A stretch of DNA of 64,000 nt, taken from NCBI RefSeq assembly GCF_002128425.1, contig NZ_NESS01000003.1, positions 372,001 through 436,000 on the forward strand. The letters are read 5' to 3'. The position numbers and the translations under genes were made by a program. The notes under the pieces were generated by a model. The model did no database searches. It was not told where the DNA came from and worked only from the letters and a program-made list of their open reading frames with translations. Shown piece by piece: positions 1 through 64,000 of the stretch. Each line of letters opens with the position of its first letter. Position 1 is the first letter of the stretch. This DNA is from Gottfriedia acidiceleris. GTDB taxonomy: Bacteria; Bacillota; Bacilli; Bacillales; Bacillaceae_G.

Positions 1-21
1 CAAAAGCCATTTTATAACTGA

Positions 22-315
22 TTAAAATTGCTCAGAATAATGTTCTTGGAAGTAAGCTAATAATTCTTTTCTTCTATTAAATAATGTTGGACAGACTTGT
101 TGACTAATATTTGAGGGAAAAACTAGTTTATTGCAAAGCTGACATGTTCCTTTTTCATTAAAAGTGTGAATGAGAGATAAAGGAAATAATATATTTGTTT
201 TACCGACCAAAAGTACATAATGCTGTTGATGAATCGAAAATCTAATTTTATAGCCTTTATAATCCGTATGTTTTGTAATGAGTGTGTTTTGAATATCAAA
301 TTCAAGCTTTGTCAC
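22..315 (-). CDS. Small protein of unknown function with a CxxC motif
   Basis: About 97 residues, not recognised as a known family. It is soluble and mixed alpha/beta in appearance, with a Cys-x2-Cys pair (TCQLCNKLVF) and a later lone Cys followed by a basic, aromatic tail; this could be a partial zinc-binding treble clef, but a fourth ligand is not obvious. I place the start at a GTG (315) because a GGAGGT lies 10 bases upstream (331-326); the longer TTG reading would bury that ribosome binding site inside the gene. It stands alone, with the next gene divergent. Function is not assignable from sequence. Confidence 0.55.
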   Translation of the reverse strand: MTKLEFDIQNTLITKHTDYKGYKIRFSIHQQHYVLLVGKTNILFPLSLIHTFNEKGTCQLCNKLVFPSNISQQVCPTLFNRRKELLAYFQEHYSEQF

Positions 316-613
316 TTTGGCTAGCACCTCCAATTAAGGGTAAGATTAAGATTTTAGTAGACTTTTTTACACCATAAATTTCTAGACACCTTGTATTCTA
401 TAGTATTAGTTTAATTAACAAAACTTTCATAAAGATATAAACTTATAGATCTTTACTGAAATAAAAAAACTATTACAGTTTTTTCATATTGTAGAATAAT
501 GGAAATGTCAAGTTTCTTCTTTGTTTTTTTTATTAAAATTTGATTTAAATTTACTTTTCCGGAAAAATTTGACACTAAATAAGTGAAGACACAGATGTTA
601 TTATGTTAGAATT

Positions 614-642
614 TAAATTAATGTGATCTCACATTCTATAAT
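614..642 (+). promoter_or_regulatory. Candidate promoter with overlapping palindromic operator for the endopeptidase
   Basis: A TATAAT -10 box at 637-642 is preceded by a weak -35 region (614-619) and by the palindrome AATGTGATCTCACATT (620-635), which fills the spacer. A repressor bound there would block RNA polymerase. The arrangement is seen directly; the identity of the regulator is unknown. Confidence 0.45.
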
Positions 643-675
643 TAAAATACCAAATTCATGTATATCTAAGATTTG

Positions 676-708
676 CCCTTACTATCAAAAGAGGTAAGGG
701 ATTTTTTC
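676..708 (+). terminator. Leader hairpin with U-tract upstream of the endopeptidase
   Basis: CCCTTAC (676-682) pairs with GTAAGGG (694-700) and is followed by ATTTTTT. It lies downstream of the candidate promoter and 38 bases upstream of the ATG, so it looks like an intrinsic terminator inside the 5' leader. No recognisable aptamer precedes it. Confidence 0.55.
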
Positions 709-746
709 TTTGTTATTTCAGTTATTGGTTAGAGGGAAGGTTAGTA

Positions 747-2042
747 ATGAAATCGAAATCAGCAAGTACCTTAATTAAGTTACATTTGAAAGGAGACAGA
801 AATAAAAAGAGAGCATTAAACTCAATGGCGTTAGTTGGACTTGCTTCAACATTAACAATTCAAATTCCATATAATACTACTGCAGCTGCAGCCTCTATAG
901 ACTCTAAGAAAACTCTGCAATCTAGTAATCTTTATTCAAATAATATAATAAGTACATATAAATCAACCGGCAATGGTGTCCGCGTAAGATCTGGAGCTGG
1001 GACCTCTTATCAGATTTTAGGTAGTGTTAATAAAAATCAAAAACTAGATGTAATTTCATTGTCTAACGGTTGGTATAAGATAAAATTTAATGGGAAAACA
1101 GGGTATATTAGTGCATCATATGTTGGAAAAGTAACTGAATCGAATAATAGTAATAATAATCAAGTGGTCAGTTCGGGAAACTACATTTCTACTGGTAATG
1201 GTGTCCGCATCAGATCTGGGGCTGGAACTTCTTATCAGATTTTAGGTAGTGTTAATAAAAATCAAAAACTAGATGTACTCTCATTGTCTAATGGCTGGTA
1301 TAAAGTAAAATTTAATGGGAAAACAGGGTATATTAGTGCATCTTATATCGGAAAAGTAACTGAATCGAATAATAGTAATAATAATCAAGTGGTCAGTTCG
1401 GGAAACTACATTTCTACTGGTAGTGGTGTCCGCATCAGATCTGGGGCTGGAACTTCTTATCAGATTTTAGGTAGTGTTAATAAAAACCAAAGACTAGAAG
1501 TAATCTCATTATCTAATGGTTGGTATAAAGTAAAATATAATGGGAAAACAGGGTATATTAGTGCATCATATGTTGGAAAAGAAACAGATTCAAATAAGAC
1601 AGATACAAATAAGACGGATTCAAATAAACCAGATTCAAATAAGGTAGTTTCAAATAACTCTCAGTCATTTGATGTACAAACTTTAATCACCGTATCAAAA
1701 AAGTATTCAGGTGTACCTTATGTTTGGGGTGGAGAAACTCCATCTGGATTTGACTGTAGTGGGTTTATTTCTTATGTTTTCAAAGAATCTGGCATGTCAC
1801 TTCCTAGAACAAACGTTGCAGGTTATTGGTATAATAATTCAAATTTAAAATCCGTAGACGACTTTCAAGCTGGAGATTTAATCTTTTTCGAAAATACTTA
1901 TACTTATGGACCGTCTCATATGGGTATTGTTATTAATAGTAATGAGTTTATCCATGCAAGTAGCAGTTCAGGAGTAACGATTTCTAAAATAAACAATTCA
2001 TATTGGAACCAACATTTTTTAGGTTTTAAAAGATTTAAATAA
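747..2042 (+). CDS. Secreted NlpC/P60 endopeptidase with three SH3b domains
   Basis: A 431-residue cell-wall hydrolase. A long N-terminal signal region (about residues 1-50, ending in an Ala-rich stretch) is followed by three near-identical bacterial SH3 (SH3b) domains at about 68-130, 149-208 and 225-285. A Lys/Asp/Asn/Thr-rich linker then leads to the NlpC/P60 domain (about 318-431). The catalytic Cys337 sits in FDCSGF, with His391 (SHMGIV) and His403 (FIHAS) completing the site. The family cleaves gamma-D-Glu/diamino-acid bonds in peptidoglycan stem peptides, and the SH3b domains anchor the enzyme to the wall. The SH3b DNA repeats are almost identical, suggesting recent duplication. It is monocistronic, with a terminator immediately after it. 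Confidence 0.92.
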   Translation: MKSKSASTLIKLHLKGDRNKKRALNSMALVGLASTLTIQIPYNTTAAAASIDSKKTLQSSNLYSNNIISTYKSTGNGVRVRSGAGTSYQILGSVNKNQKLDVISLSNGWYKIKFNGKTGYISASYVGKVTESNNSNNNQVVSSGNYISTGNGVRIRSGAGTSYQILGSVNKNQKLDVLSLSNGWYKVKFNGKTGYISASYIGKVTESNNSNNNQVVSSGNYISTGSGVRIRSGAGTSYQILGSVNKNQRLEVISLSNGWYKVKYNGKTGYISASYVGKETDSNKTDTNKTDSNKPDSNKVVSNNSQSFDVQTLITVSKKYSGVPYVWGGETPSGFDCSGFISYVFKESGMSLPRTNVAGYWYNNSNLKSVDDFQAGDLIFFENTYTYGPSHMGIVINSNEFIHASSSSGVTISKINNSYWNQHFLGFKRFK

Positions 2043-2061
2043 GATTTTCAAACATCATACT

Positions 2062-2093
2062 AAAAAAAACACCTTTCACAGGTGTTTTTTTTA
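2062..2093. terminator. Bidirectional terminator
   Basis: A stem of AAACACCT and AGGTGTTT with A- and T-runs on both sides lies between the converging endopeptidase and HAD nucleotidase genes. It overlaps the stop codon of the latter. Confidence 0.85.
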
Positions 2094-2660
2094 GTAATTA
2101 CTCTCAATAATCTCTTTTAATTCAGACCAGCATGTAATACGTGGGATGTCTAATCCTCGATTATATGAAGTGTCTTTCACGTAGACTTTTAAAGTTAATT
2201 CTGAGAGTGTATTCAATATTTCTGGTTTATCATCAAAATAGTAATCTAAACCTAATTCTTTTATAATATGAATTTTTTCAGAATCTTTCATTCCACAATA
2301 AAAGCGATTTTGATGAACTGGAAACCCATTTTTTTTTAACCATTCTTTTGTTCGTTCACCATATTCTTTATTTCTAGCTGTCACATAATAAATTTCGTGT
2401 CCTTGCTTTTCTAATTCTTGTAATGTTTCAACTGCATATGGAAATGGAGGACAAGTAGTAAAGTATGTTTCTTCTAGGTTACTCTTCCACATTTTGCTTC
2501 CTTCCTCTGCCGTTAAGCCAAAAGGTTCATGAATTTCAACTGTTTTTAATTCATTGTAAGCTTCTATAGGAATATTTTTATTTAGCTTTTTATTATAAAT
2601 GTGAAAAGCATGCTGTCTTAAATCAATTAAAGTATCATCAATATCGAATCCGAATTTCAT
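2091..2660 (-). CDS. HAD-family 5'(3')-nucleotidase-like phosphatase
   Basis: A 189-residue protein with the HAD motif I FDIDDTLID (Asp6 and Asp8) at the extreme N-terminus, an EIYYVTARN motif II and a YYFDDKPEI motif IV. It resembles the NT5C/YqfW family of small cytosolic nucleotidases that dephosphorylate nucleotides. It starts only 15 bases after ribD, so it is almost certainly the third gene of the ribA-ribD operon. There it could supply the phosphatase that removes phosphate from the RibD product (inference); HAD phosphatases are known to perform this step in riboflavin synthesis. A generic housekeeping nucleotidase role is the alternative. Confidence 0.8.
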   Translation of the reverse strand: MKFGFDIDDTLIDLRQHAFHIYNKKLNKNIPIEAYNELKTVEIHEPFGLTAEEGSKMWKSNLEETYFTTCPPFPYAVETLQELEKQGHEIYYVTARNKEYGERTKEWLKKNGFPVHQNRFYCGMKDSEKIHIIKELGLDYYFDDKPEILNTLSELTLKVYVKDTSYNRGLDIPRITCWSELKEIIESNY

Positions 2661-2675
2661 TCTAAAAGTCCTTCC

Positions 2676-3773
2676 TCATGAAGTAATATATTTTGGGTAG
2701 CCTATGAATTTATAATCAGGACCAATTTTCGTTAATTCAATATCTTCGAGTTCAATCGCTTGTCCCATTTTATCAATCCCAGTACCTTCTAAAAATGTAG
2801 GTGCATTTTTTCCACCTATTAATTTAGGAGCTAAATAGACAATTACTTTATCAACTAATTTTTGTGCCATAAAGGAAGAATTCACTTCTCCGCCACCTTC
2901 TACTAATAAAGAAGAGATTGAATGTTCACCTAGAATTTTTAGCATTTCGTTTAAATCAACTCTACTTAAATCGTTCGTAACAAATACTTTTACACCTAAG
3001 TCTTCCAATTCTATTTTTTTCTGTTCAGAGTGCTTTTGACTCGTGAATACCCATGTTTCTGCTTGATGATCAGTTACTACTCTTGAATCTAAAGGAATTT
3101 TTAGAGTCGAATCTAGAATCACTCTTACTGGATTACGTCCGTATGGAATTCTAGTTGTTAACTCTGGATTATCTTTTAACACAGTGTTCACTCCAACTAA
3201 TATCGCACCAATTTCATTTCTTAATTGATGCACATCATTTCGAGCTTCCGCTGAAGTTATCCATTTACTATCGGAAGAATGAGTAGCAATCTTCCCATCC
3301 AATGTAGATGCTGATTTCATAACGACAAAAGGAATATTTTCAACAATATATTTGTTAAATACTTCATTCATTTTTATCGACTGCTCTTCACAAACTCCAG
3401 TTATTACCTCAATTCCAGCATCTTGAAGAATTTTTATTCCTCTTCCTGCAACTAGTGGATTCGGATCAAGTGTTGCGACGACAACTTTTTTCAAGCCTGC
3501 TCGTACAATAGCCTCCGCACACGGACCAGTTCGTCCATGATGAGAGCACGGCTCAAGCGTTACATAAATTGTGCCACCCTCAGCTTTATCTCCTGCCATT
3601 CTAAGTGCATTAATTTCAGCATGAGGCTCACCTGCTTTTAAGTGAGCACCAATTCCAACAATTCGGTTATCATTTACAATCACAGATCCTACCAATGGGT
3701 TTGGATCGGTTTGCCCTTTAGTAGCTATGGCATTTTGAATAGCTAAATTCATATAAAATTCATGATTACTCAC
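2676..3773 (-). CDS. ribD: Bifunctional pyrimidine deaminase/reductase RibD
   Basis: A 365-residue, full-length RibD. The N-terminal deaminase domain has the zinc/catalytic HAE motif (His51) and the two Cys of PCSHHGRTGPC. The C-terminal reductase domain has KSASTLDGKIA and LLVEGGGEVNSSF. It deaminates and then reduces the GTP cyclohydrolase II product to 5-amino-6-(5-phosphoribitylamino)uracil, using NADPH. The start is a GTG at 3773, set by AAAGGAGG eight bases upstream; it overlaps the end of ribA by 8 bases, showing translational coupling. It is followed by the HAD nucleotidase. Riboflavin synthase, lumazine synthase and DHBP synthase genes are absent nearby. Confidence 0.95.
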   Translation of the reverse strand: MSNHEFYMNLAIQNAIATKGQTDPNPLVGSVIVNDNRIVGIGAHLKAGEPHAEINALRMAGDKAEGGTIYVTLEPCSHHGRTGPCAEAIVRAGLKKVVVATLDPNPLVAGRGIKILQDAGIEVITGVCEEQSIKMNEVFNKYIVENIPFVVMKSASTLDGKIATHSSDSKWITSAEARNDVHQLRNEIGAILVGVNTVLKDNPELTTRIPYGRNPVRVILDSTLKIPLDSRVVTDHQAETWVFTSQKHSEQKKIELEDLGVKVFVTNDLSRVDLNEMLKILGEHSISSLLVEGGGEVNSSFMAQKLVDKVIVYLAPKLIGGKNAPTFLEGTGIDKMGQAIELEDIELTKIGPDYKFIGYPKYITS

Positions 3774-4527
3774 TTGTACGTCCTCCTTTAAAATGACCAG
3801 AACGAACAATTTTAGTCTCTAAATACTTTTCGTTATACTTTGATTTGTCTCCCCATAATTGAATTCTTCCAGATACATTCGCCCCCGATTTTTGAAGAGC
3901 ATCCAATTTTCTTGGATTGTTTGTAATTAAAGTAACTGGTTTTGAACGAAGTGTTTTTAATACTCGAATAGCATCATCGTAGTTTCGTGCATCATCTACA
4001 AAACCTAGCTCCTCATTAGCTTCCACAGTATCAAATCCTTGCTCTTGAAGAACATATGCCATTGCTTTACTAAATAAACCGATTCCTCTTCCTTCATGGT
4101 TTGCTAAATAAAATAATGCACCCGATTCATTTGAAGAAATCATTTTCATTGCTTCTTTTAATTGGAATCCACAATCACAACGTTTACTTCCAAAAATATC
4201 GCCCGTATGACAAATACTATGCATTCGAATAAGAGCATCCTCTGAATTTTCAAAGTCACCATAAACTAAAACACTTGATTGTTGCATTTCAGCTAAATTT
4301 GAAGAAGCTAATTTACTAATAATTTTTTCAGTCTTGTACGATCCATCGCTACAAAAATCTCCTTCGATATCCTCACAGCGAAGCCAACAATACCATTGAA
4401 AAATGACTGTTTCTCCATCTAAATTTACTGGTAGTTTAATTGGTCCAACTAAATAAATTGATTTATCGTTATTTTTTATTACATTAATTTTTTCTTTTAA
4501 TAAAGAAACTACTTTTTCGTTGATCAT
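3766..4527 (-). CDS. ribA: Monofunctional GTP cyclohydrolase II
   Basis: A 253-residue protein that opens the imidazole ring of GTP, the first step toward riboflavin and other ribitylaminouracil products. Zinc ligands Cys106, Cys117 and Cys119 (CHTGDIFGSKRCDCG) have the same 11/2 spacing as in E. coli RibA. HEGRGIGL and TNNPRK match the nucleotide and catalytic motifs. It has about 50 extra N-terminal residues compared with E. coli RibA and lacks the RibB (DHBP synthase) half found in the usual Bacillus RibBA fusion. First gene of a three-gene operon. No FMN riboswitch lies upstream, so it is not wired like the housekeeping rib operon. Confidence 0.93.
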   Translation of the reverse strand: MINEKVVSLLKEKINVIKNNDKSIYLVGPIKLPVNLDGETVIFQWYCWLRCEDIEGDFCSDGSYKTEKIISKLASSNLAEMQQSSVLVYGDFENSEDALIRMHSICHTGDIFGSKRCDCGFQLKEAMKMISSNESGALFYLANHEGRGIGLFSKAMAYVLQEQGFDTVEANEELGFVDDARNYDDAIRVLKTLRSKPVTLITNNPRKLDALQKSGANVSGRIQLWGDKSKYNEKYLETKIVRSGHFKGGRTSE

Positions 4528-4566
4528 AAGGCTTCCTCCTGTTTTCTTACACTATTTCTTATTGAT

Positions 4567-4594
4567 AATATACTTCTTAATTTTTACTTGTCCA
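4567..4594 (-). promoter_or_regulatory. Candidate sigma-A promoter of the ribA operon
   Basis: On the minus strand TGGACA (4594-4589) is followed after 16 bases by TATATT (4572-4567), about 40 bases upstream of the ribA ATG. No conserved RFN aptamer elements were found in the 100-base leader region. Confidence 0.55.
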
Positions 4595-4627
4595 TTTTTA
4601 TACTTAAAAATTAGTTAACAGTAATCT

Positions 4628-5722
4628 TTATAAAGTCACATCAAAGTGATTTTTGAAAGTACTTTCCTGTGTTAGTTGTTGCTTTTGTAAGCTTTCAACT
4701 TCTCCTCGTCTAGCATATTCAAATTTCTTTAACATAATTGTACTAGTATTTTTATTATGAATAGCATCTTGGAGGATTTCTGCTAAAATATCTGCATCTT
4801 TCATCGCTATATTTACACCAAGCGCTGCAGTAGGACTCATCGTGTGTGCCGCGTCACCCATTATAATTAAACCGTCCTTTACCCATGTATCGCTACGGCT
4901 GCTTTGAACATTTAATAATACAAAATCATTCCAAGATTTTATCTTTTCTTGAACAGTTTCAGTCAGTTCTGGAAATGCTTCGATTAACTGATTTACAAAA
5001 GGCCTGAACGATTTACTTCTTAAGTTAGGAAAAGAACCTTCATCTATGTTCCATCCAATTTGAATAAACCCTCCTGCTTGAGTAAACAAAGCCAATTGTT
5101 GTCTATTAATTAATGTTAATCTAACTGTTGGATCCCAATTTGCTGGTCTTGGTACTTTAGCCCAAAGTAAATCGTATCCATGTTTTATAATATCCGTTGG
5201 TATATTTGCTAATTTACGGATCGTTGAAAATCGACCGTCAGCACCAATAATAATCGAACTATTAATTGTTATTTCAGTACCATTCCTTATTGCTTTAACA
5301 CCAACATAGCGACCATTTTGATCTTCAATTAATTTAAACACACGTGTGCCCATTAAAAACTTAAAGTTATCATATTTATTTGCTTCTTTTAAAATAACAT
5401 TTAATAAATGATTTTGTGGAACATGAATACCAACATGTTTTGAACCTTGAGATGGAAAAATACTTTTTATTATTTTATTACCATTCCAATATTCAACGCG
5501 ATCCATTAGTAGTAGCCCGTATTCTTGAACTTTGTCATAAAGATGATGCTTTTTTAATATTTGTTCACCATCAGAATTTAGATGTTCTCCTCTAAATTCT
5601 TTATCAATTCCATTATGTCGTTCCACAAGAACTGTTGAAATATTATTTTTTGCAAGCAAATATGCTAAAAGTGCACCACCTGGACCAGCACCTACAATAC
5701 ATACTTCTGTATTCATTTTCAT
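4628..5722 (-). CDS. FAD-dependent monooxygenase (PHBH fold)
   Basis: About 364 residues. The N-terminal Rossmann motif VGAGPGGALLAYLLA binds FAD. GADGRFSTIRK is the internal DG motif and GDAAHTMSPTAALGVN is the GD motif typical of class A flavoprotein hydroxylases acting on aromatic substrates. I set the start at ATG 5722, nine bases after AGGTGG, rather than at the longer reading. It is divergent from an HxlR-type regulator across a 177-base region carrying an inverted repeat, a common layout for inducible aromatic or quinone detoxification. It lies just upstream of the ribA promoter; co-regulation with ribA is unproven. The substrate is unknown. Confidence 0.85.
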   Translation of the reverse strand: MKMNTEVCIVGAGPGGALLAYLLAKNNISTVLVERHNGIDKEFRGEHLNSDGEQILKKHHLYDKVQEYGLLLMDRVEYWNGNKIIKSIFPSQGSKHVGIHVPQNHLLNVILKEANKYDNFKFLMGTRVFKLIEDQNGRYVGVKAIRNGTEITINSSIIIGADGRFSTIRKLANIPTDIIKHGYDLLWAKVPRPANWDPTVRLTLINRQQLALFTQAGGFIQIGWNIDEGSFPNLRSKSFRPFVNQLIEAFPELTETVQEKIKSWNDFVLLNVQSSRSDTWVKDGLIIMGDAAHTMSPTAALGVNIAMKDADILAEILQDAIHNKNTSTIMLKKFEYARRGEVESLQKQQLTQESTFKNHFDVTL

Positions 5723-5790
5723 GTTGTTTTGCCACCTATTAATAAACATTTATTATTTTTCTAAAAAAATTATTTAGTTACTTTATGTAA

Positions 5791-5817
5791 GTAAGTTTAA
5801 TTTAGTAATAAACTTAC
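5791..5817. promoter_or_regulatory. Inverted-repeat operator between monooxygenase and HxlR gene
   Basis: GTAAGTTTA (5791-5799) and TAAACTTAC (5809-5817) form a perfect 9-bp inverted repeat with a 9-base spacer in the divergent intergenic region. It is a likely binding site for the adjacent HxlR regulator (inference from position and symmetry). Confidence 0.55.
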
Positions 5818-5899
5818 GTCAAGTAATAAATTTATGTATGGTAATCTTGTTATTAATACAAATTTAGTTATAATATGGATATAGGTGAGGTGGTGTTAA

Positions 5900-6214
5900 A
5901 TGAATTTTTCTTTATTATGCCCTCGGTTTGAAAAAAGCGTAGAGTTAATTAGTAAACGCTGGGCAATTCTTATAATTTTTCAACTTCTTTCTGGATCTCA
6001 ACGATTTTGTACGATCGAATCAACTTTGCCAATTAGCGGGCGCGTCCTTTCAGAAAGACTAAAAGATTTAGAACAAGCAGGTATTGTAAAACGAGATGTT
6101 TACCCAGAAACTCCGGTTCGAATCGAATATTCTTTGACTGAAAAAGGACTAGCTTTAGAACCAGTTATTAAGGAATTAATGAAATGGTCTCAAGATTGGA
6201 CAACGATCGATTAA
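5900..6214 (+). CDS. HxlR-family transcriptional regulator
   Basis: A 104-residue winged-helix protein with the characteristic N-terminal Cys and helix (CPRFEKSVELISKRWA) and the recognition region SGRVLSERLKDLEQAGIV. Members often sense electrophiles or quinones through that Cys and activate or repress the divergent gene. The start follows GAGGTGG by seven bases. The adjacent divergent gene is a FAD monooxygenase, its probable target. A strong terminator follows. Confidence 0.9.
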   Translation: MNFSLLCPRFEKSVELISKRWAILIIFQLLSGSQRFCTIESTLPISGRVLSERLKDLEQAGIVKRDVYPETPVRIEYSLTEKGLALEPVIKELMKWSQDWTTID

Positions 6215-6271
6215 TTACGGTATTGTTTCTTTGCTTCACCTTTTAATTATTTTTTGAATTAAATTACAAAT

Positions 6272-6323
6272 AAAAGGGATGTCTCATAAGTCAGAATTCT
6301 AACTTATGGACATCCCTTTTTTA
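6272..6323. terminator. Bidirectional terminator between hxlR-like gene and subtilase
   Basis: AAAAGGGATGTC and CATAAGT pair with ACTTATG and GACATCCCTTTT around a short loop, with T-runs on both strands. It serves the converging hxlR-type gene and first subtilase. Confidence 0.88.
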
Positions 6324-6353
6324 ATTAGGCTCTATTAAATTTAAATGTTGATT

Positions 6354-9300
6354 TTATTGAATACCTAACTCACTCTTAATCACATCAATTGTCTTACCTT
6401 TTGATTTCTTCACTGGTTTTGGAGCATTGTCTACTGCTGGATTTTGCATTAAGAAATTCTTTTCTACATAAGAAAAATCTTTTGCGTCAACTGTTCCGTC
6501 AAAGTTAATATCAGCTGAGCGTTTATTTGTTCCCCAATAAGTTTCAATTGCTAGAGCGTCATTAACATCAATTACATTGTCCTTATTGATATCTCCAGCA
6601 GTAGCAACAGCAACGCTTTCTGTACCGATTCGATCACTGATACCATACATGAAACCATCCATAATACTGTATGCATTTTCAAACGTACCAGATGTTGTAA
6701 AGTGACCTGGAATATCAGTGATTACAGTAAATTCATCGGTAGTAACAGGTAATCCAGATACATAAAATTGTCCTCTAGTATCCATTATTGCATTATATGA
6801 TTTACCTTTACTATCTACAATCGTTACATTTGCTCCAATTTTCGTAAAATCTATTGGAAGAAGTGTACCATCTGCTCTTTGGAAGCTTTCTGGGTGAATA
6901 TAACTAATTACACTCGAGATATTTGGTAAAATGGCGATTGGTGCTAAATAAGTAAATGGTTTTGTCACTGTATTATCTACACTTGTGAATGCCGAAGTAA
7001 CATTGTTAAAGCTAGAGATAGGTATCGGATCTGCCAGTTCTGGAATTTTAATCGTTACATCAACCATTGGTAGATCTCCCGATACCTCTTTTGAACCATC
7101 AAATGTAATGTTGATATCTGATTTAACAGTTGTACTTGTTGGATTTGTCGTTGTAACGTTCATTTGTCCACCAAGCTTTTGTGCCTCAGGATTTAATGCA
7201 ATATTTACGATATTTGTATCAGTAGTTTTCGTTGTAAAGCTAAATCCTGCTTGCTTTAATTTGTTCACATTATTAGCATTTAGTGTAATCGTATTTGTAT
7301 CGCCAGGGTGTGTAATTAATCGATTATTTCTTGTTTTTGCTTGTGGTTGACCATAAACATATTGAGTTCCCTCTTTAACAAAAAGATATTGCTTATCACC
7401 ATAAGTATTCGTTGCTTGGTCTCCACCGATGAATCGGAATGATAGCATTGATAAGCTTGGATCCATTGCAATTTCATCTTGAGCATTTCCATTTTCATCT
7501 AATGTAAGTTTTCCGGATAACCAAGGACTATTATAAAAATATCCAATTGTATTTTGCGACTGATCTGCTTTCATACCTGCTGCCTTCATTAACTCAATTG
7601 ACTTGTCATTAATCGAAGCAGTAAACGGAACAGACTTTTGGTCTGCCTTATATTCGATAAATGGATTTCCTTCTTTTTCTCCATCCACTTTTACATCAAA
7701 TTTATTTGGCATTGTATTATCGACTAAAAGATCTTGTGAAATTGTATATGCTTTACCTGCATCATCATACCCAATTAGTTTTATTTTGTATAATCCTTCT
7801 TTTGCTAAAACAGGTTTTGAACTAACTGGATTACTTGGGTCACCTGTAAATGGATAATAGGCTCCAATAGATGCTGCAATTGTGTATTCTACACCCTCAT
7901 CATAAGCCACACCATCGAATGTATTTGTAATACCTAAATCCTGGCCTGTCACCGCATCGGTAAATACTACATCAATGTTTCTCATATGAGACTTTAACGT
8001 GAATTTAGCCGTTAAATATGGATAAAATAATGGGCTAGCTAAAGAATTTCTGTCAGTAGACATTGACTGACGAGTAAGGTTCAACGAATTGAATCCTTTT
8101 TCTACATAATGTACACCAAAGGGAATACGATAACTTTCAGATGAATTATCTTTGTTTATATAAGTTACATAACCTTCATAAATTCCCTTGTCCGCTGTCT
8201 TTGGAATATTTAAAGTAATATTTGTTTTCTTTTGACTAACTCCTTTTAAAGTCACTGATGAAGGAGCTTGTACTGTAACACCGTTTGCTACTGCATCCTT
8301 TGAGCCTCGAAGCCCTGTTTGGAAACTTACTTTCACATCAAATGTTTTCGTTTTTTCTCCCCTATTCATCAGCGTAACAGAGCGTGAATCAGAATAATCT
8401 TTGTTATCGAATGATACGTTTCCGAAGCTAAGTGCCCCAGTTTCTTCATTGATTTGTTTTTCTCTTCCGTTAACAATCATTGGTGTTTTTTCTTGGACTT
8501 TAATTTCGATTGTTGAGTGAATTGCATTGTATGGATCAATTCGTCCTGCACCTTGCTCAAACACGCTGTATGGTTTACTTAATGAATCAGCTGTATTCAT
8601 CAAAATCGCTTTTATATCTTCTGGTTGTAAATTATGGTTAGCTTGTTTTAATAATGTCGCAACTCCAGTTGTAAACGGCGTAGCCATAGATGTACCTGAC
8701 ATACGTTGATATGCATTTTTATAATCTGACGGGTTATCTGGGTTGTTTATATAGCCCGGTACTGTTGATAATACACTCACACCTGGAGCCGTAATTTCTG
8801 GCTTAATATCATATGTTAATCTTGCAGGTCCTCTTGAACTGAAATCAGCTAACGTATCACCTTGCGTTTTTACTTCACCAATGTCAGAGAACGTAAAGTT
8901 ATCCGAACCTGATTGAAGTTTTTGTTTTAAAGCTAAGCCTTCTGCATTTGATAATGTGAATGATGGAATGAAGTTAGCTCCTTCTCCAAAGTAGGTTGGG
9001 ATTAATCCTTCCGCTGGATTATCATTGTACATTAGGACTGCAGCCGCACCTTGCGATTTTGCTACTGCAATTTTAGAATCCATCGTATAAGTTCCACGAC
9101 TCATAAGGACAATCTTGCCCTTTACATCTTTACCAGTATAAGCTTCTCCTAGATTCACATCTACGACTGGTAACGTTTGTCCTTTAAATTTAGAAATATC
9201 ATCTCCGTACCCTCTTGCCATTAAGCGTAAATTAGCTAAAGCATTGTCAATCGAACCTTTCGCTGACACTGTCGTAATTGGAACATCACTTGCTCCAACT

Positions 9301-10487
9301 GTTAATGCTAAAGCTGCAGTACCAGGTGAGCCTAGTGTATACATTTTATTTCCTGCATTACCAGCTGCTACTACAGCTGTTACACCATTTAGTACTGCGT
9401 TATTAATTGCAATACTTTCAGCAATTAATGGGTCATTATAGTTAGCCCCTAATGATAGATTCATAACCTCCATTCCGTCAGCAACTGCTTGATCAATACC
9501 AGCGATGATGTTAGCAGTCGTTCCACTTCCACCAGGTCCTAATACACGATACACATAAAGGTCAGCATCAGGTGCGATACCTGTTGTCGCAAATTCGCTT
9601 TCATTTTTCCCTTGTCCAACAATCGTTCCAGATACATGAGTACCATGTTCTGTCACATAGTTCCCTGCTCCTGAAGCTCCGCCTGGTTTCCCAGCCTTTA
9701 CCCAATCAGCATATGTTGTTTCCATCGGATCATTGTCATTATTTACAAAATCATATCCACCCTTAAAGGCACCTTTTATGTCAGGGTGATTGTAATCTAC
9801 TCCTGTGTCAAGAACAGCAACCTTGACTCCTCTTCCTGTGTAACCTTCTTGATGTAATTTATCGATTTGAAGATAAGTACGCTCGTCTGCCATTCCTTTA
9901 CCTGCAGAGTTGGAAGTAGTCTCTGTTCCTTCTACCGGCAGTTCTGATTTTACAGATACGTCACTATAAATAGCTTGTACAGCAGTTGACTTCATTAGGT
10001 CTTTTAATTTATTTGCAGGTACTTCTATAGCAACCCCATTAAACGCATGCTTATATTCACGAATTATTTTATAAGATCCGTCTGCTTTTGTTTTAAATAA
10101 AGAGCTTAAATCTCCTTTGAATTTCGTATGATCCTCATTTGCATTACTTTTTGCTTCCGCTTCAGATAAAGCTTGTCCTTTTAAAGCTGCTTCTAATACG
10201 GCGATTTTTTGCGGCTTTTGCTTAAACGAAACGATAACTGAAACAGGCTCTTCACTTTTTAAATTAACATCCGAATCTAGAAATAGGCCAGTTTGATCAG
10301 TTTCTGTAAGCTTTTGTAATGCTTGTCTTTGTTGTGAAGTCAAATTAGCTAAAATTGATTCTGCATTAGAAGCATTCTCAGCTTTCGTTACATTGGATAC
10401 ATGCCCTAATGATCCTAAAATAAAACTAGATGATAAGGCTGCAACAGAAAGGCTTTTAACAAGTTTACTCTTACCCGTTCTTTTCAT
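6354..10487 (-). CDS. Giant secreted subtilisin-like protease with PA, Fn3-like and dockerin domains (copy 1)
   Basis: A 1377-residue extracellular S8 protease, Vpr/lactocepin-like. Signal peptide (about 1-37); I9-type prodomain (about 65-180); catalytic domain with Asp227 (VAVLDTGVD), His281 (HGTHVSGT), oxyanion Asn377 (AAGNAGN) and Ser600 (SGTSMATP). A PA insert lies between Asn and Ser (about 430-540), then an fn3_5-like domain (about 690-800), a long beta-rich C-terminal region and a type I dockerin from residue 1298 (GDINKDNVIDVNDALAIE). The last 20 residues carry a KGKTIDVIKSELGI tail that the neighbouring paralogue also has. The length is well above ordinary subtilases. It probably degrades proteins outside the cell, perhaps under the nearby NprR-like regulator. 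Confidence 0.93.
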   Translation of the reverse strand: MKRTGKSKLVKSLSVAALSSSFILGSLGHVSNVTKAENASNAESILANLTSQQRQALQKLTETDQTGLFLDSDVNLKSEEPVSVIVSFKQKPQKIAVLEAALKGQALSEAEAKSNANEDHTKFKGDLSSLFKTKADGSYKIIREYKHAFNGVAIEVPANKLKDLMKSTAVQAIYSDVSVKSELPVEGTETTSNSAGKGMADERTYLQIDKLHQEGYTGRGVKVAVLDTGVDYNHPDIKGAFKGGYDFVNNDNDPMETTYADWVKAGKPGGASGAGNYVTEHGTHVSGTIVGQGKNESEFATTGIAPDADLYVYRVLGPGGSGTTANIIAGIDQAVADGMEVMNLSLGANYNDPLIAESIAINNAVLNGVTAVVAAGNAGNKMYTLGSPGTAALALTVGASDVPITTVSAKGSIDNALANLRLMARGYGDDISKFKGQTLPVVDVNLGEAYTGKDVKGKIVLMSRGTYTMDSKIAVAKSQGAAAVLMYNDNPAEGLIPTYFGEGANFIPSFTLSNAEGLALKQKLQSGSDNFTFSDIGEVKTQGDTLADFSSRGPARLTYDIKPEITAPGVSVLSTVPGYINNPDNPSDYKNAYQRMSGTSMATPFTTGVATLLKQANHNLQPEDIKAILMNTADSLSKPYSVFEQGAGRIDPYNAIHSTIEIKVQEKTPMIVNGREKQINEETGALSFGNVSFDNKDYSDSRSVTLMNRGEKTKTFDVKVSFQTGLRGSKDAVANGVTVQAPSSVTLKGVSQKKTNITLNIPKTADKGIYEGYVTYINKDNSSESYRIPFGVHYVEKGFNSLNLTRQSMSTDRNSLASPLFYPYLTAKFTLKSHMRNIDVVFTDAVTGQDLGITNTFDGVAYDEGVEYTIAASIGAYYPFTGDPSNPVSSKPVLAKEGLYKIKLIGYDDAGKAYTISQDLLVDNTMPNKFDVKVDGEKEGNPFIEYKADQKSVPFTASINDKSIELMKAAGMKADQSQNTIGYFYNSPWLSGKLTLDENGNAQDEIAMDPSLSMLSFRFIGGDQATNTYGDKQYLFVKEGTQYVYGQPQAKTRNNRLITHPGDTNTITLNANNVNKLKQAGFSFTTKTTDTNIVNIALNPEAQKLGGQMNVTTTNPTSTTVKSDINITFDGSKEVSGDLPMVDVTIKIPELADPIPISSFNNVTSAFTSVDNTVTKPFTYLAPIAILPNISSVISYIHPESFQRADGTLLPIDFTKIGANVTIVDSKGKSYNAIMDTRGQFYVSGLPVTTDEFTVITDIPGHFTTSGTFENAYSIMDGFMYGISDRIGTESVAVATAGDINKDNVIDVNDALAIETYWGTNKRSADINFDGTVDAKDFSYVEKNFLMQNPAVDNAPKPVKKSKGKTIDVIKSELGIQ

Positions 10488-10640
10488 CTTACTCTTTCCC
10501 CCATTTTTAGTATATTTCTCAAGTTGAAGTATGTAATTGTAGAGGAATTTTGAATCTAAAATACTAGTAGTCTTTATATTCCTTCATCACTCTTCATTAG
10601 CACTCCCTTAATCTAATTATTGAAAATATTCTAAAAATAC

Positions 10641-10728
10641 TCAATCGGGTTATATATAGTGGATTATTTCTACTTTTCCACTCTCGCTTTACATATTTCG
10701 ACAATATTCGTAAAAGAAGTTTATAAAC
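10641..10728 (-). promoter_or_regulatory. Three-part upstream module of subtilase copy 1
   Basis: On the minus strand, GTTTATAAAC (10728-10719), 14 bases, TTGTCGAAA (10704-10696), 41 bases, TATAACCCGATTGA (10654-10641). All three segments and both spacers match exactly at copy 2 (15204-15291), and the distance to the start codon is nearly the same (about 154 versus 157 bases). TATAAC may be a -10 box. The other elements are likely activator sites. Confidence 0.7.
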
Positions 10729-10840
10729 TTTCTTATATATTTATAAGTTTTTCTCATATTCTTTAGATTTTTCCCCTCACGAATTTAATAACTTTTGATT
10801 CTTGGTACTTTATTCAATCTTTAAACACCATGAATAATAG

Positions 10841-10875
10841 AAAAAGAGAAGCAAAAATTCAGCTTCTCTTTTTAC
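10841..10875 (-). terminator. Terminator of subtilase copy 2
   Basis: AAAAGAGAAGC (10842-10852) pairs with GCTTCTCTTTT, with A and T runs at the ends. It lies just after the stop codon of the second subtilase. Confidence 0.85.
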
Positions 10876-10880
10876 ATTGT

Positions 10881-13800
10881 TTATTTTAAACCTAATTGAG
10901 TTAATACATCATCCAACGTAACGCCCTTATAAGTAGTTTTCGCTTTTGGTGCATTAGATACTGTCGGATTCTTTAATCCAAAGTTTTTAACAATGTAATC
11001 CATATCCTTTTTATCTACTACTTTATCAAAATTAAAATCTACAGTAGCTTTATTTGTACCCCAATATGTTTGTACAGCTAGTGCGTCAAGAATATCGATG
11101 ACATTATCTTTGTTTACGTCCCCTGCTGCTGCAACTGATAAGTTCCAAAGTAATCTCTTCCCTACATTTCCACCACGCACTTCATCTGCTAATACAAGTT
11201 GTTTGTTCATAGTAAAATGACCAGGTACATCAACCGTAACTATGTATGGTTTTACATCCGCTTTTAGGCCGTCTGCATAATACTGACCATATTTACTAGT
11301 GATTGTAGCATTTATATTTGTTTTTCCATCATAAGAAGCAACCGATACTTTTGCACCAATTTTACTTAGATCCACTATATAATTAGGCTGACCTGTAGCA
11401 TCTTTTGCTCCTTCTACTTGTACAGATCCCTCTACTCTTGAATAATCTGATTTAATTTTTATACTTTCCATATATGAATAGACATTCTTCGTCTCAACAT
11501 TTGACTGATCAATTGTAGATGCAGTCATAGAATACCAATCATAAGGAACACCATATAATCCATTATTATAAATATTTTTAGGCGTTTTCAAATCGAAATC
11601 AAATAACTTTAAATCTTCAGGTAATGTCTTATCCCCTAAATAATTAAATGTAATTGTATAGTTTGTATAATAAGCGCCTGTTTGAACAGCTGATACAGAA
11701 ACTTGTGCATCGCCATACTTTTTTACTGCATCATTTACAACTACATTTTCAATTGAAGCATAATCCTTAGAAACTGGTATTGTTATTTTAGTCGTTTTTA
11801 AATTTTTAACATTATTTGCTCGAACGCTAAAGTTTACTGTATCTCCTTGTGTAATACTTTGCTTATTAGCCCTTAAATAGTAATAAGGTGTATTTTGATC
11901 GACAAAAACAATTCTTAACATATTAAATGCATTTCCAATGAAGTTCCTTGCATAATCCATTCCGTAAAACTGAACTTGTAATGGTTCAGATTGTTTTTTT
12001 ACTAGAATTTGATCTGTGTAATTTCCATTTTTATCAGTATTAATCGGATTAGCAGGAAATGGATTATTATAGAACGATACAACGGCATTCCCAGATTGAT
12101 CAACAGGAAGTCCTAAACGACTTGCTTCCTCAGTTTCAGGATCATTTAAGTTAATGTTAAAGTCGTATAAAAATTCTCCCTTTGAATCAAATTGACTATC
12201 TTTATATTCGATAACTTTTTGGTCTAATGAATCAAAGCTAGATGTCATTTTTGGTGCGCCAAGCTCATAAATAAAGTCAGATGTCTTTGTAAACGATTTG
12301 CCTTGTTCATTAGTTCCTACCATTTTCAACTTATAATGCCCTGTTTTTGCGAATACTGGATCACTGCTAATCGGTTTCTTTGAATCACCTGTAAATGGGT
12401 AGTAAAGACCAGTAAATCCTCTTGAAACATAATATGTTTGATTTTCATTCAATAAAATCGGAGACATTGATCCTAATAATCCTAGGTCTTCACCTGTAGT
12501 AGGGTCTTGTAAAATGACATCTAATGTTTTCATATGTGATTTTAATGAAAATGAAAATGATTCGAAAGGCCATGCATTTGCCGGCCAAGCTGTATCAGTT
12601 GAAAACAATGGTTCGGCGTTTAAAGCGTCAATACCCTCAGTTACAACTCGTCCACCAAACGGAATTTGATATGTTTCAGTTGGATCCCCTGTATTTGTAA
12701 AAGTAATATATCCTTCATAAGTGCCTTTTTCAGCTGTTTTCGGAATACTTAAGTTAAACTTGATTGATTTTTGACTAATACCGTTTAATTTAACTGATGT
12801 TGGGCCAGTTAAAGTTACATTGTTCTGAACTGCGTCCTTCGATCCTTGTAATCCATTTTGGAATTTCACATCTACATTAAATGTTTTTGCTTTCTCACTA
12901 CGGTTCTTCAACGTGACAGTGCGTGAATCAGCGATATCTTTATCATCAAATCCAAATGAACCGAAGCTCATTCCGCCAGTTAATTCTTGGATTGATTTTT
13001 GTTTTCCATCAATAATCGTAGGTGTTTTATCAACTACTTCTAATTCCACATTAGAGTGGATTGCTTCATAAGCATCTACTCGTCCGCTACCTTCTTCAAA
13101 TACACTATAAGCCTTTGAAAGTGGATCTGCTGTATTCATTAAAATTGATTTCACATCTTCTGGTTTTAAGTCTTTATTTGATTGTAATAACAATGCTGAT
13201 ACTCCCGCTACATAAGGCGTTGCCATTGATGTACCAGATAAGCGCTCATAAGCGTATTTATAATCTTCTGGTTTTGATCCATCAACAGTTTTATCGTTTA
13301 CATAGAATGGTACAGTTGAAAGAATTGATACTCCCGGTGCAATTACTTCTGGTTTAATATCGTAGTTTACACGTGTAGGACCTCTTGAACTAAACGATGC
13401 TAATTCATCAGAAGCAGTTTTTAACTTCGTATAATCTCCAAAAGTGAAATCTGTTTTACCAGCTTTAATTGCAGCTAAAATAGCATTACCTTCATCATTT
13501 GAAACTGAGAATGCAGGGATTGCATCAACTGATTCACCTAGGAATGCTTGGATTGCACCTTCTGCTTTATTCGTTTCATCGTTATACATTAATACACCGA
13601 TTGCACCATTTGCTTTCGCATTTTTGATTTTATCAATTAATGCAATTGATCCACGCTTAATAAATGCTATCTTTCCATTTAGATCTTTTCCATTAAAGTC
13701 CCATGGATTAGCTAACCCAACATCAACAAGCTGATAAGTTTTTCCTTTTAATGATGTTAAATCATCTTTATAATTTCTTGCTAACTGTCTTAAAGTATAA

Positions 13801-15047
13801 TTTTTGCCATCTTGTACACCTGCAAATTGATAAATATCAAGGGCAATAGATGACGCTCCTACAGTTAAAGCTAACGCTGCAGCACCTGGCGCACCTACAG
13901 TATACATTTGATCACCGCTATTTCCTGCCGCAATGACTGTAGTAACTCCACTTAATACTGCGTTGTTTACCGCAATTGAAGTCGCAAATAGTGGATCATT
14001 TAAAGTTGCACCTAAAGACATGTTAATTACATTCATACCTTCTTTTACAGCACGATCGATTCCAGCAATAATTGCATCAGCTGTTCCGCTACCGTATGGA
14101 CCGAGCACACGATATGAATAAATATCTGATTCAGGTGCCGCACCAACGGTTTTATATTCACTATTCGCTTTACCGCGACCACCGATGATTCCCGCTACGT
14201 GTGTACCATGCTCAGTATAATATGCACTACCACTAATGAACTCTGGTTGGTCTGATTTTTTCCAATCTGCATACGTTGTTTCCATCGGATCATTATCATT
14301 ATCGACGAAATCATATCCACCTTTATATGCATCTTTCAAATCTGGGTGGTTATAGTCAATACCCGTGTCTAAAATCCCTACTTTAATCCCTTTTCCAGTA
14401 AAGCCTTCTGCATGTAAACGATCTAAAGCATCATAAGGTGTATAGTTTCCAACATTTGCTTCATCTGCTTTTAGTTGATCGTTTTCCTTTGGAGGATCAA
14501 TTGTAAATGTTTTGTTACTCCAAACGGATATAACAGCCTTTGATTTTAATAGATTTTTAATTTGGTTTGCTGGTAGACTCATTGAAACACCATTAAAGGC
14601 ATTTTTATATGAACGATTAATCTTATAATCTACTTTTTTCGTTTTACCACTTTCTAATACCTGACCAACATCTTCAGCAAATGTCTCGTGATCTTGATCT
14701 ACTAACTTTGCTGCTTCTGATGTAGTTAATGATTTACCTTCTACACTCGCTTCAATTTGCGCGACTTTAGCAGGTTTATTTGCAAACTCAACAATGACAC
14801 TTGTTTGTTCTGAAGAATTTAAATTAATATCTGAAGAAATTTGCAGACCTGTTTGTTCATTAGTCGAAAGCTGCTCAAGAGCTGCTCTTTGCTCAGAAGA
14901 TAAATTTACTAAAATATCTTCTGCTTTACTTGGACTTGCTGCTTTCGTACTGGATGTTACTTGTCCAAGCGAGCCTAGAATAAAGCTCGATGTTAAAGCT
15001 AAAACGGTAAAGCTTTTTAAAAACTTTTTCTCTGTCTTTTTCCCCAT
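10881..15047 (-). CDS. Giant secreted subtilisin-like protease with PA, Fn3-like and dockerin domains (copy 2)
   Basis: A 1388-residue paralogue of the adjacent protease with the same architecture. Signal peptide (about 1-37), I9-like prodomain, catalytic Asp227 (GILDTGID), His280 (HGTHVAGI), Asn376 (AAGNSGD) and Ser607 (SGTSMATPY), PA domain (about 430-540), fn3_5-like domain, C-terminal beta-rich region and dockerin from residue 1309 (GDVNKDNVIDILDALAVQ), then a YKGVTLDDVLTQLGL tail. The start is the ATG at 15047, seven bases after GGAGG; the longer upstream reading has no ribosome binding site. The head-to-tail arrangement with separate promoters and terminators indicates gene duplication followed by divergence, mostly in the C-terminal half. 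Confidence 0.93.
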   Translation of the reverse strand: MGKKTEKKFLKSFTVLALTSSFILGSLGQVTSSTKAASPSKAEDILVNLSSEQRAALEQLSTNEQTGLQISSDINLNSSEQTSVIVEFANKPAKVAQIEASVEGKSLTTSEAAKLVDQDHETFAEDVGQVLESGKTKKVDYKINRSYKNAFNGVSMSLPANQIKNLLKSKAVISVWSNKTFTIDPPKENDQLKADEANVGNYTPYDALDRLHAEGFTGKGIKVGILDTGIDYNHPDLKDAYKGGYDFVDNDNDPMETTYADWKKSDQPEFISGSAYYTEHGTHVAGIIGGRGKANSEYKTVGAAPESDIYSYRVLGPYGSGTADAIIAGIDRAVKEGMNVINMSLGATLNDPLFATSIAVNNAVLSGVTTVIAAGNSGDQMYTVGAPGAAALALTVGASSIALDIYQFAGVQDGKNYTLRQLARNYKDDLTSLKGKTYQLVDVGLANPWDFNGKDLNGKIAFIKRGSIALIDKIKNAKANGAIGVLMYNDETNKAEGAIQAFLGESVDAIPAFSVSNDEGNAILAAIKAGKTDFTFGDYTKLKTASDELASFSSRGPTRVNYDIKPEVIAPGVSILSTVPFYVNDKTVDGSKPEDYKYAYERLSGTSMATPYVAGVSALLLQSNKDLKPEDVKSILMNTADPLSKAYSVFEEGSGRVDAYEAIHSNVELEVVDKTPTIIDGKQKSIQELTGGMSFGSFGFDDKDIADSRTVTLKNRSEKAKTFNVDVKFQNGLQGSKDAVQNNVTLTGPTSVKLNGISQKSIKFNLSIPKTAEKGTYEGYITFTNTGDPTETYQIPFGGRVVTEGIDALNAEPLFSTDTAWPANAWPFESFSFSLKSHMKTLDVILQDPTTGEDLGLLGSMSPILLNENQTYYVSRGFTGLYYPFTGDSKKPISSDPVFAKTGHYKLKMVGTNEQGKSFTKTSDFIYELGAPKMTSSFDSLDQKVIEYKDSQFDSKGEFLYDFNINLNDPETEEASRLGLPVDQSGNAVVSFYNNPFPANPINTDKNGNYTDQILVKKQSEPLQVQFYGMDYARNFIGNAFNMLRIVFVDQNTPYYYLRANKQSITQGDTVNFSVRANNVKNLKTTKITIPVSKDYASIENVVVNDAVKKYGDAQVSVSAVQTGAYYTNYTITFNYLGDKTLPEDLKLFDFDLKTPKNIYNNGLYGVPYDWYSMTASTIDQSNVETKNVYSYMESIKIKSDYSRVEGSVQVEGAKDATGQPNYIVDLSKIGAKVSVASYDGKTNINATITSKYGQYYADGLKADVKPYIVTVDVPGHFTMNKQLVLADEVRGGNVGKRLLWNLSVAAAGDVNKDNVIDILDALAVQTYWGTNKATVDFNFDKVVDKKDMDYIVKNFGLKNPTVSNAPKAKTTYKGVTLDDVLTQLGLK

Positions 15048-15203
15048 TTCTCTTCCTCCTAGTAAATTTACGACAAGGTAGATTTCTACATTGAAGTACA
15101 AAATTAGACTTTCTTTGATAAAACTCTGAACTATTTCCAAAAAAAATAAACAAACAATTTGTCTATTTATTTAACTTCATTATTGTGAATTTTCATTTCT
15201 TTA

Positions 15204-15291
15204 TCAATCGGGTTATAGCGCGCCCTTATCACTAGGTTTATAGAACAATCTTAGCGAGTTTCGACAAACTTCTTGTCTAATGTTTATAAAC
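15204..15291 (-). promoter_or_regulatory. Three-part upstream module of subtilase copy 2
   Basis: GTTTATAAAC (15291-15282), TTGTCGAAA (15267-15259) and TATAACCCGATTGA (15217-15204) on the minus strand, with spacers of 14 and 41 bases identical to those at copy 1, while the spacer sequences differ. The region 15048-15383 holds nothing else but the regulator's terminator. Confidence 0.7.
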
Positions 15292-15343
15292 ATTGAGAGC
15301 AAAATTTAATATTTATGATAAATTTCAATTTCTTAGATAATAA

Positions 15344-15385
15344 AAAAGACTTTAGACAACGAAATCTCGTTATCTAAAGTCTTTT
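15344..15385 (-). terminator. Terminator of the NprR-like regulator gene
   Basis: AAAAGACTTTAGACAACG pairs with CGTTATCTAAAGTCTTTT. It overlaps the stop codon of the regulator gene, so no signalling-peptide gene can be co-transcribed directly downstream. Confidence 0.85.
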
Positions 15386-16640
15386 AATTTAACACCTGAA
15401 TCATCAATTTAAAACTTTGGTCTATTTCAATCGCTTTTTCATATTCCTTTTGCTCGACATAGTGATTATATAAGATCTTCCCATATTGCTCAAAAAATGA
15501 AGTATTATTAGTTGCAATAAGCTGTGGAACGACTACTTCAGCTAAAAATTGATAAAATTGACTTTGATTTTTTTTACACTTCAATGCTAATAGTTTATAA
15601 AGATTGAAATAAATTGGGCATTGTTTTTTTGCTAATTTCGTACCTGTTTCTATTTTTTCTAAAATACTTTCCTTATTCAATAACTTTCCATCTAAACATG
15701 CTTCAGTAAAATGATATAAACGTCTTAAATATTTTACTGATGATTTATCAGTTAGTAAAAAAGCTTGTTCAAAATAACTAACTGCTTGTTCATATTTTCC
15801 TCTTTTATAAAACTCTTCTCCTAGATTATATAAAATATTTATTTTACTTTCTTGGGCACCTAATATCGAACAATTATGTATTAAATTCTTATAGTTTTCA
15901 ACTAGGTCTAAAAAATCAATATCTCTTTTACTATCGAATTGCATCAGCATTAAGATTTGAGCATTCATAGCACTCACATGATTATATGTTCGATTAAAAA
16001 ATTGAAGAGCTTTTTCACCATATGTAAAAGCAGAAACTTTTGCCTTTGCATGATGGTAAGCTAGAGCTAAGTGGTAGTAATATTCTTCATTATTATACTC
16101 TGCTATATTAATTTGTTTTAATAGATTCACAGAAGTTTGACAATCTTCACCTTGGGCAGTTCTAAATGTACTGATACAGTATATTCCTTTAATGTGTAGA
16201 AAAAGATTTTTTTCATAATTAGATAACGTTCGAAACTCTTTTTCTACGTACTCAATTATATGTTTTGCTTCTTTGAACATATTTTTGTGAAGATAATATC
16301 TCCCAGTTAATAGCATATAGTTTGCCGCATGTTTAGAAACCATAATAAACGGATTTTGATCTAACTCTATTTTAATTCCTTCAATTTGTGCTGTTCTTTG
16401 CATAATGATTGCCTGATTCCAATCATTTAAGTGCTTTTCAATAAGATATAAAGATTCAATTTCTTTATTTATATCAATTTCTAACTTATTAGATAATTTG
16501 TATATAATATCAGGTGATAATGTAACTTTTCCACTTTCAAACCTACTAATATACGCTTTACCACAAATTCCTTCACCTAATGTAGATTGACTAATTCCTT
16601 TTTTCTCTCGATAAAATTTGATGATTTCCCCTACTAGCAT
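15384..16640 (-). CDS. NprR/PlcR-like RRNPP transcriptional regulator
   Basis: A 418-residue protein with an N-terminal HTH_3 domain (residues 5-60, GEIIKFYREKKGISQSTLGE to SRFESGK) and a C-terminal array of TPR helices (about 85-418). Length and layout match NprR of the Bacillus cereus group, which binds a secreted and re-imported peptide and activates extracellular protease genes at the end of growth. The start has GGGGAGG six bases upstream. Two giant secreted proteases lie immediately downstream on the same strand and share an upstream motif, making them likely targets (inference). The usual small pro-peptide gene directly after NprR was not found. Confidence 0.85.
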   Translation of the reverse strand: MLVGEIIKFYREKKGISQSTLGEGICGKAYISRFESGKVTLSPDIIYKLSNKLEIDINKEIESLYLIEKHLNDWNQAIIMQRTAQIEGIKIELDQNPFIMVSKHAANYMLLTGRYYLHKNMFKEAKHIIEYVEKEFRTLSNYEKNLFLHIKGIYCISTFRTAQGEDCQTSVNLLKQINIAEYNNEEYYYHLALAYHHAKAKVSAFTYGEKALQFFNRTYNHVSAMNAQILMLMQFDSKRDIDFLDLVENYKNLIHNCSILGAQESKINILYNLGEEFYKRGKYEQAVSYFEQAFLLTDKSSVKYLRRLYHFTEACLDGKLLNKESILEKIETGTKLAKKQCPIYFNLYKLLALKCKKNQSQFYQFLAEVVVPQLIATNNTSFFEQYGKILYNHYVEQKEYEKAIEIDQSFKLMIQVLN

Positions 16641-16963
16641 GTTAAGCCTCCCCTATATTAGGCAACGTTCAAATTGAACAAAAATGTATCATTTAATGTA
16701 AATTTTTCTAATTTTAAGAAAGCGCTTGAAAAATCGAATGTTTTGCCTCAACATTAGAACGTATTATTTTTCAATTAAATAGTCACGGGTTGAAAAATAA
16801 GAATAATACTATTAGTTAATCCCAATTCTATAATTGCAAAATGGTTAAGTAAATTTACATTTTTTAAATATAACTTCACGATTTGTAATATAAAACTTGA
16901 AATAAAAAAACTATATTAAAAAAGTTTTATTTCTTGTATGAAAGTATAAAGGTGGTCAATTTA
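16641..16963. other. Divergent intergenic region (NprR-like / LysR)
   Basis: AT-rich leader and promoter region for two divergent regulators. The only notable sequence is a cre-like AGAAAGCGCTTGAA at 16717-16730. It would fit a CcpA site with a conserved AAAGCGCTT core but imperfect flanks. Confidence 0.4.
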
Positions 16964-17866
16964 ATGCATTTAGAAAAACTAGAGATTTTAGTAGAAGTCG
17001 CTAAAACAGGTTCGATTTCGATTGCTGCAGAAAATCTTCATATAAGTCAATCCGGTATAAGTCAAGCGATCACTAAAATAGAAGAAGAGCTAGGAATAAA
17101 AATCTTCACTCGCTCTAGATTAGGCGCTAGCTTAACAGTAGACGGGATAAAAATAGTAGAAAAATCACAAGAAATCCTCTTAAAATATACAGAAATAAAA
17201 GAAATAGCACAGAAAAGTAAAGATACCCAGATCAGTGAACTTAGCGTTTCAATGGTACCTGCATTTGTTAATTACTTATTAACACCGTTAGTGGAATTTA
17301 AAAGTCAACATTCAAATTTGCATATAGACATTTTAGAAAACACTACCGAGCGTACAATTGAAATCGTTAAAAAAAATCAAATAGATATAGGAGTCATCTG
17401 TCTTTATGAAGGCATTAAGAAAGAATTAGAAGAGTTTCATTACGAAGAATTAGTAGATGGAAAGATGAAAGTATATGCAAAAAAAGATTCTCCTTTTGCT
17501 ATTTCGAAAAAAATAACACCTGAAGAAATACTTCAGCAAAAATTCGTCCTATATAATGGTGACTATATAAAATGGTTTACAAATAACTTCCAACATAACA
17601 TAGGAAAATTAGATATTTTATTTTCTTCCAACCATCTTGAAGAGTTATTACGAGCAATTTTAAATGGCAGTGCTATAACTTGGGGACCAAATTTTTCTAT
17701 AAAAAATCATCCATTTTTATTGAATGGCGAAATCGTTGAAATTGATATCGTAAATTACGAACCTATAGACTCAAAACTTGGAGTCATCACTTCAAAAAAG
17801 AAAATTTTATCAAAGGTTGAAAAACAATTTATCAATTTCTTGAGAACTGAAATCACTTCATATTAA
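16964..17866 (+). CDS. LysR-family transcriptional regulator
   Basis: A 300-residue protein with an N-terminal HTH_1 domain (MHLEKLEILVEVAKTGSISIA, about 1-60) and a periplasmic-binding-like effector domain (about 88-295). I chose ATG 16964, eight bases after AAAGGTGG, over an upstream TTG. Its usual divergent target would be the gene on the other side of the promoter, but that is the NprR-like regulator, so the target is unclear. Lys- and Ile-rich composition matches the neighbouring genes. The effector is unknown. Confidence 0.88.
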   Translation: MHLEKLEILVEVAKTGSISIAAENLHISQSGISQAITKIEEELGIKIFTRSRLGASLTVDGIKIVEKSQEILLKYTEIKEIAQKSKDTQISELSVSMVPAFVNYLLTPLVEFKSQHSNLHIDILENTTERTIEIVKKNQIDIGVICLYEGIKKELEEFHYEELVDGKMKVYAKKDSPFAISKKITPEEILQQKFVLYNGDYIKWFTNNFQHNIGKLDILFSSNHLEELLRAILNGSAITWGPNFSIKNHPFLLNGEIVEIDIVNYEPIDSKLGVITSKKKILSKVEKQFINFLRTEITSY

Positions 17867-17867
17867 T

Positions 17868-17909
17868 AAAAAAGGCAGCATTTCACAATGAAGAAATGAG
17901 CCTTTTTTG
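17868..17909. terminator. Terminator after the LysR gene
   Basis: AAAAAAGGC and GCATTTC pair with GAAATG and GCCTTTTTT, with a loop around ACAATGAA. It may also serve the converging WxL-associated gene. Confidence 0.8.
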
Positions 17910-17982
17910 TTTTACCAATATACTATTTACTTAAAGATTAATATCTTTAGGCAACCGATTAATAATATACAATCTTTCAAAA

Positions 17983-19023
17983 TCATTCAATATTATTCGA
18001 AGGTGTCTTTTCCTTCTTTCGTTTTTTGAAGAAAATTAAACCAATGATTCCTACTAAAAGTAATAATCCACCTCCGATATAAATCCAATAATGATTGTTC
18101 TTTATTTCAACTGCTTTAGTATTCAATTCTTTTGCTTCTTTTCCAATCGTAAACACTTCATCCCATTCCCAGACTTGAGTTCCGATGATCGCTTTCATTT
18201 TTAATCGGTAAGTTCCAGGTTCGATTGGATTATTATTTAAATCGATTGCGTAATCAAAATTTGAATTAGGTGCCATGCTCATCTCAGTTTTTTTCGAACT
18301 ATATAAAACTTTATTGGAACCTTTTTTAAAGATTTGCGCATCTATACTCATATCCTTCGCAATTGAGGATTCCTTATTTTGGATTGTCGCGGCAATTGCA
18401 GTACGATAATTTACTAATTTAGGCTTAATGTCTAGTAAATGTAGATCCGGCTCGACTTCCTTAGTGTTTTCCGATAATTTTATTCCAACCACATATGCGT
18501 ATTCATTTTTGATATTAATGCTCTCATTTTTAGTACTTTTTTCAGTTTCATCGATTTTTTTCTTAAAGTGGGCTGCTCCTAAAATAACCCCATTATATTC
18601 AACTTTCGGCATTGTAATCGAAAAAGATACTACCTTTGATTTACCTGCTGGAATAACAACTTCTTTTTGAGGTTCTTTTACTAAGCTAGTTAATGGATAC
18701 TTTAAAGATTTATCTGCATCTTTACTATTCGTTTCAGAGTAATCAATCAGTCCATTATCATTAGTCGTTGCAAAAGTAATATTCCCTTGGATTGTTTCTT
18801 CTTTTTTACTATTATTAAAGATCTCAATTTTAAGGTCCTGTTTTTGTCCTGGAGACATTTTTAAATCAAAATAAGATTTCAGATGATCAATTTGATTTGT
18901 TGGAATGATTGCTTTTACAGAAAAATCGATATTATTCTCTGCTTTTACAGATAGAGGGACGAACGATAGAGTTAACAGAATAGCAGAAAAAATTAGCAAT
19001 AATTTTTGACGTTTAAGATCCAT
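17983..19023 (-). CDS. WxL-interacting cell-surface protein (DUF916/DUF3324)
   Basis: A 346-residue protein with a signal peptide (about 1-28), two immunoglobulin-like regions matching the DUF916 (WxLIP peptidoglycan-binding, about 32-155) and DUF3324 (host-binding, about 165-300) pair, a transmembrane helix (about 312-333) and a cytoplasmic KKRKKEK tail. Such proteins anchor WxL-domain proteins on the cell surface. It follows the WxL gene on the same strand with 130 bases between, giving a minimal WxL locus. Confidence 0.85.
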   Translation of the reverse strand: MDLKRQKLLLIFSAILLTLSFVPLSVKAENNIDFSVKAIIPTNQIDHLKSYFDLKMSPGQKQDLKIEIFNNSKKEETIQGNITFATTNDNGLIDYSETNSKDADKSLKYPLTSLVKEPQKEVVIPAGKSKVVSFSITMPKVEYNGVILGAAHFKKKIDETEKSTKNESINIKNEYAYVVGIKLSENTKEVEPDLHLLDIKPKLVNYRTAIAATIQNKESSIAKDMSIDAQIFKKGSNKVLYSSKKTEMSMAPNSNFDYAIDLNNNPIEPGTYRLKMKAIIGTQVWEWDEVFTIGKEAKELNTKAVEIKNNHYWIYIGGGLLLLVGIIGLIFFKKRKKEKTPSNNIE

Positions 19024-19153
19024 TTTTATATTCCCCCTTCATAATAGAGTCTTTATAGCATCTTCACTATAAGTCATTTAGTAAACTTTCAACTTATTCG
19101 GTTCAAAATAATATAAAGTCCTATCTATTAATTGTTATTTTTTAAATTAACTA

Positions 19154-19867
19154 CTATAAACCCGGAGCATCCGTTAATGTCCACGTAATAGTTGCCTCAT
19201 GATTACCAATCGTTGCTGAACCTGCCGGAATAGTTAATGTAACATTATCGTTAAGAGCCCCATCATTTACTTCTGGATTTGGTCCAAGCCATCGAGTTAC
19301 CCATGTACCAAAACCTTTACCTTGTGATGCGGAAACAACTGGTGATGCTGTACTTCCGTCTGTATTTAAAGCGATTGTTTCAGTTGCTACCGGAGAGCCA
19401 CTAGCGGTTAAAGATATAACAGAACCATTTTTAAATGTAATGATTGCACCAGGAAGTGAATCCACCAATCCATTTGTAAATTTACTTGCTTTAGCAGTTA
19501 CAGACCACCCTTCCCCAGTACCACGGCGATCCGAGACTTGAATAAATGGCTTTTTAGATTTAGCTGAATAGACTTCTGTTTTATTTGAAATCTCATTTAC
19601 TCCGAAATCAACGGATGAAACATAATCTAATGTTAATGAACCAGCATTTCCAGTTGGTGGATCTGTTGGATCAGTAGGACCTGATGGTTCTAATGGTTCA
19701 ATTGGATTTGTAGGATCAACAGGTGTAACTGGACCTGTTCCAGCGACAAATGTTATAGATGATTTTGAATTCCCTACAGAAGATATTTCCGCAAAAGTTG
19801 AGTTAGCAGCTCCAACTAATGATGACATCCCGATTAAACTAACAAGTGCGACTTTTGTAAATTTCAT
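19154..19867 (-). CDS. WxL-domain surface protein
   Basis: A 237-residue protein with a signal peptide (about 1-26), a Pro/Thr/Asp-rich linker (about 48-75), then a WxL domain. It contains SLTLDYVSSVDFG, a central GEGWSVTAKA and a C-terminal ITWTLTDAPGL, the two W-x-L-type motifs that bind peptidoglycan non-covalently. WxL proteins are common in Listeria, Enterococcus and Lactobacillus and less so in Bacillus. It pairs with the DUF916 gene downstream and is divergent from an Mga-type regulator. Substrate or partner unknown. Confidence 0.88.
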   Translation of the reverse strand: MKFTKVALVSLIGMSSLVGAANSTFAEISSVGNSKSSITFVAGTGPVTPVDPTNPIEPLEPSGPTDPTDPPTGNAGSLTLDYVSSVDFGVNEISNKTEVYSAKSKKPFIQVSDRRGTGEGWSVTAKASKFTNGLVDSLPGAIITFKNGSVISLTASGSPVATETIALNTDGSTASPVVSASQGKGFGTWVTRWLGPNPEVNDGALNDNVTLTIPAGSATIGNHEATITWTLTDAPGL

Positions 19868-19944
19868 TTCACTTTACTCCTTATAAATTATTTTTTGTTT
19901 CAACGATGTCATTATATCTTTGTAGTAAAGTGATTCCCATGATG

Positions 19945-19970
19945 TTTTTTACCTTTGATTTAGGTAAAAA
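19945..19970. promoter_or_regulatory. Inverted repeat between WxL and Mga-like genes
   Basis: TTTTTACCT (19946-19954) and AGGTAAAAA (19962-19970) flank a 7-base spacer about 80 bases upstream of the WxL start, in the 255-base divergent region. It is a candidate operator for the Mga-like regulator. Confidence 0.5.
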
Positions 19971-20122
19971 TACTACACTGTCTTCAAAAAATATTCACAT
20001 TTATCACAAAAAGTCGCATTAAATAGTGCTTTTAAAAATAAGAAATTAACTTTTACTGAATTAAGCCGGAACATTAGAAGAAATAATAGTAATAAAATGG
20101 ACAAAACTTATGGAGATTTTGA

Positions 20123-21580
20123 ATGGATAAATCAACTAAGCGGAAATTACAAATAATAGATATTTTAAGTAAACAAGATAAGTGGTTTAAAACAGAAGAA
20201 TTAGCAAGTGAGTTATTATGTACTGAAAAAACAATTCGAAATGATTTGCAGGCCATTAATACACACCTACCTAAAGGATGGCAAATTGAAACAATCAAAG
20301 GAAAAGGAATTTATATTAATAAACCAATTTCTTCATCTATAAATCAAATTCGTTCACTGTACGTAAAAAATTCATTGAAATTTCAAGCTATTATGCTGAT
20401 ACAATTTAAACAAATTAAAAGTATATCAGAATTAGCAAACGCGCTTTTTACACAACAACCTGCTGTCTATTCAATTCTTGATCGAGTTGAGGAATTATTG
20501 GTGGCCTACCATTTAACTTTAAAACGTGGCCCGCTCGAAATCGTAGGAAGAGAATTTGAAATTCGCCTATTGTGTGGTGATATCCTAGATGCTTTGTGCG
20601 CTTATTCAGATGATCAAGAATGGCCACTTGAAGCATTCTCATTTCGAGATATTAAAAAAATTGTACTAGACACCACTGAAAAGTTTAAATTATTCCTATA
20701 TCCTTCTACAACCAATAAGTACGTCTATTTACTTGGAACGATGTTATATAGAATCGATAAAAAAATGCAACTTGAATTAACTGAGCAATCGATAAAAAAA
20801 ATTGTAGAATCAAAATATTATAAAATTGCTAATGAAATTTGTAATCAATTAGAACATCAATATAAACATCATATTTCTATGAATGAACGAATTGCGTTTT
20901 CATTATTAATATCAACACTTCCATATTATAGTTTTGACAACATGGAAAAAAACGAATTTCTTTATTTATATAAAAATCAAAAAACAAGGTATTTTAAGGA
21001 ACTCTTTCACTTAGTTAAACTATTGAAGGAAAAAACAGATATATCGTTAGATGAAGACGAGGAGTTTCTTTACACATTACATGACCAATTCCAAAGATAC
21101 TCTTTCATTTTATACTCAATCGATAAAAAAGAGCCATCCTATTCAATGGATCGCTATGTTAAAAACGAGTATTCAGACCTATATAAAAAGGTATCAAAAG
21201 CCTTACAAACCTGGACAAAAAAATATTCATATCCTGAAATTACTAGAGATAAAATTGCAAAAGTTGCATTAAATGTTCAAGCTTCTAAAATTAATTTCTC
21301 ATCTTCAAAGAAAAGAGTCTTATTATTAACAAGCAATGGTCCAGGAGTTCATCGTTATATTGAAACGAAATTGATTACTGCTTTTGGTCATAAAATTGAA
21401 TTTATTCTTCCTAAATTAGGTGACTTTGAATCAACAATTATAAATGAACTAAACATTGAATTTATTATTTCTGATTTCTTGCTTGAAGGGGAAATCATTC
21501 ATCCAGTTATTACAATTGACCCTGTTCTTACGCAAAGAGATATTGATCAAATTTCAAATTTCTTAAGTAACACGACATAA
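20123..21580 (+). CDS. Mga/AtxA-like transcriptional regulator
   Basis: A 485-residue protein. Two N-terminal helix-turn-helix regions (about 5-60, ELASELLCTEKTIRNDLQAI, and about 90-140) are followed by PRD-like helical domains (about 170-390) and a C-terminal EIIB-like domain (about 400-480, VLLLTSNGPGVHRYIETKL). This is the architecture of the Mga/AtxA/AcpA group, which controls surface and virulence genes and can respond to PTS phosphorylation. It is divergent from the WxL locus, its likely target. The start follows GGAG by seven bases. A terminator follows. Confidence 0.85.
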   Translation: MDKSTKRKLQIIDILSKQDKWFKTEELASELLCTEKTIRNDLQAINTHLPKGWQIETIKGKGIYINKPISSSINQIRSLYVKNSLKFQAIMLIQFKQIKSISELANALFTQQPAVYSILDRVEELLVAYHLTLKRGPLEIVGREFEIRLLCGDILDALCAYSDDQEWPLEAFSFRDIKKIVLDTTEKFKLFLYPSTTNKYVYLLGTMLYRIDKKMQLELTEQSIKKIVESKYYKIANEICNQLEHQYKHHISMNERIAFSLLISTLPYYSFDNMEKNEFLYLYKNQKTRYFKELFHLVKLLKEKTDISLDEDEEFLYTLHDQFQRYSFILYSIDKKEPSYSMDRYVKNEYSDLYKKVSKALQTWTKKYSYPEITRDKIAKVALNVQASKINFSSSKKRVLLLTSNGPGVHRYIETKLITAFGHKIEFILPKLGDFESTIINELNIEFIISDFLLEGEIIHPVITIDPVLTQRDIDQISNFLSNTT

Positions 21581-21613
21581 AAAAGTAAGGCAAAATAAGC
21601 CTTACTTTTTGTA
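21580..21613 (+). terminator. Terminator of the Mga-like gene
   Basis: AAAAGTAAGGC pairs with GCCTTACTTTTT across an AAAATAA loop immediately after the stop codon. Confidence 0.88.
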
Positions 21614-21631
21614 TTTTGACTATCTATTTTC

Positions 21632-21712
21632 CAAATGTTGTTTAATAAACTGTGCGATCTCAGCGTTCGCTTGCTTACTAATACTCGAAGCCTTGTCCAT
21701 TAGAAAGGTGTA
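21632..21712 (-). other. Short coding-like remnant
   Basis: A 26-codon open frame from ATG to TAG encodes an amphipathic helix-like end (QANAEIAQFIKQHLENR) that resembles the last helix of alpha/beta hydrolases. There is no upstream coding sequence in frame beyond the terminator hairpin, so this may be a gene tail left by deletion. Low confidence. Confidence 0.25.
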
Positions 21713-21737
21713 CGGCGAAAACCCGTACACCCTTCTT
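21701..21737 (-). terminator. Hairpin after the DUF3892 gene
   Basis: AAGGTGTACGG pairs with CCGTACACCCTT across a short CGAAAA loop. The U-tract is poor, so it may be only partly effective as a terminator. Confidence 0.6.
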
Positions 21738-21738
21738 G

Positions 21739-22020
21739 TTAAAAAGTAGGTAAATTACTTAAATTATTCGTAGGATCACCGTCAGGATATGAGCGAAGTG
21801 TTTTATGTGGATTATCTCCACGAGTTAGACCTGTGTTAACATCTTCAATTTGTTCAAGTTCTGCCATTGCAATAGCTTGCTCAATCCCAACTATTTCACC
21901 ATTTTGAAATTTTACATCTGTAATATCACCATCGCCATTCTTTCGTACTGCGACGATATGTAATTTATTTGGATCATCATGATGTTCAGGATTTCCTATA
22001 CCACGATTTTGAAACGACAT
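21739..22020 (-). CDS. DUF3892 family protein
   Basis: A 93-residue soluble protein of the DUF3892 family, recognised by HIVAVRKNGDGDITDVKF, the central GIEQAIAMAELEQIEDVN and the near-invariant C-terminal RSYPDGDPTNNLSNLPTF. The start is the ATG at 22020, eight bases after GGAGGT; the longer reading overlaps that site. The family is small and conserved in Bacillaceae, and its function is not known. Monocistronic. Confidence 0.85.
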   Translation of the reverse strand: MSFQNRGIGNPEHHDDPNKLHIVAVRKNGDGDITDVKFQNGEIVGIEQAIAMAELEQIEDVNTGLTRGDNPHKTLRSYPDGDPTNNLSNLPTF

Positions 22021-22515
22021 ACCAACATACCTCCATTTATTTGACACAAAAATAGTATGGCGGGATGAAAATATGTTTATTCTTCCAAATTCTTACAAGA
22101 CTAATCTTAATAACATTGCTAAATGTTTCACAAATTATACACAGACAAATTTACACAAAAATTATACGATAGTTATGTAAATTTTATGTAATCATTAATC
22201 CAAACACTTTCGAAAGAAGGATATAATTTTTTACCCCTTTAAATAAATGCTGACATAACTCATACTTAAAGGGGTATTGTTTTAAAGAGGTAACTATGTT
22301 TTTTGATACATTCTTTAGTGAATCATTTATTTATACAAATGGCATAATAGAATTTATAACGCTTAATATAGACGCCATTTATTCGCCTACTAAGCCATCA
22401 CCATCTCGATCATCCATATATGCTGAAAGTTAGTTGAATAAGAAGATCAACAATCTACTTTAACAGAGCCTAAAAAAACGATTTCTCATAATGAAGATAA
22501 CGTTCTAGACCGATT
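22021..22515. other. Intergenic region with hairpin and a decayed Excalibur-like tail
   Basis: It contains a long-loop inverted repeat TACCCCTTTAA / TTAAAGGGGTA (22231-22275) and a short plus-strand frame with a ribosome binding site (22296-22433, 45 codons, no similarity). On the minus strand around 22387-22434 a reading ends DDRDGDGLVGE, like the calcium-binding end of an Excalibur domain. The last looks like a gene remnant; the rest of that domain is not visible. Confidence 0.35.
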
Positions 22516-24495
22516 TCAACTTTTTTCATTTAAAACTTGTGCCAACCCGGTAAAAAACTTTAATGATTCTGGATTAGCCATCGAACCTTGGTTGACTACT
22601 TTTTCTGGTGAAAAACCTAATAATATTTTACGTATTGGAACTTCTAATTTTTTTCCGCTCAATGTTTTTGGAATTTGGCCAACTTCATAAATTTCATTAG
22701 GAACAAACCGTGGTGAAACCTTCTGCTTAATTTCTGCTTTTATTTTTTCTTTTAATCCATTCGTCAGTACAATCCCATGTTTGAGTACAACAAATAATGG
22801 CATAAATGACTGACGGCCAAGGAGTTCTAAATCAATCACTAAACCCTCCATTACTTCATCAAGTGATTCAACAACTCGATAGATTTCACTTGTTCCTAGA
22901 CGGACCCCATGTCGATTAATTGTTGAATCTGAACGTCCATAAATAACACAGCTACCTTTTTCATCAATTTTAATCCAATCTCCATGTCTCCAAATACCTG
23001 GATAAACTTCAAAATAACTTTCAAGATATCGTTCATTGGTCGTATCTCCCCAGAAATAAAGTGGCATTGATGGCATAGGAGAAGTAATCACTAGTTCCCC
23101 CACCTCATTAATTACTGAATTTCCCTCATCATCAAATGATTGTACATGAGCTCCTAATGAACGAGCTTGAATCTCTCCAGCATAAACAGGAAGAATCGGT
23201 GAACCTCCAACAAATGCTGTACAAACATCAGTTCCTCCACTAGTTGAAACAAGCCAGATGTCATCTCTTATATTTTCATATACCCAAGAAAATCCTTCCA
23301 CTGATAGTGGGGATCCAGTTGAACAAATGGACTTTAATTTAGAAAAACTATGTCTATTTTTTAGCTTTATTGCGTGCTTCTCACACACGCTTAAGAATCC
23401 TGCACTTGTACCAAAGAATGTTACACCTACTTCTTCTGCAAGGTCCCATAATACGTGTAAACTAGGATAAGAAGGGCTTCCATCAAACAATAATATCGTA
23501 CTGCCAGATAACAAGCCTCCAACTAATTGATTCCACATCATCCAGCCAGTAGTAGTAAACCAAAAAATTACATCATCCTGATTTATTCCTTGTTCAACTA
23601 CTAATGTCTTAAGTTGTTCAACTAAAATCCCACCTTGACTTTGTACAATTGGTTTAGGCAAACCTGTTGTCCCCGAAGAAAATAAGATCCAGAGTGGATG
23701 ATCAAAAGGAACACTTTCAAAAGTAAGTTCACTGCTTCCCACTAATAATTCATTCCAAAAAATTGTTTCGTTTTCCATTTTGTATTCATCAAAATTCACA
23801 TATGGCACTAAAATTGTCTTCTTTAATGTAGGTAATTCAGACTGTAGCTCTTCAACGCTTGATAACCTATTTTGAACTTTTCCATTATAAGAATAACCAT
23901 CCACCGCAAATAAAATAGTCGGTTCGATTTGTTTAAATCGGTCTATTACACTACTCGTTCCAAAATCTGGTGAACAGCTTGACCAAATTGCTCCGATGCT
24001 TGCACATGCTAAGAAGGCAATGATCGTTTCAGGGATATTAGGCATATATGCTACAACTCGATCCCCAGGTTGAACACCTAATTCTCTTAAAGAATTTGCG
24101 ACCAAGCCTGTCTTTTCCTTAAGCTCTTTCCAGCTTATTTCTGTTTTTGGAGTAATTTCTGATTGAAAAATTATTGCAGATTGTTCTCCATTATCATTTC
24201 GAAATACATGTTCTGCATAATTAATTTTAGAGCCGGTAAACCATTTTGCGCCTGGCATTTTTCGTTCTTCAAGAACTTGATCGTATGGTGCATGTGAAAT
24301 TACATTACAATATTTCCAAACGCTTTCCCAAAAGGACTCTAATTCAGTGACAGACCATTCCCATAACTCACTTTGTGTATTGAAAATTAGATTTTTTTCA
24401 TTTTCAAGCCAGTTCATAAAATGGCTAACTCCAGCATTTTCAATTTGCTGCCTAGTTGGTTCCCATAATAAAGCACCTTCAGTAACCGCTTTCAT
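22516..24495 (-). CDS. Acetoacetyl-CoA synthetase
   Basis: A 659-residue ANL-superfamily ligase that activates acetoacetate with ATP and CoA. The N-terminal ACS domain begins at about residue 38, after the family-typical LLWEPTRQQIENAGVSHFM opening. The adenylation core motif is ILFSSGTTGLPKPIVQ (about 270-285) and the C-terminal acyl-CoA motif GRSDSTINRHGVRLGTSEI lies at about 525. The catalytic Lys lies in KTLSGKKLEVPIRK near the end. Length is normal for the family. It stands alone with no other ketone-body genes nearby, suggesting a role in polyhydroxybutyrate or ketone use. Confidence 0.93.
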   Translation of the reverse strand: MKAVTEGALLWEPTRQQIENAGVSHFMNWLENEKNLIFNTQSELWEWSVTELESFWESVWKYCNVISHAPYDQVLEERKMPGAKWFTGSKINYAEHVFRNDNGEQSAIIFQSEITPKTEISWKELKEKTGLVANSLRELGVQPGDRVVAYMPNIPETIIAFLACASIGAIWSSCSPDFGTSSVIDRFKQIEPTILFAVDGYSYNGKVQNRLSSVEELQSELPTLKKTILVPYVNFDEYKMENETIFWNELLVGSSELTFESVPFDHPLWILFSSGTTGLPKPIVQSQGGILVEQLKTLVVEQGINQDDVIFWFTTTGWMMWNQLVGGLLSGSTILLFDGSPSYPSLHVLWDLAEEVGVTFFGTSAGFLSVCEKHAIKLKNRHSFSKLKSICSTGSPLSVEGFSWVYENIRDDIWLVSTSGGTDVCTAFVGGSPILPVYAGEIQARSLGAHVQSFDDEGNSVINEVGELVITSPMPSMPLYFWGDTTNERYLESYFEVYPGIWRHGDWIKIDEKGSCVIYGRSDSTINRHGVRLGTSEIYRVVESLDEVMEGLVIDLELLGRQSFMPLFVVLKHGIVLTNGLKEKIKAEIKQKVSPRFVPNEIYEVGQIPKTLSGKKLEVPIRKILLGFSPEKVVNQGSMANPESLKFFTGLAQVLNEKS

Positions 24496-24890
24496 TATTA
24501 CTCCTCCTAAATTAGCAATCTATTTATTTTAACTAAATAGTAAATGTAAATAGATCAAACTTTTTGATGAAAACTACTATAATCTTTCCATTATGTATTG
24601 GTTTATCTTTTTTTCTAAAAATAATTAATATTTAAAAATTATCTATTATACTATTACACACTAAATTTACTGTCAATATTGAAAATGAATCATCACTGTT
24701 CAACTAAAAGTTCAATTTTAACTAGAGCTTTCATTCTATCACTCTAGTTAAATTAACCCAAAAAAACTTCATACTTTATCCTCATAGAGACACGGTTGAT
24801 ATTTAATTTGATTAAATGTAATATATTAATTGATAATCCTGCAGGTTATTATTTCCAATTTTACCATTTTTTACCATAAACATACTATAG
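24496..24890. other. Noncoding region upstream of the riboswitch
   Basis: AT-rich. The one notable structure is a perfect inverted repeat ATTTAACTAGAG / CTCTAGTTAAAT (about 24716-24753) with a 14-base loop and no T-run. It could be an operator or a structured RNA. Nothing coding was seen. Confidence 0.4.
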
Positions 24891-24957
24891 CTCGTATATA
24901 CCCAAAAATATGGTCTGGGTGTCTCTACCTAATTCCCGATAAGAATTAGACTACGAG
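24891..24957 (+). ncRNA. Purine riboswitch aptamer, guanine class
   Basis: P1 is CTCGTA (24891-24896) pairing with TACGAG (24952-24957). P2 is ACCCAAA with TCTGGGT, carrying one A-C mismatch, with loop L2 AATATGG. J2/3 is GTCTCTACC. P3 is TAATTC/GAATTA with loop CCGATAA, whose CC can pair with the GG of L2. The J3/1 segment GACTA has C at the position equivalent to xpt C74, which specifies guanine/hypoxanthine rather than adenine. L3 departs from the common CCGTAAA. It lies 294 bases upstream of the dGTPase-like gene, on the same strand. Confidence 0.88.
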
Positions 24958-25135
24958 GTAAATTTTACTTTATTAGTATAAGAAGCTGATTTTAATGAAG
25001 GATCACTGTGTGCCTTTGAACATATAATTTACTTTTAAATATTCTATTTATTTTAGATTATTTAAATGTAAGTTTTTCATAGTCCATTTAAAAGACAATA
25101 AATGTCTGCCTTTAAAAACTTCAACTTTTTTTGCG
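24958..25135 (+). other. Long riboswitch-to-terminator spacer
   Basis: 178 bases with no gene. It contains a weak hairpin AAGTTTTT / AAAAACTT (about 25070-25120) with an inner AGACA/TGTCT stem and followed by TTTTTTT (about 25127). That hairpin is an alternative terminator closer to the aptamer. Confidence 0.4.
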
Positions 25136-25197
25136 AACCAAGATAAAGTAGGACTTATCTCTTAGTAGAGAATACGTCCTACTTTATCTTGGTTTTT
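25136..25197 (+). terminator. Strong leader terminator upstream of the dGTPase-like gene
   Basis: A perfect 19-bp stem: positions 25136-25154 (AACCAAGATAAAGTAGGAC) pair with 25176-25194, followed by TTTTT. It ends 53 bases before the start codon at 25251. Together with the upstream guanine-class aptamer, this is the likely switch point for transcription of the operon. Confidence 0.85.
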
Positions 25198-25250
25198 TAT
25201 GTCACTTAAATGTTTTCTTAAATTAAAGTTTATAGAAGGGGTTTATTGAT

Positions 25251-26483
25251 ATGTATAAGGCCATGTATCATACTTTTGACCACCTAAGATTAACTGACAA
25301 TCAAACGCAAGAAGGTAATATTGCGTTCTTACATGACTTTAATGCAGTTTTAGAATCTCCCCACTTAAAAAAATTAGCAAAAAAAACACAGTTAATTCCC
25401 AACTCAGAAATATGCCATAATCGTTTATCACATACTGTTGATGTTTGCCATGTTTCAAGTTTAATCGTGGAACATCTTAATAATTGTTTTCGAGAGAATA
25501 ACATTGCACCTATAAATAAAGATTTAGTAAAGGCTATTAGTCTTGCTCATGATATTGGTCATCCACCATTTGGACATACCGGTGAACGAGCGCTAGATCA
25601 ATTGATGAAAAAAATGGGTGGATTTGAATCAAATGCACAGAGCGTTAAAATTTTAGTAAACAGTTCGAATGATTATAAATATAGAACCCTCGCAGCTTTA
25701 ATGAAATACAAAACGAAAATTCCTTTAGTAAGAGAAAAATATAACGGTTTAATCAAAGGGTATTATGGATATATGTCTAATCATTTAGAGCCTATATTAT
25801 TGAAATACCAAGAAGATGTCATTGAGCAATCTATCGTAGATATAGCAGATACATTATCTTATGCTCTATCAGATCTTAAAGATTTATTACTATTTTATGG
25901 AGAAAATAGATTTGCTCAATTACTTAACAGATATTTTACTGAAAATGCAATGCTTGAGGAAACTATGCTTTTCTTCCCTGAAATTAGTAAATCGAAATTA
26001 CTTTATTTCATTCCAAAAATTATGGAAGAAATTAAAAATAATATACTTGGGGAAATTTTACAAAATTACGGTAAGTTAGTATCGGAACCACTACAATCTA
26101 TTATTCACGGATTTATAGATACATTAGTGATCAAGATAAACTATGCACAGCCAATGTATAGTACATTGAACCTTTCAATAGAAAATGAATTAAAACTTTT
26201 TCTATTAAATCAAATTACGAAGAAATGTTTCTTAGAAAGAAAAGTTAATAGAGAAATAGATAAAAAGATTACTCATAATATACAACTCACCTACGATTAT
26301 CTTTTTAACTTAAATAGTGAGGATTCTTTGCTAAATGTAGATAAAGAAGTTTTACAAAAATTAATCAATATCTCTAACCATATTGAGCGTTCACGTTTTG
26401 TTTGTGACGTAATGTGTCACTTATGCGATATGGAGATTGTGAATTTCGTAAGTAATTACAATAAAAAAATAATTGTAGTTTAA
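25251..26483 (+). CDS. dGTPase-like HD-domain triphosphohydrolase
   Basis: A 410-residue protein of the deoxyguanosinetriphosphate triphosphohydrolase family. Conserved elements are NRLSHTVDV (His61), SLAHDIGHPPFGHTGE (His100, Asp101), GFESNAQSVKIL and the distal metal ligand in VDIADTLSYAL (about 197-200), which together make a complete H..HD..D site. Family members cut dGTP to deoxyguanosine and tripolyphosphate. It is the first gene after a guanine-class riboswitch and leader terminator, and is followed 14 bases later by a P450 gene. A housekeeping dGTPase usually stands alone, so this copy may serve a specialised purine pathway (inference). Confidence 0.85.
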   Translation: MYKAMYHTFDHLRLTDNQTQEGNIAFLHDFNAVLESPHLKKLAKKTQLIPNSEICHNRLSHTVDVCHVSSLIVEHLNNCFRENNIAPINKDLVKAISLAHDIGHPPFGHTGERALDQLMKKMGGFESNAQSVKILVNSSNDYKYRTLAALMKYKTKIPLVREKYNGLIKGYYGYMSNHLEPILLKYQEDVIEQSIVDIADTLSYALSDLKDLLLFYGENRFAQLLNRYFTENAMLEETMLFFPEISKSKLLYFIPKIMEEIKNNILGEILQNYGKLVSEPLQSIIHGFIDTLVIKINYAQPMYSTLNLSIENELKLFLLNQITKKCFLERKVNREIDKKITHNIQLTYDYLFNLNSEDSLLNVDKEVLQKLINISNHIERSRFVCDVMCHLCDMEIVNFVSNYNKKIIVV

Positions 26484-26497
26484 CAGGAGGAAATCAA

Positions 26498-27754
26498 ATG
26501 AGTATAAATGTAAAACAATCTGTCGAGCAGTTCAGTTTAAATAGTAAAGAGTATTATGAAAACAGATACGAATTATATGAAAGATTAAGAAATGATGCAC
26601 CTGTTTTTTGGCATGAAGAAATGAATTCCTGGTTTATCACTAGGTATGAGGATGTGTCCAAGAATTTACTTGGAGATAAATTTATTTCAAGTAATGTAAT
26701 TCCGAATAAAATGAGTAATCTTGCTGAAGGAGAAGATCAACATTTTAAGGATATAATCGATATCATTAAGACTTGGATGGTCTACAATGATCGCCCAGTC
26801 CATTCACAATTAAAAGGTTATATGAACAGAGCCTTTTTAGTTAATGAAATCGAACTTATTGCTCCTGAAATTCAGAAAATTGTTTCTACAATTGTAGATA
26901 AAGTCCTTGAAAAAAACACTAGTTCATTTGATTTTGTAAAAGAAATCGCACACCCTATTCCTGCGATGGTTCTTTGTAAAATGCTAGGAATTCCTGGTGA
27001 AGAAGTTGACAGATTCATTAAGTGGTCTGATGATATCGCATTATTTATGCAGGATTTCGTTGTGTCCCATGTTCCTAGTAAAGAAATTAGTGAACAAGTT
27101 AGAGGAAGTGTAAGAGAAATTTGGACATATCTTTCAGATGCGATTGCGGAAAGACGAAAAGAAAAGAAGAATGATTTATTAAGTAGGTTAATCTCTGAGA
27201 CTCCTGGTGAAGATGGTGAACTTACTGATGATCAATTAATTGCTCAAACAATGCACTTAATATTCGGTGGGCATAAAATTCCTCAATTTGTGTTAAGTAA
27301 TACATTACATCTTCTATTTAAGAATCAAGATGTTCTAGAAATGCTTAAAAAAGATATGTCCCTTCTTCCAAAAGTATTAGATGAAACAATGAGACTAGAA
27401 GGACCAATCCAATATATTGTTAGACATGCTTCAAATGATATTGAATTACATGGACAGCAAATCAAGAAAAATGATTCTGTTTATTTCTTTTTAGCTTCTG
27501 CTGGCCGAGATGAGCGAGTATTTCCAAATCCAGACAAAATGGATATAAGTAGAACAGGTTTCCGCCATGTAGCTTTCGGTGGAGGTTATCATACTTGTAT
27601 AGCTGCAGCTTTTGCTCGTGTAGAGATCATGGAAATTCTTAAAGAAGTAATAACTCGTTTTCCAACGATTGAGTCATTATATGATTTAGAAAATCCAGAG
27701 TGGACTACAAACCCTACTTTCACTGGAATGATCCAGATGCAAGTAAAAATCTAA
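26498..27754 (+). CDS. Atypical cytochrome P450
   Basis: A 418-residue soluble bacterial P450. Heme-binding loop FGGGYHTCIAAAFARVE with Cys367; ExxR pair Glu296-Arg299 (ETMR). The I-helix reads FGGHKIPQF (about 257-264) where most bacterial P450s have AGHETT: Lys260, Ile261 and Pro262 replace the acid and both Thr residues used for oxygen activation. The Gly two residues after the heme Cys is Ala. It may therefore use peroxide, do unusual chemistry, or bind rather than oxidise. It starts after AGGAGG, in tight linkage with the dGTPase-like gene. The substrate is unknown. Confidence 0.9.
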   Translation: MSINVKQSVEQFSLNSKEYYENRYELYERLRNDAPVFWHEEMNSWFITRYEDVSKNLLGDKFISSNVIPNKMSNLAEGEDQHFKDIIDIIKTWMVYNDRPVHSQLKGYMNRAFLVNEIELIAPEIQKIVSTIVDKVLEKNTSSFDFVKEIAHPIPAMVLCKMLGIPGEEVDRFIKWSDDIALFMQDFVVSHVPSKEISEQVRGSVREIWTYLSDAIAERRKEKKNDLLSRLISETPGEDGELTDDQLIAQTMHLIFGGHKIPQFVLSNTLHLLFKNQDVLEMLKKDMSLLPKVLDETMRLEGPIQYIVRHASNDIELHGQQIKKNDSVYFFLASAGRDERVFPNPDKMDISRTGFRHVAFGGGYHTCIAAAFARVEIMEILKEVITRFPTIESLYDLENPEWTTNPTFTGMIQMQVKI

Positions 27755-27780
27755 TATTAAACGATATTTAGGGTTAAAAG

Positions 27781-27814
27781 ATAGGGATAGAAAATTCTAT
27801 TCCTATTTTTTCTA
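27781..27814 (+). terminator. Internal terminator within the riboswitch operon
   Basis: ATAGGGATAG pairs with CTATTCCTAT (one G-T pair), followed by TTTTTT. It sits between the P450 and the hydrolase genes, so downstream genes depend on read-through or a second promoter. Confidence 0.7.
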
Positions 27815-27833
27815 AGTTAGAGGTGATTAAAAA

Positions 27834-28472
27834 TTGAATAACTGCGAATTTCATAATACCACCATTTTAGTTGTTCACGAAATTTATGGAATTAACAGTC
27901 ATATAAAAGATATTTGTAACGATTTAAAAAAGTTAGGTTTTACTGTTGTATGTCCAACTTTATTAGGTAATATAGAGAACTATTGCTATAAAGATGAAAA
28001 CAAGGCTTATAAGCATTTTGTTCATGAGATTGGGTTCGAGTTAGCTACTGACAAAGTAATAACACTTGCAAAAGAACTTCGAACTAAGTGTGCTAATTTG
28101 TATATTTTGGGGTTTAGTGTAGGTGCAACGGTTGCGTGGTTATGCAGTAAATATGACGGGTTATTTGATGGAGTAATTGGATTTTATGGTTCGAGAATTA
28201 GGGACTACTTAGAGGTTAGTCCAAAATGTGAGACCTTATTAATTTTCCCAACGAAAGAAAAATCATTTGATCCTGAAAGTGTCGTAATTAAATTGAAAAC
28301 AAAAGATAGGATTCAAATCATTAAAGTAGAAGGAAGTCATGGTTTTACCGATCAATCAACTTCTTATTATGATCGGTATGCTACTGAGTATTGTTTTCAA
28401 AAAATGCTAGATTTTATTATGAAACAACATCATCAAAAATATAATTTTTCCGAAACGGGAGGAATCAAATGA
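27834..28472 (+). CDS. Dienelactone-hydrolase-like alpha/beta hydrolase
   Basis: A 212-residue alpha/beta hydrolase resembling the dienelactone hydrolase family (ILVVHEIYGINSHIKD near the N-terminus, the DLH hallmark). The nucleophile elbow is GFSVGA, with Ser in place of the Cys of classical DLH, and the catalytic His is in EGSHGFTD. It starts at a TTG after AGAGGTG. Its stop overlaps the MFS transporter start by 4 bases (ATGA), so the two are co-translated. It likely hydrolyses an ester or lactone made or imported by this operon. The substrate is not known. Confidence 0.8.
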   Translation: MNNCEFHNTTILVVHEIYGINSHIKDICNDLKKLGFTVVCPTLLGNIENYCYKDENKAYKHFVHEIGFELATDKVITLAKELRTKCANLYILGFSVGATVAWLCSKYDGLFDGVIGFYGSRIRDYLEVSPKCETLLIFPTKEKSFDPESVVIKLKTKDRIQIIKVEGSHGFTDQSTSYYDRYATEYCFQKMLDFIMKQHHQKYNFSETGGIK

Positions 28473-29665
28473 CCGATCAAAGATGGATGTCTTTACAGTT
28501 TTTTGGGTTTTTCTTCACTTTCGGAATTTTCGTGCCTTATTGGTCTGCTTGGCTAACAACAAGTAAAGGTTTTACAGCTGATGAAGCTGGACTAATCATT
28601 GCTTTAGGATTAATTACAAGGTCAATAACTACCTTTTTTATTTTTCCATTTATAAGTAGATACCTAAATTTAGCAAGATTAAATCAAATAGTTTCCTTAA
28701 TTTCTATTACGCTATTAATCATATTAATACCGTTTAATAGTTTAATTGCTGTAGCTTTCATTACAGTTTTATTAAGCCTAGCTTATCCAATGCCTTTAGC
28801 TATGTATGAGGCTATGGCATCTATTCTTATTAGGGAAAGCAAAATAGAGTATGGAAAGAGTAGATCATATGGTTCTATTGGCTATATTATTTCTCTATTA
28901 TTAACTGGAATACTCATATCTTTAAAAAGTGAAAACGTAGTTATTTACTTTTTGATTATTGGATGTGTTCTACTTTCTTTTATTACATCCATTAACGCTC
29001 CTTTACCTTTAAAAATAAAAATAACATCAAAGAAAGTACCATTGTTTAAATTGTTTAAATCAAAAGGATTTTTATTAGTATTAACAATCTGCATCACGCT
29101 TCAAGCTGCACATGCAGCATATTATAGTTATGCTGTGCTTTTTTTGAAAAATATTGGGGTAAAAACTAGTTTTACAGGCTTCATCTTAATCATTGCAGTA
29201 ATATCAGAAATTGCTTTCTTCTATATATCAGACTCTCTATTTAAAAGACGGTCTGTTCCAGTTTTATTAATATTTAGTGTAAGTGCTTCCATATTAAGAT
29301 GGGTATTGATTTTTTCTTTTAACAACATTTCAGTTTTTGTATTGTCTCAATTTTTACATTCTATTACTTTTGGGCTTACTCAATATGCCTTTGTGAAATA
29401 TTTAGATGAAAATATTGAAAATAAGTATTTCCCCTTTGCTCATGGAATTTATGCAGCTCTAGGCTTAAGTTTAGGTAGTGGTATTTTAACATTAGTAAGT
29501 GGTTACCTCTACTCTATATCTCCATCTTTTGCTTTTTTAGGTATGGCATTAGTCTGTATCCCCTGTTTAGGATTGTGTTACTTTTTGAAATTAACATTAG
29601 GGGACAAAAATAACTTAATAGGAGAGATAAGTGAAAATGTTACTAGTAAACGAAAAAGTGTATAG
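28469..29665 (+). CDS. MFS transporter (phenylpropionate-permease-like)
   Basis: A 398-residue membrane protein with about 12 helices. Its N-terminal SLQFFGFFFTFGIFVPYWSA resembles the MFS_1-like/PPP subgroup that includes HcaT and some nucleoside or sugar permeases. It overlaps the upstream hydrolase by 4 bases and the downstream unknown gene by 35 bases. The start follows GGGAGG by six bases. It could import a precursor or export the product of the cluster; direction cannot be judged from sequence. Confidence 0.85.
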   Translation: MTDQRWMSLQFFGFFFTFGIFVPYWSAWLTTSKGFTADEAGLIIALGLITRSITTFFIFPFISRYLNLARLNQIVSLISITLLIILIPFNSLIAVAFITVLLSLAYPMPLAMYEAMASILIRESKIEYGKSRSYGSIGYIISLLLTGILISLKSENVVIYFLIIGCVLLSFITSINAPLPLKIKITSKKVPLFKLFKSKGFLLVLTICITLQAAHAAYYSYAVLFLKNIGVKTSFTGFILIIAVISEIAFFYISDSLFKRRSVPVLLIFSVSASILRWVLIFSFNNISVFVLSQFLHSITFGLTQYAFVKYLDENIENKYFPFAHGIYAALGLSLGSGILTLVSGYLYSISPSFAFLGMALVCIPCLGLCYFLKLTLGDKNNLIGEISENVTSKRKSV

Positions 29666-30062
29666 TACAATCAAGTCTGTAAAATCTGATGAAACAATCC
29701 GTACAGATGTATTTCAAATGAATGAAGAAAAAGTGATTAAGTTGAAATTTTTGAGTTCAAGTTCTCCTAGAAATCAAGGTATCTGTTTTATATCAGAAAA
29801 TGGAATAACGATGAACGATGCTGCAAAACAAAAAACAATCATTATATGGAAAAGTGAGATTCTATCAGATCTTATCTTAAAATGCTCTAGTGGCTTTTTA
29901 AATGTTTTTAATGTGTGGGAAGAAGAACGAATGGTGGGATTCCATGATTTTCAGTCTGGTATGAGAATCAAAAAAGAAAATGATGAATTGATTTACAGTT
30001 GTAATGATGCTTTTGCAAATGGTGATTTTACCTCTTTAGTATTCTCTCTTCAAATAGTATAA
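29631..30062 (+). CDS. Unknown protein, last gene of the riboswitch operon
   Basis: A 143-residue protein with no recognisable family. It lacks signal peptide and membrane helices and is predicted beta-rich, with several Cys and Trp residues in the second half (LKCSSGFLNVFNVWEEE). I use the GTG at 29631, six bases after GGAG; an ATG two codons on is also possible. It overlaps the transporter end by 35 bases, so it is translationally coupled, and an operon terminator follows at 30101. It could be a binding or accessory protein. Confidence 0.65.
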   Translation: MKMLLVNEKVYSTIKSVKSDETIRTDVFQMNEEKVIKLKFLSSSSPRNQGICFISENGITMNDAAKQKTIIIWKSEILSDLILKCSSGFLNVFNVWEEERMVGFHDFQSGMRIKKENDELIYSCNDAFANGDFTSLVFSLQIV

Positions 30063-30098
30063 AGCTAATTATTTTTCAAAAATTCAATAGATAAAACA

Positions 30099-30135
30099 AA
30101 AAGCAGAGTTGAATTTTTTTAACTCTGCTACTTTT
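30099..30135 (+). terminator. Terminator of the riboswitch operon
   Basis: AGCAGAGTT (30102-30110) pairs with AACTCTGCT (30121-30129), followed by ACTTTTTA. Confidence 0.85.
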
Positions 30136-30268
30136 TACTAAAAAATCTTATAATATATTTCCCCTTATCCAATCCTTTCCTCGTGTCTATTTTTGGAAAG
30201 AATAGGAAAAACTATATTTAGATTCGATATAGTAAACTTTTGTTCAAACTAGAAAGCAGGTATAAAAC

Positions 30269-30733
30269 ATGACTGAAGATTTTTTTGCTGATTATGAAAA
30301 GTTTGTTGTTCCACCTATATATCAATATAAAGTTGAAAAACAAAATTTTAATCCTAAAGACTACGCTTCGTATTACATCTTAACAGTCTCATTATATGAC
30401 TCTCTTATATCAAATTGGAACGATGCTGCTAAATATAAAATTGACGTCCTTAGCTGTATAGATTACGTATTAAATGATTTTAATGAAAAAAAAGAGGGGA
30501 AATATCATCTTCAATTACTTGAATTCGAGAGTGATAAATCATATTTTGTCATAGCCTTGTCTATAAAAAATAAAATTGAAAAAGAAAAAATCAATGGAAT
30601 TATATCAAAGTATATTGAACAACTAGTATCAAACTCCTTTTACATTGGACAGAGCTGGTACTGGCTAATTGGTCAAAAAGGGAAAAGAGACCGAAAACTC
30701 TTCAATATATCAATAAAGGAATACACGCACTAG
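30269..30733 (+). CDS. Unknown soluble protein
   Basis: A 154-residue, Lys/Tyr-rich, cytosolic-looking protein that I do not recognise. It starts with ATG after AAAGCAGG. Secondary structure looks mixed, with a YKIDVLSCIDYVLNDFNEK helix and a C-terminal FYIGQSWYWLIGQKGKRDRK segment rich in aromatics. It has its own upstream region after the operon terminator and no gene downstream for over a kilobase. Codon use is like that of its neighbours. No function is proposed. Confidence 0.6.
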   Translation: MTEDFFADYEKFVVPPIYQYKVEKQNFNPKDYASYYILTVSLYDSLISNWNDAAKYKIDVLSCIDYVLNDFNEKKEGKYHLQLLEFESDKSYFVIALSIKNKIEKEKINGIISKYIEQLVSNSFYIGQSWYWLIGQKGKRDRKLFNISIKEYTH

Positions 30734-30938
30734 ACTTATAATGATTCGGCATATATTTTTCTCTTTCTTATACATGGATCTTAATTGTTCCTTGCCAATA
30801 AGAAATTCCCTCCTTTCTAAAATTTCTCCTTCAATCACTTACAACAAATCTACGAAATTGTTCTTTATTTAGAACAGATGAATCTCTATATTTTTTAATG
30901 TTTAATATTTTATAATCTTCTGTAGCTAATACTTAACA
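30734..30938. other. Noncoding region after the unknown gene
   Basis: AT-rich, no gene. On the minus strand there is an isolated strong ribosome-binding-site-like AAAGGAGGG (about 30809-30817) followed by a TTG frame of only five codons, perhaps a relic of a lost gene. Confidence 0.35.
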
Positions 30939-30970
30939 AAATGGAGCCGATTAAATAATCGGCTCCATTT
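30939..30970 (-). repeat. Displaced copy of the modA terminator hairpin
   Basis: AAATGGAGCCGATT (30939-30952) pairs with AATCGGCTCCATTT (30957-30970). The same 32 bases recur at 31862-31893 with one mismatch. On the minus strand this distant copy is followed by TTTTG, whereas the gene-proximal copy has only TTT before the inserted sequence. Confidence 0.8.
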
Positions 30971-31861
30971 CATGCTGTTGAAAAAGAACTTTGTCAATTA
31001 GGGTGGAATTTTATCACTGATAAATAAGTTGTGATCTTGATTTCCACTACAGTGTGCTCGCTTTCCATGGGGCGAGACCTGAGCCTCCTCGGCATTCGCC
31101 TGTGGGGTCTCAGCCTTCCCGCTAATCCCATAGGAGTCGAGCACCCTTTCGTTCCAATCATCTTCTTAATATAAAAGAGTAATCTTAAAAACAATAGAAT
31201 AGTCTATTAAACGAAAAAATTTCTAATTATTAATCCAATTATGAGTGTTAGATAATCTAAGACTTATCAATCATTATAAATATTGAGCCTCAAAAAAGAT
31301 ATTTGTCATAATAATAACGTTAATTATGTTGAATTTTTGCAAGTTAGTTAAATAAATATTAAATCAATTGTCTTTCAATAAAAGACAATTAAAAGATCAT
31401 ATTTAAAAATATTCAAATTTCATTGATTATCATTAAGTACTCGTATTTTTTATATTGACTACAATATATTCCATGGGGCGAGATTCTTTAGCCTCCTCGG
31501 CATGCACCTGGGGGGTCTTTAGCCTTCCCGCTAATCCCATAGGAACCTGGCACCCTTTCGTTCCAATCAACTTCTTAATAAAAAAGAATAATCTAAATGA
31601 ATTTCGCTTTATTAATCTAATTGTAAGAGATAGATAATCAACGTCTTACACATCATTATAAATATTGAGCCTTAAAAAAGAGCTTTTTCATAATAATAAC
31701 GGTTAATTATGTTGAATTTTAGCAAGCTTTTTTTAAAAATATATATTATCAATCAATTATCTCTCAATAAGAGACGATTAAAAGATTTTATTTACAAATA
31801 TTGCAAATTTCATTAAATGTTCGTATTTTTTATATTGACTACAATATATTTCAACACTCTG
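30971..31861. repeat. Non-autonomous repeat element between duplicated terminator hairpins (element 1)
   Basis: An 891-base insert with ends CATGCTGTTGAAAAAG (left) and, in reverse complement at the right, CAGAGTGTTGAAATAT, which are imperfect terminal inverted repeats. Inside are two tandem copies of one unit (31075-31470 and 31471-31850). Each begins CCATGGGGCGAGA, contains CCTCCTCGGCAT and CCCGCTAATCCCATAGGA, then CACCCTTTCGTTCCAATCA, and ends in an AT-rich tail reading TATTGACTACAATATATT. The GC-rich core stands out from its surroundings and can fold. No transposase gene is present. Confidence 0.75.
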
Positions 31862-31893
31862 AAATGGAGCAGATTAAATAATCGGCTCCATTT
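31862..31893 (-). terminator. modA-proximal terminator hairpin
   Basis: AAATGGAGCAGATT / AATCGGCTCCATTT, about 50 bases after the modA stop. The T-run following it on the minus strand has been cut to TTT by element 1. Confidence 0.65.
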
Positions 31894-31944
31894 TGATTTT
31901 TAATACTCTAAAAAATATATAAAACATAAGTCAGTTATTTAAAA

Positions 31945-32757
31945 TTAATTTAGTCCCTTAAACCCATACTTCTCTAATATCTTCATTGACTCATCATTTT
32001 GAAGATATTCATAGAATTGTTTAGCTTCTTTAGGTTGCTTGCTATTCTTTATCACGCCTAACGGATAAAGAATAGGTTCATGTGTATTTTCAGCTGCTGT
32101 TGCTACAATCTTAACTTTTGTAGATGCTAGTGCATCTGTTTTATAAACAATGCCTGCGTCCACATTATTTGTCTCTACATAAGAAAGTACTTGTCTTACA
32201 TCCTTACCATATACTACTTTTCCTTCAATAGCCTTCCAAACATTTAAATTTTCCAATGTTTCTTTACCATATTGTCCTGCTGGTACCGCTTCTGGTGTAC
32301 CGATTGAAATTTTATCTGCGTTCTTAAGATCTTCAAAAGATTTAATTTCTTTTTTTGTATCTTTTGGTACAACTAATACCAGTTCATTCCCAACTACATC
32401 TTTACCTTGGCTCTTATCAATTAGACCATCTTGTACTAAATTATTAAATTTGTCCACTGCAGCCGAGAAGAAAAGATCGACCGGTGCTCCTTGAGAAATT
32501 TGTTGTTGTAATGCTCCCGATGCTCCAAAATTATATTTTATCTTCACATTAGGATTAGCCTTTTCAAAGTTTGCTTTAATATCATTTAGTGCATCCTGTA
32601 AACTAGCTGCTGCTGAGATCGTCAATTCCATATTCTTTTGAGAAGCTTCTTGTTTCTGTCCTGCTGGCTTTGTAGCTTGTTCATTTGTTGAACAACCAGA
32701 TACAGCTAGTCCTAATAACATCATCATCGATAAAAATAAAGAATAAAGTTTTTTCAT
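31945..32757 (-). CDS. modA: Molybdate ABC transporter substrate-binding lipoprotein
   Basis: A 270-residue lipoprotein: signal peptide with lipobox AVSGC (Cys22), then a type 2 periplasmic-binding fold beginning ELTISAAASLQDALNDIK with FGASGALQQQISQGAPVDLFFSA, the ModA oxyanion-binding signature. It captures molybdate (or tungstate) for an ABC importer. The partner genes modB and modC, normally next in the operon, are missing; a repeat element follows instead. It is divergent from a YvgK-like regulator, as in B. subtilis. Confidence 0.92.
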   Translation of the reverse strand: MKKLYSLFLSMMMLLGLAVSGCSTNEQATKPAGQKQEASQKNMELTISAAASLQDALNDIKANFEKANPNVKIKYNFGASGALQQQISQGAPVDLFFSAAVDKFNNLVQDGLIDKSQGKDVVGNELVLVVPKDTKKEIKSFEDLKNADKISIGTPEAVPAGQYGKETLENLNVWKAIEGKVVYGKDVRQVLSYVETNNVDAGIVYKTDALASTKVKIVATAAENTHEPILYPLGVIKNSKQPKEAKQFYEYLQNDESMKILEKYGFKGLN

Positions 32758-32805
32758 TACTCATCTGCCTTCCTTTTTAAAATATAACTAATTATATCTA
32801 ATTAT

Positions 32806-32823
32806 ATTTAGTTATAACTAAAT
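32806..32823. promoter_or_regulatory. Perfect 18-bp palindrome between modA and its regulator
   Basis: ATTTAGTTATAACTAAAT lies 49 bases upstream of modA and 92 bases upstream of the divergent regulator gene, with related half-sites (TATAACTAATTATA) next to it. It is a probable operator for the YvgK-like regulator. Confidence 0.6.
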
Positions 32824-32914
32824 AAGAAATAACACTTTAAAATTTTCGTTAAATTTATTAGGAATATACTTTTAAAAGGCACCTGCGTTAAAATATAAAA
32901 TGGAGGGATTTTAA

Positions 32915-33850
32915 ATGACGATGGAACTTTCCTATACAATCGAAGAAGTGTCACAGTTTTTAAAAGTATCGAAATTAACCATTTATGATCTAGTAAAAAA
33001 AGGTGAATTACCTGTATTCCGAGTAGGAAGACAAATGAGAATAGCTGCAAATGACTTAGATAATTACATAAACAATCATAAAACGAATCAGAATACTATA
33101 TTGCCTGTCTCTGTATTAAATCCCCACAGAAGTGAACCAAAAGAATCTAATCATGTTGTTATTAGTGGACAGGATTTAGTTTTAGATATGCTCGGAAAAC
33201 AGATTGAGAAAAATTCTTCTTTTAAATCATTAAGATCTTTTACTGGGAGCTTAAACAGCCTTATTTCTATGTATAATGGAGAATGTGATATCGTTAGCCT
33301 ACATCTATTTGATGGAGATACAGGTGAGTACAATCTACCATATTTAAAAAAAATTTTAGTAGGCCATCCTTTTATTTTAGTCAATCTTCTATCTAGGAAA
33401 GCAGGTTTATATGTAAAAAAAGGTAATCCTTTAAATATTACCTCTTGGAAAGATTTAAATCGTGAAGATATTAAGATTGTAAATAGAGAGAAAGGATCGG
33501 GTGCACGGATTCTTCTTGATGAACAACTTCGCATTAACGAAATTTCTTCTAAAAAGATTACCGGTTATGAGCATGAAAAGAGCAATCATTTAAGCGTGGC
33601 CTCCGCTGTCTCTACCGGGGTAGCAGATGCTGGAGTCGGAATTGAAAAAGCTGCTAAAATTGTAGGAATTGACTTCATTCCACTAATAACAGAACAATAT
33701 GACCTTGTTATCCTAAAAAAACCTGAAAACGAGTATCTTATAAGTATTGTAAAAAAAATTTTATCGTCGAATCAGTTTCAGTCAGAGATTGATTCTTTAG
33801 GAGATTATGATACTTCTCGAACGGGAAAAATTATATATGAGACAATTTAA
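32915..33850 (+). CDS. YvgK-like regulator: excisionase-type HTH plus molybdate-binding-like domain
   Basis: A 311-residue one-component regulator. The N-terminal HTH_17 (SYTIEEVSQFLKVSKLTIYD to VGRQMRI, residues 4-50) is joined to a PBP-like domain (PF12727 type, about 85-300) with EKGSGARILLDEQL and SVASAVSTGVADAGVGIEKAA. The ligand domain is thought to sense molybdate. The start follows GGAGGG. It is divergent from modA with a palindrome between them, so it likely controls molybdate uptake. A terminator follows at once. Confidence 0.88.
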   Translation: MTMELSYTIEEVSQFLKVSKLTIYDLVKKGELPVFRVGRQMRIAANDLDNYINNHKTNQNTILPVSVLNPHRSEPKESNHVVISGQDLVLDMLGKQIEKNSSFKSLRSFTGSLNSLISMYNGECDIVSLHLFDGDTGEYNLPYLKKILVGHPFILVNLLSRKAGLYVKKGNPLNITSWKDLNREDIKIVNREKGSGARILLDEQLRINEISSKKITGYEHEKSNHLSVASAVSTGVADAGVGIEKAAKIVGIDFIPLITEQYDLVILKKPENEYLISIVKKILSSNQFQSEIDSLGDYDTSRTGKIIYETI

Positions 33851-33885
33851 AAGAAGGCTACTAAATTTGTAGCCTTCTCTTTTTC
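33851..33885 (+). terminator. Terminator of the YvgK-like gene
   Basis: AGAAGGCTAC (33852-33861) pairs with GTAGCCTTCT (33869-33878), followed by CTTTTTCC. Confidence 0.88.
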
Positions 33886-33916
33886 CATTTTAAAGACATA
33901 GTAAGGATCAAACTAA

Positions 33917-33945
33917 AAGACCAAATCAATTATGATTTGGTCCCA
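33917..33945 (-). terminator. Terminator of the short LysR-type gene
   Basis: GACCAAATCA (33919-33928) pairs with TGATTTGGTC (33932-33941), with CTTTTAG following on the minus strand. Confidence 0.7.
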
Positions 33946-33972
33946 TATTTTAAAATACTTTTCTATAAAGAG

Positions 33973-34278
33973 TTAGAACATGCTCACATCATACATTGTA
34001 TTTACAGAAGAATTTTTATGTAATGATTTAATTTCTTCCTCAATTTCCCGACATTTCATTACGATTTCCTTAACAAGTGAAATAATTTGTAAACATTCAA
34101 ACGAAGGCACCACTTTAGATTCGTCGTCACACTCAATTAGCTTTATGCCAAATTCAATTTCTAAACTGTTGATTGATTCTTTCATGCCAGATTCTGTAAC
34201 TAAAAGCTTCTGTGCTGCAACCGTAAAGGAACCACCTTCTATAACTTCACAAAGATGACTTAATTGTTCAATATTCAT
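33973..34278 (-). CDS. LysR-type DNA-binding protein lacking the effector domain
   Basis: 101 residues: HTH_1 domain (MNIEQLSHLCEVIEGGSFTV to about residue 60) plus the linker helix that dimerises LysR proteins (about 65-90, IISLVKEIVMKCREIEEEI). Ordinary LysR regulators are about 300 residues, so the sensing domain is absent. The reading frame is clean, with GGGAGGGG before ATG 34278 and its own terminator, so it may be a functional mini-regulator rather than debris. No obvious target lies adjacent. The alternative is a truncated relic. Confidence 0.7.
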   Translation of the reverse strand: MNIEQLSHLCEVIEGGSFTVAAQKLLVTESGMKESINSLEIEFGIKLIECDDESKVVPSFECLQIISLVKEIVMKCREIEEEIKSLHKNSSVNTMYDVSMF

Positions 34279-35218
34279 AAAGCGCCCCTCCCATACTCTA
34301 CGATGTTCCCATTCCTGTTTTAGTTTTATTATATTGAGTGTTGATGTGATTTTAATTTTGAAAAAAAGTATCAACATTGGTTTTTCTGATTATGTTTTGA
34401 TTTTTCACTGATTAAATCGTTTATAGTTGCGTATGTTATCTCCTTCCTAAAACCAACTGAACAAATTCAAATGATTCCAACTCCAATAAAAAAACATTCT
34501 ACAATTAAAACTGATTTCCCTTTGATTTAAACTTGGGTTATTTTTGCCTTGATTTTATTGGATTTCTTGGTCGGTGAGGATAATTTCAGAGAAAATATAT
34601 GTTAAATAAGCCCAATTTTATGTTTATCGATTGTACAAATAATACTTAATTAGAAAAAACCACCAATAATTGGTGGTTTTAAATAGTTTTGATGAAGATT
34701 CTACTTTTCTTAACTTAATAACAGACACTTATTCTCATCTCTAAGTGGACCCCTTAGCTCCCTTAACTGATAAAACTATTGAAAACAGAGGTAACCTTAT
34801 GAGTAGGTGAGTCACCTAGCAGTACAAGTTGTAGGTTTAGGATCTCTAAGTTATAAAGTCTGGTACAATTAAATGTTAAATTTCTTATATCCTAGCAAAA
34901 TCATTTCTACTTTTTTTTATCTTATTTTTTGGTTATCAATTTTTAAAAGGTTCAATAACCCTCCTAAAACTTCTGTATTGGTTAATCTTTGGCATATACT
35001 TTACATGTCTAATTAATTTAACTTTTTCCAAAAGTTTTGACGAGTTCAGTGATAGGGTACTAACTTCATAGATTCATAAATATGTTTACACAAAAAATAG
35101 TCATTTATAAACTATAAACGTTAATATGATTATTTAATATGATACCTGATTACTCTGTAAGTCCAAATAGAGGCTGCCCCTTAAAAGTTTTACCTTTGGG
35201 ACAACTATTATGTTTTTT
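34279..35218. other. Noncoding region with two hairpins
   Basis: No gene seen in 940 bases. It holds a terminator at 34656-34680 (AAAACCACCA / TGGTGGTTTT), better placed for minus-strand transcripts. It also has a small perfect palindrome AGGTGA-G-TCACCT (about 34805-34817) and a second hairpin at about 35170-35210 (GGCTGCCCC / GGGACAAC) just after the permease stop. These probably end the efflux operon. Confidence 0.5.
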
Positions 35219-36373
35219 CTATTCATATCGAAGAGCTTGTATTGGATCAAGCTTAGATGCTTTATTCGCTGGAAAAACACCGAATATTACGCCAACTAAT
35301 AAAGAGAATACGAATGATAAAAGCATAACCGGAATGGAATATGCAATTGCAGTTCCTGTTGTTATAGTGAATATTTGAGCACTTATTAAGCCAATTACAA
35401 CGCCTATAATTCCCCCAAGCGAACTTAATACCATTGATTCAATGAGGAATTGAAGTAGAATACTTCCACGCTTTGCTCCAATTGCTTTTCTTATACCGAT
35501 TTCCTTTGTACGCTCTGAAACCGATACAAGCATAATATTCATAATACCGATACCGCCAACAATAAGTGAGATTGCAGCACTTCCGCCTAGCATTAATGTC
35601 ATCGTTTCATTAACAGATGAAGCGGTTTTCATTAAATCTTCTGGACTAGAAACACTATAACTATCTTGATCACCAATAATCGTAAACATCTTTTGTTCGA
35701 TCCTACGTAATGTAAAGTTAACCATATTTTCATTTTCAACTTTTACATAAACTGACCCCACAGTGGTAGTAGAGGCTAAGCGTTGTGCTGTGCTAAGTGG
35801 AACAATGATTGTACTGTCCCCACTTGAGCCTAACGAACTACCGACTGATTCAAGTACCCCAACAACTCTAAATGACGTTCCATTCACTTGAACAGATTGA
35901 CCAACTGGATTTCCAAAGCCGAATAATGTTTGTGCAGTGCTTGAACCAAGTACCGCAATTTTTGAGTGATTATCATTATCCAAGTCTGCGATAAATCGTC
36001 CTGATTGCAGTTCCAAATCACGAACTTTTAAATAAGAAGATGTTGTTCCTGTCACTGACACTTGTGCATTTGTTTGTCCATTTTTTACAGTCACTCTTCC
36101 AGAAACAGTCGGAGCAATTACATCTACTCCTTCAACATCTTTAAGTTGATTAGCATCAGCTTCTTTAAATGTAACATCTGAACCAGTAACACTCACAGTT
36201 AATACATTTGTACCTAGACTTCCAATCTGATCTTGCACTTCTTTCGTTGATCCTTGACCGATCGCAACCATAACAATAACGGAGGATACACCGATAATAA
36301 TACCTAGCATCGTCAGGAACGCTCTTACTTTATTTCCTTTAATGCTCTTAAGCGCCATTCTCAGTGTCTGCAA
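35219..36373 (-). CDS. MacB/YknZ-type ABC transporter permease
   Basis: 384 residues. The N-terminal helix (LTMLGIIIGVSSVIVMVAIG) is followed by a MacB periplasmic-core-like extracellular domain (about 45-240) and three C-terminal helices of the FtsX type, with KEIGIRKAIGAKRGSILLQF between them. The start is taken as TTG 36373, seven bases after GGAGG, overlapping the ATPase gene by 26 bases. Third gene of an adaptor-ATPase-permease operon like B. subtilis yknXYZ, which exports antimicrobial or toxic peptides. No yknW homologue is seen. Confidence 0.9.
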   Translation of the reverse strand: MQTLRMALKSIKGNKVRAFLTMLGIIIGVSSVIVMVAIGQGSTKEVQDQIGSLGTNVLTVSVTGSDVTFKEADANQLKDVEGVDVIAPTVSGRVTVKNGQTNAQVSVTGTTSSYLKVRDLELQSGRFIADLDNDNHSKIAVLGSSTAQTLFGFGNPVGQSVQVNGTSFRVVGVLESVGSSLGSSGDSTIIVPLSTAQRLASTTTVGSVYVKVENENMVNFTLRRIEQKMFTIIGDQDSYSVSSPEDLMKTASSVNETMTLMLGGSAAISLIVGGIGIMNIMLVSVSERTKEIGIRKAIGAKRGSILLQFLIESMVLSSLGGIIGVVIGLISAQIFTITTGTAIAYSIPVMLLSFVFSLLVGVIFGVFPANKASKLDPIQALRYE

Positions 36374-37067
36374 ACCATTCACCTCCATCCTCGTATAACT
36401 GACCATCGTGAATTCGTACGATACGATTTGCATTTTTAGCTACTTCTAAATCATGTGTAATTAGAATAATCGTATGCCCTTGCTCATTTAACAAATTCAT
36501 AATCTCCAAAATTTCCTTACTTGTTTTACTATCGAGAGCACCAGTCGGTTCATCTGCAAGTAGAATTGGTGGGCTTCCAGCGAGGGCACGTGCAATCGCG
36601 ACACGTTGTTGCTGACCCCCTGATAATTGAGTTGGTAAATGATTCGCTCGATCTACCAATCCTACTTTTTTTAACGCCGAAAGAGCAATTTCTCTTCGTT
36701 CACCTGTTTTCATTCCTCTATAAATGAGTGGAAGCTCTACGTTTTCTACCGCAGTTAGCTTAGGTATAAGATTAAAGTTTTGAAAAATAAACCCAATTTT
36801 TTCATTTCGTATAGTCGCTAATTGTGAACTCTTCATTTCCCCTACATCTTCACTATCAATCAAATATCTCCCAGAGTCAGGTCGATCTAAGCATCCAATC
36901 ATATTCATAAATGTTGATTTTCCAGAACCTGACGGACCTATGATTGAAATAAAATCACCCTTTTGGATATCGAGAGATACACTTTGAAGAGCCATTACCG
37001 TTTCTCCACCAAGCTCATACATTTTCGTCATGTTTTTTATTTGAATAATCGGCTCAAAGTTAGTCAT
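36348..37067 (-). CDS. MacB/LolD-type ABC transporter ATPase
   Basis: A 239-residue ATPase with Walker A GPSGSGKST, Q-loop FIFQNFNLI, signature LSGGQQQRVAIARAL, Walker B ILLADEPTGALD and the switch His in ILITHDLE. It powers the adjacent permease. Its ATG overlaps the adaptor stop by one base (TAATG), and its 3' end overlaps the permease start. Confidence 0.95.
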   Translation of the reverse strand: MTNFEPIIQIKNMTKMYELGGETVMALQSVSLDIQKGDFISIIGPSGSGKSTFMNMIGCLDRPDSGRYLIDSEDVGEMKSSQLATIRNEKIGFIFQNFNLIPKLTAVENVELPLIYRGMKTGERREIALSALKKVGLVDRANHLPTQLSGGQQQRVAIARALAGSPPILLADEPTGALDSKTSKEILEIMNLLNEQGHTIILITHDLEVAKNANRIVRIHDGQLYEDGGEWFADTENGA

Positions 37068-38341
37068 TATTTCCCTCCTAGTCCGCCACCTGATTGAGTT
37101 CTACCACCGAAGTTTCCTCCACTACGGTTAAATCCTCCACCTTGGAATTCTCCACCTGGGAATCCACCACTTTGCATCATAAATCCACCAGAATTACTTC
37201 TAGATTTAACGCTCGGTATTTCAATAGACTCTCCTTCACTTAATCCACTTGTAATTTCTACACTCGTATCATTTGAGATACCAGTTTGTACTGTAACTTT
37301 CTTAGTTGATTCTAAAGAACCATCTGTAGATGTAGGAACTAGTACATATTTTTCATTTCCATTTTTATATACTGCTTCTACTGGAACATAAAGCGCGTCT
37401 GCTTTACTTTGTATTAAAATACTTGCTTCTGTTGACATACCAATTTTCAGACTTTTTGGATCATTAATTTTTACGGTTACATCAAATGTTGAAACGCCAT
37501 TTGTCGATGTACCTTCATTTGATACTTTTGTTACTTTCCCATCAAATGATTGACCTTCAAAGGCACTTGCTGATATTTTTACTGACTGTCCAACCTTTAC
37601 TTTTGGAATATCTAATTCATCAACACTGATTGTTGTTTCCAAAGAACTGTAATTTGTTATATGAGCAACAGTCGCTGAGCTTTGCACAGAATCTCCACTT
37701 TCAACAGAAAGAGTTGTAATTGTCCCAGATACTGGTGCCTGTAAAATACTACCATCTGTAAACTTTACAAGTGTTGCACCTGCTTTTACAACAGAACCTT
37801 CCTTAACATATACAGTATCTGCTATTAAACTGCTACCTCCTGTATTTCCACTAACTGAACTATCTGAGGAGCTGCCTGTATCTTCTCTTGTAATAGGTGA
37901 TGTTACTCCATCTTCATCTTCTATACGAAGTAGTACTTTCCCTTGTGAAGCTCCGCTACCGCTTGTCACCTTAACCGATGTGATTTCTCCATCAAATGGA
38001 GCTTTAACAACATCACCATTCTCAAATGTTACAAGCGTGTCACCTTTATCTACTGATTCACCAGATGAAACACTTACACTATCCACAACAAGAATTGTAT
38101 TTGCCGCAGTAACATCTTCGTCAGTATTTGCTGTTACCGAACCCGATCCGCTAACAGCTACTTCTAACTTTCCTTTTTGTGCCGTAATTGTTTGTGCTGT
38201 AGCCATCACATTCTGGGCTTGATTTGCTTGACTCTTACTATATATAAACCAACCACTTCCTCCACCTACAGCAACAACAATAACTGAAATAATAACCCAC
38301 TTTTTCAATTTTCTTTTCTCCTCTCCATTATCTTGATTCAC
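37067..38341 (-). CDS. Efflux adaptor (HlyD/MacA/YknX-like) with Gly-rich tail
   Basis: 424 residues. An N-terminal membrane anchor (about 14-33) is followed by two biotinyl-lipoyl-like barrels: one split by VTVxFENGDVVKAPFDGEI, the second by VKFTDGSILQAPVSGTI. Beta-barrel and membrane-proximal domains follow. The first and second lipoyl regions look like an internal duplication. The last 40 residues are Gly/Phe/Asn-rich (SGGFPGGEFQGGGF), unusual for the family and perhaps a wall-contact segment. It bridges the ABC transporter to the cell exterior. Confidence 0.88.
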   Translation of the reverse strand: MNQDNGEEKRKLKKWVIISVIVVAVGGGSGWFIYSKSQANQAQNVMATAQTITAQKGKLEVAVSGSGSVTANTDEDVTAANTILVVDSVSVSSGESVDKGDTLVTFENGDVVKAPFDGEITSVKVTSGSGASQGKVLLRIEDEDGVTSPITREDTGSSSDSSVSGNTGGSSLIADTVYVKEGSVVKAGATLVKFTDGSILQAPVSGTITTLSVESGDSVQSSATVAHITNYSSLETTISVDELDIPKVKVGQSVKISASAFEGQSFDGKVTKVSNEGTSTNGVSTFDVTVKINDPKSLKIGMSTEASILIQSKADALYVPVEAVYKNGNEKYVLVPTSTDGSLESTKKVTVQTGISNDTSVEITSGLSEGESIEIPSVKSRSNSGGFMMQSGGFPGGEFQGGGFNRSGGNFGGRTQSGGGLGGK

Positions 38342-38737
38342 ATGGTATTTGCTGAAATGAATAATATCCTTAAAGCCACTGATAGTATCCTAATAATCTC
38401 ATTTCTGAAAAATCAATGCCTGTCCTTCGTTTATACACAAACTCACTCTAATAATGATCGTTTTTAAGTAAATTGTATTAGAGCTTGTTTTATTTTTTTT
38501 ACGCCTCCTAATTTCTTTTGATAAGGTCATTTTGAATTGTATACCTTAAATTTTCCTTAATATAAATCCAAGATTTTTAATAAGAAGAGAACTTATGTCA
38601 ATATTGGTAGCATTTAAAACTCTTAACATTTGAACGTAAAAAAATAATCCCCTTCTAAATTTCTAGAAGGGGATTTTCTTTACTTATCACTAATAAAATA
38701 GGTGTTCTATGGATCTTTGTTACAAAGTATTTCTTAT
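38342..38737. other. Promoter region of the efflux operon and symporter terminator
   Basis: Carries the upstream region of the adaptor gene and, at 38645-38675, the symporter terminator. No other gene or structure seen. Confidence 0.5.
38640..38680 (-). terminator. Terminator of the amino-acid-derivative catabolic cluster
   Basis: AATCCCCTTCTA pairs with TAGAAGGGGATT with flanking A and T runs, about 65 bases after the symporter stop. Confidence 0.88.
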
Positions 38738-40210
38738 TTAAGCTACAATTTCTTTTTTGCTTTGAACCGCTATATTTTTAGTAAGTAAGCTTACAACGAC
38801 TAAAAATACAAGATTTACAACTAAGCCAATAACACCGATATTCAAATCTTTAATATATTGAGGTAGTGCTGGGAATAATGATCCGATTGTTGTATTACTT
38901 ATAGTTACATAAGTAACTGTAGCAACTCCAGTAAAAATACCAGCGAACGCACCTTGTTTCGTTACAAAGTTCTTTTTCATTAAACTAAAGACAAGAGTTG
39001 GGAACAATTGAGTAACTAGACTGTATCCCATTAAAAGAAGAGTTACTAATGTAGTTCCGCCATTAAACGTGAAATAAACTGCGAATAAAGCCACCACAGG
39101 AACAAGGTATTTAGCTAAAGTAGCAACTTGCTTTTCTGTAGCAGAAGGTACAAATACTTTATAAATATTTTTTGATATTAACGTAGCAGATGCCATTAGA
39201 ATCATCGAGCCTGGTACGATTGCCGTTAATACCCCTGCTCCACCAATAATTCCAACAAACCACGGGTTAAAAGATTGTTTACTTAATTTTAATAAAGACA
39301 AATCGGCATCCGGACCTTGTAGTCCAGGAACTTGAAGAATTGCTGCAAATCCAACGAAAAACACAAAAAGCAACACAAGTTGGTATAAAGGCATGATAAT
39401 CGCATTTTTACGAAATACATTTTCACTTTTAGCTGAATAAATAGAGCCAAACGTATGCGGCCACATATAAAAACCTAAGGCAGTTAAAAGAACAGTAGAA
39501 TTAAACCAAGATACACTTAACCCCTCTTTTGGAAGACTTAGAAAACCTGGCTTTGCTTTATCAACAGCTTCAAACATTTCCTGGAATCCACCATAATAAT
39601 GAAAAGGAAGATAGATTCCTAGAAAAAGAACAACACCAAGAATCATAATATCCTTTAATGCTGCAGTCCATGCAGATCCATGGATACCAGATATCATTAC
39701 ATAAATAGTCACTGAAATTGCACCTATCCAAATAGCAAATGTTGGTGAAATCATTCCATAAGAAGCCTCCGAAACAATGCTTCCCAATCCTTTTAATTGT
39801 AGAACTAAGTAAGGAATTACAGCAGATACACCAACAAGTGAAACTAAAACACCAAGGGCTTTACTTTTGTATTTACTTGCAAAAAAGTCCGGTTGGGACA
39901 TTAAATTATTTTCTTTAGCATATTTCCAAATCTTTGGAAGTAACCAATAAGACATAATATAAGCAAGTGCACCGTAAGCAGTGATATAGTATGTTGGTCC
40001 TCCTTTTCCATAAGCCCAACCACTTCCACCTAGAAAAGTAAAAGTAGTATAGATTTCACCAGCCATTAAAAGAAAGACAAAAATAGTACCAAATCCTCTT
40101 CCTCCAACACTCCATTGCTCAAGATTCATGTCTTTTCCTTTTCTAGCTTGTACACCTAAAAAAATCGATATTGCAAGAAAGAGAAAAATAATAATTAATG
40201 CACTATTCAT
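38738..40210 (-). CDS. Sodium:solute symporter (SSF family)
   Basis: A 490-residue membrane protein with about 13 helices and the SSF core (QWSVGGRGFGTIFVFLLMAGE, then YSLVTQLFPTLVFSLM near the end). SSF proteins import amino acids, carboxylates or similar solutes with sodium. It is preceded by a DUF3311 small membrane protein, the usual partner of this SSF subgroup, and by several N-acyl/N-carbamoyl amino acid hydrolases, so an amino-acid derivative is the likely substrate (inference). Confidence 0.9.
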   Translation of the reverse strand: MNSALIIIFLFLAISIFLGVQARKGKDMNLEQWSVGGRGFGTIFVFLLMAGEIYTTFTFLGGSGWAYGKGGPTYYITAYGALAYIMSYWLLPKIWKYAKENNLMSQPDFFASKYKSKALGVLVSLVGVSAVIPYLVLQLKGLGSIVSEASYGMISPTFAIWIGAISVTIYVMISGIHGSAWTAALKDIMILGVVLFLGIYLPFHYYGGFQEMFEAVDKAKPGFLSLPKEGLSVSWFNSTVLLTALGFYMWPHTFGSIYSAKSENVFRKNAIIMPLYQLVLLFVFFVGFAAILQVPGLQGPDADLSLLKLSKQSFNPWFVGIIGGAGVLTAIVPGSMILMASATLISKNIYKVFVPSATEKQVATLAKYLVPVVALFAVYFTFNGGTTLVTLLLMGYSLVTQLFPTLVFSLMKKNFVTKQGAFAGIFTGVATVTYVTISNTTIGSLFPALPQYIKDLNIGVIGLVVNLVFLVVVSLLTKNIAVQSKKEIVA

Positions 40211-40211
40211 T

Positions 40212-40406
40212 TTATCTGTCCCCCTTATTCGCCGAATCTAATTTGAAGATAATCCACATAATTGGTGTTGAAAAAACGGTCCATAGCACTACCCAAAAAA
40301 GGAGAAAAGGCATTCCTAATACAAATGGTTCCACGTGGTTTGCCCAAGATGAAAAGCCTAGAATAGCAATAAACGGAATAAGTGCTAATAAATGATAGAT
40401 TTTCAA
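40212..40406 (-). CDS. DUF3311 small membrane protein
   Basis: A 64-residue protein with two transmembrane helices (IYHLLALIPFIAILGFSSWA and LGMPFLLFWVVLWTVFS) and a charged C-terminus. DUF3311 proteins are regularly encoded directly before SSF symporters, as here with one base between, and probably form a subunit of the transporter. Confidence 0.88.
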   Translation of the reverse strand: MKIYHLLALIPFIAILGFSSWANHVEPFVLGMPFLLFWVVLWTVFSTPIMWIIFKLDSANKGDR

Positions 40407-40516
40407 AAATTGTTCCCCACTTTCAATTTAATTTACATAAGTTTAAATATTCAGAAAATATAAGTTTAGATTAAGTAGATCCTTGAAAAATAAGGGTCTA
40501 CTTAACCATTAGTCTA

Positions 40517-41692
40517 TTAATCTAAAAGCTTAAATGCGGCATGAACAAACAAGTTTACACCAATTTCCAAAGCGTCCTCATCTATTGTAAAACGAGCATG
40601 ATGATGCGGATAAGTAATATCCTTTTCTTTATTTCCTGCTCCCACATAGAAGAAAGTGCCTGGTGCCTTTTGTTGGAAAGCCGAGAAATCTTCACCGCCC
40701 ATGTTTGGTTTCATAAGGTCGAGAGTCTTTTCATCAAACACTTCTAGAATGGTTTCTTCAATAGCCTTCGTAATATGCTCATCGTTGATAACAGGGCGAT
40801 ACCCAAACTCATAATTAAATTTGTACCTTGCACCATGAGCCTCAGTTATTCCTTTTATAACTCGTTCCATAAGTTCAGGAACCGATTTCCTAAGGTTTGC
40901 GTTGAAACTACGAACGGTTCCACAAATTTCAACTGAACCTGGAATTACGTTATGAGTTGTACCTCCAATAAACTTGGTAACAGAAACTACTAGATTATCA
41001 AGCGGATCAGTATTTCTAGAAACGATATGTTGAAGATTCGTTACAACTTGGGAAGCGATAGCAATCGAATCGATCGTGTCATGAGGAAGTGCTGCATGTC
41101 CACCCCTACCTTCAACAGTAATATAGAAAGTATCTGGAGCAGCCATCATCGGTCCATAAACTACACCTACTGTACCTAGTTTCATAGGAGCCCAAAGATG
41201 AGCACCAATTACCATGTCTACTCCATCCATTACTCCTGCTTGTACCATTTCTTCTGCACCACCAGGATACAACTCTTCGGCGTGTTGAAACAAAAAGCGT
41301 ACTTCACCTTTGATCTTATCTTTTAAACTAGTTAGAATTTTTGCTGTGCCTAGAAGCATTGCTGTATGACCATCGTGCCCACAAGCATGCATCACACCTG
41401 GATTTGTAGAAGCAAATTCAAAAGTGTTTTCTTCTTCGATCGGTAATGCGTCCATATCCGCACGAAATGCTAGTACCTTGCCGGGCTCGGAACCAATCAG
41501 ACGAGCCATAACACTCGTCTTTGTTGGACGAGATATCTCTAAATTCCCGAAAGATTGAAGTGTATCATAAACATATTGAGCTGTTTTTTCTTCATGAAAA
41601 GATAACTCCGGATACTGATGGAAATGCCTTCTCCACTTAATTACTTCTTCTTTTGTTTGTTCTACTAAACTACTTAATGATAATGTTTGCAT
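40517..41692 (-). CDS. M20 family N-acyl-amino-acid amidohydrolase
   Basis: A 391-residue metallohydrolase: metal ligands in MHACGHDGHT, the EE pair in QHAEELYPGGAEEMV, a GGEDFSAF loop and a C-terminal His. The dimerisation domain lies at about 185-295. Related enzymes release amino acids from N-acyl, N-acetyl or indole-acetyl conjugates. Its start overlaps the stop of the upstream carbamoylase-type gene by one base. Confidence 0.9.
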   Translation of the reverse strand: MQTLSLSSLVEQTKEEVIKWRRHFHQYPELSFHEEKTAQYVYDTLQSFGNLEISRPTKTSVMARLIGSEPGKVLAFRADMDALPIEEENTFEFASTNPGVMHACGHDGHTAMLLGTAKILTSLKDKIKGEVRFLFQHAEELYPGGAEEMVQAGVMDGVDMVIGAHLWAPMKLGTVGVVYGPMMAAPDTFYITVEGRGGHAALPHDTIDSIAIASQVVTNLQHIVSRNTDPLDNLVVSVTKFIGGTTHNVIPGSVEICGTVRSFNANLRKSVPELMERVIKGITEAHGARYKFNYEFGYRPVINDEHITKAIEETILEVFDEKTLDLMKPNMGGEDFSAFQQKAPGTFFYVGAGNKEKDITYPHHHARFTIDEDALEIGVNLFVHAAFKLLD

Positions 41693-42936
41693 TATTGTAT
41701 CCCCCTCTTTTCATTATTAGCTAACTGAAATACAGTTTGATAAAGTACATTAGCACCGTCTTTACAATCTTCCTTTGAACTCCATTCGGCTGGATTATGG
41801 CTTATTCCATCTTTTGAACGGATAAAAAGCATCCCTATTGGACATAGACTTGTAAGCTGCATGCAATCATGCCCAGCTCCACTTGGAAGAAAAAATGGTT
41901 CCACACCAATCGTTTCACAAGCTAATTTTGCAATATCTTGAATTTGATTAGAGCATAATGAAGGTGCAATACGTTGCAACACTTCAACTTGCAATCTTAC
42001 ACCACGTTGTTCACATAAAATTTTAGACCCTTCCAAAATTCGGTTTTCCACTTCATCACGAATTGCTTCATTTACATCGCGAAGATCCAAGGTAAATTCA
42101 ACCTTCCCAGGAATTATATTGATTCCTCCAGGAAACAGCTGCAATTGACCAACTGTTCCAACTGTTGAACCAGTCTTTGCTGATTCAGTTTCAATTAGTT
42201 GAACAATCTGGGAAGCAGCAACTAAAGCATCGTTACGATCGTTCATTGGAGTTGTCCCCGCATGCCCTGCATTACCTTCAATTATGAATTTAAGCCATAA
42301 TGGGCCAGCTATTCCTGTAACAACACCAACTGATAAATTATTGTTCTCAAGCACCTTACCTTGTTCAATATGTAATTCTACATAGGCTTTTACTGATCCA
42401 ATTTGTCTGACTGATTGATCAATTGATAATGGATCATACCCTGCCTCGCTCATCGCCTCCGCTACAGTAATCCCTTGTTGATCCTTATTTTGAAGTTCTT
42501 CCAAGTTGAGTGTTCCAGCAATTCCCCGACTCCCAATCATTCCGAAGCTAAATCTTGCTCCTTCTTCATCTGTAAATACAATAACTTCAATTGGATGCAC
42601 TGTTGAGATTCCCTGTTCATTCATCGTCTGTAGGATTTCAATTCCAGAGAGAACGCCAAGTGGACCGTCAAAATTTCCTCCGTTATATACAGAATCAATG
42701 TGTGAGCCTACAAGTACAACTGGTGCATTTTGTTTAGTCCCTTCTTTACGTCCAACTAGATTTCCAACTGTATCTTCGTAAACTTTTAATCCTGCTTCAA
42801 TCATATAGGAAGTAACTAGTTCTTTAGCTTTTCTCTCATTTTCAGTAAAAGACAAACGAGTAATTCCTCCAGACTCTTGTTTACCTATCGACCCTAATTC
42901 CATTAGGCGATTCCACAATCTATCCTGATTAATCAT
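41692..42936 (-). CDS. Zn-dependent N-carbamoyl-L-amino acid hydrolase / allantoate amidohydrolase family enzyme
   Basis: A 414-residue M20-superfamily enzyme with the motifs [58 protein letters not shown] and PSGAGHDC that define the hydantoinase/carbamoylase family. It removes carbamoyl or ureido groups from N-carbamoyl amino acids or related compounds. The start is the ATG at 42936 after GGGAGG. It heads the promoter-proximal part of a four-gene unit with the M20, DUF3311 and SSF genes. Confidence 0.88.
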
Positions 42937-42959
42937 GTTTCCTCCCAATATTAAATTTT

Positions 42960-43019
42960 ATTTTAGGTTCATTTATGGCTATGACCATAACTATAGCACT
43001 AATTATTTATTTTGTTAAG
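42960..43019 (-). promoter_or_regulatory. Promoter and operator of the carbamoylase-symporter unit
   Basis: On the minus strand a TTAACA-like -35, 17 bases, then TATAGT; the -10 is fused to a motif read on the plus strand as GGCTATGACCATAACTATAG (42977-42996). The same 20 bases with four C/T changes occur at 46640-46659 upstream of the first gene of the cluster. TTATGG/CCATAA gives local dyad symmetry here. Confidence 0.6.
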
Positions 43020-43049
43020 TAATAATATTCAGAATATTAAATTTCAAAA

Positions 43050-43080
43050 GAAAAACGATAAGTTTATACTTATCGTCACA
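43050..43080 (-). terminator. Terminator of the cluster regulator gene
   Basis: ACGATAAG pairs with CTTATCGT across a TTTATA loop, followed on the minus strand by TTTTCTTTTG. It overlaps the regulator's stop codon, splitting the cluster into two transcripts. Confidence 0.8.
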
Positions 43081-44377
43081 GGGTAATTTTATAAATATTT
43101 CTAGGTCTTCCACGTGAAAATGGTGTTTCCTCACCTATAACCTGAGCAATTCCTTGTTCTTCTAATTCTTTTAAAATTCTACGTGCGCTTCTTGGCATGA
43201 TTTGCATATACTGTGCCAGCTCGTGAGCTCCAATTTCACTTTTTCCTATTTTTTTAAGAATAGACTCCAGCTTACTAAGCGTAGAAATACTAAGAGAAGT
43301 TTGTTCGCTTATTTTTTGTAGTTCCTTTGAGACATAAGAATATGTAATTTGTTCTTCTCTTCCCAACGGACCTGCTATCGTTTGATTATCGAGAGCAACC
43401 ATCCAACTTCCTTTTCCATACTCTCTAGCATGAAATAAAGCTCTTCCGGCGTGAATTTCTGCTTCGTAAGCCGTTTTACCGATTCCAATACCACAAGTAA
43501 TTACTTCTTTTTTTAATTCTTCAAGATCTTCCAAATTCGGAATAATAGAAAATTCATTCGTTATATCCTGTAATAGTCCTCGGGTTGTAAAAATGACATA
43601 TCTACCGGGACCAGCAGATTTAAGTGAACCTTGAACTTTATTGGCGTAAACAAGAAGCTTCTCTGCCATTTTAATTTCTATTTTATAGATTTCATCAGTC
43701 GAAAAAGTATCCTTCGCCAATCCAAAATAAGAGTCAATCTCAATCATTTGAACTGCAATTTGACTTTCTTTAAAATGTAACATCTCATAAGTTCGAAGTG
43801 CTAAATTTAGTACGGACTCAATAGCAGACTTAGCAGGAAGTACACGATAAACGGGGACACCCATTTTTTCAAGTTCGATATGTGCCGATCGAAGACATGT
43901 AACTGCTGCTTTTGTTTTACCACTTTTCCATAACTCATAGTGGTATCCTGCAAGTACCTTTGCGTCAACTTCTCCATCATAATATTTCAAAAATAAATCA
44001 TTAGCTTTAATCTCTGCTTCGTCTAAAATACTTTTGAGTTCATCATAATGGAAGTTATCAAAGCTGATCTGCTCCATTGCTATTTGGTTATGATAGAATA
44101 TTTGTAACAAAGTTTTATAGAGACTCGGCCCAGTGTGAGGCGTAAAAAACATAGGTTTTGTAATTTCACCCCAGCTTTTTGCTATTGCATAAGGGACCTT
44201 ACCTGAAAAGAGCCAAATATCAAAATTATTAGCAATTGGTTTTAGAAGATCAATAATTTCCTCTTCTCTCCAATAGACAATAGGGGTACATTCAAATTCA
44301 GGGTATTCCATTATTACAGATTGAATAACGTCAATCGAATCATCAGATCCAAGAAGACCTAAACGGATTTTTTTCAT
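43076..44377 (-). CDS. Transcriptional regulator with cyclase-like middle domain and C-terminal HTH
   Basis: About 433 residues. The N-terminus (KKIRLGLLGSDDSIDVIQSV) looks like a PrpR-N/receiver-like ligand domain. The middle contains AGPGRYVIFTTRG and CGIGIGKTAYEAEIHAGRAL, like the GGDEF/GTP cyclohydrolase III-like domain seen in some regulators. The end (about 385-433, LAQYMQIMPRSARRILKELE) is a winged helix with an RGRP basic patch. The start is the second ATG (44377), five bases after GGAGG. Encoded inside the amino-acid-derivative cluster, it probably controls both of that cluster's promoters. Ligand unknown. Confidence 0.7.
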   Translation of the reverse strand: MKKIRLGLLGSDDSIDVIQSVIMEYPEFECTPIVYWREEEIIDLLKPIANNFDIWLFSGKVPYAIAKSWGEITKPMFFTPHTGPSLYKTLLQIFYHNQIAMEQISFDNFHYDELKSILDEAEIKANDLFLKYYDGEVDAKVLAGYHYELWKSGKTKAAVTCLRSAHIELEKMGVPVYRVLPAKSAIESVLNLALRTYEMLHFKESQIAVQMIEIDSYFGLAKDTFSTDEIYKIEIKMAEKLLVYANKVQGSLKSAGPGRYVIFTTRGLLQDITNEFSIIPNLEDLEELKKEVITCGIGIGKTAYEAEIHAGRALFHAREYGKGSWMVALDNQTIAGPLGREEQITYSYVSKELQKISEQTSLSISTLSKLESILKKIGKSEIGAHELAQYMQIMPRSARRILKELEEQGIAQVIGEETPFSRGRPRNIYKITL

Positions 44378-44388
44378 CATTTCCTCCA

Positions 44389-45222
44389 CTACTCTAAAAT
44401 AAATAAAATTCCTAAAATCGTAATGCAGCAAGCTATTAACTTGGCCGCTGTAATTTTTTCTTTATAATAAATTCTTGCTAAAAACAATGCAAATATTGGT
44501 GAGGTATAGGCTAACGCTACAACTAGAGTCCCATTGGCAATCTTTAAGGCTGCAAACAATGCGATCCATTGAGCAATCGCAAGTACCCCACGAATCGAAA
44601 GGTGCATATTCAGTTTAGGATACCAAATTTTAGGACGATGGATTAAATAGATTATTAGGGCAATCCCACTTGCTCTGAAAAAATAAAGTGTAGGGGCGTT
44701 TATCCATTGATGAACGAGCAATTGTTGAGTAGGAACCATGCTGAGTCCAGCAGAAACTGCTGCTGCAACACCTAATAAATTCCCAGGCTTTTTAATTTCT
44801 ACTAATGGAGATAACATATTTCTACCTTTAACATTTAGAAAATATACACCAAGCACAATAAGCAGGACTGGAATTAATATATGTATATCAAATCCATGCA
44901 AAAAACTATTTGGAATAAATGTGAATAATGGCGTCAGCGCAGTATACACAGCTAGTTGTGATACTTCTATTCGTCCTAGCGCTAAGAAAAACGACACATT
45001 AGACAATGCATCTAAAATAATCACAATAATTAACAAACCTGTTGTAATAGGAGTAACCGTAAAGGAATAAAACCATGGCATAACGCAGCCTAACAGAATG
45101 GTCACCACTAGAAAGGATGTTACGATAAAGCTATTATTATCCTTCATTTCCAGTGTAATTTTTTTTGCATACAACGCATTTACTGCATTCAAGAAGGAAC
45201 TGATTAATGCAAGAATAAACAT
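44389..45222 (-). CDS. EamA/DMT-family transporter
   Basis: A 277-residue protein with ten transmembrane helices in two EamA repeats (FLNAVNALYAKKITLEMKDN at the start, second repeat from about 148). DMT transporters export amino acids or metabolites. It lies between an AbgA-like hydrolase and the regulator, with short gaps, and could export an excess amino acid released by the hydrolases. Confidence 0.85.
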   Translation of the reverse strand: MFILALISSFLNAVNALYAKKITLEMKDNNSFIVTSFLVVTILLGCVMPWFYSFTVTPITTGLLIIVIILDALSNVSFFLALGRIEVSQLAVYTALTPLFTFIPNSFLHGFDIHILIPVLLIVLGVYFLNVKGRNMLSPLVEIKKPGNLLGVAAAVSAGLSMVPTQQLLVHQWINAPTLYFFRASGIALIIYLIHRPKIWYPKLNMHLSIRGVLAIAQWIALFAALKIANGTLVVALAYTSPIFALFLARIYYKEKITAAKLIACCITILGILFILE

Positions 45223-45245
45223 ACTCTTTTCTCCTCTCTTTCTTG

Positions 45246-46550
45246 TTAATATTCAGCTAAATGTGCAAGTAAATTTCCATAAACTTCAACTGCAAACGCA
45301 ATTGTTTTTTCGTTAAAGTCGAATGCACAATTATGATGGCCAGCTGCTAATTCAGTTCCAAACAATAGATAAGTAGCCATTCCGCCATTCTTTTGAACCT
45401 TCTGCATCATACATGTTACATCTTCAGAAGCAAGAAAAGGCTGAGATATAATAATCTCACTGGTTTGTTTAACTTTTGATCCTATACGGTATACAAGATT
45501 TGCAAGATCCCAATCACATACTGCAGTAATCGAACGTCCGACTACCTCGGTATGTTCCTTAATCCCATACATCTGAGCAACTGATTTTATGATACGAAGT
45601 GACTCATCCTTCATATATTGATCAACCTCATTGGTCGTTCCTCTTGTTTCAAATTTCAACTTAGCATGACCTGGAATAATGTTTCGACCTTCTCCACCTT
45701 TTAAAACGCCAACATTTATTCTTGAATCCCCTAAACCATGCCGTGAAATTGCATACAATTGCAATGTAATCGTAGATGCTGCAAGTAATGCATTTCTACC
45801 TTCATGTGGTGCTAATGCCGCATGTGCTTGCACACCTTCTAGTTCTAAATCAATCTTAGTTGACGCGAAAAAATCTGTTACGCCACAGACAAGTTGGTTC
45901 TGTTTTGTTGCAGTTACACCGATATGACCACTAAAGAAATAATTAACATCTTTTAAGACACCCGCATCAACCATAGCTCTAGCTCCACGTGCACCTTCTT
46001 CAGCAGGTTGAAATATTAATTTAATTTTTCCTGAAAGCTTCTCTTTCATTTCTGAAATCAATTGTGCCATTCCCAACCCAATAGCGATGTGGCCATCATG
46101 CCCACAAGCATGCATGTAGCCTTCAACTTTCGAATGAAAATTCTGATTCCATGGCACATGATTTGATTCTCTATCTTCAGAGATTTCCAATGCATCGATA
46201 TCAAAACGGAATGCAAGTGTTGGACCATTCCGCCCTGTATCCCAAACGCCTACTACACCAGTTAACCCTTCCTCCATTTTCTCAACCCAATAAGAATTTG
46301 CCCCAAATGACAATGCCCGCTCCTTAGCTTCTTGTATCGTTTTTTCATCAGGGACTCCCATTCTCGATTCAGGTACAATTATATCTCTTCCTACTTTTAC
46401 CTCGTATCCCAAGTCTGATAAGAAATCCGCTATGAGTGATGAGGTTCGGAATTCCGTCCATCCAATCTCTGGAAAAGAGTGGATATCACGCCTAATTTTT
46501 ATCAAACTTTCTTTCATGTTATCAACCAACTGTGAGATTAATTCTTCCAC
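45246..46550 (-). CDS. M20 amidohydrolase, aminobenzoyl-glutamate-hydrolase-like
   Basis: A 434-residue M20D enzyme, longer than the other copy in the cluster because of an insert at about 60-95 (PESRMGVPDEKTIQEAKERA), a feature of AbgA-like proteins that cleave p-aminobenzoyl-glutamate or similar amides. Metal site: HACGHDGHIA, PAEEGARGARAM and the SEDVTCM loop. It starts with GTG after GGAGG and is the first gene of the cluster. Confidence 0.87.
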   Translation of the reverse strand: MEELISQLVDNMKESLIKIRRDIHSFPEIGWTEFRTSSLIADFLSDLGYEVKVGRDIIVPESRMGVPDEKTIQEAKERALSFGANSYWVEKMEEGLTGVVGVWDTGRNGPTLAFRFDIDALEISEDRESNHVPWNQNFHSKVEGYMHACGHDGHIAIGLGMAQLISEMKEKLSGKIKLIFQPAEEGARGARAMVDAGVLKDVNYFFSGHIGVTATKQNQLVCGVTDFFASTKIDLELEGVQAHAALAPHEGRNALLAASTITLQLYAISRHGLGDSRINVGVLKGGEGRNIIPGHAKLKFETRGTTNEVDQYMKDESLRIIKSVAQMYGIKEHTEVVGRSITAVCDWDLANLVYRIGSKVKQTSEIIISQPFLASEDVTCMMQKVQKNGGMATYLLFGTELAAGHHNCAFDFNEKTIAFAVEVYGNLLAHLAEY

Positions 46551-46639
46551 TACACTTACCTCCTTATTAATTGGACTGAATTTAAATGATCAAAACAAAG
46601 AAGTACTTAGCCTTCTAATATTAATTACGGTTGAATTCA

Positions 46640-46665
46640 GGTTACGACCACAATTATAGACTATT
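46640..46665 (-). promoter_or_regulatory. Promoter/operator of the amidohydrolase-transporter-regulator unit
   Basis: Plus-strand sequence GGTTACGACCACAATTATAG (46640-46659) matches GGCTATGACCATAACTATAG at 42977-42996 in 16 of 20 positions, all differences being C/T. On the minus strand it contains TATAAT as a -10 box, 90 bases before the GTG start. Confidence 0.6.
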
Positions 46666-47163
46666 CTGACATTTTTGAATAGAAACCTAAAATACTATTT
46701 TATTAGACCACCAGCTTAATAAAGTTTGAAAGGTTACGTGTATTTTAAGACATCACCTTCTTGTAAGATAAGTTCTTTCTTTTTCACAACATTCTCTGGA
46801 TATTACAGCAATAAATAAAAACCACCTAACAAGGTGGTCAATAATATACTTCCGATGAATAAAACCTTTGTCATTCACTCTTTAAGGCAAATCGCGTTGA
46901 AACAATAATTTTATGAATTGTCAAATTAATTATCAACAGTTCAGTTATATTAAAACTTGTGATATTGTTATCCATACACGCTCTTTAATAATTAGGTATT
47001 TTGACTGAACTCCCCAAACTAGTTATAAGGAGTTTTTTCACGTTAAAAAAGGGATTATTTCTAAATGTTTCCACTTGATAAAATTATTATTAAAATGATA
47101 TTATTTTACGCTAATTAAAGGAAGCGGTAGAATGCTTGTAAGTACAGAAAAGAGGCTTCAAAA
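46666..47163. other. Intergenic region with two terminators
   Basis: A minus-strand terminator at about 46815-46842 (ACCACCT / AGGTGGT then TTTTTATTT) and a plus-strand hairpin at 47008-47040 (AACTCC / GGAGTT then TTTTTT) have no gene upstream of them. A short minus-strand frame at about 46737-46790 ends KELILQEGDVLKYT and is coding-like but has no body. The region probably lost a gene. Confidence 0.45.
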
Positions 47164-48654
47164 ATGAATAAAGAAAGACAACCATTTTATTTAAAAACAT
47201 GGTTTCTTATACTCATGTTTATGATTCCACCAGTATTTTTAATACTTATATGGAAAAGGACGCGTTCAAATAAGCTTCAGGTAGGACTGAACGTTTTCTA
47301 TGTTTGTGTTTTTATTACAGCACTCATATTTAACAATCACGAAAGTAGAAATAATGGTTCCGCCGTTATTACTTCAAGTAATAGTGAAAATAATGATTCT
47401 ACTGTTTTTGTTTCAAAAGAAGAGCAAGAAGAGCAAGAAGAGCAAATAATTATATCAGCAACAGAATCTTCAAAAGAACAAGCGACATCCATATTAAGCA
47501 TCCTCCGTAATGCAGGAGTAAAATCAATTTTAAGTGTGAAGCATGATGACATGTTAGATGATGTTGGCACAAAAGGATATAGAGTAGAATCTTCAGAGTT
47601 AACAAATGTTATCCTATATTTAAATGAACAAAAGCAGGTTTATTCTATTAGATATGCTGGAAATTATCTATATTCTATTAATACAAATGATTTAAAAACA
47701 CATGTAATTAATGTAAAAGAACCACCCTACAATCTAAAAGGTGATGGAACAGATGAGACAAAATCCATCCAAGCATTATTAGACCTTGCCAAGTCGAAAG
47801 GTTCAGTTAGCTTATATTTTCCAAAAGGTGTATATGGCATGAGTGGATATTTACGTATGTACAAGAACACGAATATTCAAATGAGCAAAGATACTGTTAT
47901 AAAACGGCTAGGGAAAGGTAATAACGTTTTTGTTAATGGGGAGTTCGGGAATAAAACATATGCAACAGGATACAACGGGGAAGGAAATATTCATTTTAAT
48001 GGCGGAACAATCGATCTTAATTCTAAAGATGCTCCAATAAGGATTGATAAAAATATTAGTGCATTTGATATAGGACATGGGAATAACATCTCATTTTCAA
48101 ATATGACGATTAAAAACGGTCAAAATGGTCATTATTTCCAAATCTCATCAAGCGCTAACATTCGTTTTAAAAATTGTATATTCAAAGATGTTTACCATAA
48201 TTCTTCAATAAATAATATGAATTATGAGTTGATTCAAATTGAAACTGCAAATAAAAGAAGCTTTCCAACATTTGGGGGATATGATTTAACTATATCGAAA
48301 AATATAACCATTGATAATTGTATATTTAAAAATGTTATCCGTGCTATCGGAACTCATGGTGATGGAAAATATGGAACAGAAGATGTTATTTATTCTAAAA
48401 ATATTAGAATACAAAATTGTAAGTTTAAAAACTCTATTGATAATATGTTAAACCTTACTGCCTATGATAATGTAGTGTTGAAAAATAACAAAATCGAAAA
48501 TGCAGGCGGACATGGTATATATGCCCTCCATGTAAAAAACAGTGTAATTTCTGGAAATACAATTATAAACACACAAAAAAGCAGCATTCTCGAAAGAAAT
48601 TCAACCATAACGATTCAAGATCTTCAAAGCGTTACCGTAAATAAAAATCGGTGA
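47164..48654 (+). CDS. Membrane-anchored right-handed beta-helix protein (pectate-lyase-3-like)
   Basis: 496 residues. Two N-terminal transmembrane helices (about 12-30 and 40-57) and a Glu-rich linker are followed by a small mixed domain (about 95-175) and a parallel beta-helix (about 190-490). The helix begins PPYNLKGDGTDETKSIQALL, the usual opening of Pectate_lyase_3 domains. Repeated ISKNITIDNCIFKN-type rungs follow. It may cleave or modify a surface polysaccharide. It is next to glycerophosphotransferase genes. Substrate unknown. Confidence 0.82.
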   Translation: MNKERQPFYLKTWFLILMFMIPPVFLILIWKRTRSNKLQVGLNVFYVCVFITALIFNNHESRNNGSAVITSSNSENNDSTVFVSKEEQEEQEEQIIISATESSKEQATSILSILRNAGVKSILSVKHDDMLDDVGTKGYRVESSELTNVILYLNEQKQVYSIRYAGNYLYSINTNDLKTHVINVKEPPYNLKGDGTDETKSIQALLDLAKSKGSVSLYFPKGVYGMSGYLRMYKNTNIQMSKDTVIKRLGKGNNVFVNGEFGNKTYATGYNGEGNIHFNGGTIDLNSKDAPIRIDKNISAFDIGHGNNISFSNMTIKNGQNGHYFQISSSANIRFKNCIFKDVYHNSSINNMNYELIQIETANKRSFPTFGGYDLTISKNITIDNCIFKNVIRAIGTHGDGKYGTEDVIYSKNIRIQNCKFKNSIDNMLNLTAYDNVVLKNNKIENAGGHGIYALHVKNSVISGNTIINTQKSSILERNSTITIQDLQSVTVNKNR

Positions 48655-48669
48655 AAGTCGACTTTCACC
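48650..48669 (+). terminator. Perfect palindrome at the end of the beta-helix gene
   Basis: GGTGAAAGTCGACTTTCACC overlaps the stop codon of the beta-helix gene. There is no loop and only a short T-run, so it may be a weak terminator or protein site. Confidence 0.5.
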
Positions 48670-48705
48670 AATTATTTAGGTCAAACCCATCTCTTATTTT
48701 AAAAT

Positions 48706-48772
48706 AAAAAAATCGTCTTTTCATGTAAAATGTAAGTAACTAACCCAACCTTTTACGAAAAGACGATTTTTT
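48706..48772. terminator. Bidirectional terminator
   Basis: AAAAATCGTCTTTTC pairs with GAAAAGACGATTTTT (15 bp), with an inner TGTAAAA/TTTTAC stem and T runs on both strands. It lies between converging genes. Confidence 0.88.
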
Positions 48773-48839
48773 ATGATTAATTAAAAGAAAAGTTTACTAC
48801 CACAAATTATAACATGGTATTAGAACTGAACCTTCTAAC

Positions 48840-51800
48840 TTATATATTTTTTAATACTTTACTTTTCTTAATTCCTTCATATACTCTTTTACTATTATTA
48901 TTATCTATATACTTAAAATACTCTCCTCTTTGTGATGCAAATTCCTCTTTTTCACGAAAATCATTGTTTATATATTCCTGTATTTTTTCGATTAAAATAT
49001 TAGAATCAAAAACTCTATCACCAAACAGGCCCTCTTCCATGTCTATATAGCTACCTGTCAATTCTTTATAATCTTTATAATCAAACTGATAAAAAATAAC
49101 AGGTTTAGACATATAATACATTTCCCATGCAACACTAGAATAATCTGTAATAAGTAAAGAAGCATTCATTAGAAGTTCATTAACTTTTTCTTCTCCAAAC
49201 TCAATTAACCTTATTCTCGAAGACATTGATGTAAAATTATTGATATACTGTTTAAATTTTGGATGTAAGAAGAAATTTAATTGAATATCATTAGTTTCCA
49301 GAATATCGTTAAGTTTCTTTGAATTGAGTACTTCCATATAATATTTATAATAATCAGTTGCAATAAATTTTTCTTCACTTACTTCATCAAGCCAACCTCT
49401 CCATGTTGGCATCATAAATATTTCTTTTTTATCTATTTTATAAGATTTATCTTCCAATACATCCCATCTTGGGAATCCAGAAACGATAATATCATCACTA
49501 TAATAACCTAGTCCATTCATTATTACCCTTTTTTCAAACTCTGAGGATGTGACATACATTGTTGCTGCACTTGGTGATTTTTTGCTTAATATACTGTCAT
49601 TTAATTTTAAAGCTGTAACACCATGTTGTAAAAATACAAATTTTTTCTTATTTAAAATATCTTTGATTCTTCCTTTTTGTTGTCTCCAAGTATACAGGTG
49701 TCCTCTTGTTTCTGAAGCTACTAATAACTTTGCAGACAATGTGTATAATAGATGCTTAATAGACATAAAGTACAGAACTTTGTCTTCCATGCCCTTTAAA
49801 TATATATTATCTGGATAATTTCTCTTTATAACATAGTAAATATTCTTTTCTGGATGATTTTCATAACAATATTTAAAGAAATAATAAGAATTGTCTTGTG
49901 CAGTTTCAGAATTTTTCTCATACACTAGCCAAATATTCTTCTTTTCGAAAAATTTTCTAAACAATTTATATATTGGGAATGCAATAAGTTCTTTGAGTTT
50001 ATCACTTCTTTTTTCATCTGCAGACATCTGTCTATAAGCTAAAAACAATACTCCTTTTGGAGTTATATAAGGATACACTACTGCATTTTTGTCATCGTAC
50101 CAATTATAGCTTACAATACTCTTATTTATCTTGTTCATCAATTCTTTATTACAATTTTCTAAACGAGCAAAAATTTGATCCCCATTAATATCCACAACAA
50201 TAAAAAAATCATAATAGAATTGATTCATATCTATTTGTGATAAATCGATTAAAAACTTGGCACGCTGATATTTTGAGGACTTTTCAAGAATATTTACATT
50301 GAAATTATACTCCTCTTTTGATATTTTTGAGCGTAATTTCATATTTACACCAACAAGAGAAAAATCTATATTGTTTTTGACACTAAACTTGAACTGACAT
50401 GAAAAAATATTTTTTTTCATTTTAATGTCAATTATTTCTGTAGAATACTCATATTTTTCCTTATATACAAATTTTTTATCTCTTATTACTATAGATAAAG
50501 CACTATACTTGTCAAAATAAGGAATCATTACATTATCGGATTGTAAATAATTATCTGTGTTAAGCTCAATTGTATTTAAGTACCTTTTCGCTTTAATTTC
50601 TATAGCATGTTTGAAAATTCCTATAGCTCCACTTTCAATAAAGTCCACATGATTTACTTCTGCAATAACATCCCATCTTGATGTTTCGGTACCAAAAACT
50701 TTTATTAAACTTTCTAAATCTATTTGGAAAGTATTTACTCCTATTTCTTGATTAGCTAATAAAATTCTTTCTTTTGTCTTTCTCTTTACAGCATAAAACA
50801 TTATTCTTTCATTTAATATTAGATTTGAAATTATTGAAAATTTAATTATATATTTATCTTGAACCAAATTATATATATCAAATTTTGAACTAATAATTTC
50901 ATTTGTTAGTTCATAATAATTTTCTTCAGTATCAAAAATTAATTTAATAGGCTTTGTATTATTTAGGTCTAAGTATGCTACGAAACCATTATCTAAATGG
51001 GGGACGACAATTGGGTACTGTTCCTTCTTACTTCCCTTCCAGTTAGAGAGAGAGATCAGTCTAATCACTTTAACTATATCTTCTAAACCATCAACTAAAG
51101 GCAACTCATTATTATTTTCATCCACTCCATATGAACGGATATAGAAATTTAATTCTTTCTTTTCTTTACTCAAAGGACTAAGTTTATCGTATAAATCACG
51201 GATATTTAATATTATTTTGTGATCTCTAATGATCCAATCAGTAAATTTATAATCAGTATTACAACTAATCCAGATTTCCTTATTATTAAAAATAGATAAG
51301 TAATCAATAGTATTTTTATCAATTACAAAGATTAGATTATCGCCTTCGATTTGATAAGTTTCAACGTATCCTTCTATGTTATCTACACGACTAAAAGATT
51401 CATTTGATAAATTTAGTGCGTTATTACAATGAATTGATACGCCTCCATTTATCGTTATATATGGCCTAATAAAAGTAGATTCTTTCAACTCAATTATATC
51501 GTGTAATATACTTTTATCCCTATAATCTACCAAATTATTTTTCATACCTAGTCGATATTCTGAAACAACTCTTCCGTACTTTTTAACCAATTTCAAATCA
51601 TATCTCTGTCCCAATTCAAAAGAGTTATCTAAATCTAATTCAAATATTAACTGTTCTTCCGTAGAATATACTCTTTTTATGTCTAATTGAAGAAAGTTTT
51701 TACTTTTTCTCATATCCGCTATGAAATAAATATCATCTGTACTTTCAATATCCTTTATATTAAAACATAATTTAATAATCCTATCCTGAACAATCATATT

Positions 51801-52250
51801 ACTTACAGTAAGGTTTTTCTTTATGATTTTAAAACATTCTTTCCATATTAACACTGGATTCCCATACATAATAGAACAAAATCCATCTTTCGTTAAATAT
51901 GGAGTAGCTTCTCTATCTTTTGATATTTTACAGGAAACACTATAGTGCCTAATAGATTGTTCTACTTCATTATCCTTTAATAATCTTGCTCTATATTTAT
52001 CAAATCCATCATAAATAAATATATCAACCATACCTCTTTGTACATCTGCAAATGTAATTTTATCAAAACTTACTATTCCTTCTAATAAATCTTCCTGTAT
52101 AGTTATTGTTGGTTTATATATACTTTCTTTACCTGATTTTCTATCAATTAAGCAAAAATCTATTCCATTTTTTCCTTTTAAAGTGTTATTAAATTTTAGT
52201 ATTAGTTTGTTATTTTCAATAAGATACTCTTTTATATCAATTGATTTCAA
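48840..52250 (-). CDS. Large CDP-glycerol glycerophosphotransferase (TagF/TagB-like)
   Basis: 1136 residues. The C-terminal third (about 755-1125) is a CDP-glycerol:polyglycerophosphate glycerophosphotransferase domain with FLQHGVTALK (His near 875), SGFPRWDVL, MMPTWRGWL, LHPKFKQ and ITDYSSVAWEMYY (near 1033), the sites that bind CDP-glycerol and the acceptor. The first 700 residues form repeated beta-sandwich-like modules of unknown role, much longer than in TagF. The start is TTG, seven bases after GGAGG. It probably polymerises glycerol-phosphate onto a wall teichoic acid or capsule. Confidence 0.85.
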   Translation of the reverse strand: MKSIDIKEYLIENNKLILKFNNTLKGKNGIDFCLIDRKSGKESIYKPTITIQEDLLEGIVSFDKITFADVQRGMVDIFIYDGFDKYRARLLKDNEVEQSIRHYSVSCKISKDREATPYLTKDGFCSIMYGNPVLIWKECFKIIKKNLTVSNMIVQDRIIKLCFNIKDIESTDDIYFIADMRKSKNFLQLDIKRVYSTEEQLIFELDLDNSFELGQRYDLKLVKKYGRVVSEYRLGMKNNLVDYRDKSILHDIIELKESTFIRPYITINGGVSIHCNNALNLSNESFSRVDNIEGYVETYQIEGDNLIFVIDKNTIDYLSIFNNKEIWISCNTDYKFTDWIIRDHKIILNIRDLYDKLSPLSKEKKELNFYIRSYGVDENNNELPLVDGLEDIVKVIRLISLSNWKGSKKEQYPIVVPHLDNGFVAYLDLNNTKPIKLIFDTEENYYELTNEIISSKFDIYNLVQDKYIIKFSIISNLILNERIMFYAVKRKTKERILLANQEIGVNTFQIDLESLIKVFGTETSRWDVIAEVNHVDFIESGAIGIFKHAIEIKAKRYLNTIELNTDNYLQSDNVMIPYFDKYSALSIVIRDKKFVYKEKYEYSTEIIDIKMKKNIFSCQFKFSVKNNIDFSLVGVNMKLRSKISKEEYNFNVNILEKSSKYQRAKFLIDLSQIDMNQFYYDFFIVVDINGDQIFARLENCNKELMNKINKSIVSYNWYDDKNAVVYPYITPKGVLFLAYRQMSADEKRSDKLKELIAFPIYKLFRKFFEKKNIWLVYEKNSETAQDNSYYFFKYCYENHPEKNIYYVIKRNYPDNIYLKGMEDKVLYFMSIKHLLYTLSAKLLVASETRGHLYTWRQQKGRIKDILNKKKFVFLQHGVTALKLNDSILSKKSPSAATMYVTSSEFEKRVIMNGLGYYSDDIIVSGFPRWDVLEDKSYKIDKKEIFMMPTWRGWLDEVSEEKFIATDYYKYYMEVLNSKKLNDILETNDIQLNFFLHPKFKQYINNFTSMSSRIRLIEFGEEKVNELLMNASLLITDYSSVAWEMYYMSKPVIFYQFDYKDYKELTGSYIDMEEGLFGDRVFDSNILIEKIQEYINNDFREKEEFASQRGEYFKYIDNNNSKRVYEGIKKSKVLKNI

Positions 52251-52305
52251 AACACTGCCTCCAATATTTCTATAAATTAAATCTACTTGTATATAGTAAC
52301 TTCTA

Positions 52306-52479
52306 AATGAGCCACTATGACCATTAAAAACTAAGCCACTTCTGATTGAAAATACCCCCTAGTTGAGTAAATTAGGAGGAGAATCAAAAGTGATCGATTT
52401 GAGAGATAAACAACTATTCCTTTTTATACTATTAATCAGTATACTTTTCCTAAAAATGCTTTGGTATCTTACTGTCTGA
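52306..52479 (+). mobile_element. Terminal remnant of an IS21-like element
   Basis: Two AGCCACT repeats 24 bases apart (52310 and 52334), around ACCATTAAAAACT, resemble the multiple transposase-binding repeats at IS21-family ends. A GTG at 52390, after AGGAGG, opens a frame beginning MIDLRDKQ, like the start of some istA genes, but it stops after 29 codons in a hydrophobic run. The rest of the element is gone. Confidence 0.4.
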
Positions 52480-52793
52480 TAACATTATTGGTTGGTTCTT
52501 ATAATATAAAGTCCCAGTGTATTCATAGCTGTTTCTCTAAATAAAGTGATATAATTGTGCAGTATAAGGTATTTTCTATTATCACATCTAATAATTAAAT
52601 TTTTTTATCTCCATGTTTAAAGAGAACTCATTACTATTAATTTCGTTACACTGCGAATCAACAAAAAATAAATTTATTATGAAGTATAAAAGTAGAAAAT
52701 ACGAGTAGTTTCTCTTCTATTTTACTCATTCAAAAATCTACCCAACTTAAAAATAGGATTCCGAGAAAGGTTGTACCTTCATACCTTTTATTT
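52480..52793. other. Noncoding region upstream of the galE stop
   Basis: AT-rich, no gene or strong hairpin seen. Confidence 0.5.
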
Positions 52794-53789
52794 TTATTTT
52801 TCAACACTTACATATCCATTCGGATGTGAGCGATGCCAGTTCCAAGCTGTTTGAATCATTTCTTCAAGTGAGTACTTAGCTTCCCAACCCAACTGTTCAA
52901 AAATTCTCTGCGATGAAGCAACAAGCTTTGCAGGATCTCCAGCACGGCGTTCAGCAAGAACAATATTTGCTTTCTTGCCTGTAACCATTTCGCAGGTTTC
53001 AATTACCTCTTTTACAGAAAATCCTTTACCGTTCCCAAGATTAAATACTTCATTAGACTTTGTACCATTTTGAAGACTAAGTAATGCAAGAATATGGGCT
53101 TGCGCAAGGTCTGTAATATGAATATAATCACGGATACATGTTCCATCGGGCGTGTCATAATCAGTACCAAATATAGAAATCGTTTCTCTTATTCCTAACA
53201 AATTTTGTAGCACTAGCGGAATTAAGTGTGTTTCTGGATTATGATCTTCTCCAATTTCACCTGAAATATGAGCCCCAGCAGCATTAAAGTATCTAAGTAC
53301 TACATATTTCAAACCATAGGCATTGTAAAAGTCATGAAGAATTTGTTCAATCATCAGTTTTGAACGGCCATAAGGGTTAATGGGACTGGTAAGTGTAGTT
53401 TCTGTAATAATGTCTGTTTCTGGAATTCCATAAGTTGCCGCAGTAGACGAGAAAATAAATTTATCTATTTTGTATTGGATCATTTTCTCAAGCAATGTAA
53501 GTGTTGCAGCTACATTATTTTGATAGTACTTGAAAGGATTTGCAACAGACTCTCCAACAAGACTATTTGCAGCAAAATGCATAACTGCTTCAATTGAATA
53601 CTTCGTAAATAGACGTTCTATGTCCTCATTGTTACTTATATCGCCTTTCTCAAATATTGCTCGACGATCTATACTTTCTAAATGCCCTGTAGATAAGTTG
53701 TCAAACACTACGACCTCATGGCCTTGATCTAACAATTCTTTTACTGTATGGCTACCAATGTATCCGGCACCGCCTACGACTACTATCAT
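52794..53789 (-). CDS. galE: UDP-glucose 4-epimerase
   Basis: A 331-residue SDR-family epimerase with NAD-binding GGAGYIGSHT, catalytic Ser-x-Ala and YGRSK (SSTAATYGIPE, then PYGRSKLMIEQ), and C-terminal RRAGDPAKLVASSQR, which contacts UDP. It interconverts UDP-glucose and UDP-galactose (or the N-acetyl forms). With two glycerophosphotransferases around it, it probably supplies galactose for a surface polymer. Alone, with its own promoter. Confidence 0.95.
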   Translation of the reverse strand: MIVVVGGAGYIGSHTVKELLDQGHEVVVFDNLSTGHLESIDRRAIFEKGDISNNEDIERLFTKYSIEAVMHFAANSLVGESVANPFKYYQNNVAATLTLLEKMIQYKIDKFIFSSTAATYGIPETDIITETTLTSPINPYGRSKLMIEQILHDFYNAYGLKYVVLRYFNAAGAHISGEIGEDHNPETHLIPLVLQNLLGIRETISIFGTDYDTPDGTCIRDYIHITDLAQAHILALLSLQNGTKSNEVFNLGNGKGFSVKEVIETCEMVTGKKANIVLAERRAGDPAKLVASSQRIFEQLGWEAKYSLEEMIQTAWNWHRSHPNGYVSVEK

Positions 53790-54440
53790 TTATTTCATTC
53801 CTTCCTTTACTTTAGTAATTATTTAACAAGGTAATAATAGCTGTTATTGTCTTTAAAAATAAATTTTAAAATTGAACAAGATGATTTCTCAATTCCAGTT
53901 CGCAACGCAATATTGTTGTTTGAATAAACCTCTAATTCCTCTCCTACATCTTATCGTTTTCCTTCAAAGTCAAGTCATAAGCAAATATTCGTTGGATTTC
54001 ATTTAACTTTTGAATAGAATCTTTAATAATTTCATTTTTCTTAGTAATACTATTCCTTATCCATAAAAGCTTTATGTAAATGCCTGTGAACTACTATATA
54101 AAATTCTAATGATCATAGTTTTTCAAACTTGTAAAATTAACATAAAATGCAGAAATTTGTATTTCTTTTAAAACAACATTAATAATTGTAACATAATATT
54201 CATAGTCCATGAATAAAGAATATGACGAAATAAATAACTGTTACACTTTATGACCTACTATTACTTATCTACTCATCTTTCACACTATAAAAATCAATCT
54301 TTGTGTAAGTCTATTAAAGCTTTAAGATCAATAACTCGTTACTTGAAAGTAGAAATATTAAATCAGAATATGGCTTGGTCAAACTATCCAAGTAGCATGT
54401 GAAAAAAAACAGTTAGATACGCAGTTCTTTCTATCTATAA
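53790..54440. other. Noncoding region with a coding-like remnant
   Basis: Upstream region of galE. On the minus strand a 43-codon frame with no start codon (about 53944-54075) ends RIFAYDLTLKENDKM after a helical, Lys-rich segment, looking like the C-terminus of a lost gene. Otherwise AT-rich with nothing recognisable. Confidence 0.35.
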
Positions 54441-54482
54441 AAAAGACTACCTTTACAATATTTGCAAAGGTAGTCTTGGATA
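54441..54482. terminator. Terminator after the second glycerophosphotransferase gene
   Basis: AAGACTACCTTTAC pairs with GCAAAGGTAGTCTT (one mismatch) about 190 bases downstream of the stop. A second small hairpin CCTGG/CCAGG lies at 54536-54550. Confidence 0.65.
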
Positions 54483-54668
54483 ATTTTAATAATTTTTGAA
54501 TATATTTATAATTTCTACTCTTATAATGATACGGTCCTGGGCTGACCAGGTGATCTTGATTATTATAATATTTGAACGCTAACAGAGATGTTCAATCCTC
54601 TAAAAGTATAATCATCTACCCTAGTTCTAAGGTGAAGTTAAAATTTTAAACAAGCTACATGCAACTTC

Positions 54669-56864
54669 TCACTTTAGAACACTTAAGATACTTGTGCTAA
54701 TCCGTCTAACAAGTGGATTTTGATTATATCTTCTATAAATGGATTTTAGAAGATAGCTTCTTTTTAATAATTTATGAACTCCTCCCCATTTAACAAGGGA
54801 TTTTTCCCGTTCACTGATATACTTAAAAATTCTAGCGCTGTTATCTTGATCAACATGTTTAAAATAATAATTTCTATTTAAACTAAATTCATCTTTTTCT
54901 TTAAACCCATTGTTTATATAAACGCTTAACTTATCAACTAATTCTGAAGAGGCATATGCAACTTCTCCAAAAACATCATTTCTTAGATCCATATAGCTAC
55001 CTTGAATGTCTAAATATTTATCCAAGTCAAAATGAAAGAATAGTACCGGCTTCTTTTGATAATATGTCTCCCAAGCTACACTAGAGTAATCTGTAATCAA
55101 TAAACTCGAACGCATAATTAATTCATTAATATTTGCTTCTCCAAATTGGATAACATTTATATGCTCATTAGAACTAGTAAAGTTTTCAACGTATGGCATA
55201 AATTTAGGATGGACATAAAAGTTCAATGTAATATCATTGTCCTTTAACAATTGGGAGAGCTTTTCTGATTGTATTAGACCGTTATACACATGATAATAAT
55301 CAGATAAAATAAATTTATCATCCTCTACCTCTTCAAGCCAATTTCTCCAAGTAGGCATTAAGAAAATTTCTTTTTTTGTGTTTTGATGCGATTTATCCTT
55401 TAATACATCCCATCTTGATAGGCCTGTGACAATGACGTTTTCTTCTTTATAACCAAATTCTCTTTTTACGATTTCTTTTTCAAAATCAGAAGATACTACA
55501 AATAGGTCTGCACCGTTAGAAGATTTTGCTTTAAATGAATTTCCAACTTTTTTCAAACCTAGTACACCATGTTGTAAAAATACATACTTCTTTTCGTATA
55601 AAAAATCACGGATAACTCCTTGTGAAACCCTCCATGCAAACCCATGACCTTTTGTCTCTGAGGATACAATTAACTTTGATGCAAGTAATAGAAAGAGATG
55701 TTTAAAACTCATAAAGTAAACGACACGCTTTTTATAAGGGGCCAAGTTTTTCTCATCAGGCGATCCTTTTTTAATCACGTAGTAAACCTTTTTATTATAT
55801 TGATTTTCATAACAATATTTAAAGAAATAGAAGCTATTATCTTGAGCCGTTTCTGAGTATTTCTCATGAATAAGCCAAATTGGCTTCCTTGTAAAGTACC
55901 AGAACAATAAACTATATAAAATAAAGGCCATATACTCATTAATCTTATACTGAAGAGATTCGAATTCACCTTTTTGTCGATATGTTAAAGCTAGATAATC
56001 ATTCGCAGTAATATAAGGATAAATCATATAGTTATCTGAAGTATTTACAGTATATTTAAGCATACCATGTTTCAATTTTTTACTAATTAAATAATTATCA
56101 TTGCGAAGACGTGCATGATGTACATCGCCATTATCTATAGTAATTGAAATATAAATATCCCAATAAAATTGCTCTAGTTCTAACTGGCTAATATTTAATT
56201 CTGCTTTAACCGTTCTACTATTCTTGTCACGTGACATCTCTTCAGTACAAGGGATCTGAATTACATGGCTCTTATCTTGTCGTAACCTAAGTGTGATATG
56301 ATTTACTACAAAATCATGTGATTCATTAAGATTAATTGAGGCAGTAAGCTTTAGTACCCCTTGTTTATTTATAGATAATTTATGGATTTTTGTTTTTACA
56401 GGATACTTTGTATTCATATACTGTTCTGGAGTACAAAAATGGAATGAGAACTCATTATTTAAAGCCAGATATGGCGCTATACCAAACGTTTCATTTAGCA
56501 TTAAATAGCCTACACGCTTATCTTTCTCTGACAAAGGCTTAACATTGAAGTTTCCGATTCGTTTGTTTACTTTCACGTTATCACGGTATAATTCCATAGA
56601 CAAATCCCAGCGGCTGTTTTCAGTAATTTTACCTTGAAACTGAGAAATCGGAATGATGATGTGTTCTTTATTGCCGGATACGGACCTTTTTACTTCCAGT
56701 GTAATAATTTTAGAATCATTTCTTTTCTTAATATAGAACTCAACATTATTTGCATGCTTCAATTCTTTAGAGCATATATCAAATGTTATATATACATCCT
56801 CAACCCTTAGATTTTCTGCATTTGCTTGCCCATTAAATGCCAGCTCTTTTTCTTTATGAGGCAT
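54669..56864 (-). CDS. CDP-glycerol glycerophosphotransferase (TagB/TagF-like)
   Basis: 731 residues, a shorter relative of the 1136-residue neighbour. It has an N-terminal beta-sandwich region (about 1-270) and a glycerophosphotransferase domain (about 330-690) with FLQHGVLGLKK (His near 431), TGLSRWDVL, LMPTWRNWL, VHPKFMPY and LITDYSSVAWETYY (near 590). The basic C-terminal tail suits peripheral membrane association. The start follows GGGGG by six bases. Two such enzymes could act in sequence (primer and polymerase) on one surface polymer (inference). Confidence 0.87.
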   Translation of the reverse strand: MPHKEKELAFNGQANAENLRVEDVYITFDICSKELKHANNVEFYIKKRNDSKIITLEVKRSVSGNKEHIIIPISQFQGKITENSRWDLSMELYRDNVKVNKRIGNFNVKPLSEKDKRVGYLMLNETFGIAPYLALNNEFSFHFCTPEQYMNTKYPVKTKIHKLSINKQGVLKLTASINLNESHDFVVNHITLRLRQDKSHVIQIPCTEEMSRDKNSRTVKAELNISQLELEQFYWDIYISITIDNGDVHHARLRNDNYLISKKLKHGMLKYTVNTSDNYMIYPYITANDYLALTYRQKGEFESLQYKINEYMAFILYSLLFWYFTRKPIWLIHEKYSETAQDNSFYFFKYCYENQYNKKVYYVIKKGSPDEKNLAPYKKRVVYFMSFKHLFLLLASKLIVSSETKGHGFAWRVSQGVIRDFLYEKKYVFLQHGVLGLKKVGNSFKAKSSNGADLFVVSSDFEKEIVKREFGYKEENVIVTGLSRWDVLKDKSHQNTKKEIFLMPTWRNWLEEVEDDKFILSDYYHVYNGLIQSEKLSQLLKDNDITLNFYVHPKFMPYVENFTSSNEHINVIQFGEANINELIMRSSLLITDYSSVAWETYYQKKPVLFFHFDLDKYLDIQGSYMDLRNDVFGEVAYASSELVDKLSVYINNGFKEKDEFSLNRNYYFKHVDQDNSARIFKYISEREKSLVKWGGVHKLLKRSYLLKSIYRRYNQNPLVRRISTSILSVLK

Positions 56865-57022
56865 GTTATTCCCCCTATAGCTCTGTATTTTCTAAGTCGT
56901 CTAGCAGAATAACTGCATTTCTCTATACTTAGCTTTGAAAATATTTTATTCTTTATTTTTTTAGTGAGTTATACACTAATTTTCCCATCTGCCGTTCTTC
57001 TGGTTAATTTCTTACTGAACTC

Positions 57023-57154
57023 CTAGAGGATAAGTGTCCTTACATATTCAGACATACAGACACTTAACTGTTCAGCACCTTTCTCCAGCATTTTCTTTAT
57101 AGACGGTTCTAGTTTAATACACAATTTATATTTCTCCTCTGCAAAGCGTGACAT
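57023..57154 (-). CDS. Small ribbon-helix-helix-like protein
   Basis: 43 residues, MSRFAEEKYKLCIKLEPSIK at the N-terminus, then KMLEKGAEQLSVCMSEYVRT: a beta-strand followed by two helices, the Arc/CopG pattern. The ATG follows AAGGGTG by nine bases. Such proteins bind DNA as dimers, often as antitoxins or copy-control factors, but no toxin gene is adjacent. It stands alone in a 1.2-kb gap. Confidence 0.55.
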   Translation of the reverse strand: MSRFAEEKYKLCIKLEPSIKKMLEKGAEQLSVCMSEYVRTLIL

Positions 57155-57753
57155 AAAATATTCACCCTTATTAGTGGACACGATTGTTTAATACATATGG
57201 TATTAAAACCTATAAACAAGATTAATTATAAATCATATTAGGCATAGAGTCACGACTTACCGTTTGGTAAATGTTCTCTGACAGGATTATATGAATTATG
57301 TCATCTAAAAATGCAAACCTGATTTTTCACTTTCTTAATATAGATAAATTCATTGATGAATTTAGAGTATTAGTGTTTTTTCTCTAAGAAGTGTGAATAA
57401 TAAATTGACCCACCTTATTTAAAACATCATTCATAGAATAACAAAGGTATTAACACACGTTTGTGATACAAATCACATCATTGATATTAATTCGACAAAA
57501 GTGCAGAAAAAAGAATTTACCTATTAGTATTGGCAAAAATTTTTTTTACAAAAAATTAAGAAATAATATCTAGTTACCATTTAAATAGAAGAAACATTTT
57601 GGTTTATTACTTTAATCATTGAGACTAAGATTGTTTATCTATAAATACTCCATCACATATATTTGCAATAAAAGCTAAAAATTTGAAAATTAGATAGTTG
57701 AATATAATTTAAAAATGAAAAAGGTAGTGATATTGTTTACTGATTCATAAAAA
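57155..57753. other. Noncoding region with an FNR/CRP-type box
   Basis: TGTGA-N6-TCACA at 57472-57487 matches the FNR/CRP-family consensus exactly. No gene starts within 280 bases on either side, the nearest being the small ribbon-helix-helix gene on the minus strand. The rest is AT-rich. Confidence 0.5.
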
Positions 57754-57774
57754 AAACGCCTTTACAAGGCGTTC
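57754..57774 (-). repeat. Displaced copy of the permease terminator hairpin
   Basis: AAACGCCTTTACAAGGCGTTC, identical to 57935-57955. On the minus strand it is followed by T8, the original U-tract, now separated from the permease gene by element 2. Confidence 0.82.
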
Positions 57775-57934
57775 CAGTATGTAGACAAAGTACTAAAAAC
57801 TTGATTTTCAGACTGATTGCAAGCGCTTGTCTTTCGAGGCGCGAAGCCTGGTGAGGAGCGGAGTTACCCTAGACGGTAATGAGCACCGCAGACAGGCGAA
57901 GCAACGAAGAAAGCGAGCGTTTGTCAACAGTCTG
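57775..57934. repeat. Non-autonomous repeat element between duplicated terminator hairpins (element 2)
   Basis: 160 bases with imperfect inverted ends: CAGTATGTAGACAAAG at the left and, reverse-complemented at the right, CAGACTGTTGACAAAC. The interior is GC-rich and foldable (GAGGAGCGGAGTTACC, then GGTAATGAGCACCGC; GCGCGAAGCC), unlike the surrounding AT-rich DNA. No coding capacity. Its ends resemble those of element 1 at 30971-31861. Confidence 0.75.
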
Positions 57935-57955
57935 AAACGCCTTTACAAGGCGTTC
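57935..57955 (-). terminator. Permease-proximal terminator hairpin lacking its U-tract
   Basis: GAACGCCTTGTAAAGGCGTTT on the minus strand, about 95 bases after the permease stop, followed by CAGACTG of element 2 instead of a run of T. Confidence 0.7.
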
Positions 57956-58049
57956 TCAAAGAAACTTCTGATGAATATAAGGAATTACTTTTTTCACATC
58001 TAATTCCAAATTTTCATAGTAATCCTTCAAATAAATTTCACCATCTATT

Positions 58050-59438
58050 TCAATTATTACTAATTTCACTTCTACTAGTTTTTGTTAAGGTCTTTTTGTT
58101 AAGGCCAATTTGCCATAGATACGTTAAGGTAATAAAAATGTAGATGCAAAGTGTAATAATCGTTACGATGATTGGAGTTGTGAAAATGATTCCGATCAGA
58201 ATCATAAGTAAAGCGACGATTACAGCCCAAGTCGTATACGGAAACCATTTAACTGAATAGGCACTTGTTTCCACAGGTGATTGTTTACGTGATTTCACAT
58301 GGGCGAAGGCAATGATCAACCAGATGAATAATACCGTATATCCTAGCGACCCCATTAGGAAATCAAAAGTCTTACTTCCAGCAAATAAAGAAATAAGTAC
58401 ACCACCGAATAAAGTGGAAGTACACATTAAAATTGCGTAAACAGGAACTTTTTTCTTTGATAAACTCGAAAAGATTTTCGGAATGCGACCGTCCACGGCT
58501 TGCGTATACAGAACGCGGGATGAACCATATAATCCAGAGTTCATTGATGAAATAATTGCTATAAGAACAACGGCGTTCATAATATGGTCAGCACCTGGAA
58601 TTCCTATCATTTTAAAGACCATCACAAACGGACTTTCTGGCACCCCGTTTACTTTGTTCCAAGGAATTAAACTAACAATGATAAAAAATGGAATAATATA
58701 GAAAGAAATGATTCTAATCAATGTACTGCGAACAGCTTTTGGAACAACTTTTTCGGGATTTTTTGTTTCTGCCAATGTGACCCCGATAATTTCTGTACCT
58801 CCATATGAATAAATTACAACCAGCATCGCTGAGATTAAACCTGTTGGTCCATTCGGAAAGAAACCGCCATGGTCAGTCAGGTTAGAGAAACCGACTGCTT
58901 TATGATCACCAAAATTAACAAGTAGCAGTATTAATCCAGCCAAAATGAACACAATGATGACTGTAATTTTAATTAAAGCAAGCCAGTACTCTGTTTCAGC
59001 AAAAACCTTTACTGATAGCAAGTTAATTACTGTAACTAACACTGAAACAGCTAATGCCAGTATCCAGATTGGATATTCAGGCAGCCAATATTGAATGAAA
59101 ATCGCTGCAACAATTGATTCAGCCGTGATGTTCAATACCCACATTTTCCAATAGATCCAATCAAGGAAATAGGCAGGATACTTTCCTAAAATAGATTGGA
59201 CAAGGTCCCTGAATGTTCTTGCATCGCTATTTTTGACCGCCATTTCAGCTAAACCTTGCAGTATGAATAATAAGATGATGCCCCCTATCAAGTAAGGAAT
59301 AATTATGGAGGGGCCTGCCATATCAATCGCTGAACTACTTCCTTTAAATAAACCTGCCCCAATTGCACCTCCTAATGCCATCATCGTAATATGTCTTGAA
59401 GTCATCGTCCTTTGTAATTTCCGTTTGTCCATTTTCAT
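58050..59438 (-). CDS. Amino acid permease (APC family)
   Basis: A 462-residue membrane protein with 12 helices. The opening RKLQRTMTSRHITMMALGGA followed by IGAGLF is the amino-acid-binding signature of AAT-type permeases. The start follows GGGAGG by seven bases. It is under a T-box leader whose specifier appears to be CUU (Leu), so it likely imports leucine or branched-chain amino acids when charged tRNA-Leu is scarce (inference). Confidence 0.9.
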   Translation of the reverse strand: MKMDKRKLQRTMTSRHITMMALGGAIGAGLFKGSSSAIDMAGPSIIIPYLIGGIILLFILQGLAEMAVKNSDARTFRDLVQSILGKYPAYFLDWIYWKMWVLNITAESIVAAIFIQYWLPEYPIWILALAVSVLVTVINLLSVKVFAETEYWLALIKITVIIVFILAGLILLLVNFGDHKAVGFSNLTDHGGFFPNGPTGLISAMLVVIYSYGGTEIIGVTLAETKNPEKVVPKAVRSTLIRIISFYIIPFFIIVSLIPWNKVNGVPESPFVMVFKMIGIPGADHIMNAVVLIAIISSMNSGLYGSSRVLYTQAVDGRIPKIFSSLSKKKVPVYAILMCTSTLFGGVLISLFAGSKTFDFLMGSLGYTVLFIWLIIAFAHVKSRKQSPVETSAYSVKWFPYTTWAVIVALLMILIGIIFTTPIIVTIITLCIYIFITLTYLWQIGLNKKTLTKTSRSEISNN

Positions 59439-59460
59439 ATCCTAACCTCCCAAAAAATCA

Positions 59461-59735
59461 AAAAAGGCATATCATCACTTCCTCCATAATCAAATGAAGA
59501 AAGAGACGATATGCCTTAAGCTTACCGCGGTACCACTCTTATTGGCTCTTTTTTGAACCCTACTTTAAAAACCTTGTAACGAAGGTCAATCGTTAAAACA
59601 AAAGAATAGATTAAAGCTAATCTTCCGCTTTACCACTCCCAGGCAAGTTCAAAGTATCATTGGACTGCGTTCCACCAACCCGCAGCTCTCTTTACCGAAT
59701 AATTATCTTTTACTACTCCTGATCTTTGCGTTTTG
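59461..59735 (-). ncRNA. T-box riboswitch leader, probable Leu (CUU) specifier
   Basis: Minus-strand leader of the permease gene. Stem I opens at CAGGAGTAGT and closes at CCTGGGAGT, with GAGAGCTGCGGGT and GGTGGAACGCAGT in its apical part. The specifier loop 3' side reads GAACTTG: after the loop E GAA the triplet is CTT, followed by a purine. The T-box sequence is AAGAGTGGTACCGCGG. The terminator pairs AAGGCATATCGTC with GATGATATGCCTT and then TTTTTT. Genes with this leader are turned on by uncharged tRNA. Confidence 0.88.
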
Positions 59736-60129
59736 AAAAAATAAACAAATATCTGAATATTTTTTATAATAACTAATACTATACGGATGAGAATTAGATA
59801 TGTCAACAACTTTTTCGGGATAATAATTTTCTTTTTTAAAGGGGAAAGTTAAACTGATGAATGGAAATTCTCCGTTTACGCTGCTCTTTTTGGGCCTGAT
59901 GAGCGAGAAATTAGCGACCTTCGCACATATTTTATCAGTTATTAAGGTGAACCGAACCATAACAATAAAATACATAGGAAGAAGCAGATATATGTTTGCT
60001 TCTTTTTTATATACCGAATATTCTTGATTGTTAATTTGATTATGTATAAATACTGGATAATCTGCATAACTTTGGAAATCTTAATTATAAATGTATATTA
60101 GAAAGGAATTATTGCTAGGGGGATTAATA
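59736..60129. other. Region between the T-box and the glutamate-synthase-like gene
   Basis: Contains a terminator at 59978-60010 (GAAGCA / TGCTTC then TTTTTT) without a clear gene. A plus-strand coding-like stretch at about 59850-59940 (EWKFSVYAALFGPDEREIS) lacks a start and has a stop just before it. It looks like a gene remnant. Confidence 0.4.
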
Positions 60130-61725
60130 TTGAATTTAACAAATGTTTTAGTTATAACTGGATTCATTTTTTCTGCCTTAATATTTTTAGTTTTAATAAT
60201 AAGTGCATTATATTTGTTTTTTATAGACCGTAAACAAAAGCAGCACCCAATACTCCGAAATTACCCAGTGATAGGGCGAGCTAGGTACTTCTTAGAAACT
60301 ATTGGCCCTGAACTGCGTCAATACTTATTCAACAATGACTCAGAAGGTAAACCCTTTTCCCGAAGTGAATATCAGCATATTGTCAAAAAAGCAAAATATA
60401 AACGGGATGTCCTTGGTTTTGGGTCTACTAGAGATTTTGAAGAAGAAGGGTATTATATTAGTAATACAATGTTCCCTAAACTATCAGAAGAATTAAAAAT
60501 GGATCAGCAAATAAAAGTAACTACAAATCGATACTTATTAATAAAAGAGCCTTTATTTACACAGAAGCATGAACGGTTAGAGAAGAATGAATCACTTGCA
60601 TATTTGTTGGATGATAGTGATGTAATTGTGATAGGTAGAAACACCAGGAACCCTTTTATTGTAAAAGGTCAGATTGGTATGTCTGCCATGAGCTATGGCT
60701 CACTGGGTGATAGAGCTATTACTGCACTCTCAGAGGGATTAGCTATTGCTAAGGGGACATGGATGAATACAGGTGAAGGCGGTTTGTCTGAATACCATTT
60801 AAAGGGTGGCGTAGATATTATCATGCAAATAGGCCCAGGTCTATTTGGAGTTAGAGATAAGGATGGTAATTTTAGTTGGGATGCCTTAAAAGAAAAAAGT
60901 AAAATTCCAGAAGTGAAAGCTTTTGAACTTAAATTAGCTCAAGGTGCTAAAACACGTGGTGGACATATTGATGGTGAAAAGGTGACAGAGGAAATTGCAA
61001 GAATAAGAATGGTAGAACCGTATAAATCAATTGATAGTCCAAATCGTTTTCAAGAGTTTCAGGACTTTCCTTCGTTGTTTGATTTTATGGAACGTATTCG
61101 AGAACTTACAGGTAAGCCTGTAGGAATGAAAGTGGTTATTGGTAGTAAGCATGAAGCTGATGAATTAGCAAAACATATAAAAAATACTGGGAAAGGCCCT
61201 GACTTTATTACTGTAGATGGTGGTGAAGGCGGGACAGGTGCCACATACCAGGAACTGGCTGACAGTGTGGGCTTGCCTATTAAATCTGCATTACCATTAT
61301 TGGATTATGCTTTAAAAAAATATGGCGTACGAGATCAAGTCAAAATTATAGCCTCAGGAAAATTATTTTCACCTGATCGAGTAGCCATTGCACTAGCAAT
61401 GGGGGCTGATCTTGTTAATATTGCAAGAGGTTTTATGATAACGGTTGGTTGTATTCAAGCATTAAAATGCCACTCCAATGCATGTCCAGTCGGTGTCGCC
61501 ACAACAGATCCTGATTTACAAAAAGCCCTTGTCATTGATGAAAAAAAATACCGTACGGCGAATTATCTAATCTCAATGCGTGAAGGTTTATTTCGGTTAG
61601 CCGCAGCAGCCGGTTTGGATTCCCCTATTCACTTTAAAAGTGAACATGTAGTTTATAAGGATGAAAAAGGAAAAGTATGGTCACTGGAGGAAATTTATCA
61701 ATCATTGGTTGAACAAGTAGAATAA
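60130..61725 (+). CDS. FMN-binding glutamate-synthase-like protein (YerD-type)
   Basis: About 531 residues. An N-terminal membrane helix (about 8-30) is followed by a TIM-barrel domain of the GltB central/FMN type: MSYGSLGDRAITALSEG, NTGEGGLSEYH, QIGPGLFGVR, TVDGGEGGTGATYQE and the Cys cluster in KCHSNACPVGVATTD. It lacks the glutaminase domain, so it may use other amino donors. I place the start at TTG 60130, seven bases after GGGGG; an upstream ATG (60091) has no ribosome binding site. B. subtilis YerD has the same layout. Confidence 0.88.
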   Translation: MNLTNVLVITGFIFSALIFLVLIISALYLFFIDRKQKQHPILRNYPVIGRARYFLETIGPELRQYLFNNDSEGKPFSRSEYQHIVKKAKYKRDVLGFGSTRDFEEEGYYISNTMFPKLSEELKMDQQIKVTTNRYLLIKEPLFTQKHERLEKNESLAYLLDDSDVIVIGRNTRNPFIVKGQIGMSAMSYGSLGDRAITALSEGLAIAKGTWMNTGEGGLSEYHLKGGVDIIMQIGPGLFGVRDKDGNFSWDALKEKSKIPEVKAFELKLAQGAKTRGGHIDGEKVTEEIARIRMVEPYKSIDSPNRFQEFQDFPSLFDFMERIRELTGKPVGMKVVIGSKHEADELAKHIKNTGKGPDFITVDGGEGGTGATYQELADSVGLPIKSALPLLDYALKKYGVRDQVKIIASGKLFSPDRVAIALAMGADLVNIARGFMITVGCIQALKCHSNACPVGVATTDPDLQKALVIDEKKYRTANYLISMREGLFRLAAAAGLDSPIHFKSEHVVYKDEKGKVWSLEEIYQSLVEQVE

Positions 61726-61765
61726 AAATAGAACCTCCACTTAACGCATGTGATAGTTGAAAATT

Positions 61766-61793
61766 CTGAGCAGCCATTAGCTGCTCTTTTTTG
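61766..61793 (+). terminator. Terminator of the glutamate-synthase-like gene
   Basis: GAGCAGC pairs with GCTGCTC around CATTA, followed by TTTTTT. Confidence 0.9.
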
Positions 61794-61909
61794 TTATAGT
61801 GATAGAATTGTTGAATAGGTATTTAACACAATTGTAGGAAGAATTGCAGGTGCTTATATTTATATACTCCTTTTTAAAGAGGAAAGGGATTTTTAGTTGC
61901 ATAAGGATT

Positions 61910-62128
61910 TTATATCCACTTCGCAAACCAAGCAACATAGTATGCAGCAGGAATAAATAAAAATTGAGACAAGATTGTACCAAAAAATTTAGAACTAATC
62001 ATTGTTATCGAATAACTTTTTAAGTAAATATAATCACTTTGTTTTTTCATTACTCTATCTGCTAAAACAGAAGCTTTAGGATCAATAAATAATGTTAGTA
62101 ACATTGTAGATATACCATTAACTATTCC
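61910..62128 (-). pseudogene. C-terminal fragment of an Amj-like lipid II flippase
   Basis: About 73 residues with no proper start: IVNGISTMLLTLFIDPKASV, then SKFFGTILSQFLFIPAAY. This matches my memory of the last quarter of the YdaH/Amj alternative lipid II flippase family. The frame joins the IS110 remnant at about 62128, so the first three quarters of the gene were lost, presumably through that insertion or a linked deletion. Confidence 0.55.
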
Positions 62129-62964
62129 AGATGACTAAAACTTTACCTTGAACCTTGGAACCGGTTGAATACTCTTTAGGAACCAATCCAGCATAGGACA
62201 TTAGTTGTCTTGGATTAGAGAATCGAGAAAATTGACTAATTTCCGCAACGAGAGTCACAGCTATTACTTCAGCAATTCCTCTTAATGTTTGTAGGGCTTG
62301 AATTACTGGTGCGTGTTCACTTTCAATTGTTTCTTCATGAATTTGAGCTCAATGCGTTTCAACCTTTCTTCAACTTCATAAATTGAATGAAAGTACTCTT
62401 GAAATACGATTAGTAAAGTTGTTTTTTCAAATGTAAGTGAATTCAACCAAGTACGATGTTTTACAGTCCAATTACGAACACCTTGAGGTGGACGTATTTC
62501 ATGACGAAGTAAGAAGTGCACCAGTCTTTGACGAACTCGTTGTATATCTTCTCGAACATCATGACGAGCCCGAATTAAATCCCTTAATGATTCATGTGTT
62601 TCATCGGGTACCCAAACGGAAGTTAGCTCTCCAGCTCGAAGAAGCTGAGCTAATCTCAAGGAATCACGACGATCTGTTTAACTCTATCTCCAGTTCTTTT
62701 TGGAATAAGTGATGGTGCAACAACAATACATTCAATCCCCATTGATAAAAGCTGACGATAAATACTATAACCACAAGAACCTGCTTCTTAACACACAAGG
62801 AATTTCTCTGGCTCACCCAACTTCTTAAAAAGCTTACGAATACTTTCGGGTGTATTTTGGATACTTCCATGAAATCTCGGTTCCCCTCGTCCTTCTTCAG
62901 CAATACCTACGGAAATAATCTCTTTTGAAACGTCTAAACCAACAAATATTTGACTATCCTTCAT
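62129..62964 (-). pseudogene. Decayed IS110-family transposase
   Basis: The reading starts MKDSQIFVGLDVSKEIISVG with the RuvC-like Asp and continues to KFLVC, then a TAA stop (about 62793), then [18 protein letters not shown] frameshift precedes [20 protein letters not shown], and a further frameshift (about 62340) precedes EETIESEHAPVIQALQTLRG. The C-terminal part ends abruptly at the junction with the Amj-like fragment. The family uses an RNA-guided serine/DEDD recombinase; this copy cannot make an active enzyme. Confidence 0.85.
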
Positions 62965-63109
62965 AATATAAACGGCTCCTTTTGTTTGTAGCTCTACATT
63001 TGGTTTTGGTAGGCTTATTGATTACTACCATTCTTGCCAAGTGCAACCTACGATAAGCAAAATGGAGCCGTTTCGTTCATTATGACTAACCTGCCTTTTA
63101 GTATAATAA
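62965..63109 (-). mobile_element. Probable noncoding end of the IS110 remnant
   Basis: The 145 bases upstream of the transposase start, where active IS110 elements carry the bridge-RNA locus. A CTACAAAC/GTTTGTAG-like repeat and a plain AT-rich stretch are seen, but no bridge RNA can be recognised by eye. Confidence 0.35.
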
Positions 63110-63135
63110 ATCGACTGCCGAAGCAGTCGATCGTT
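63110..63135 (-). terminator. Terminator of the lipoprotein pseudogene
   Basis: On the minus strand ATCGACTGC-TTCG-GCAGTCGAT with a UUCG tetraloop, followed by TTATTAT. Confidence 0.8.
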
Positions 63136-63177
63136 GTACAACAAAACCATGCTTTAGTTACATAACAAAAGGCTTTT

Positions 63178-63490
63178 CTACCTTTTACTCTCTAAAACCT
63201 TTGCCAATAACTCTAATTGAATGTATTTTGTACTAAATGCAACAACATAAACTTCTTTTCCATCGATCGTTAGTTAGATGTACAATTTCCTTGGTAACCA
63301 CTCCTCTTTCCACTACACCAACGTCTGGTTTGCCATTTACTAATTCTGCTTTTTCTCTATCAATTAATGTATGATAAACGATTGCTTCCATCGAATGGAA
63401 AGATTTTTGTTCGTTATGGTCATTATTTCACCCAGACAAAATAATTGCTGTTAATACACCAGGCATAAGAGATTGAACCCTGAGCTTCAT
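63178..63490 (-). pseudogene. Small lipoprotein pseudogene (lipobox Cys to stop, plus frameshift)
   Basis: Translation from ATG 63490 gives MKLRVQSLMPGVLTAIILSG followed by TGA where the lipobox Cys (TGC/TGT) should be. The frame then continues NNDHNEQKSFHSMEAIVYH and GVVERGVVTKEIVHLT. A single-base shift near 63260 restores KEVYVVAFSTKYIQLELLAK to a TAG stop. The coding-like segments around the lesions show a former 103-residue lipoprotein of unknown role. Confidence 0.7.
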
Positions 63491-63665
63491 TCTAATATTG
63501 AAAGCAGCACACAAATTCATCTGCATTAATTACTAAGTACGCTTGTCCCTCAAACTGGTTCTTGACACTTTTCTCAAACCATAGCCAAGTACATAATGAA
63601 GTTTAACATTAGCTAGGACAGGAGATATTACACCATTTTGCGGAGTACCAGTTCCATCTTTTTAT
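63491..63665 (-). pseudogene. Fragment of a group II intron reverse transcriptase
   Basis: Frame-shifted minus-strand pieces read GTPQNGVISPVLANVKLHYV, then FEKSVKNQFEGQAYLVI and NADEFVCCFQY. This corresponds to the GTPQGG...LANIYLHYVLD...YADDFV region of LtrA-type proteins, with the catalytic YADD decayed to NADE. The remainder of the intron is absent. Confidence 0.7.
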
Positions 63666-63806
63666 TTTAAATTGAAGAGAATCAGTATTAATATCCATTG
63701 AATATAATTAATGAGCTGTCCTTTTATCTTATCTGTGATGATATTCGCTGAAATTTGTGATACCTATTGGATATTCATCTTACACCCTCCATTTTCGGGC
63801 ATAATA

Positions 63807-63832
63807 AAAAGCACTCTAACTGGAGTGCTTGC
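63807..63832 (-). terminator. Hairpin after the edge gene
   Basis: AAGCACTC pairs with GAGTGCTT around TAACTG; on the minus strand TTTTTATTAT follows. Confidence 0.75.
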
Positions 63833-63835
63833 ATC

Positions 63836-64000
63836 TTACTTTTTTGCTATTTCATGTTTTAAAACATGCCTCGTTATTGTATTAAACAAGTCGTTATAAT
63901 ACTCTTTTGTCATATGATATGGGTGATTACCAAAAGGATGATTTGGATCGCCAAAATATGTTTTTTGATTCATATCAATAATATCTATATCTGGAAAATC
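63836..64000 (-). CDS. C-terminal part of a gene that continues beyond the window
   Basis: The last 54 residues of a protein entering from the right edge: DFPDIDIIDMNQKTYFGDPN, then HPFGNHPYHMTKEYYNDLF and a Lys-rich end. The DPNH segment near the C-terminus would fit the Asp-x-x-His of an SGNH hydrolase, but too little is visible to be sure. Confidence 0.55.
   Translation of the reverse strand, partial: DFPDIDIIDMNQKTYFGDPNHPFGNHPYHMTKEYYNDLFNTITRHVLKHEIAKK

Follow-up and report, generated by a model that had tools for sequence, protein, structure and literature searches.

A guanine-riboswitch-linked cytochrome P450 cassette in Gottfriedia acidiceleris and other bacteria: a candidate purine-nucleoside pathway

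Guanine OFF riboswitches of the xpt-pbuX type work by competition between a terminator and an antiterminator. The leader described here resembles them in its canonical aptamer core and in this competition, but it drives a cytochrome P450 cassette instead of purine synthesis or transport genes and its terminator begins 160 nt past the Rfam match. Concerning the proteins, two described nucleoside systems come closest. As its main text presents it, the Photorhabdus 3'-amino-3'-deoxyguanosine operon adgA-E consists of five genes, one of them for a proposed MFS exporter, and its proposed route includes the removal of phosphate (PMC9239236). This purine-nucleoside operon is comparable to the cassette in its five genes, in its MFS carrier and in the proposed removal of phosphates from a guanine nucleotide, whereas its genes are kin to those of puromycin, the terms 'P450', 'hydrolase' and 'HD domain' do not occur in that main text, and the passages drawn upon mention no riboswitch. 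In the excerpts of the oxetanocin A literature drawn upon here, OxsA is an HD phosphohydrolase that acts on phosphorylated oxetanocin A (PMC8177086). The oxsA/oxsB system is therefore similar to the cassette in that an HD phosphohydrolase dephosphorylates a modified deoxynucleotide, but differs in its partner for ring contraction, OxsB, which belongs to the radical-SAM proteins (PMC8177086, PMC7074753). The present operon lacks such a partner, as none of its five genes gave a radical-SAM family match, and the 19 PDB sequences matched by the HD protein include no molecule named OxsA. No description of the cassette was among the papers listed in literature searches.

The window, i.e. the whole stretch of DNA that was analysed, comprises 64,000 nt of Gottfriedia acidiceleris (GCF_002128425.1, NZ_NESS01000003.1, positions 372,001-436,000, forward strand), and all features discussed below are located on its + strand. 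A sequence-only reading of this DNA had described an aptamer, a leader terminator and five same-strand genes, three of them overlapping, an arrangement which was confirmed by Rfam, RNA folding and open reading frame analysis. The locus is of interest as a textbook RNA switch coupled to a set of enzymes that is uncharacterised and has spread horizontally.

Aptamer and leader architecture

The guanine-class purine riboswitch aptamer (24872-24973) matched RF00167 over its full length, with 82.1 bits against a gathering threshold of 37 and an E-value of 3.3e-13 for the whole window. A C in J3/1 is the guanine-type base of purine riboswitches, and a U in J2/3, which sits at a position differing in 2'-dG aptamers, goes with the guanine class. 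The Rfam alignment revealed the three-way junction and a C at position 24951 within GACTA (J3/1), bearing out the guanine-specifying C of the sequence-only reading; GACTA and TCTCTACC are both present, placing the J3/1 C and the J2/3 U of the guanine class in the window aptamer. GACTA was observed in all 14 aligned cassette aptamers.

The leader contains an intrinsic terminator (25133-25194) with a predicted folding energy of -35.3 kcal/mol, formed by 19 outer pairs and an inner hairpin and followed by a T run. Its 5' half doubles as the 3' strand of an antiterminator, the 5' strand of which (24951-24976, located by duplex energy) begins inside the 3' strand of aptamer P1. The antiterminator duplex was calculated at -21.1 kcal/mol, a value equalled by none of 1000 shuffles of either strand, while a cross-lineage control of the antiterminator was not decisive. 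Both the terminator and the competing duplex were present in all 14 leaders examined. Since the 3' strand of P1 is able to pair with the 5' half of the terminator, guanine should turn the operon OFF, and the architecture of the leader would suggest that the cassette operon is apparently switched OFF with guanine by this RNA. Ten purine aptamers are present in the G. acidiceleris genome; the downstream neighbours of seven others were inspected and encode a phosphoribosyltransferase, a purE-type protein, a guaA-type protein, three permeases and a nucleoside phosphorylase.

Proteins of the cassette

The first gene (25251-26483) encodes an HD-domain protein (PF01966, 6.6e-11) of the dGTP triphosphohydrolase kind. 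It shares the H...HD...D and GHxxE motifs with the bacterial dNTP/dGTP triphosphohydrolases (TIGR01353; PDB 2dqb), and in an alignment of 13 rows from seven lineages the corresponding metal ligands and GHxxE residues (H61, H100, D101, D200, H109 and E112) were invariant. Of the 19 PDB sequences matched by the window protein, 17 are named dNTP/dGTP triphosphohydrolases, as are all 17 matched by the Paenibacillus protein. It differs from these enzymes, however, in its operon partnership with a P450, in an invariant GFESNAQ, which reads GFEGNAQ in the single PDB relative that was aligned, and in its TIGR01353 score of 141.4 bits, below the curated cut-off of 152.35. The earlier label 'dGTPase' consequently holds as a family resemblance, but not at the curated threshold for the window protein; a Paenibacillus orthologue passes it (169.2) and the Amycolatopsis protein (115.6) falls under it.

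The second gene (26498-27754), the core gene of the cassette, encodes a cytochrome P450 (PF00067, 4e-31) with the heme ligand Cys367 in FGGGYHTC and an ExxR motif at E296-R299. The acid-alcohol pair of helix I is absent from this protein, its place being taken by K260-I261-P262, of which K260-I261 aligns without gaps to the E-T of the three solved P450s shown; the surrounding GGHKIPQF was retained in all 20 P450 copies compared. In CYP152 peroxygenases, a proline and a basic residue lie close to the acid-alcohol position of other P450s; the K-I-P of the cassette P450 is similar in this respect, and family kinship is not implied. The best NCBIfam P450 model was that of a cyclodipeptide-associated subfamily, at 178.3 bits and below its cut-off of 500. 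No redox partner is encoded among the five operon genes. The P450 is the most constrained gene of the cassette, with dN/dS values of 0.025-0.044 across four relatives as opposed to 0.18-0.25 for the HD gene, and the central enzyme thus combines exceptionally strong purifying selection with the loss of the usual residues for oxygen activation.

The third gene (27834-28472), which starts with TTG behind a good ribosome site, encodes an alpha/beta hydrolase of the dienelactone hydrolase (DLH) family (PF01738, 2.8e-20; 73.3 bits, gathering threshold 21). The nucleophile of the dienelactone hydrolase enzyme is a Cys; here the alignment shows Ser95, in GFSVGAT, compared with GFCWGG in the single PDB relative that was aligned, as well as His169, and the Cys of the enzyme proper is thus missing. 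The gene overlaps by 4 nt with that of an MFS carrier (28469-29665) of the MFS_1_like, HcaT-like and nucleoside-H+-symporter-like kind (PF12832, 1.7e-46; PF03825, 4.9e-10), for which the best curated model was the 3-phenylpropionate transporter NF008346 (HcaT), at 235.9 bits under a cut-off of 259. The carriers of the Bacillaceae cassettes are HcaT/nucleoside-symporter-like, those of Paenibacillus are nearest to Bcr/CflA efflux proteins and those of Amycolatopsis to DHA2 efflux proteins, the latter two scoring far under the curated cut-offs and also matching, more weakly, the nucleoside transporters PunC and UriT. It is as if the cassette required a carrier but not a particular kind. The carrier families of the Bacillaceae type are rich in importers. 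The carrier gene overlaps by about 30 nt with ORF5 (29637-30062), for which ATG 29637 is a likelier start than GTG 29631 (open reading frame 29631-30062). ORF5 encodes a predicted all-beta protein with no function assigned, and occurs in Gottfriedia, in genome G099 and in the Bacillus pumilus group.

Distribution and the purine link

The sequence-only reading had made its case dependent on the same genes turning up in related genomes, and the set indeed recurs across genera. HD, P450 and DLH genes occur together in Gottfriedia, Rossellomorea, Paenibacillus and Amycolatopsis, and as pieces only in two genomes of Photorhabdus, hosts which we take to represent three phyla. Within the order, the cassette was present in 11 of 397 genomes, with one loss. 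In a search seeded with the HD protein, the cassette P450 adjoined nine of the ten matches of at least 38% identity, the contig of the tenth ending first, while the remaining four matches (32-37%) were not accompanied by it in the stretches fetched. The identity of the P450 tracks that of the HD protein (r 0.94, 78 pairs) and that of the DLH protein (r 0.88, 66 pairs). The Paenibacillus L034 cassette additionally carries an APH-family kinase and a Cupin_5 protein.

An aptamer was located upstream of 18 of the 23 cassette loci scanned, and aptamer and gene set coincide in five Bacillota host kinds (Gottfriedia, Rossellomorea, G099, G137/G300 and the B. pumilus group). At the Paenibacillus cassettes none was found, though one such genome has three elsewhere, and scans of the whole Amycolatopsis and P. 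tasmaniensis genomes detected no purine aptamer, so that its absence from the latter two cassettes says little. The aptamer-cassette pairing is not due to chance: the aptamer precedes the gene set in several lineages, including the B. pumilus group, where the HD gene is missing and the aptamer lies directly before the P450 gene, and chance juxtaposition with unrelated genes is a negligible explanation.

A second purine link was seen once, in the Amycolatopsis genome, where an extra purine-nucleoside phosphorylase (NF006054, 224.7 bits, cut-off 218) is encoded directly upstream of the HD gene; another such phosphorylase, 45% identical to this copy, is encoded elsewhere in the genome. The purine link in the original proposal of an operon acting on a guanine derivative has thereby gained support, from the aptamers of five Bacillota host kinds and from this phosphorylase, whereas the dGTPase step which it included is dispensable within the cassettes of the B. 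pumilus group.

A candidate pathway and its alternatives

Based on these findings, we favour the view that the locus encodes a purine-nucleoside pathway which is compact, has spread horizontally, has a P450 at its core and is under guanine OFF control at the RNA level, a view to which we assign a probability of roughly 45%. The cassette probably makes or processes a guanine-type nucleoside, and the product is probably secreted. When guanine is low, the leader would adopt the antiterminator and the operon would be read; a (deoxy)guanine nucleotide would lose its triphosphate to the HD enzyme; the P450, lacking the acid-alcohol pair, may act on the nucleoside or base by oxidation or rearrangement, through chemistry that is substrate-assisted or otherwise non-standard; the ester or lactone so formed would be opened by the DLH-family enzyme; and the MFS carrier would export a nucleoside-type small-molecule product. 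Whereas the parts, their recurrence, the OFF-type leader, the phosphorylase next to the cassette in one genome and the P450 motif with its constraint are computed findings, we infer the ligand response, the substrate, the order of the steps, secretion and any bioactivity of the product.

The main competitor to this pathway, which we consider somewhat unlikely, is salvage, whereby the carrier would import a guanine-containing compound (an odd nucleoside or a modified purine), the P450 and DLH enzymes would open it, and the guanine recovered would close the system by feedback. Guanine repression is usual for salvage and uptake genes, and OFF control suits salvage no less readily than production, being the type of switch found on salvage and permease genes of the same genome; the carrier is kin to nucleoside-H+ symporters and HcaT, and the Amycolatopsis phosphorylase would release guanine. 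The use of an imported nucleoside, however, needs no dNTP triphosphohydrolase, the Paenibacillus and Amycolatopsis carriers score best against efflux families (albeit under cut-offs and with the weaker PunC/UriT matches), and the patchy spread with one loss is commoner for specialised traits.

A narrower form of the pathway for a secreted product is rather unlikely: the cassette would yield a nucleoside natural product induced by guanine starvation, and its P450 would work by a new type of mechanism, in which the helix-I lysine could hold a substrate phosphate or carboxylate at the heme and the substrate replaces the acid-alcohol pair. The HD enzyme would feed it from the dGTP pool, the DLH enzyme would open a sugar lactone or ester arising from sugar oxidation, and guanine, through the riboswitch, would signal if the product is affordable to the cell or required by it. 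If the pathway is real, it would offer a route to a new nucleoside-type metabolite and to new P450 chemistry, with guanine limitation as a natural on-switch for finding the product, and the operon is small and resides in easily grown soil Bacillales.

It is distinctly improbable that the P450 substrate is unrelated to purines (a fatty acid, an aromatic compound or a peptide) and that the riboswitch merely couples the pathway to nutritional state. The best models for the carrier (3-phenylpropionate transport) and the P450 (cyclodipeptide-associated), both scoring under their cut-offs, are in keeping with this, but a dGTPase-kind HD protein with its motif residues kept in all seven lineages, and the extra phosphorylase of one genome, argue against it. 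Antiphage or nucleotide-pool defence, in which dGTP would be depleted by the HD enzyme with the remaining genes as accessories, is very improbable: the PADLOC dGTPase model recognises the HD protein (177.8 bits, E 1e-52) and ORF5 faintly matches a Cas7f-type model (E 5e-5), but PADLOC models gave zero matches for the P450, DLH and MFS proteins, the constrained gene is the P450 and not the HD gene that the B. pumilus group lacks, and the cassette P450 was not found in viral contigs, nor in plasmids at E 1e-60.

Finally, the gap between the P450 and DLH genes (27755-27833) holds an AT-rich hairpin and a T run, a possible internal attenuator; it was not reported by a consensus scan, and the hairpin folded in six Gottfriedia loci.

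The gene set and its hosts

The five open reading frames proposed in the sequence-only reading were borne out in position by ORF lists, and family scans assigned four of them to a dGTPase-like HD hydrolase (HD), a P450, the dienelactone-hydrolase family (DLH) and an MFS carrier; ORF5 matched no Pfam family. The observation underlying that reading is real, and the conservation of the gene set, of which no description was found in the literature, is wider than its author could know. Genome contigs were scanned for relatives of the P450 by a method that depends on short exact peptides and may miss distant ones. Of 95 candidate stretches, 15 proved to be loci with the gene. Five come from Gottfriedia or related 'Bacillus sp.' records (98-99% identity), the 99% match to G. 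acidiceleris placing the window most probably in Gottfriedia. The others are from Rossellomorea sp. and from Bacillus sp. RO3 (82%), from Bacillus xiamenensis, B. pumilus and B. safensis (the pumilus group, 81-82%), from two Paenibacillus (65-67%), from Amycolatopsis rifamycinica (58%) and from two Photorhabdus (54%). When whole genomes were searched at E 1e-90, the P450 was detected in 11/397 genomes of the order, including that of the window, and in 1/398 genomes of a phylum sample, namely the window's own. Within the genus to which the P. thracensis genome belongs, 2/12 genomes carried it at E 1e-60. The P450 is a rare and patchy trait.

Gene orders were derived from tblastn and ORF lists. 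The order HD-P450-DLH-MFS-ORF5 is found in Gottfriedia and genome G099, and HD-P450-DLH-MFS in Rossellomorea, RO3 and genomes G137 and G300; in the latter two HD is shortened and genes that by eye resemble insertion sequences, different ones in the two genomes (loci L056 and L057), separate it from the P450. The pumilus group carries P450-DLH-MFS-ORF5 without HD. In Paenibacillus locus L034 (3433-9396) an APH-family kinase gene, scanned for in this locus only, overlaps the MFS start, and these two genes stand ahead of HD-P450-DLH-Cupin_5; the kinase and Cupin_5 may possibly provide self-protection or additional steps. In the other Paenibacillus locus, L033 (P. planticolens), the MFS frame is shorter and the P450 frame (6989-8251) is broken by an in-frame stop. 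The cassette order occurs only in pieces in Photorhabdus: P. tasmaniensis has HD and P450 before its contig ends, and P. thracensis has a P450 accompanied by short frames for DLH and MFS and by a frame of 136 aa resembling, by eye, the end of the P. tasmaniensis HD protein.

Most loci were located via the P450, which is therefore present in them by design of the search. A search started from HD gave matches in 14/199 genomes; the P450 adjoins nine of the ten with at least 38% identity, the contig of the tenth ending before it, and the four at 32-37%, with no cassette P450 within the short stretches fetched, were excluded. Identities of the P450 correlate with those of HD (r 0.94; 78 pairs, 13 loci) and DLH (r 0.88; 66 pairs, 12 loci), as would be expected of genes travelling together; closely related loci inflate these values.

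Downstream of the operon lies ORF6 (30269-30733), a 154-aa gene without a Pfam family. It is matched in 12/13 genomes of the genus, including P450-less ones, and therefore probably lies outside the cassette. Genome G012 (locus L085), without a P450 match in the search of the order, lacks the operon. Between its acyl-CoA synthetase-like gene and its ORF6 homologue, the same flanks as in the window, 216 bp of the P450 survive in inverted orientation, so at least one loss has occurred at this site. In the more distant P450-less genomes G008 and G001 of the genus, the 12 kb fetched with the ORF6 homologue include none of the window neighbours tested for.

Constraint and the predicted product

Between the window and its relatives L023-L026, which occupy the same chromosomal position, dN/dS of the P450 is 0.033, 0.025, 0.044 and 0.040, respectively, compared to 0.18-0.25 for HD, 0.19-0.25 for DLH, 0.10-0.14 for MFS, 0.22-0.26 for ORF5, and 0.09-0.11 and 0.08-0.09 (three of four relatives) for the flanking acyl-CoA synthetase-like and HTH genes. 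Against the more distant L053 (0.10) and L055 (0.06) the P450 is again lowest among the cassette genes, the flanking HTH gene lying below it (0.086) in the L053 comparison. The window P450 retains the heme Cys and ExxR, and GGHKIPQF, present in 20/20 copies compared (18 of them distinct, the stop in L033 and in L048 being read as X), aligns gap-free to the ETT-type segment of the three solved P450s shown. Some P450s are known to lack the acid-alcohol pair, and the motif consequently marks atypical chemistry without identifying it.

The HD metal ligands and GHxxE are invariant in 13/13 rows, and 17/19 PDB matches of the window HD are named dNTP or dGTP triphosphohydrolases, although its score falls short of the curated cut-off for dGTPase. 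In DLH, Ser occupies the position of Cys in the one PDB relative aligned. The cassette carriers resemble three MFS groups, those of Paenibacillus and Amycolatopsis scoring far under curated cut-offs. In Amycolatopsis, HD-P450-DLH-MFS is preceded by a purine-nucleoside phosphorylase gene (NF006054, 224.7 against a cut-off of 218; below those set for the other phosphorylase models listed), an extra copy 45% identical to another elsewhere in the genome; seen in one genome only, this neighbour is a single observation.

The proposal of guanine-type nucleoside metabolism gains two supports but is weakened by the pumilus group, where HD of this kind was not detected (one genome, listed twice, has a partial match at 24%; two others have no match at E 1e-5). 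We favour, with a probability of about 0.45, a cassette yielding a secreted nucleoside-type product over one serving salvage, its main rival, which we regard as less likely.

The leader and an internal hairpin

The purine aptamer claimed for the leader was recovered full-length by the Rfam purine model at 24872-24973 (82.1 bits; gathering 37), with the guanine-type C at 24951. An aptamer scan covered 27 loci, L027 being excluded because its contig begins inside HD; with four HD-only loci set aside, the aptamer is present at 18/23 cassette loci, some genomes being counted twice (named record and G handle). G300 likewise carries it (92.5 bits). The five without it are the Paenibacillus, Amycolatopsis and Photorhabdus pairs or single loci (two, one and two). 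Lenient scans found no purine match upstream in L034 or in L035, and the L034 genome has three purine aptamers, none at the cassette; none was found anywhere in the Amycolatopsis genome or among the 150 of 615 first-look candidates scored in P. tasmaniensis.

In 14 aligned leaders, 26 nt from the P1 3' strand onward can pair with the terminator 5' half (-15.6 to -21.1 kcal/mol); in six representative leaders, simple shuffling of either strand gave a duplex as good in 0-9 of 1000 trials. By eye, the pairing tracks sequence change (Gottfriedia GAGGUAA/UUAUCUC, Rossellomorea GAGAUAA/UUAUCUC, pumilus group GAGAAG/CUUCUC, G137 CGAGUGAAA/UUUCACUCG); in a cross-lineage control, 4/6 leaders pair equally or better with another lineage's partner, the own partner being clearly best only for G137 and narrowly for the window. 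Judged from sequence, the architecture would be that of an OFF switch, in which bound guanine would keep P1, free the terminator and stop operon transcription.

The gap that separates P450 from DLH (27755-27833) contains an AT-rich hairpin followed by a T run, a possible attenuator site. It was found in 6/6 Gottfriedia loci folded (L023-L026, L053 and L055, the last with only a short T run) and was not seen on folding L028-L031; possibly, it sets DLH-MFS-ORF5 below HD-P450.

The window's own genome has 11 purine-aptamer matches. Seven of the other ten were inspected for the gene behind them, and all seven stand before conventional purine genes, which encode three permeases, one phosphoribosyltransferase, one nucleoside phosphorylase and one protein each of the purE and guaA types. 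A T-box leader was also detected on the reverse strand of the window at 59499-59735 (121 bits).
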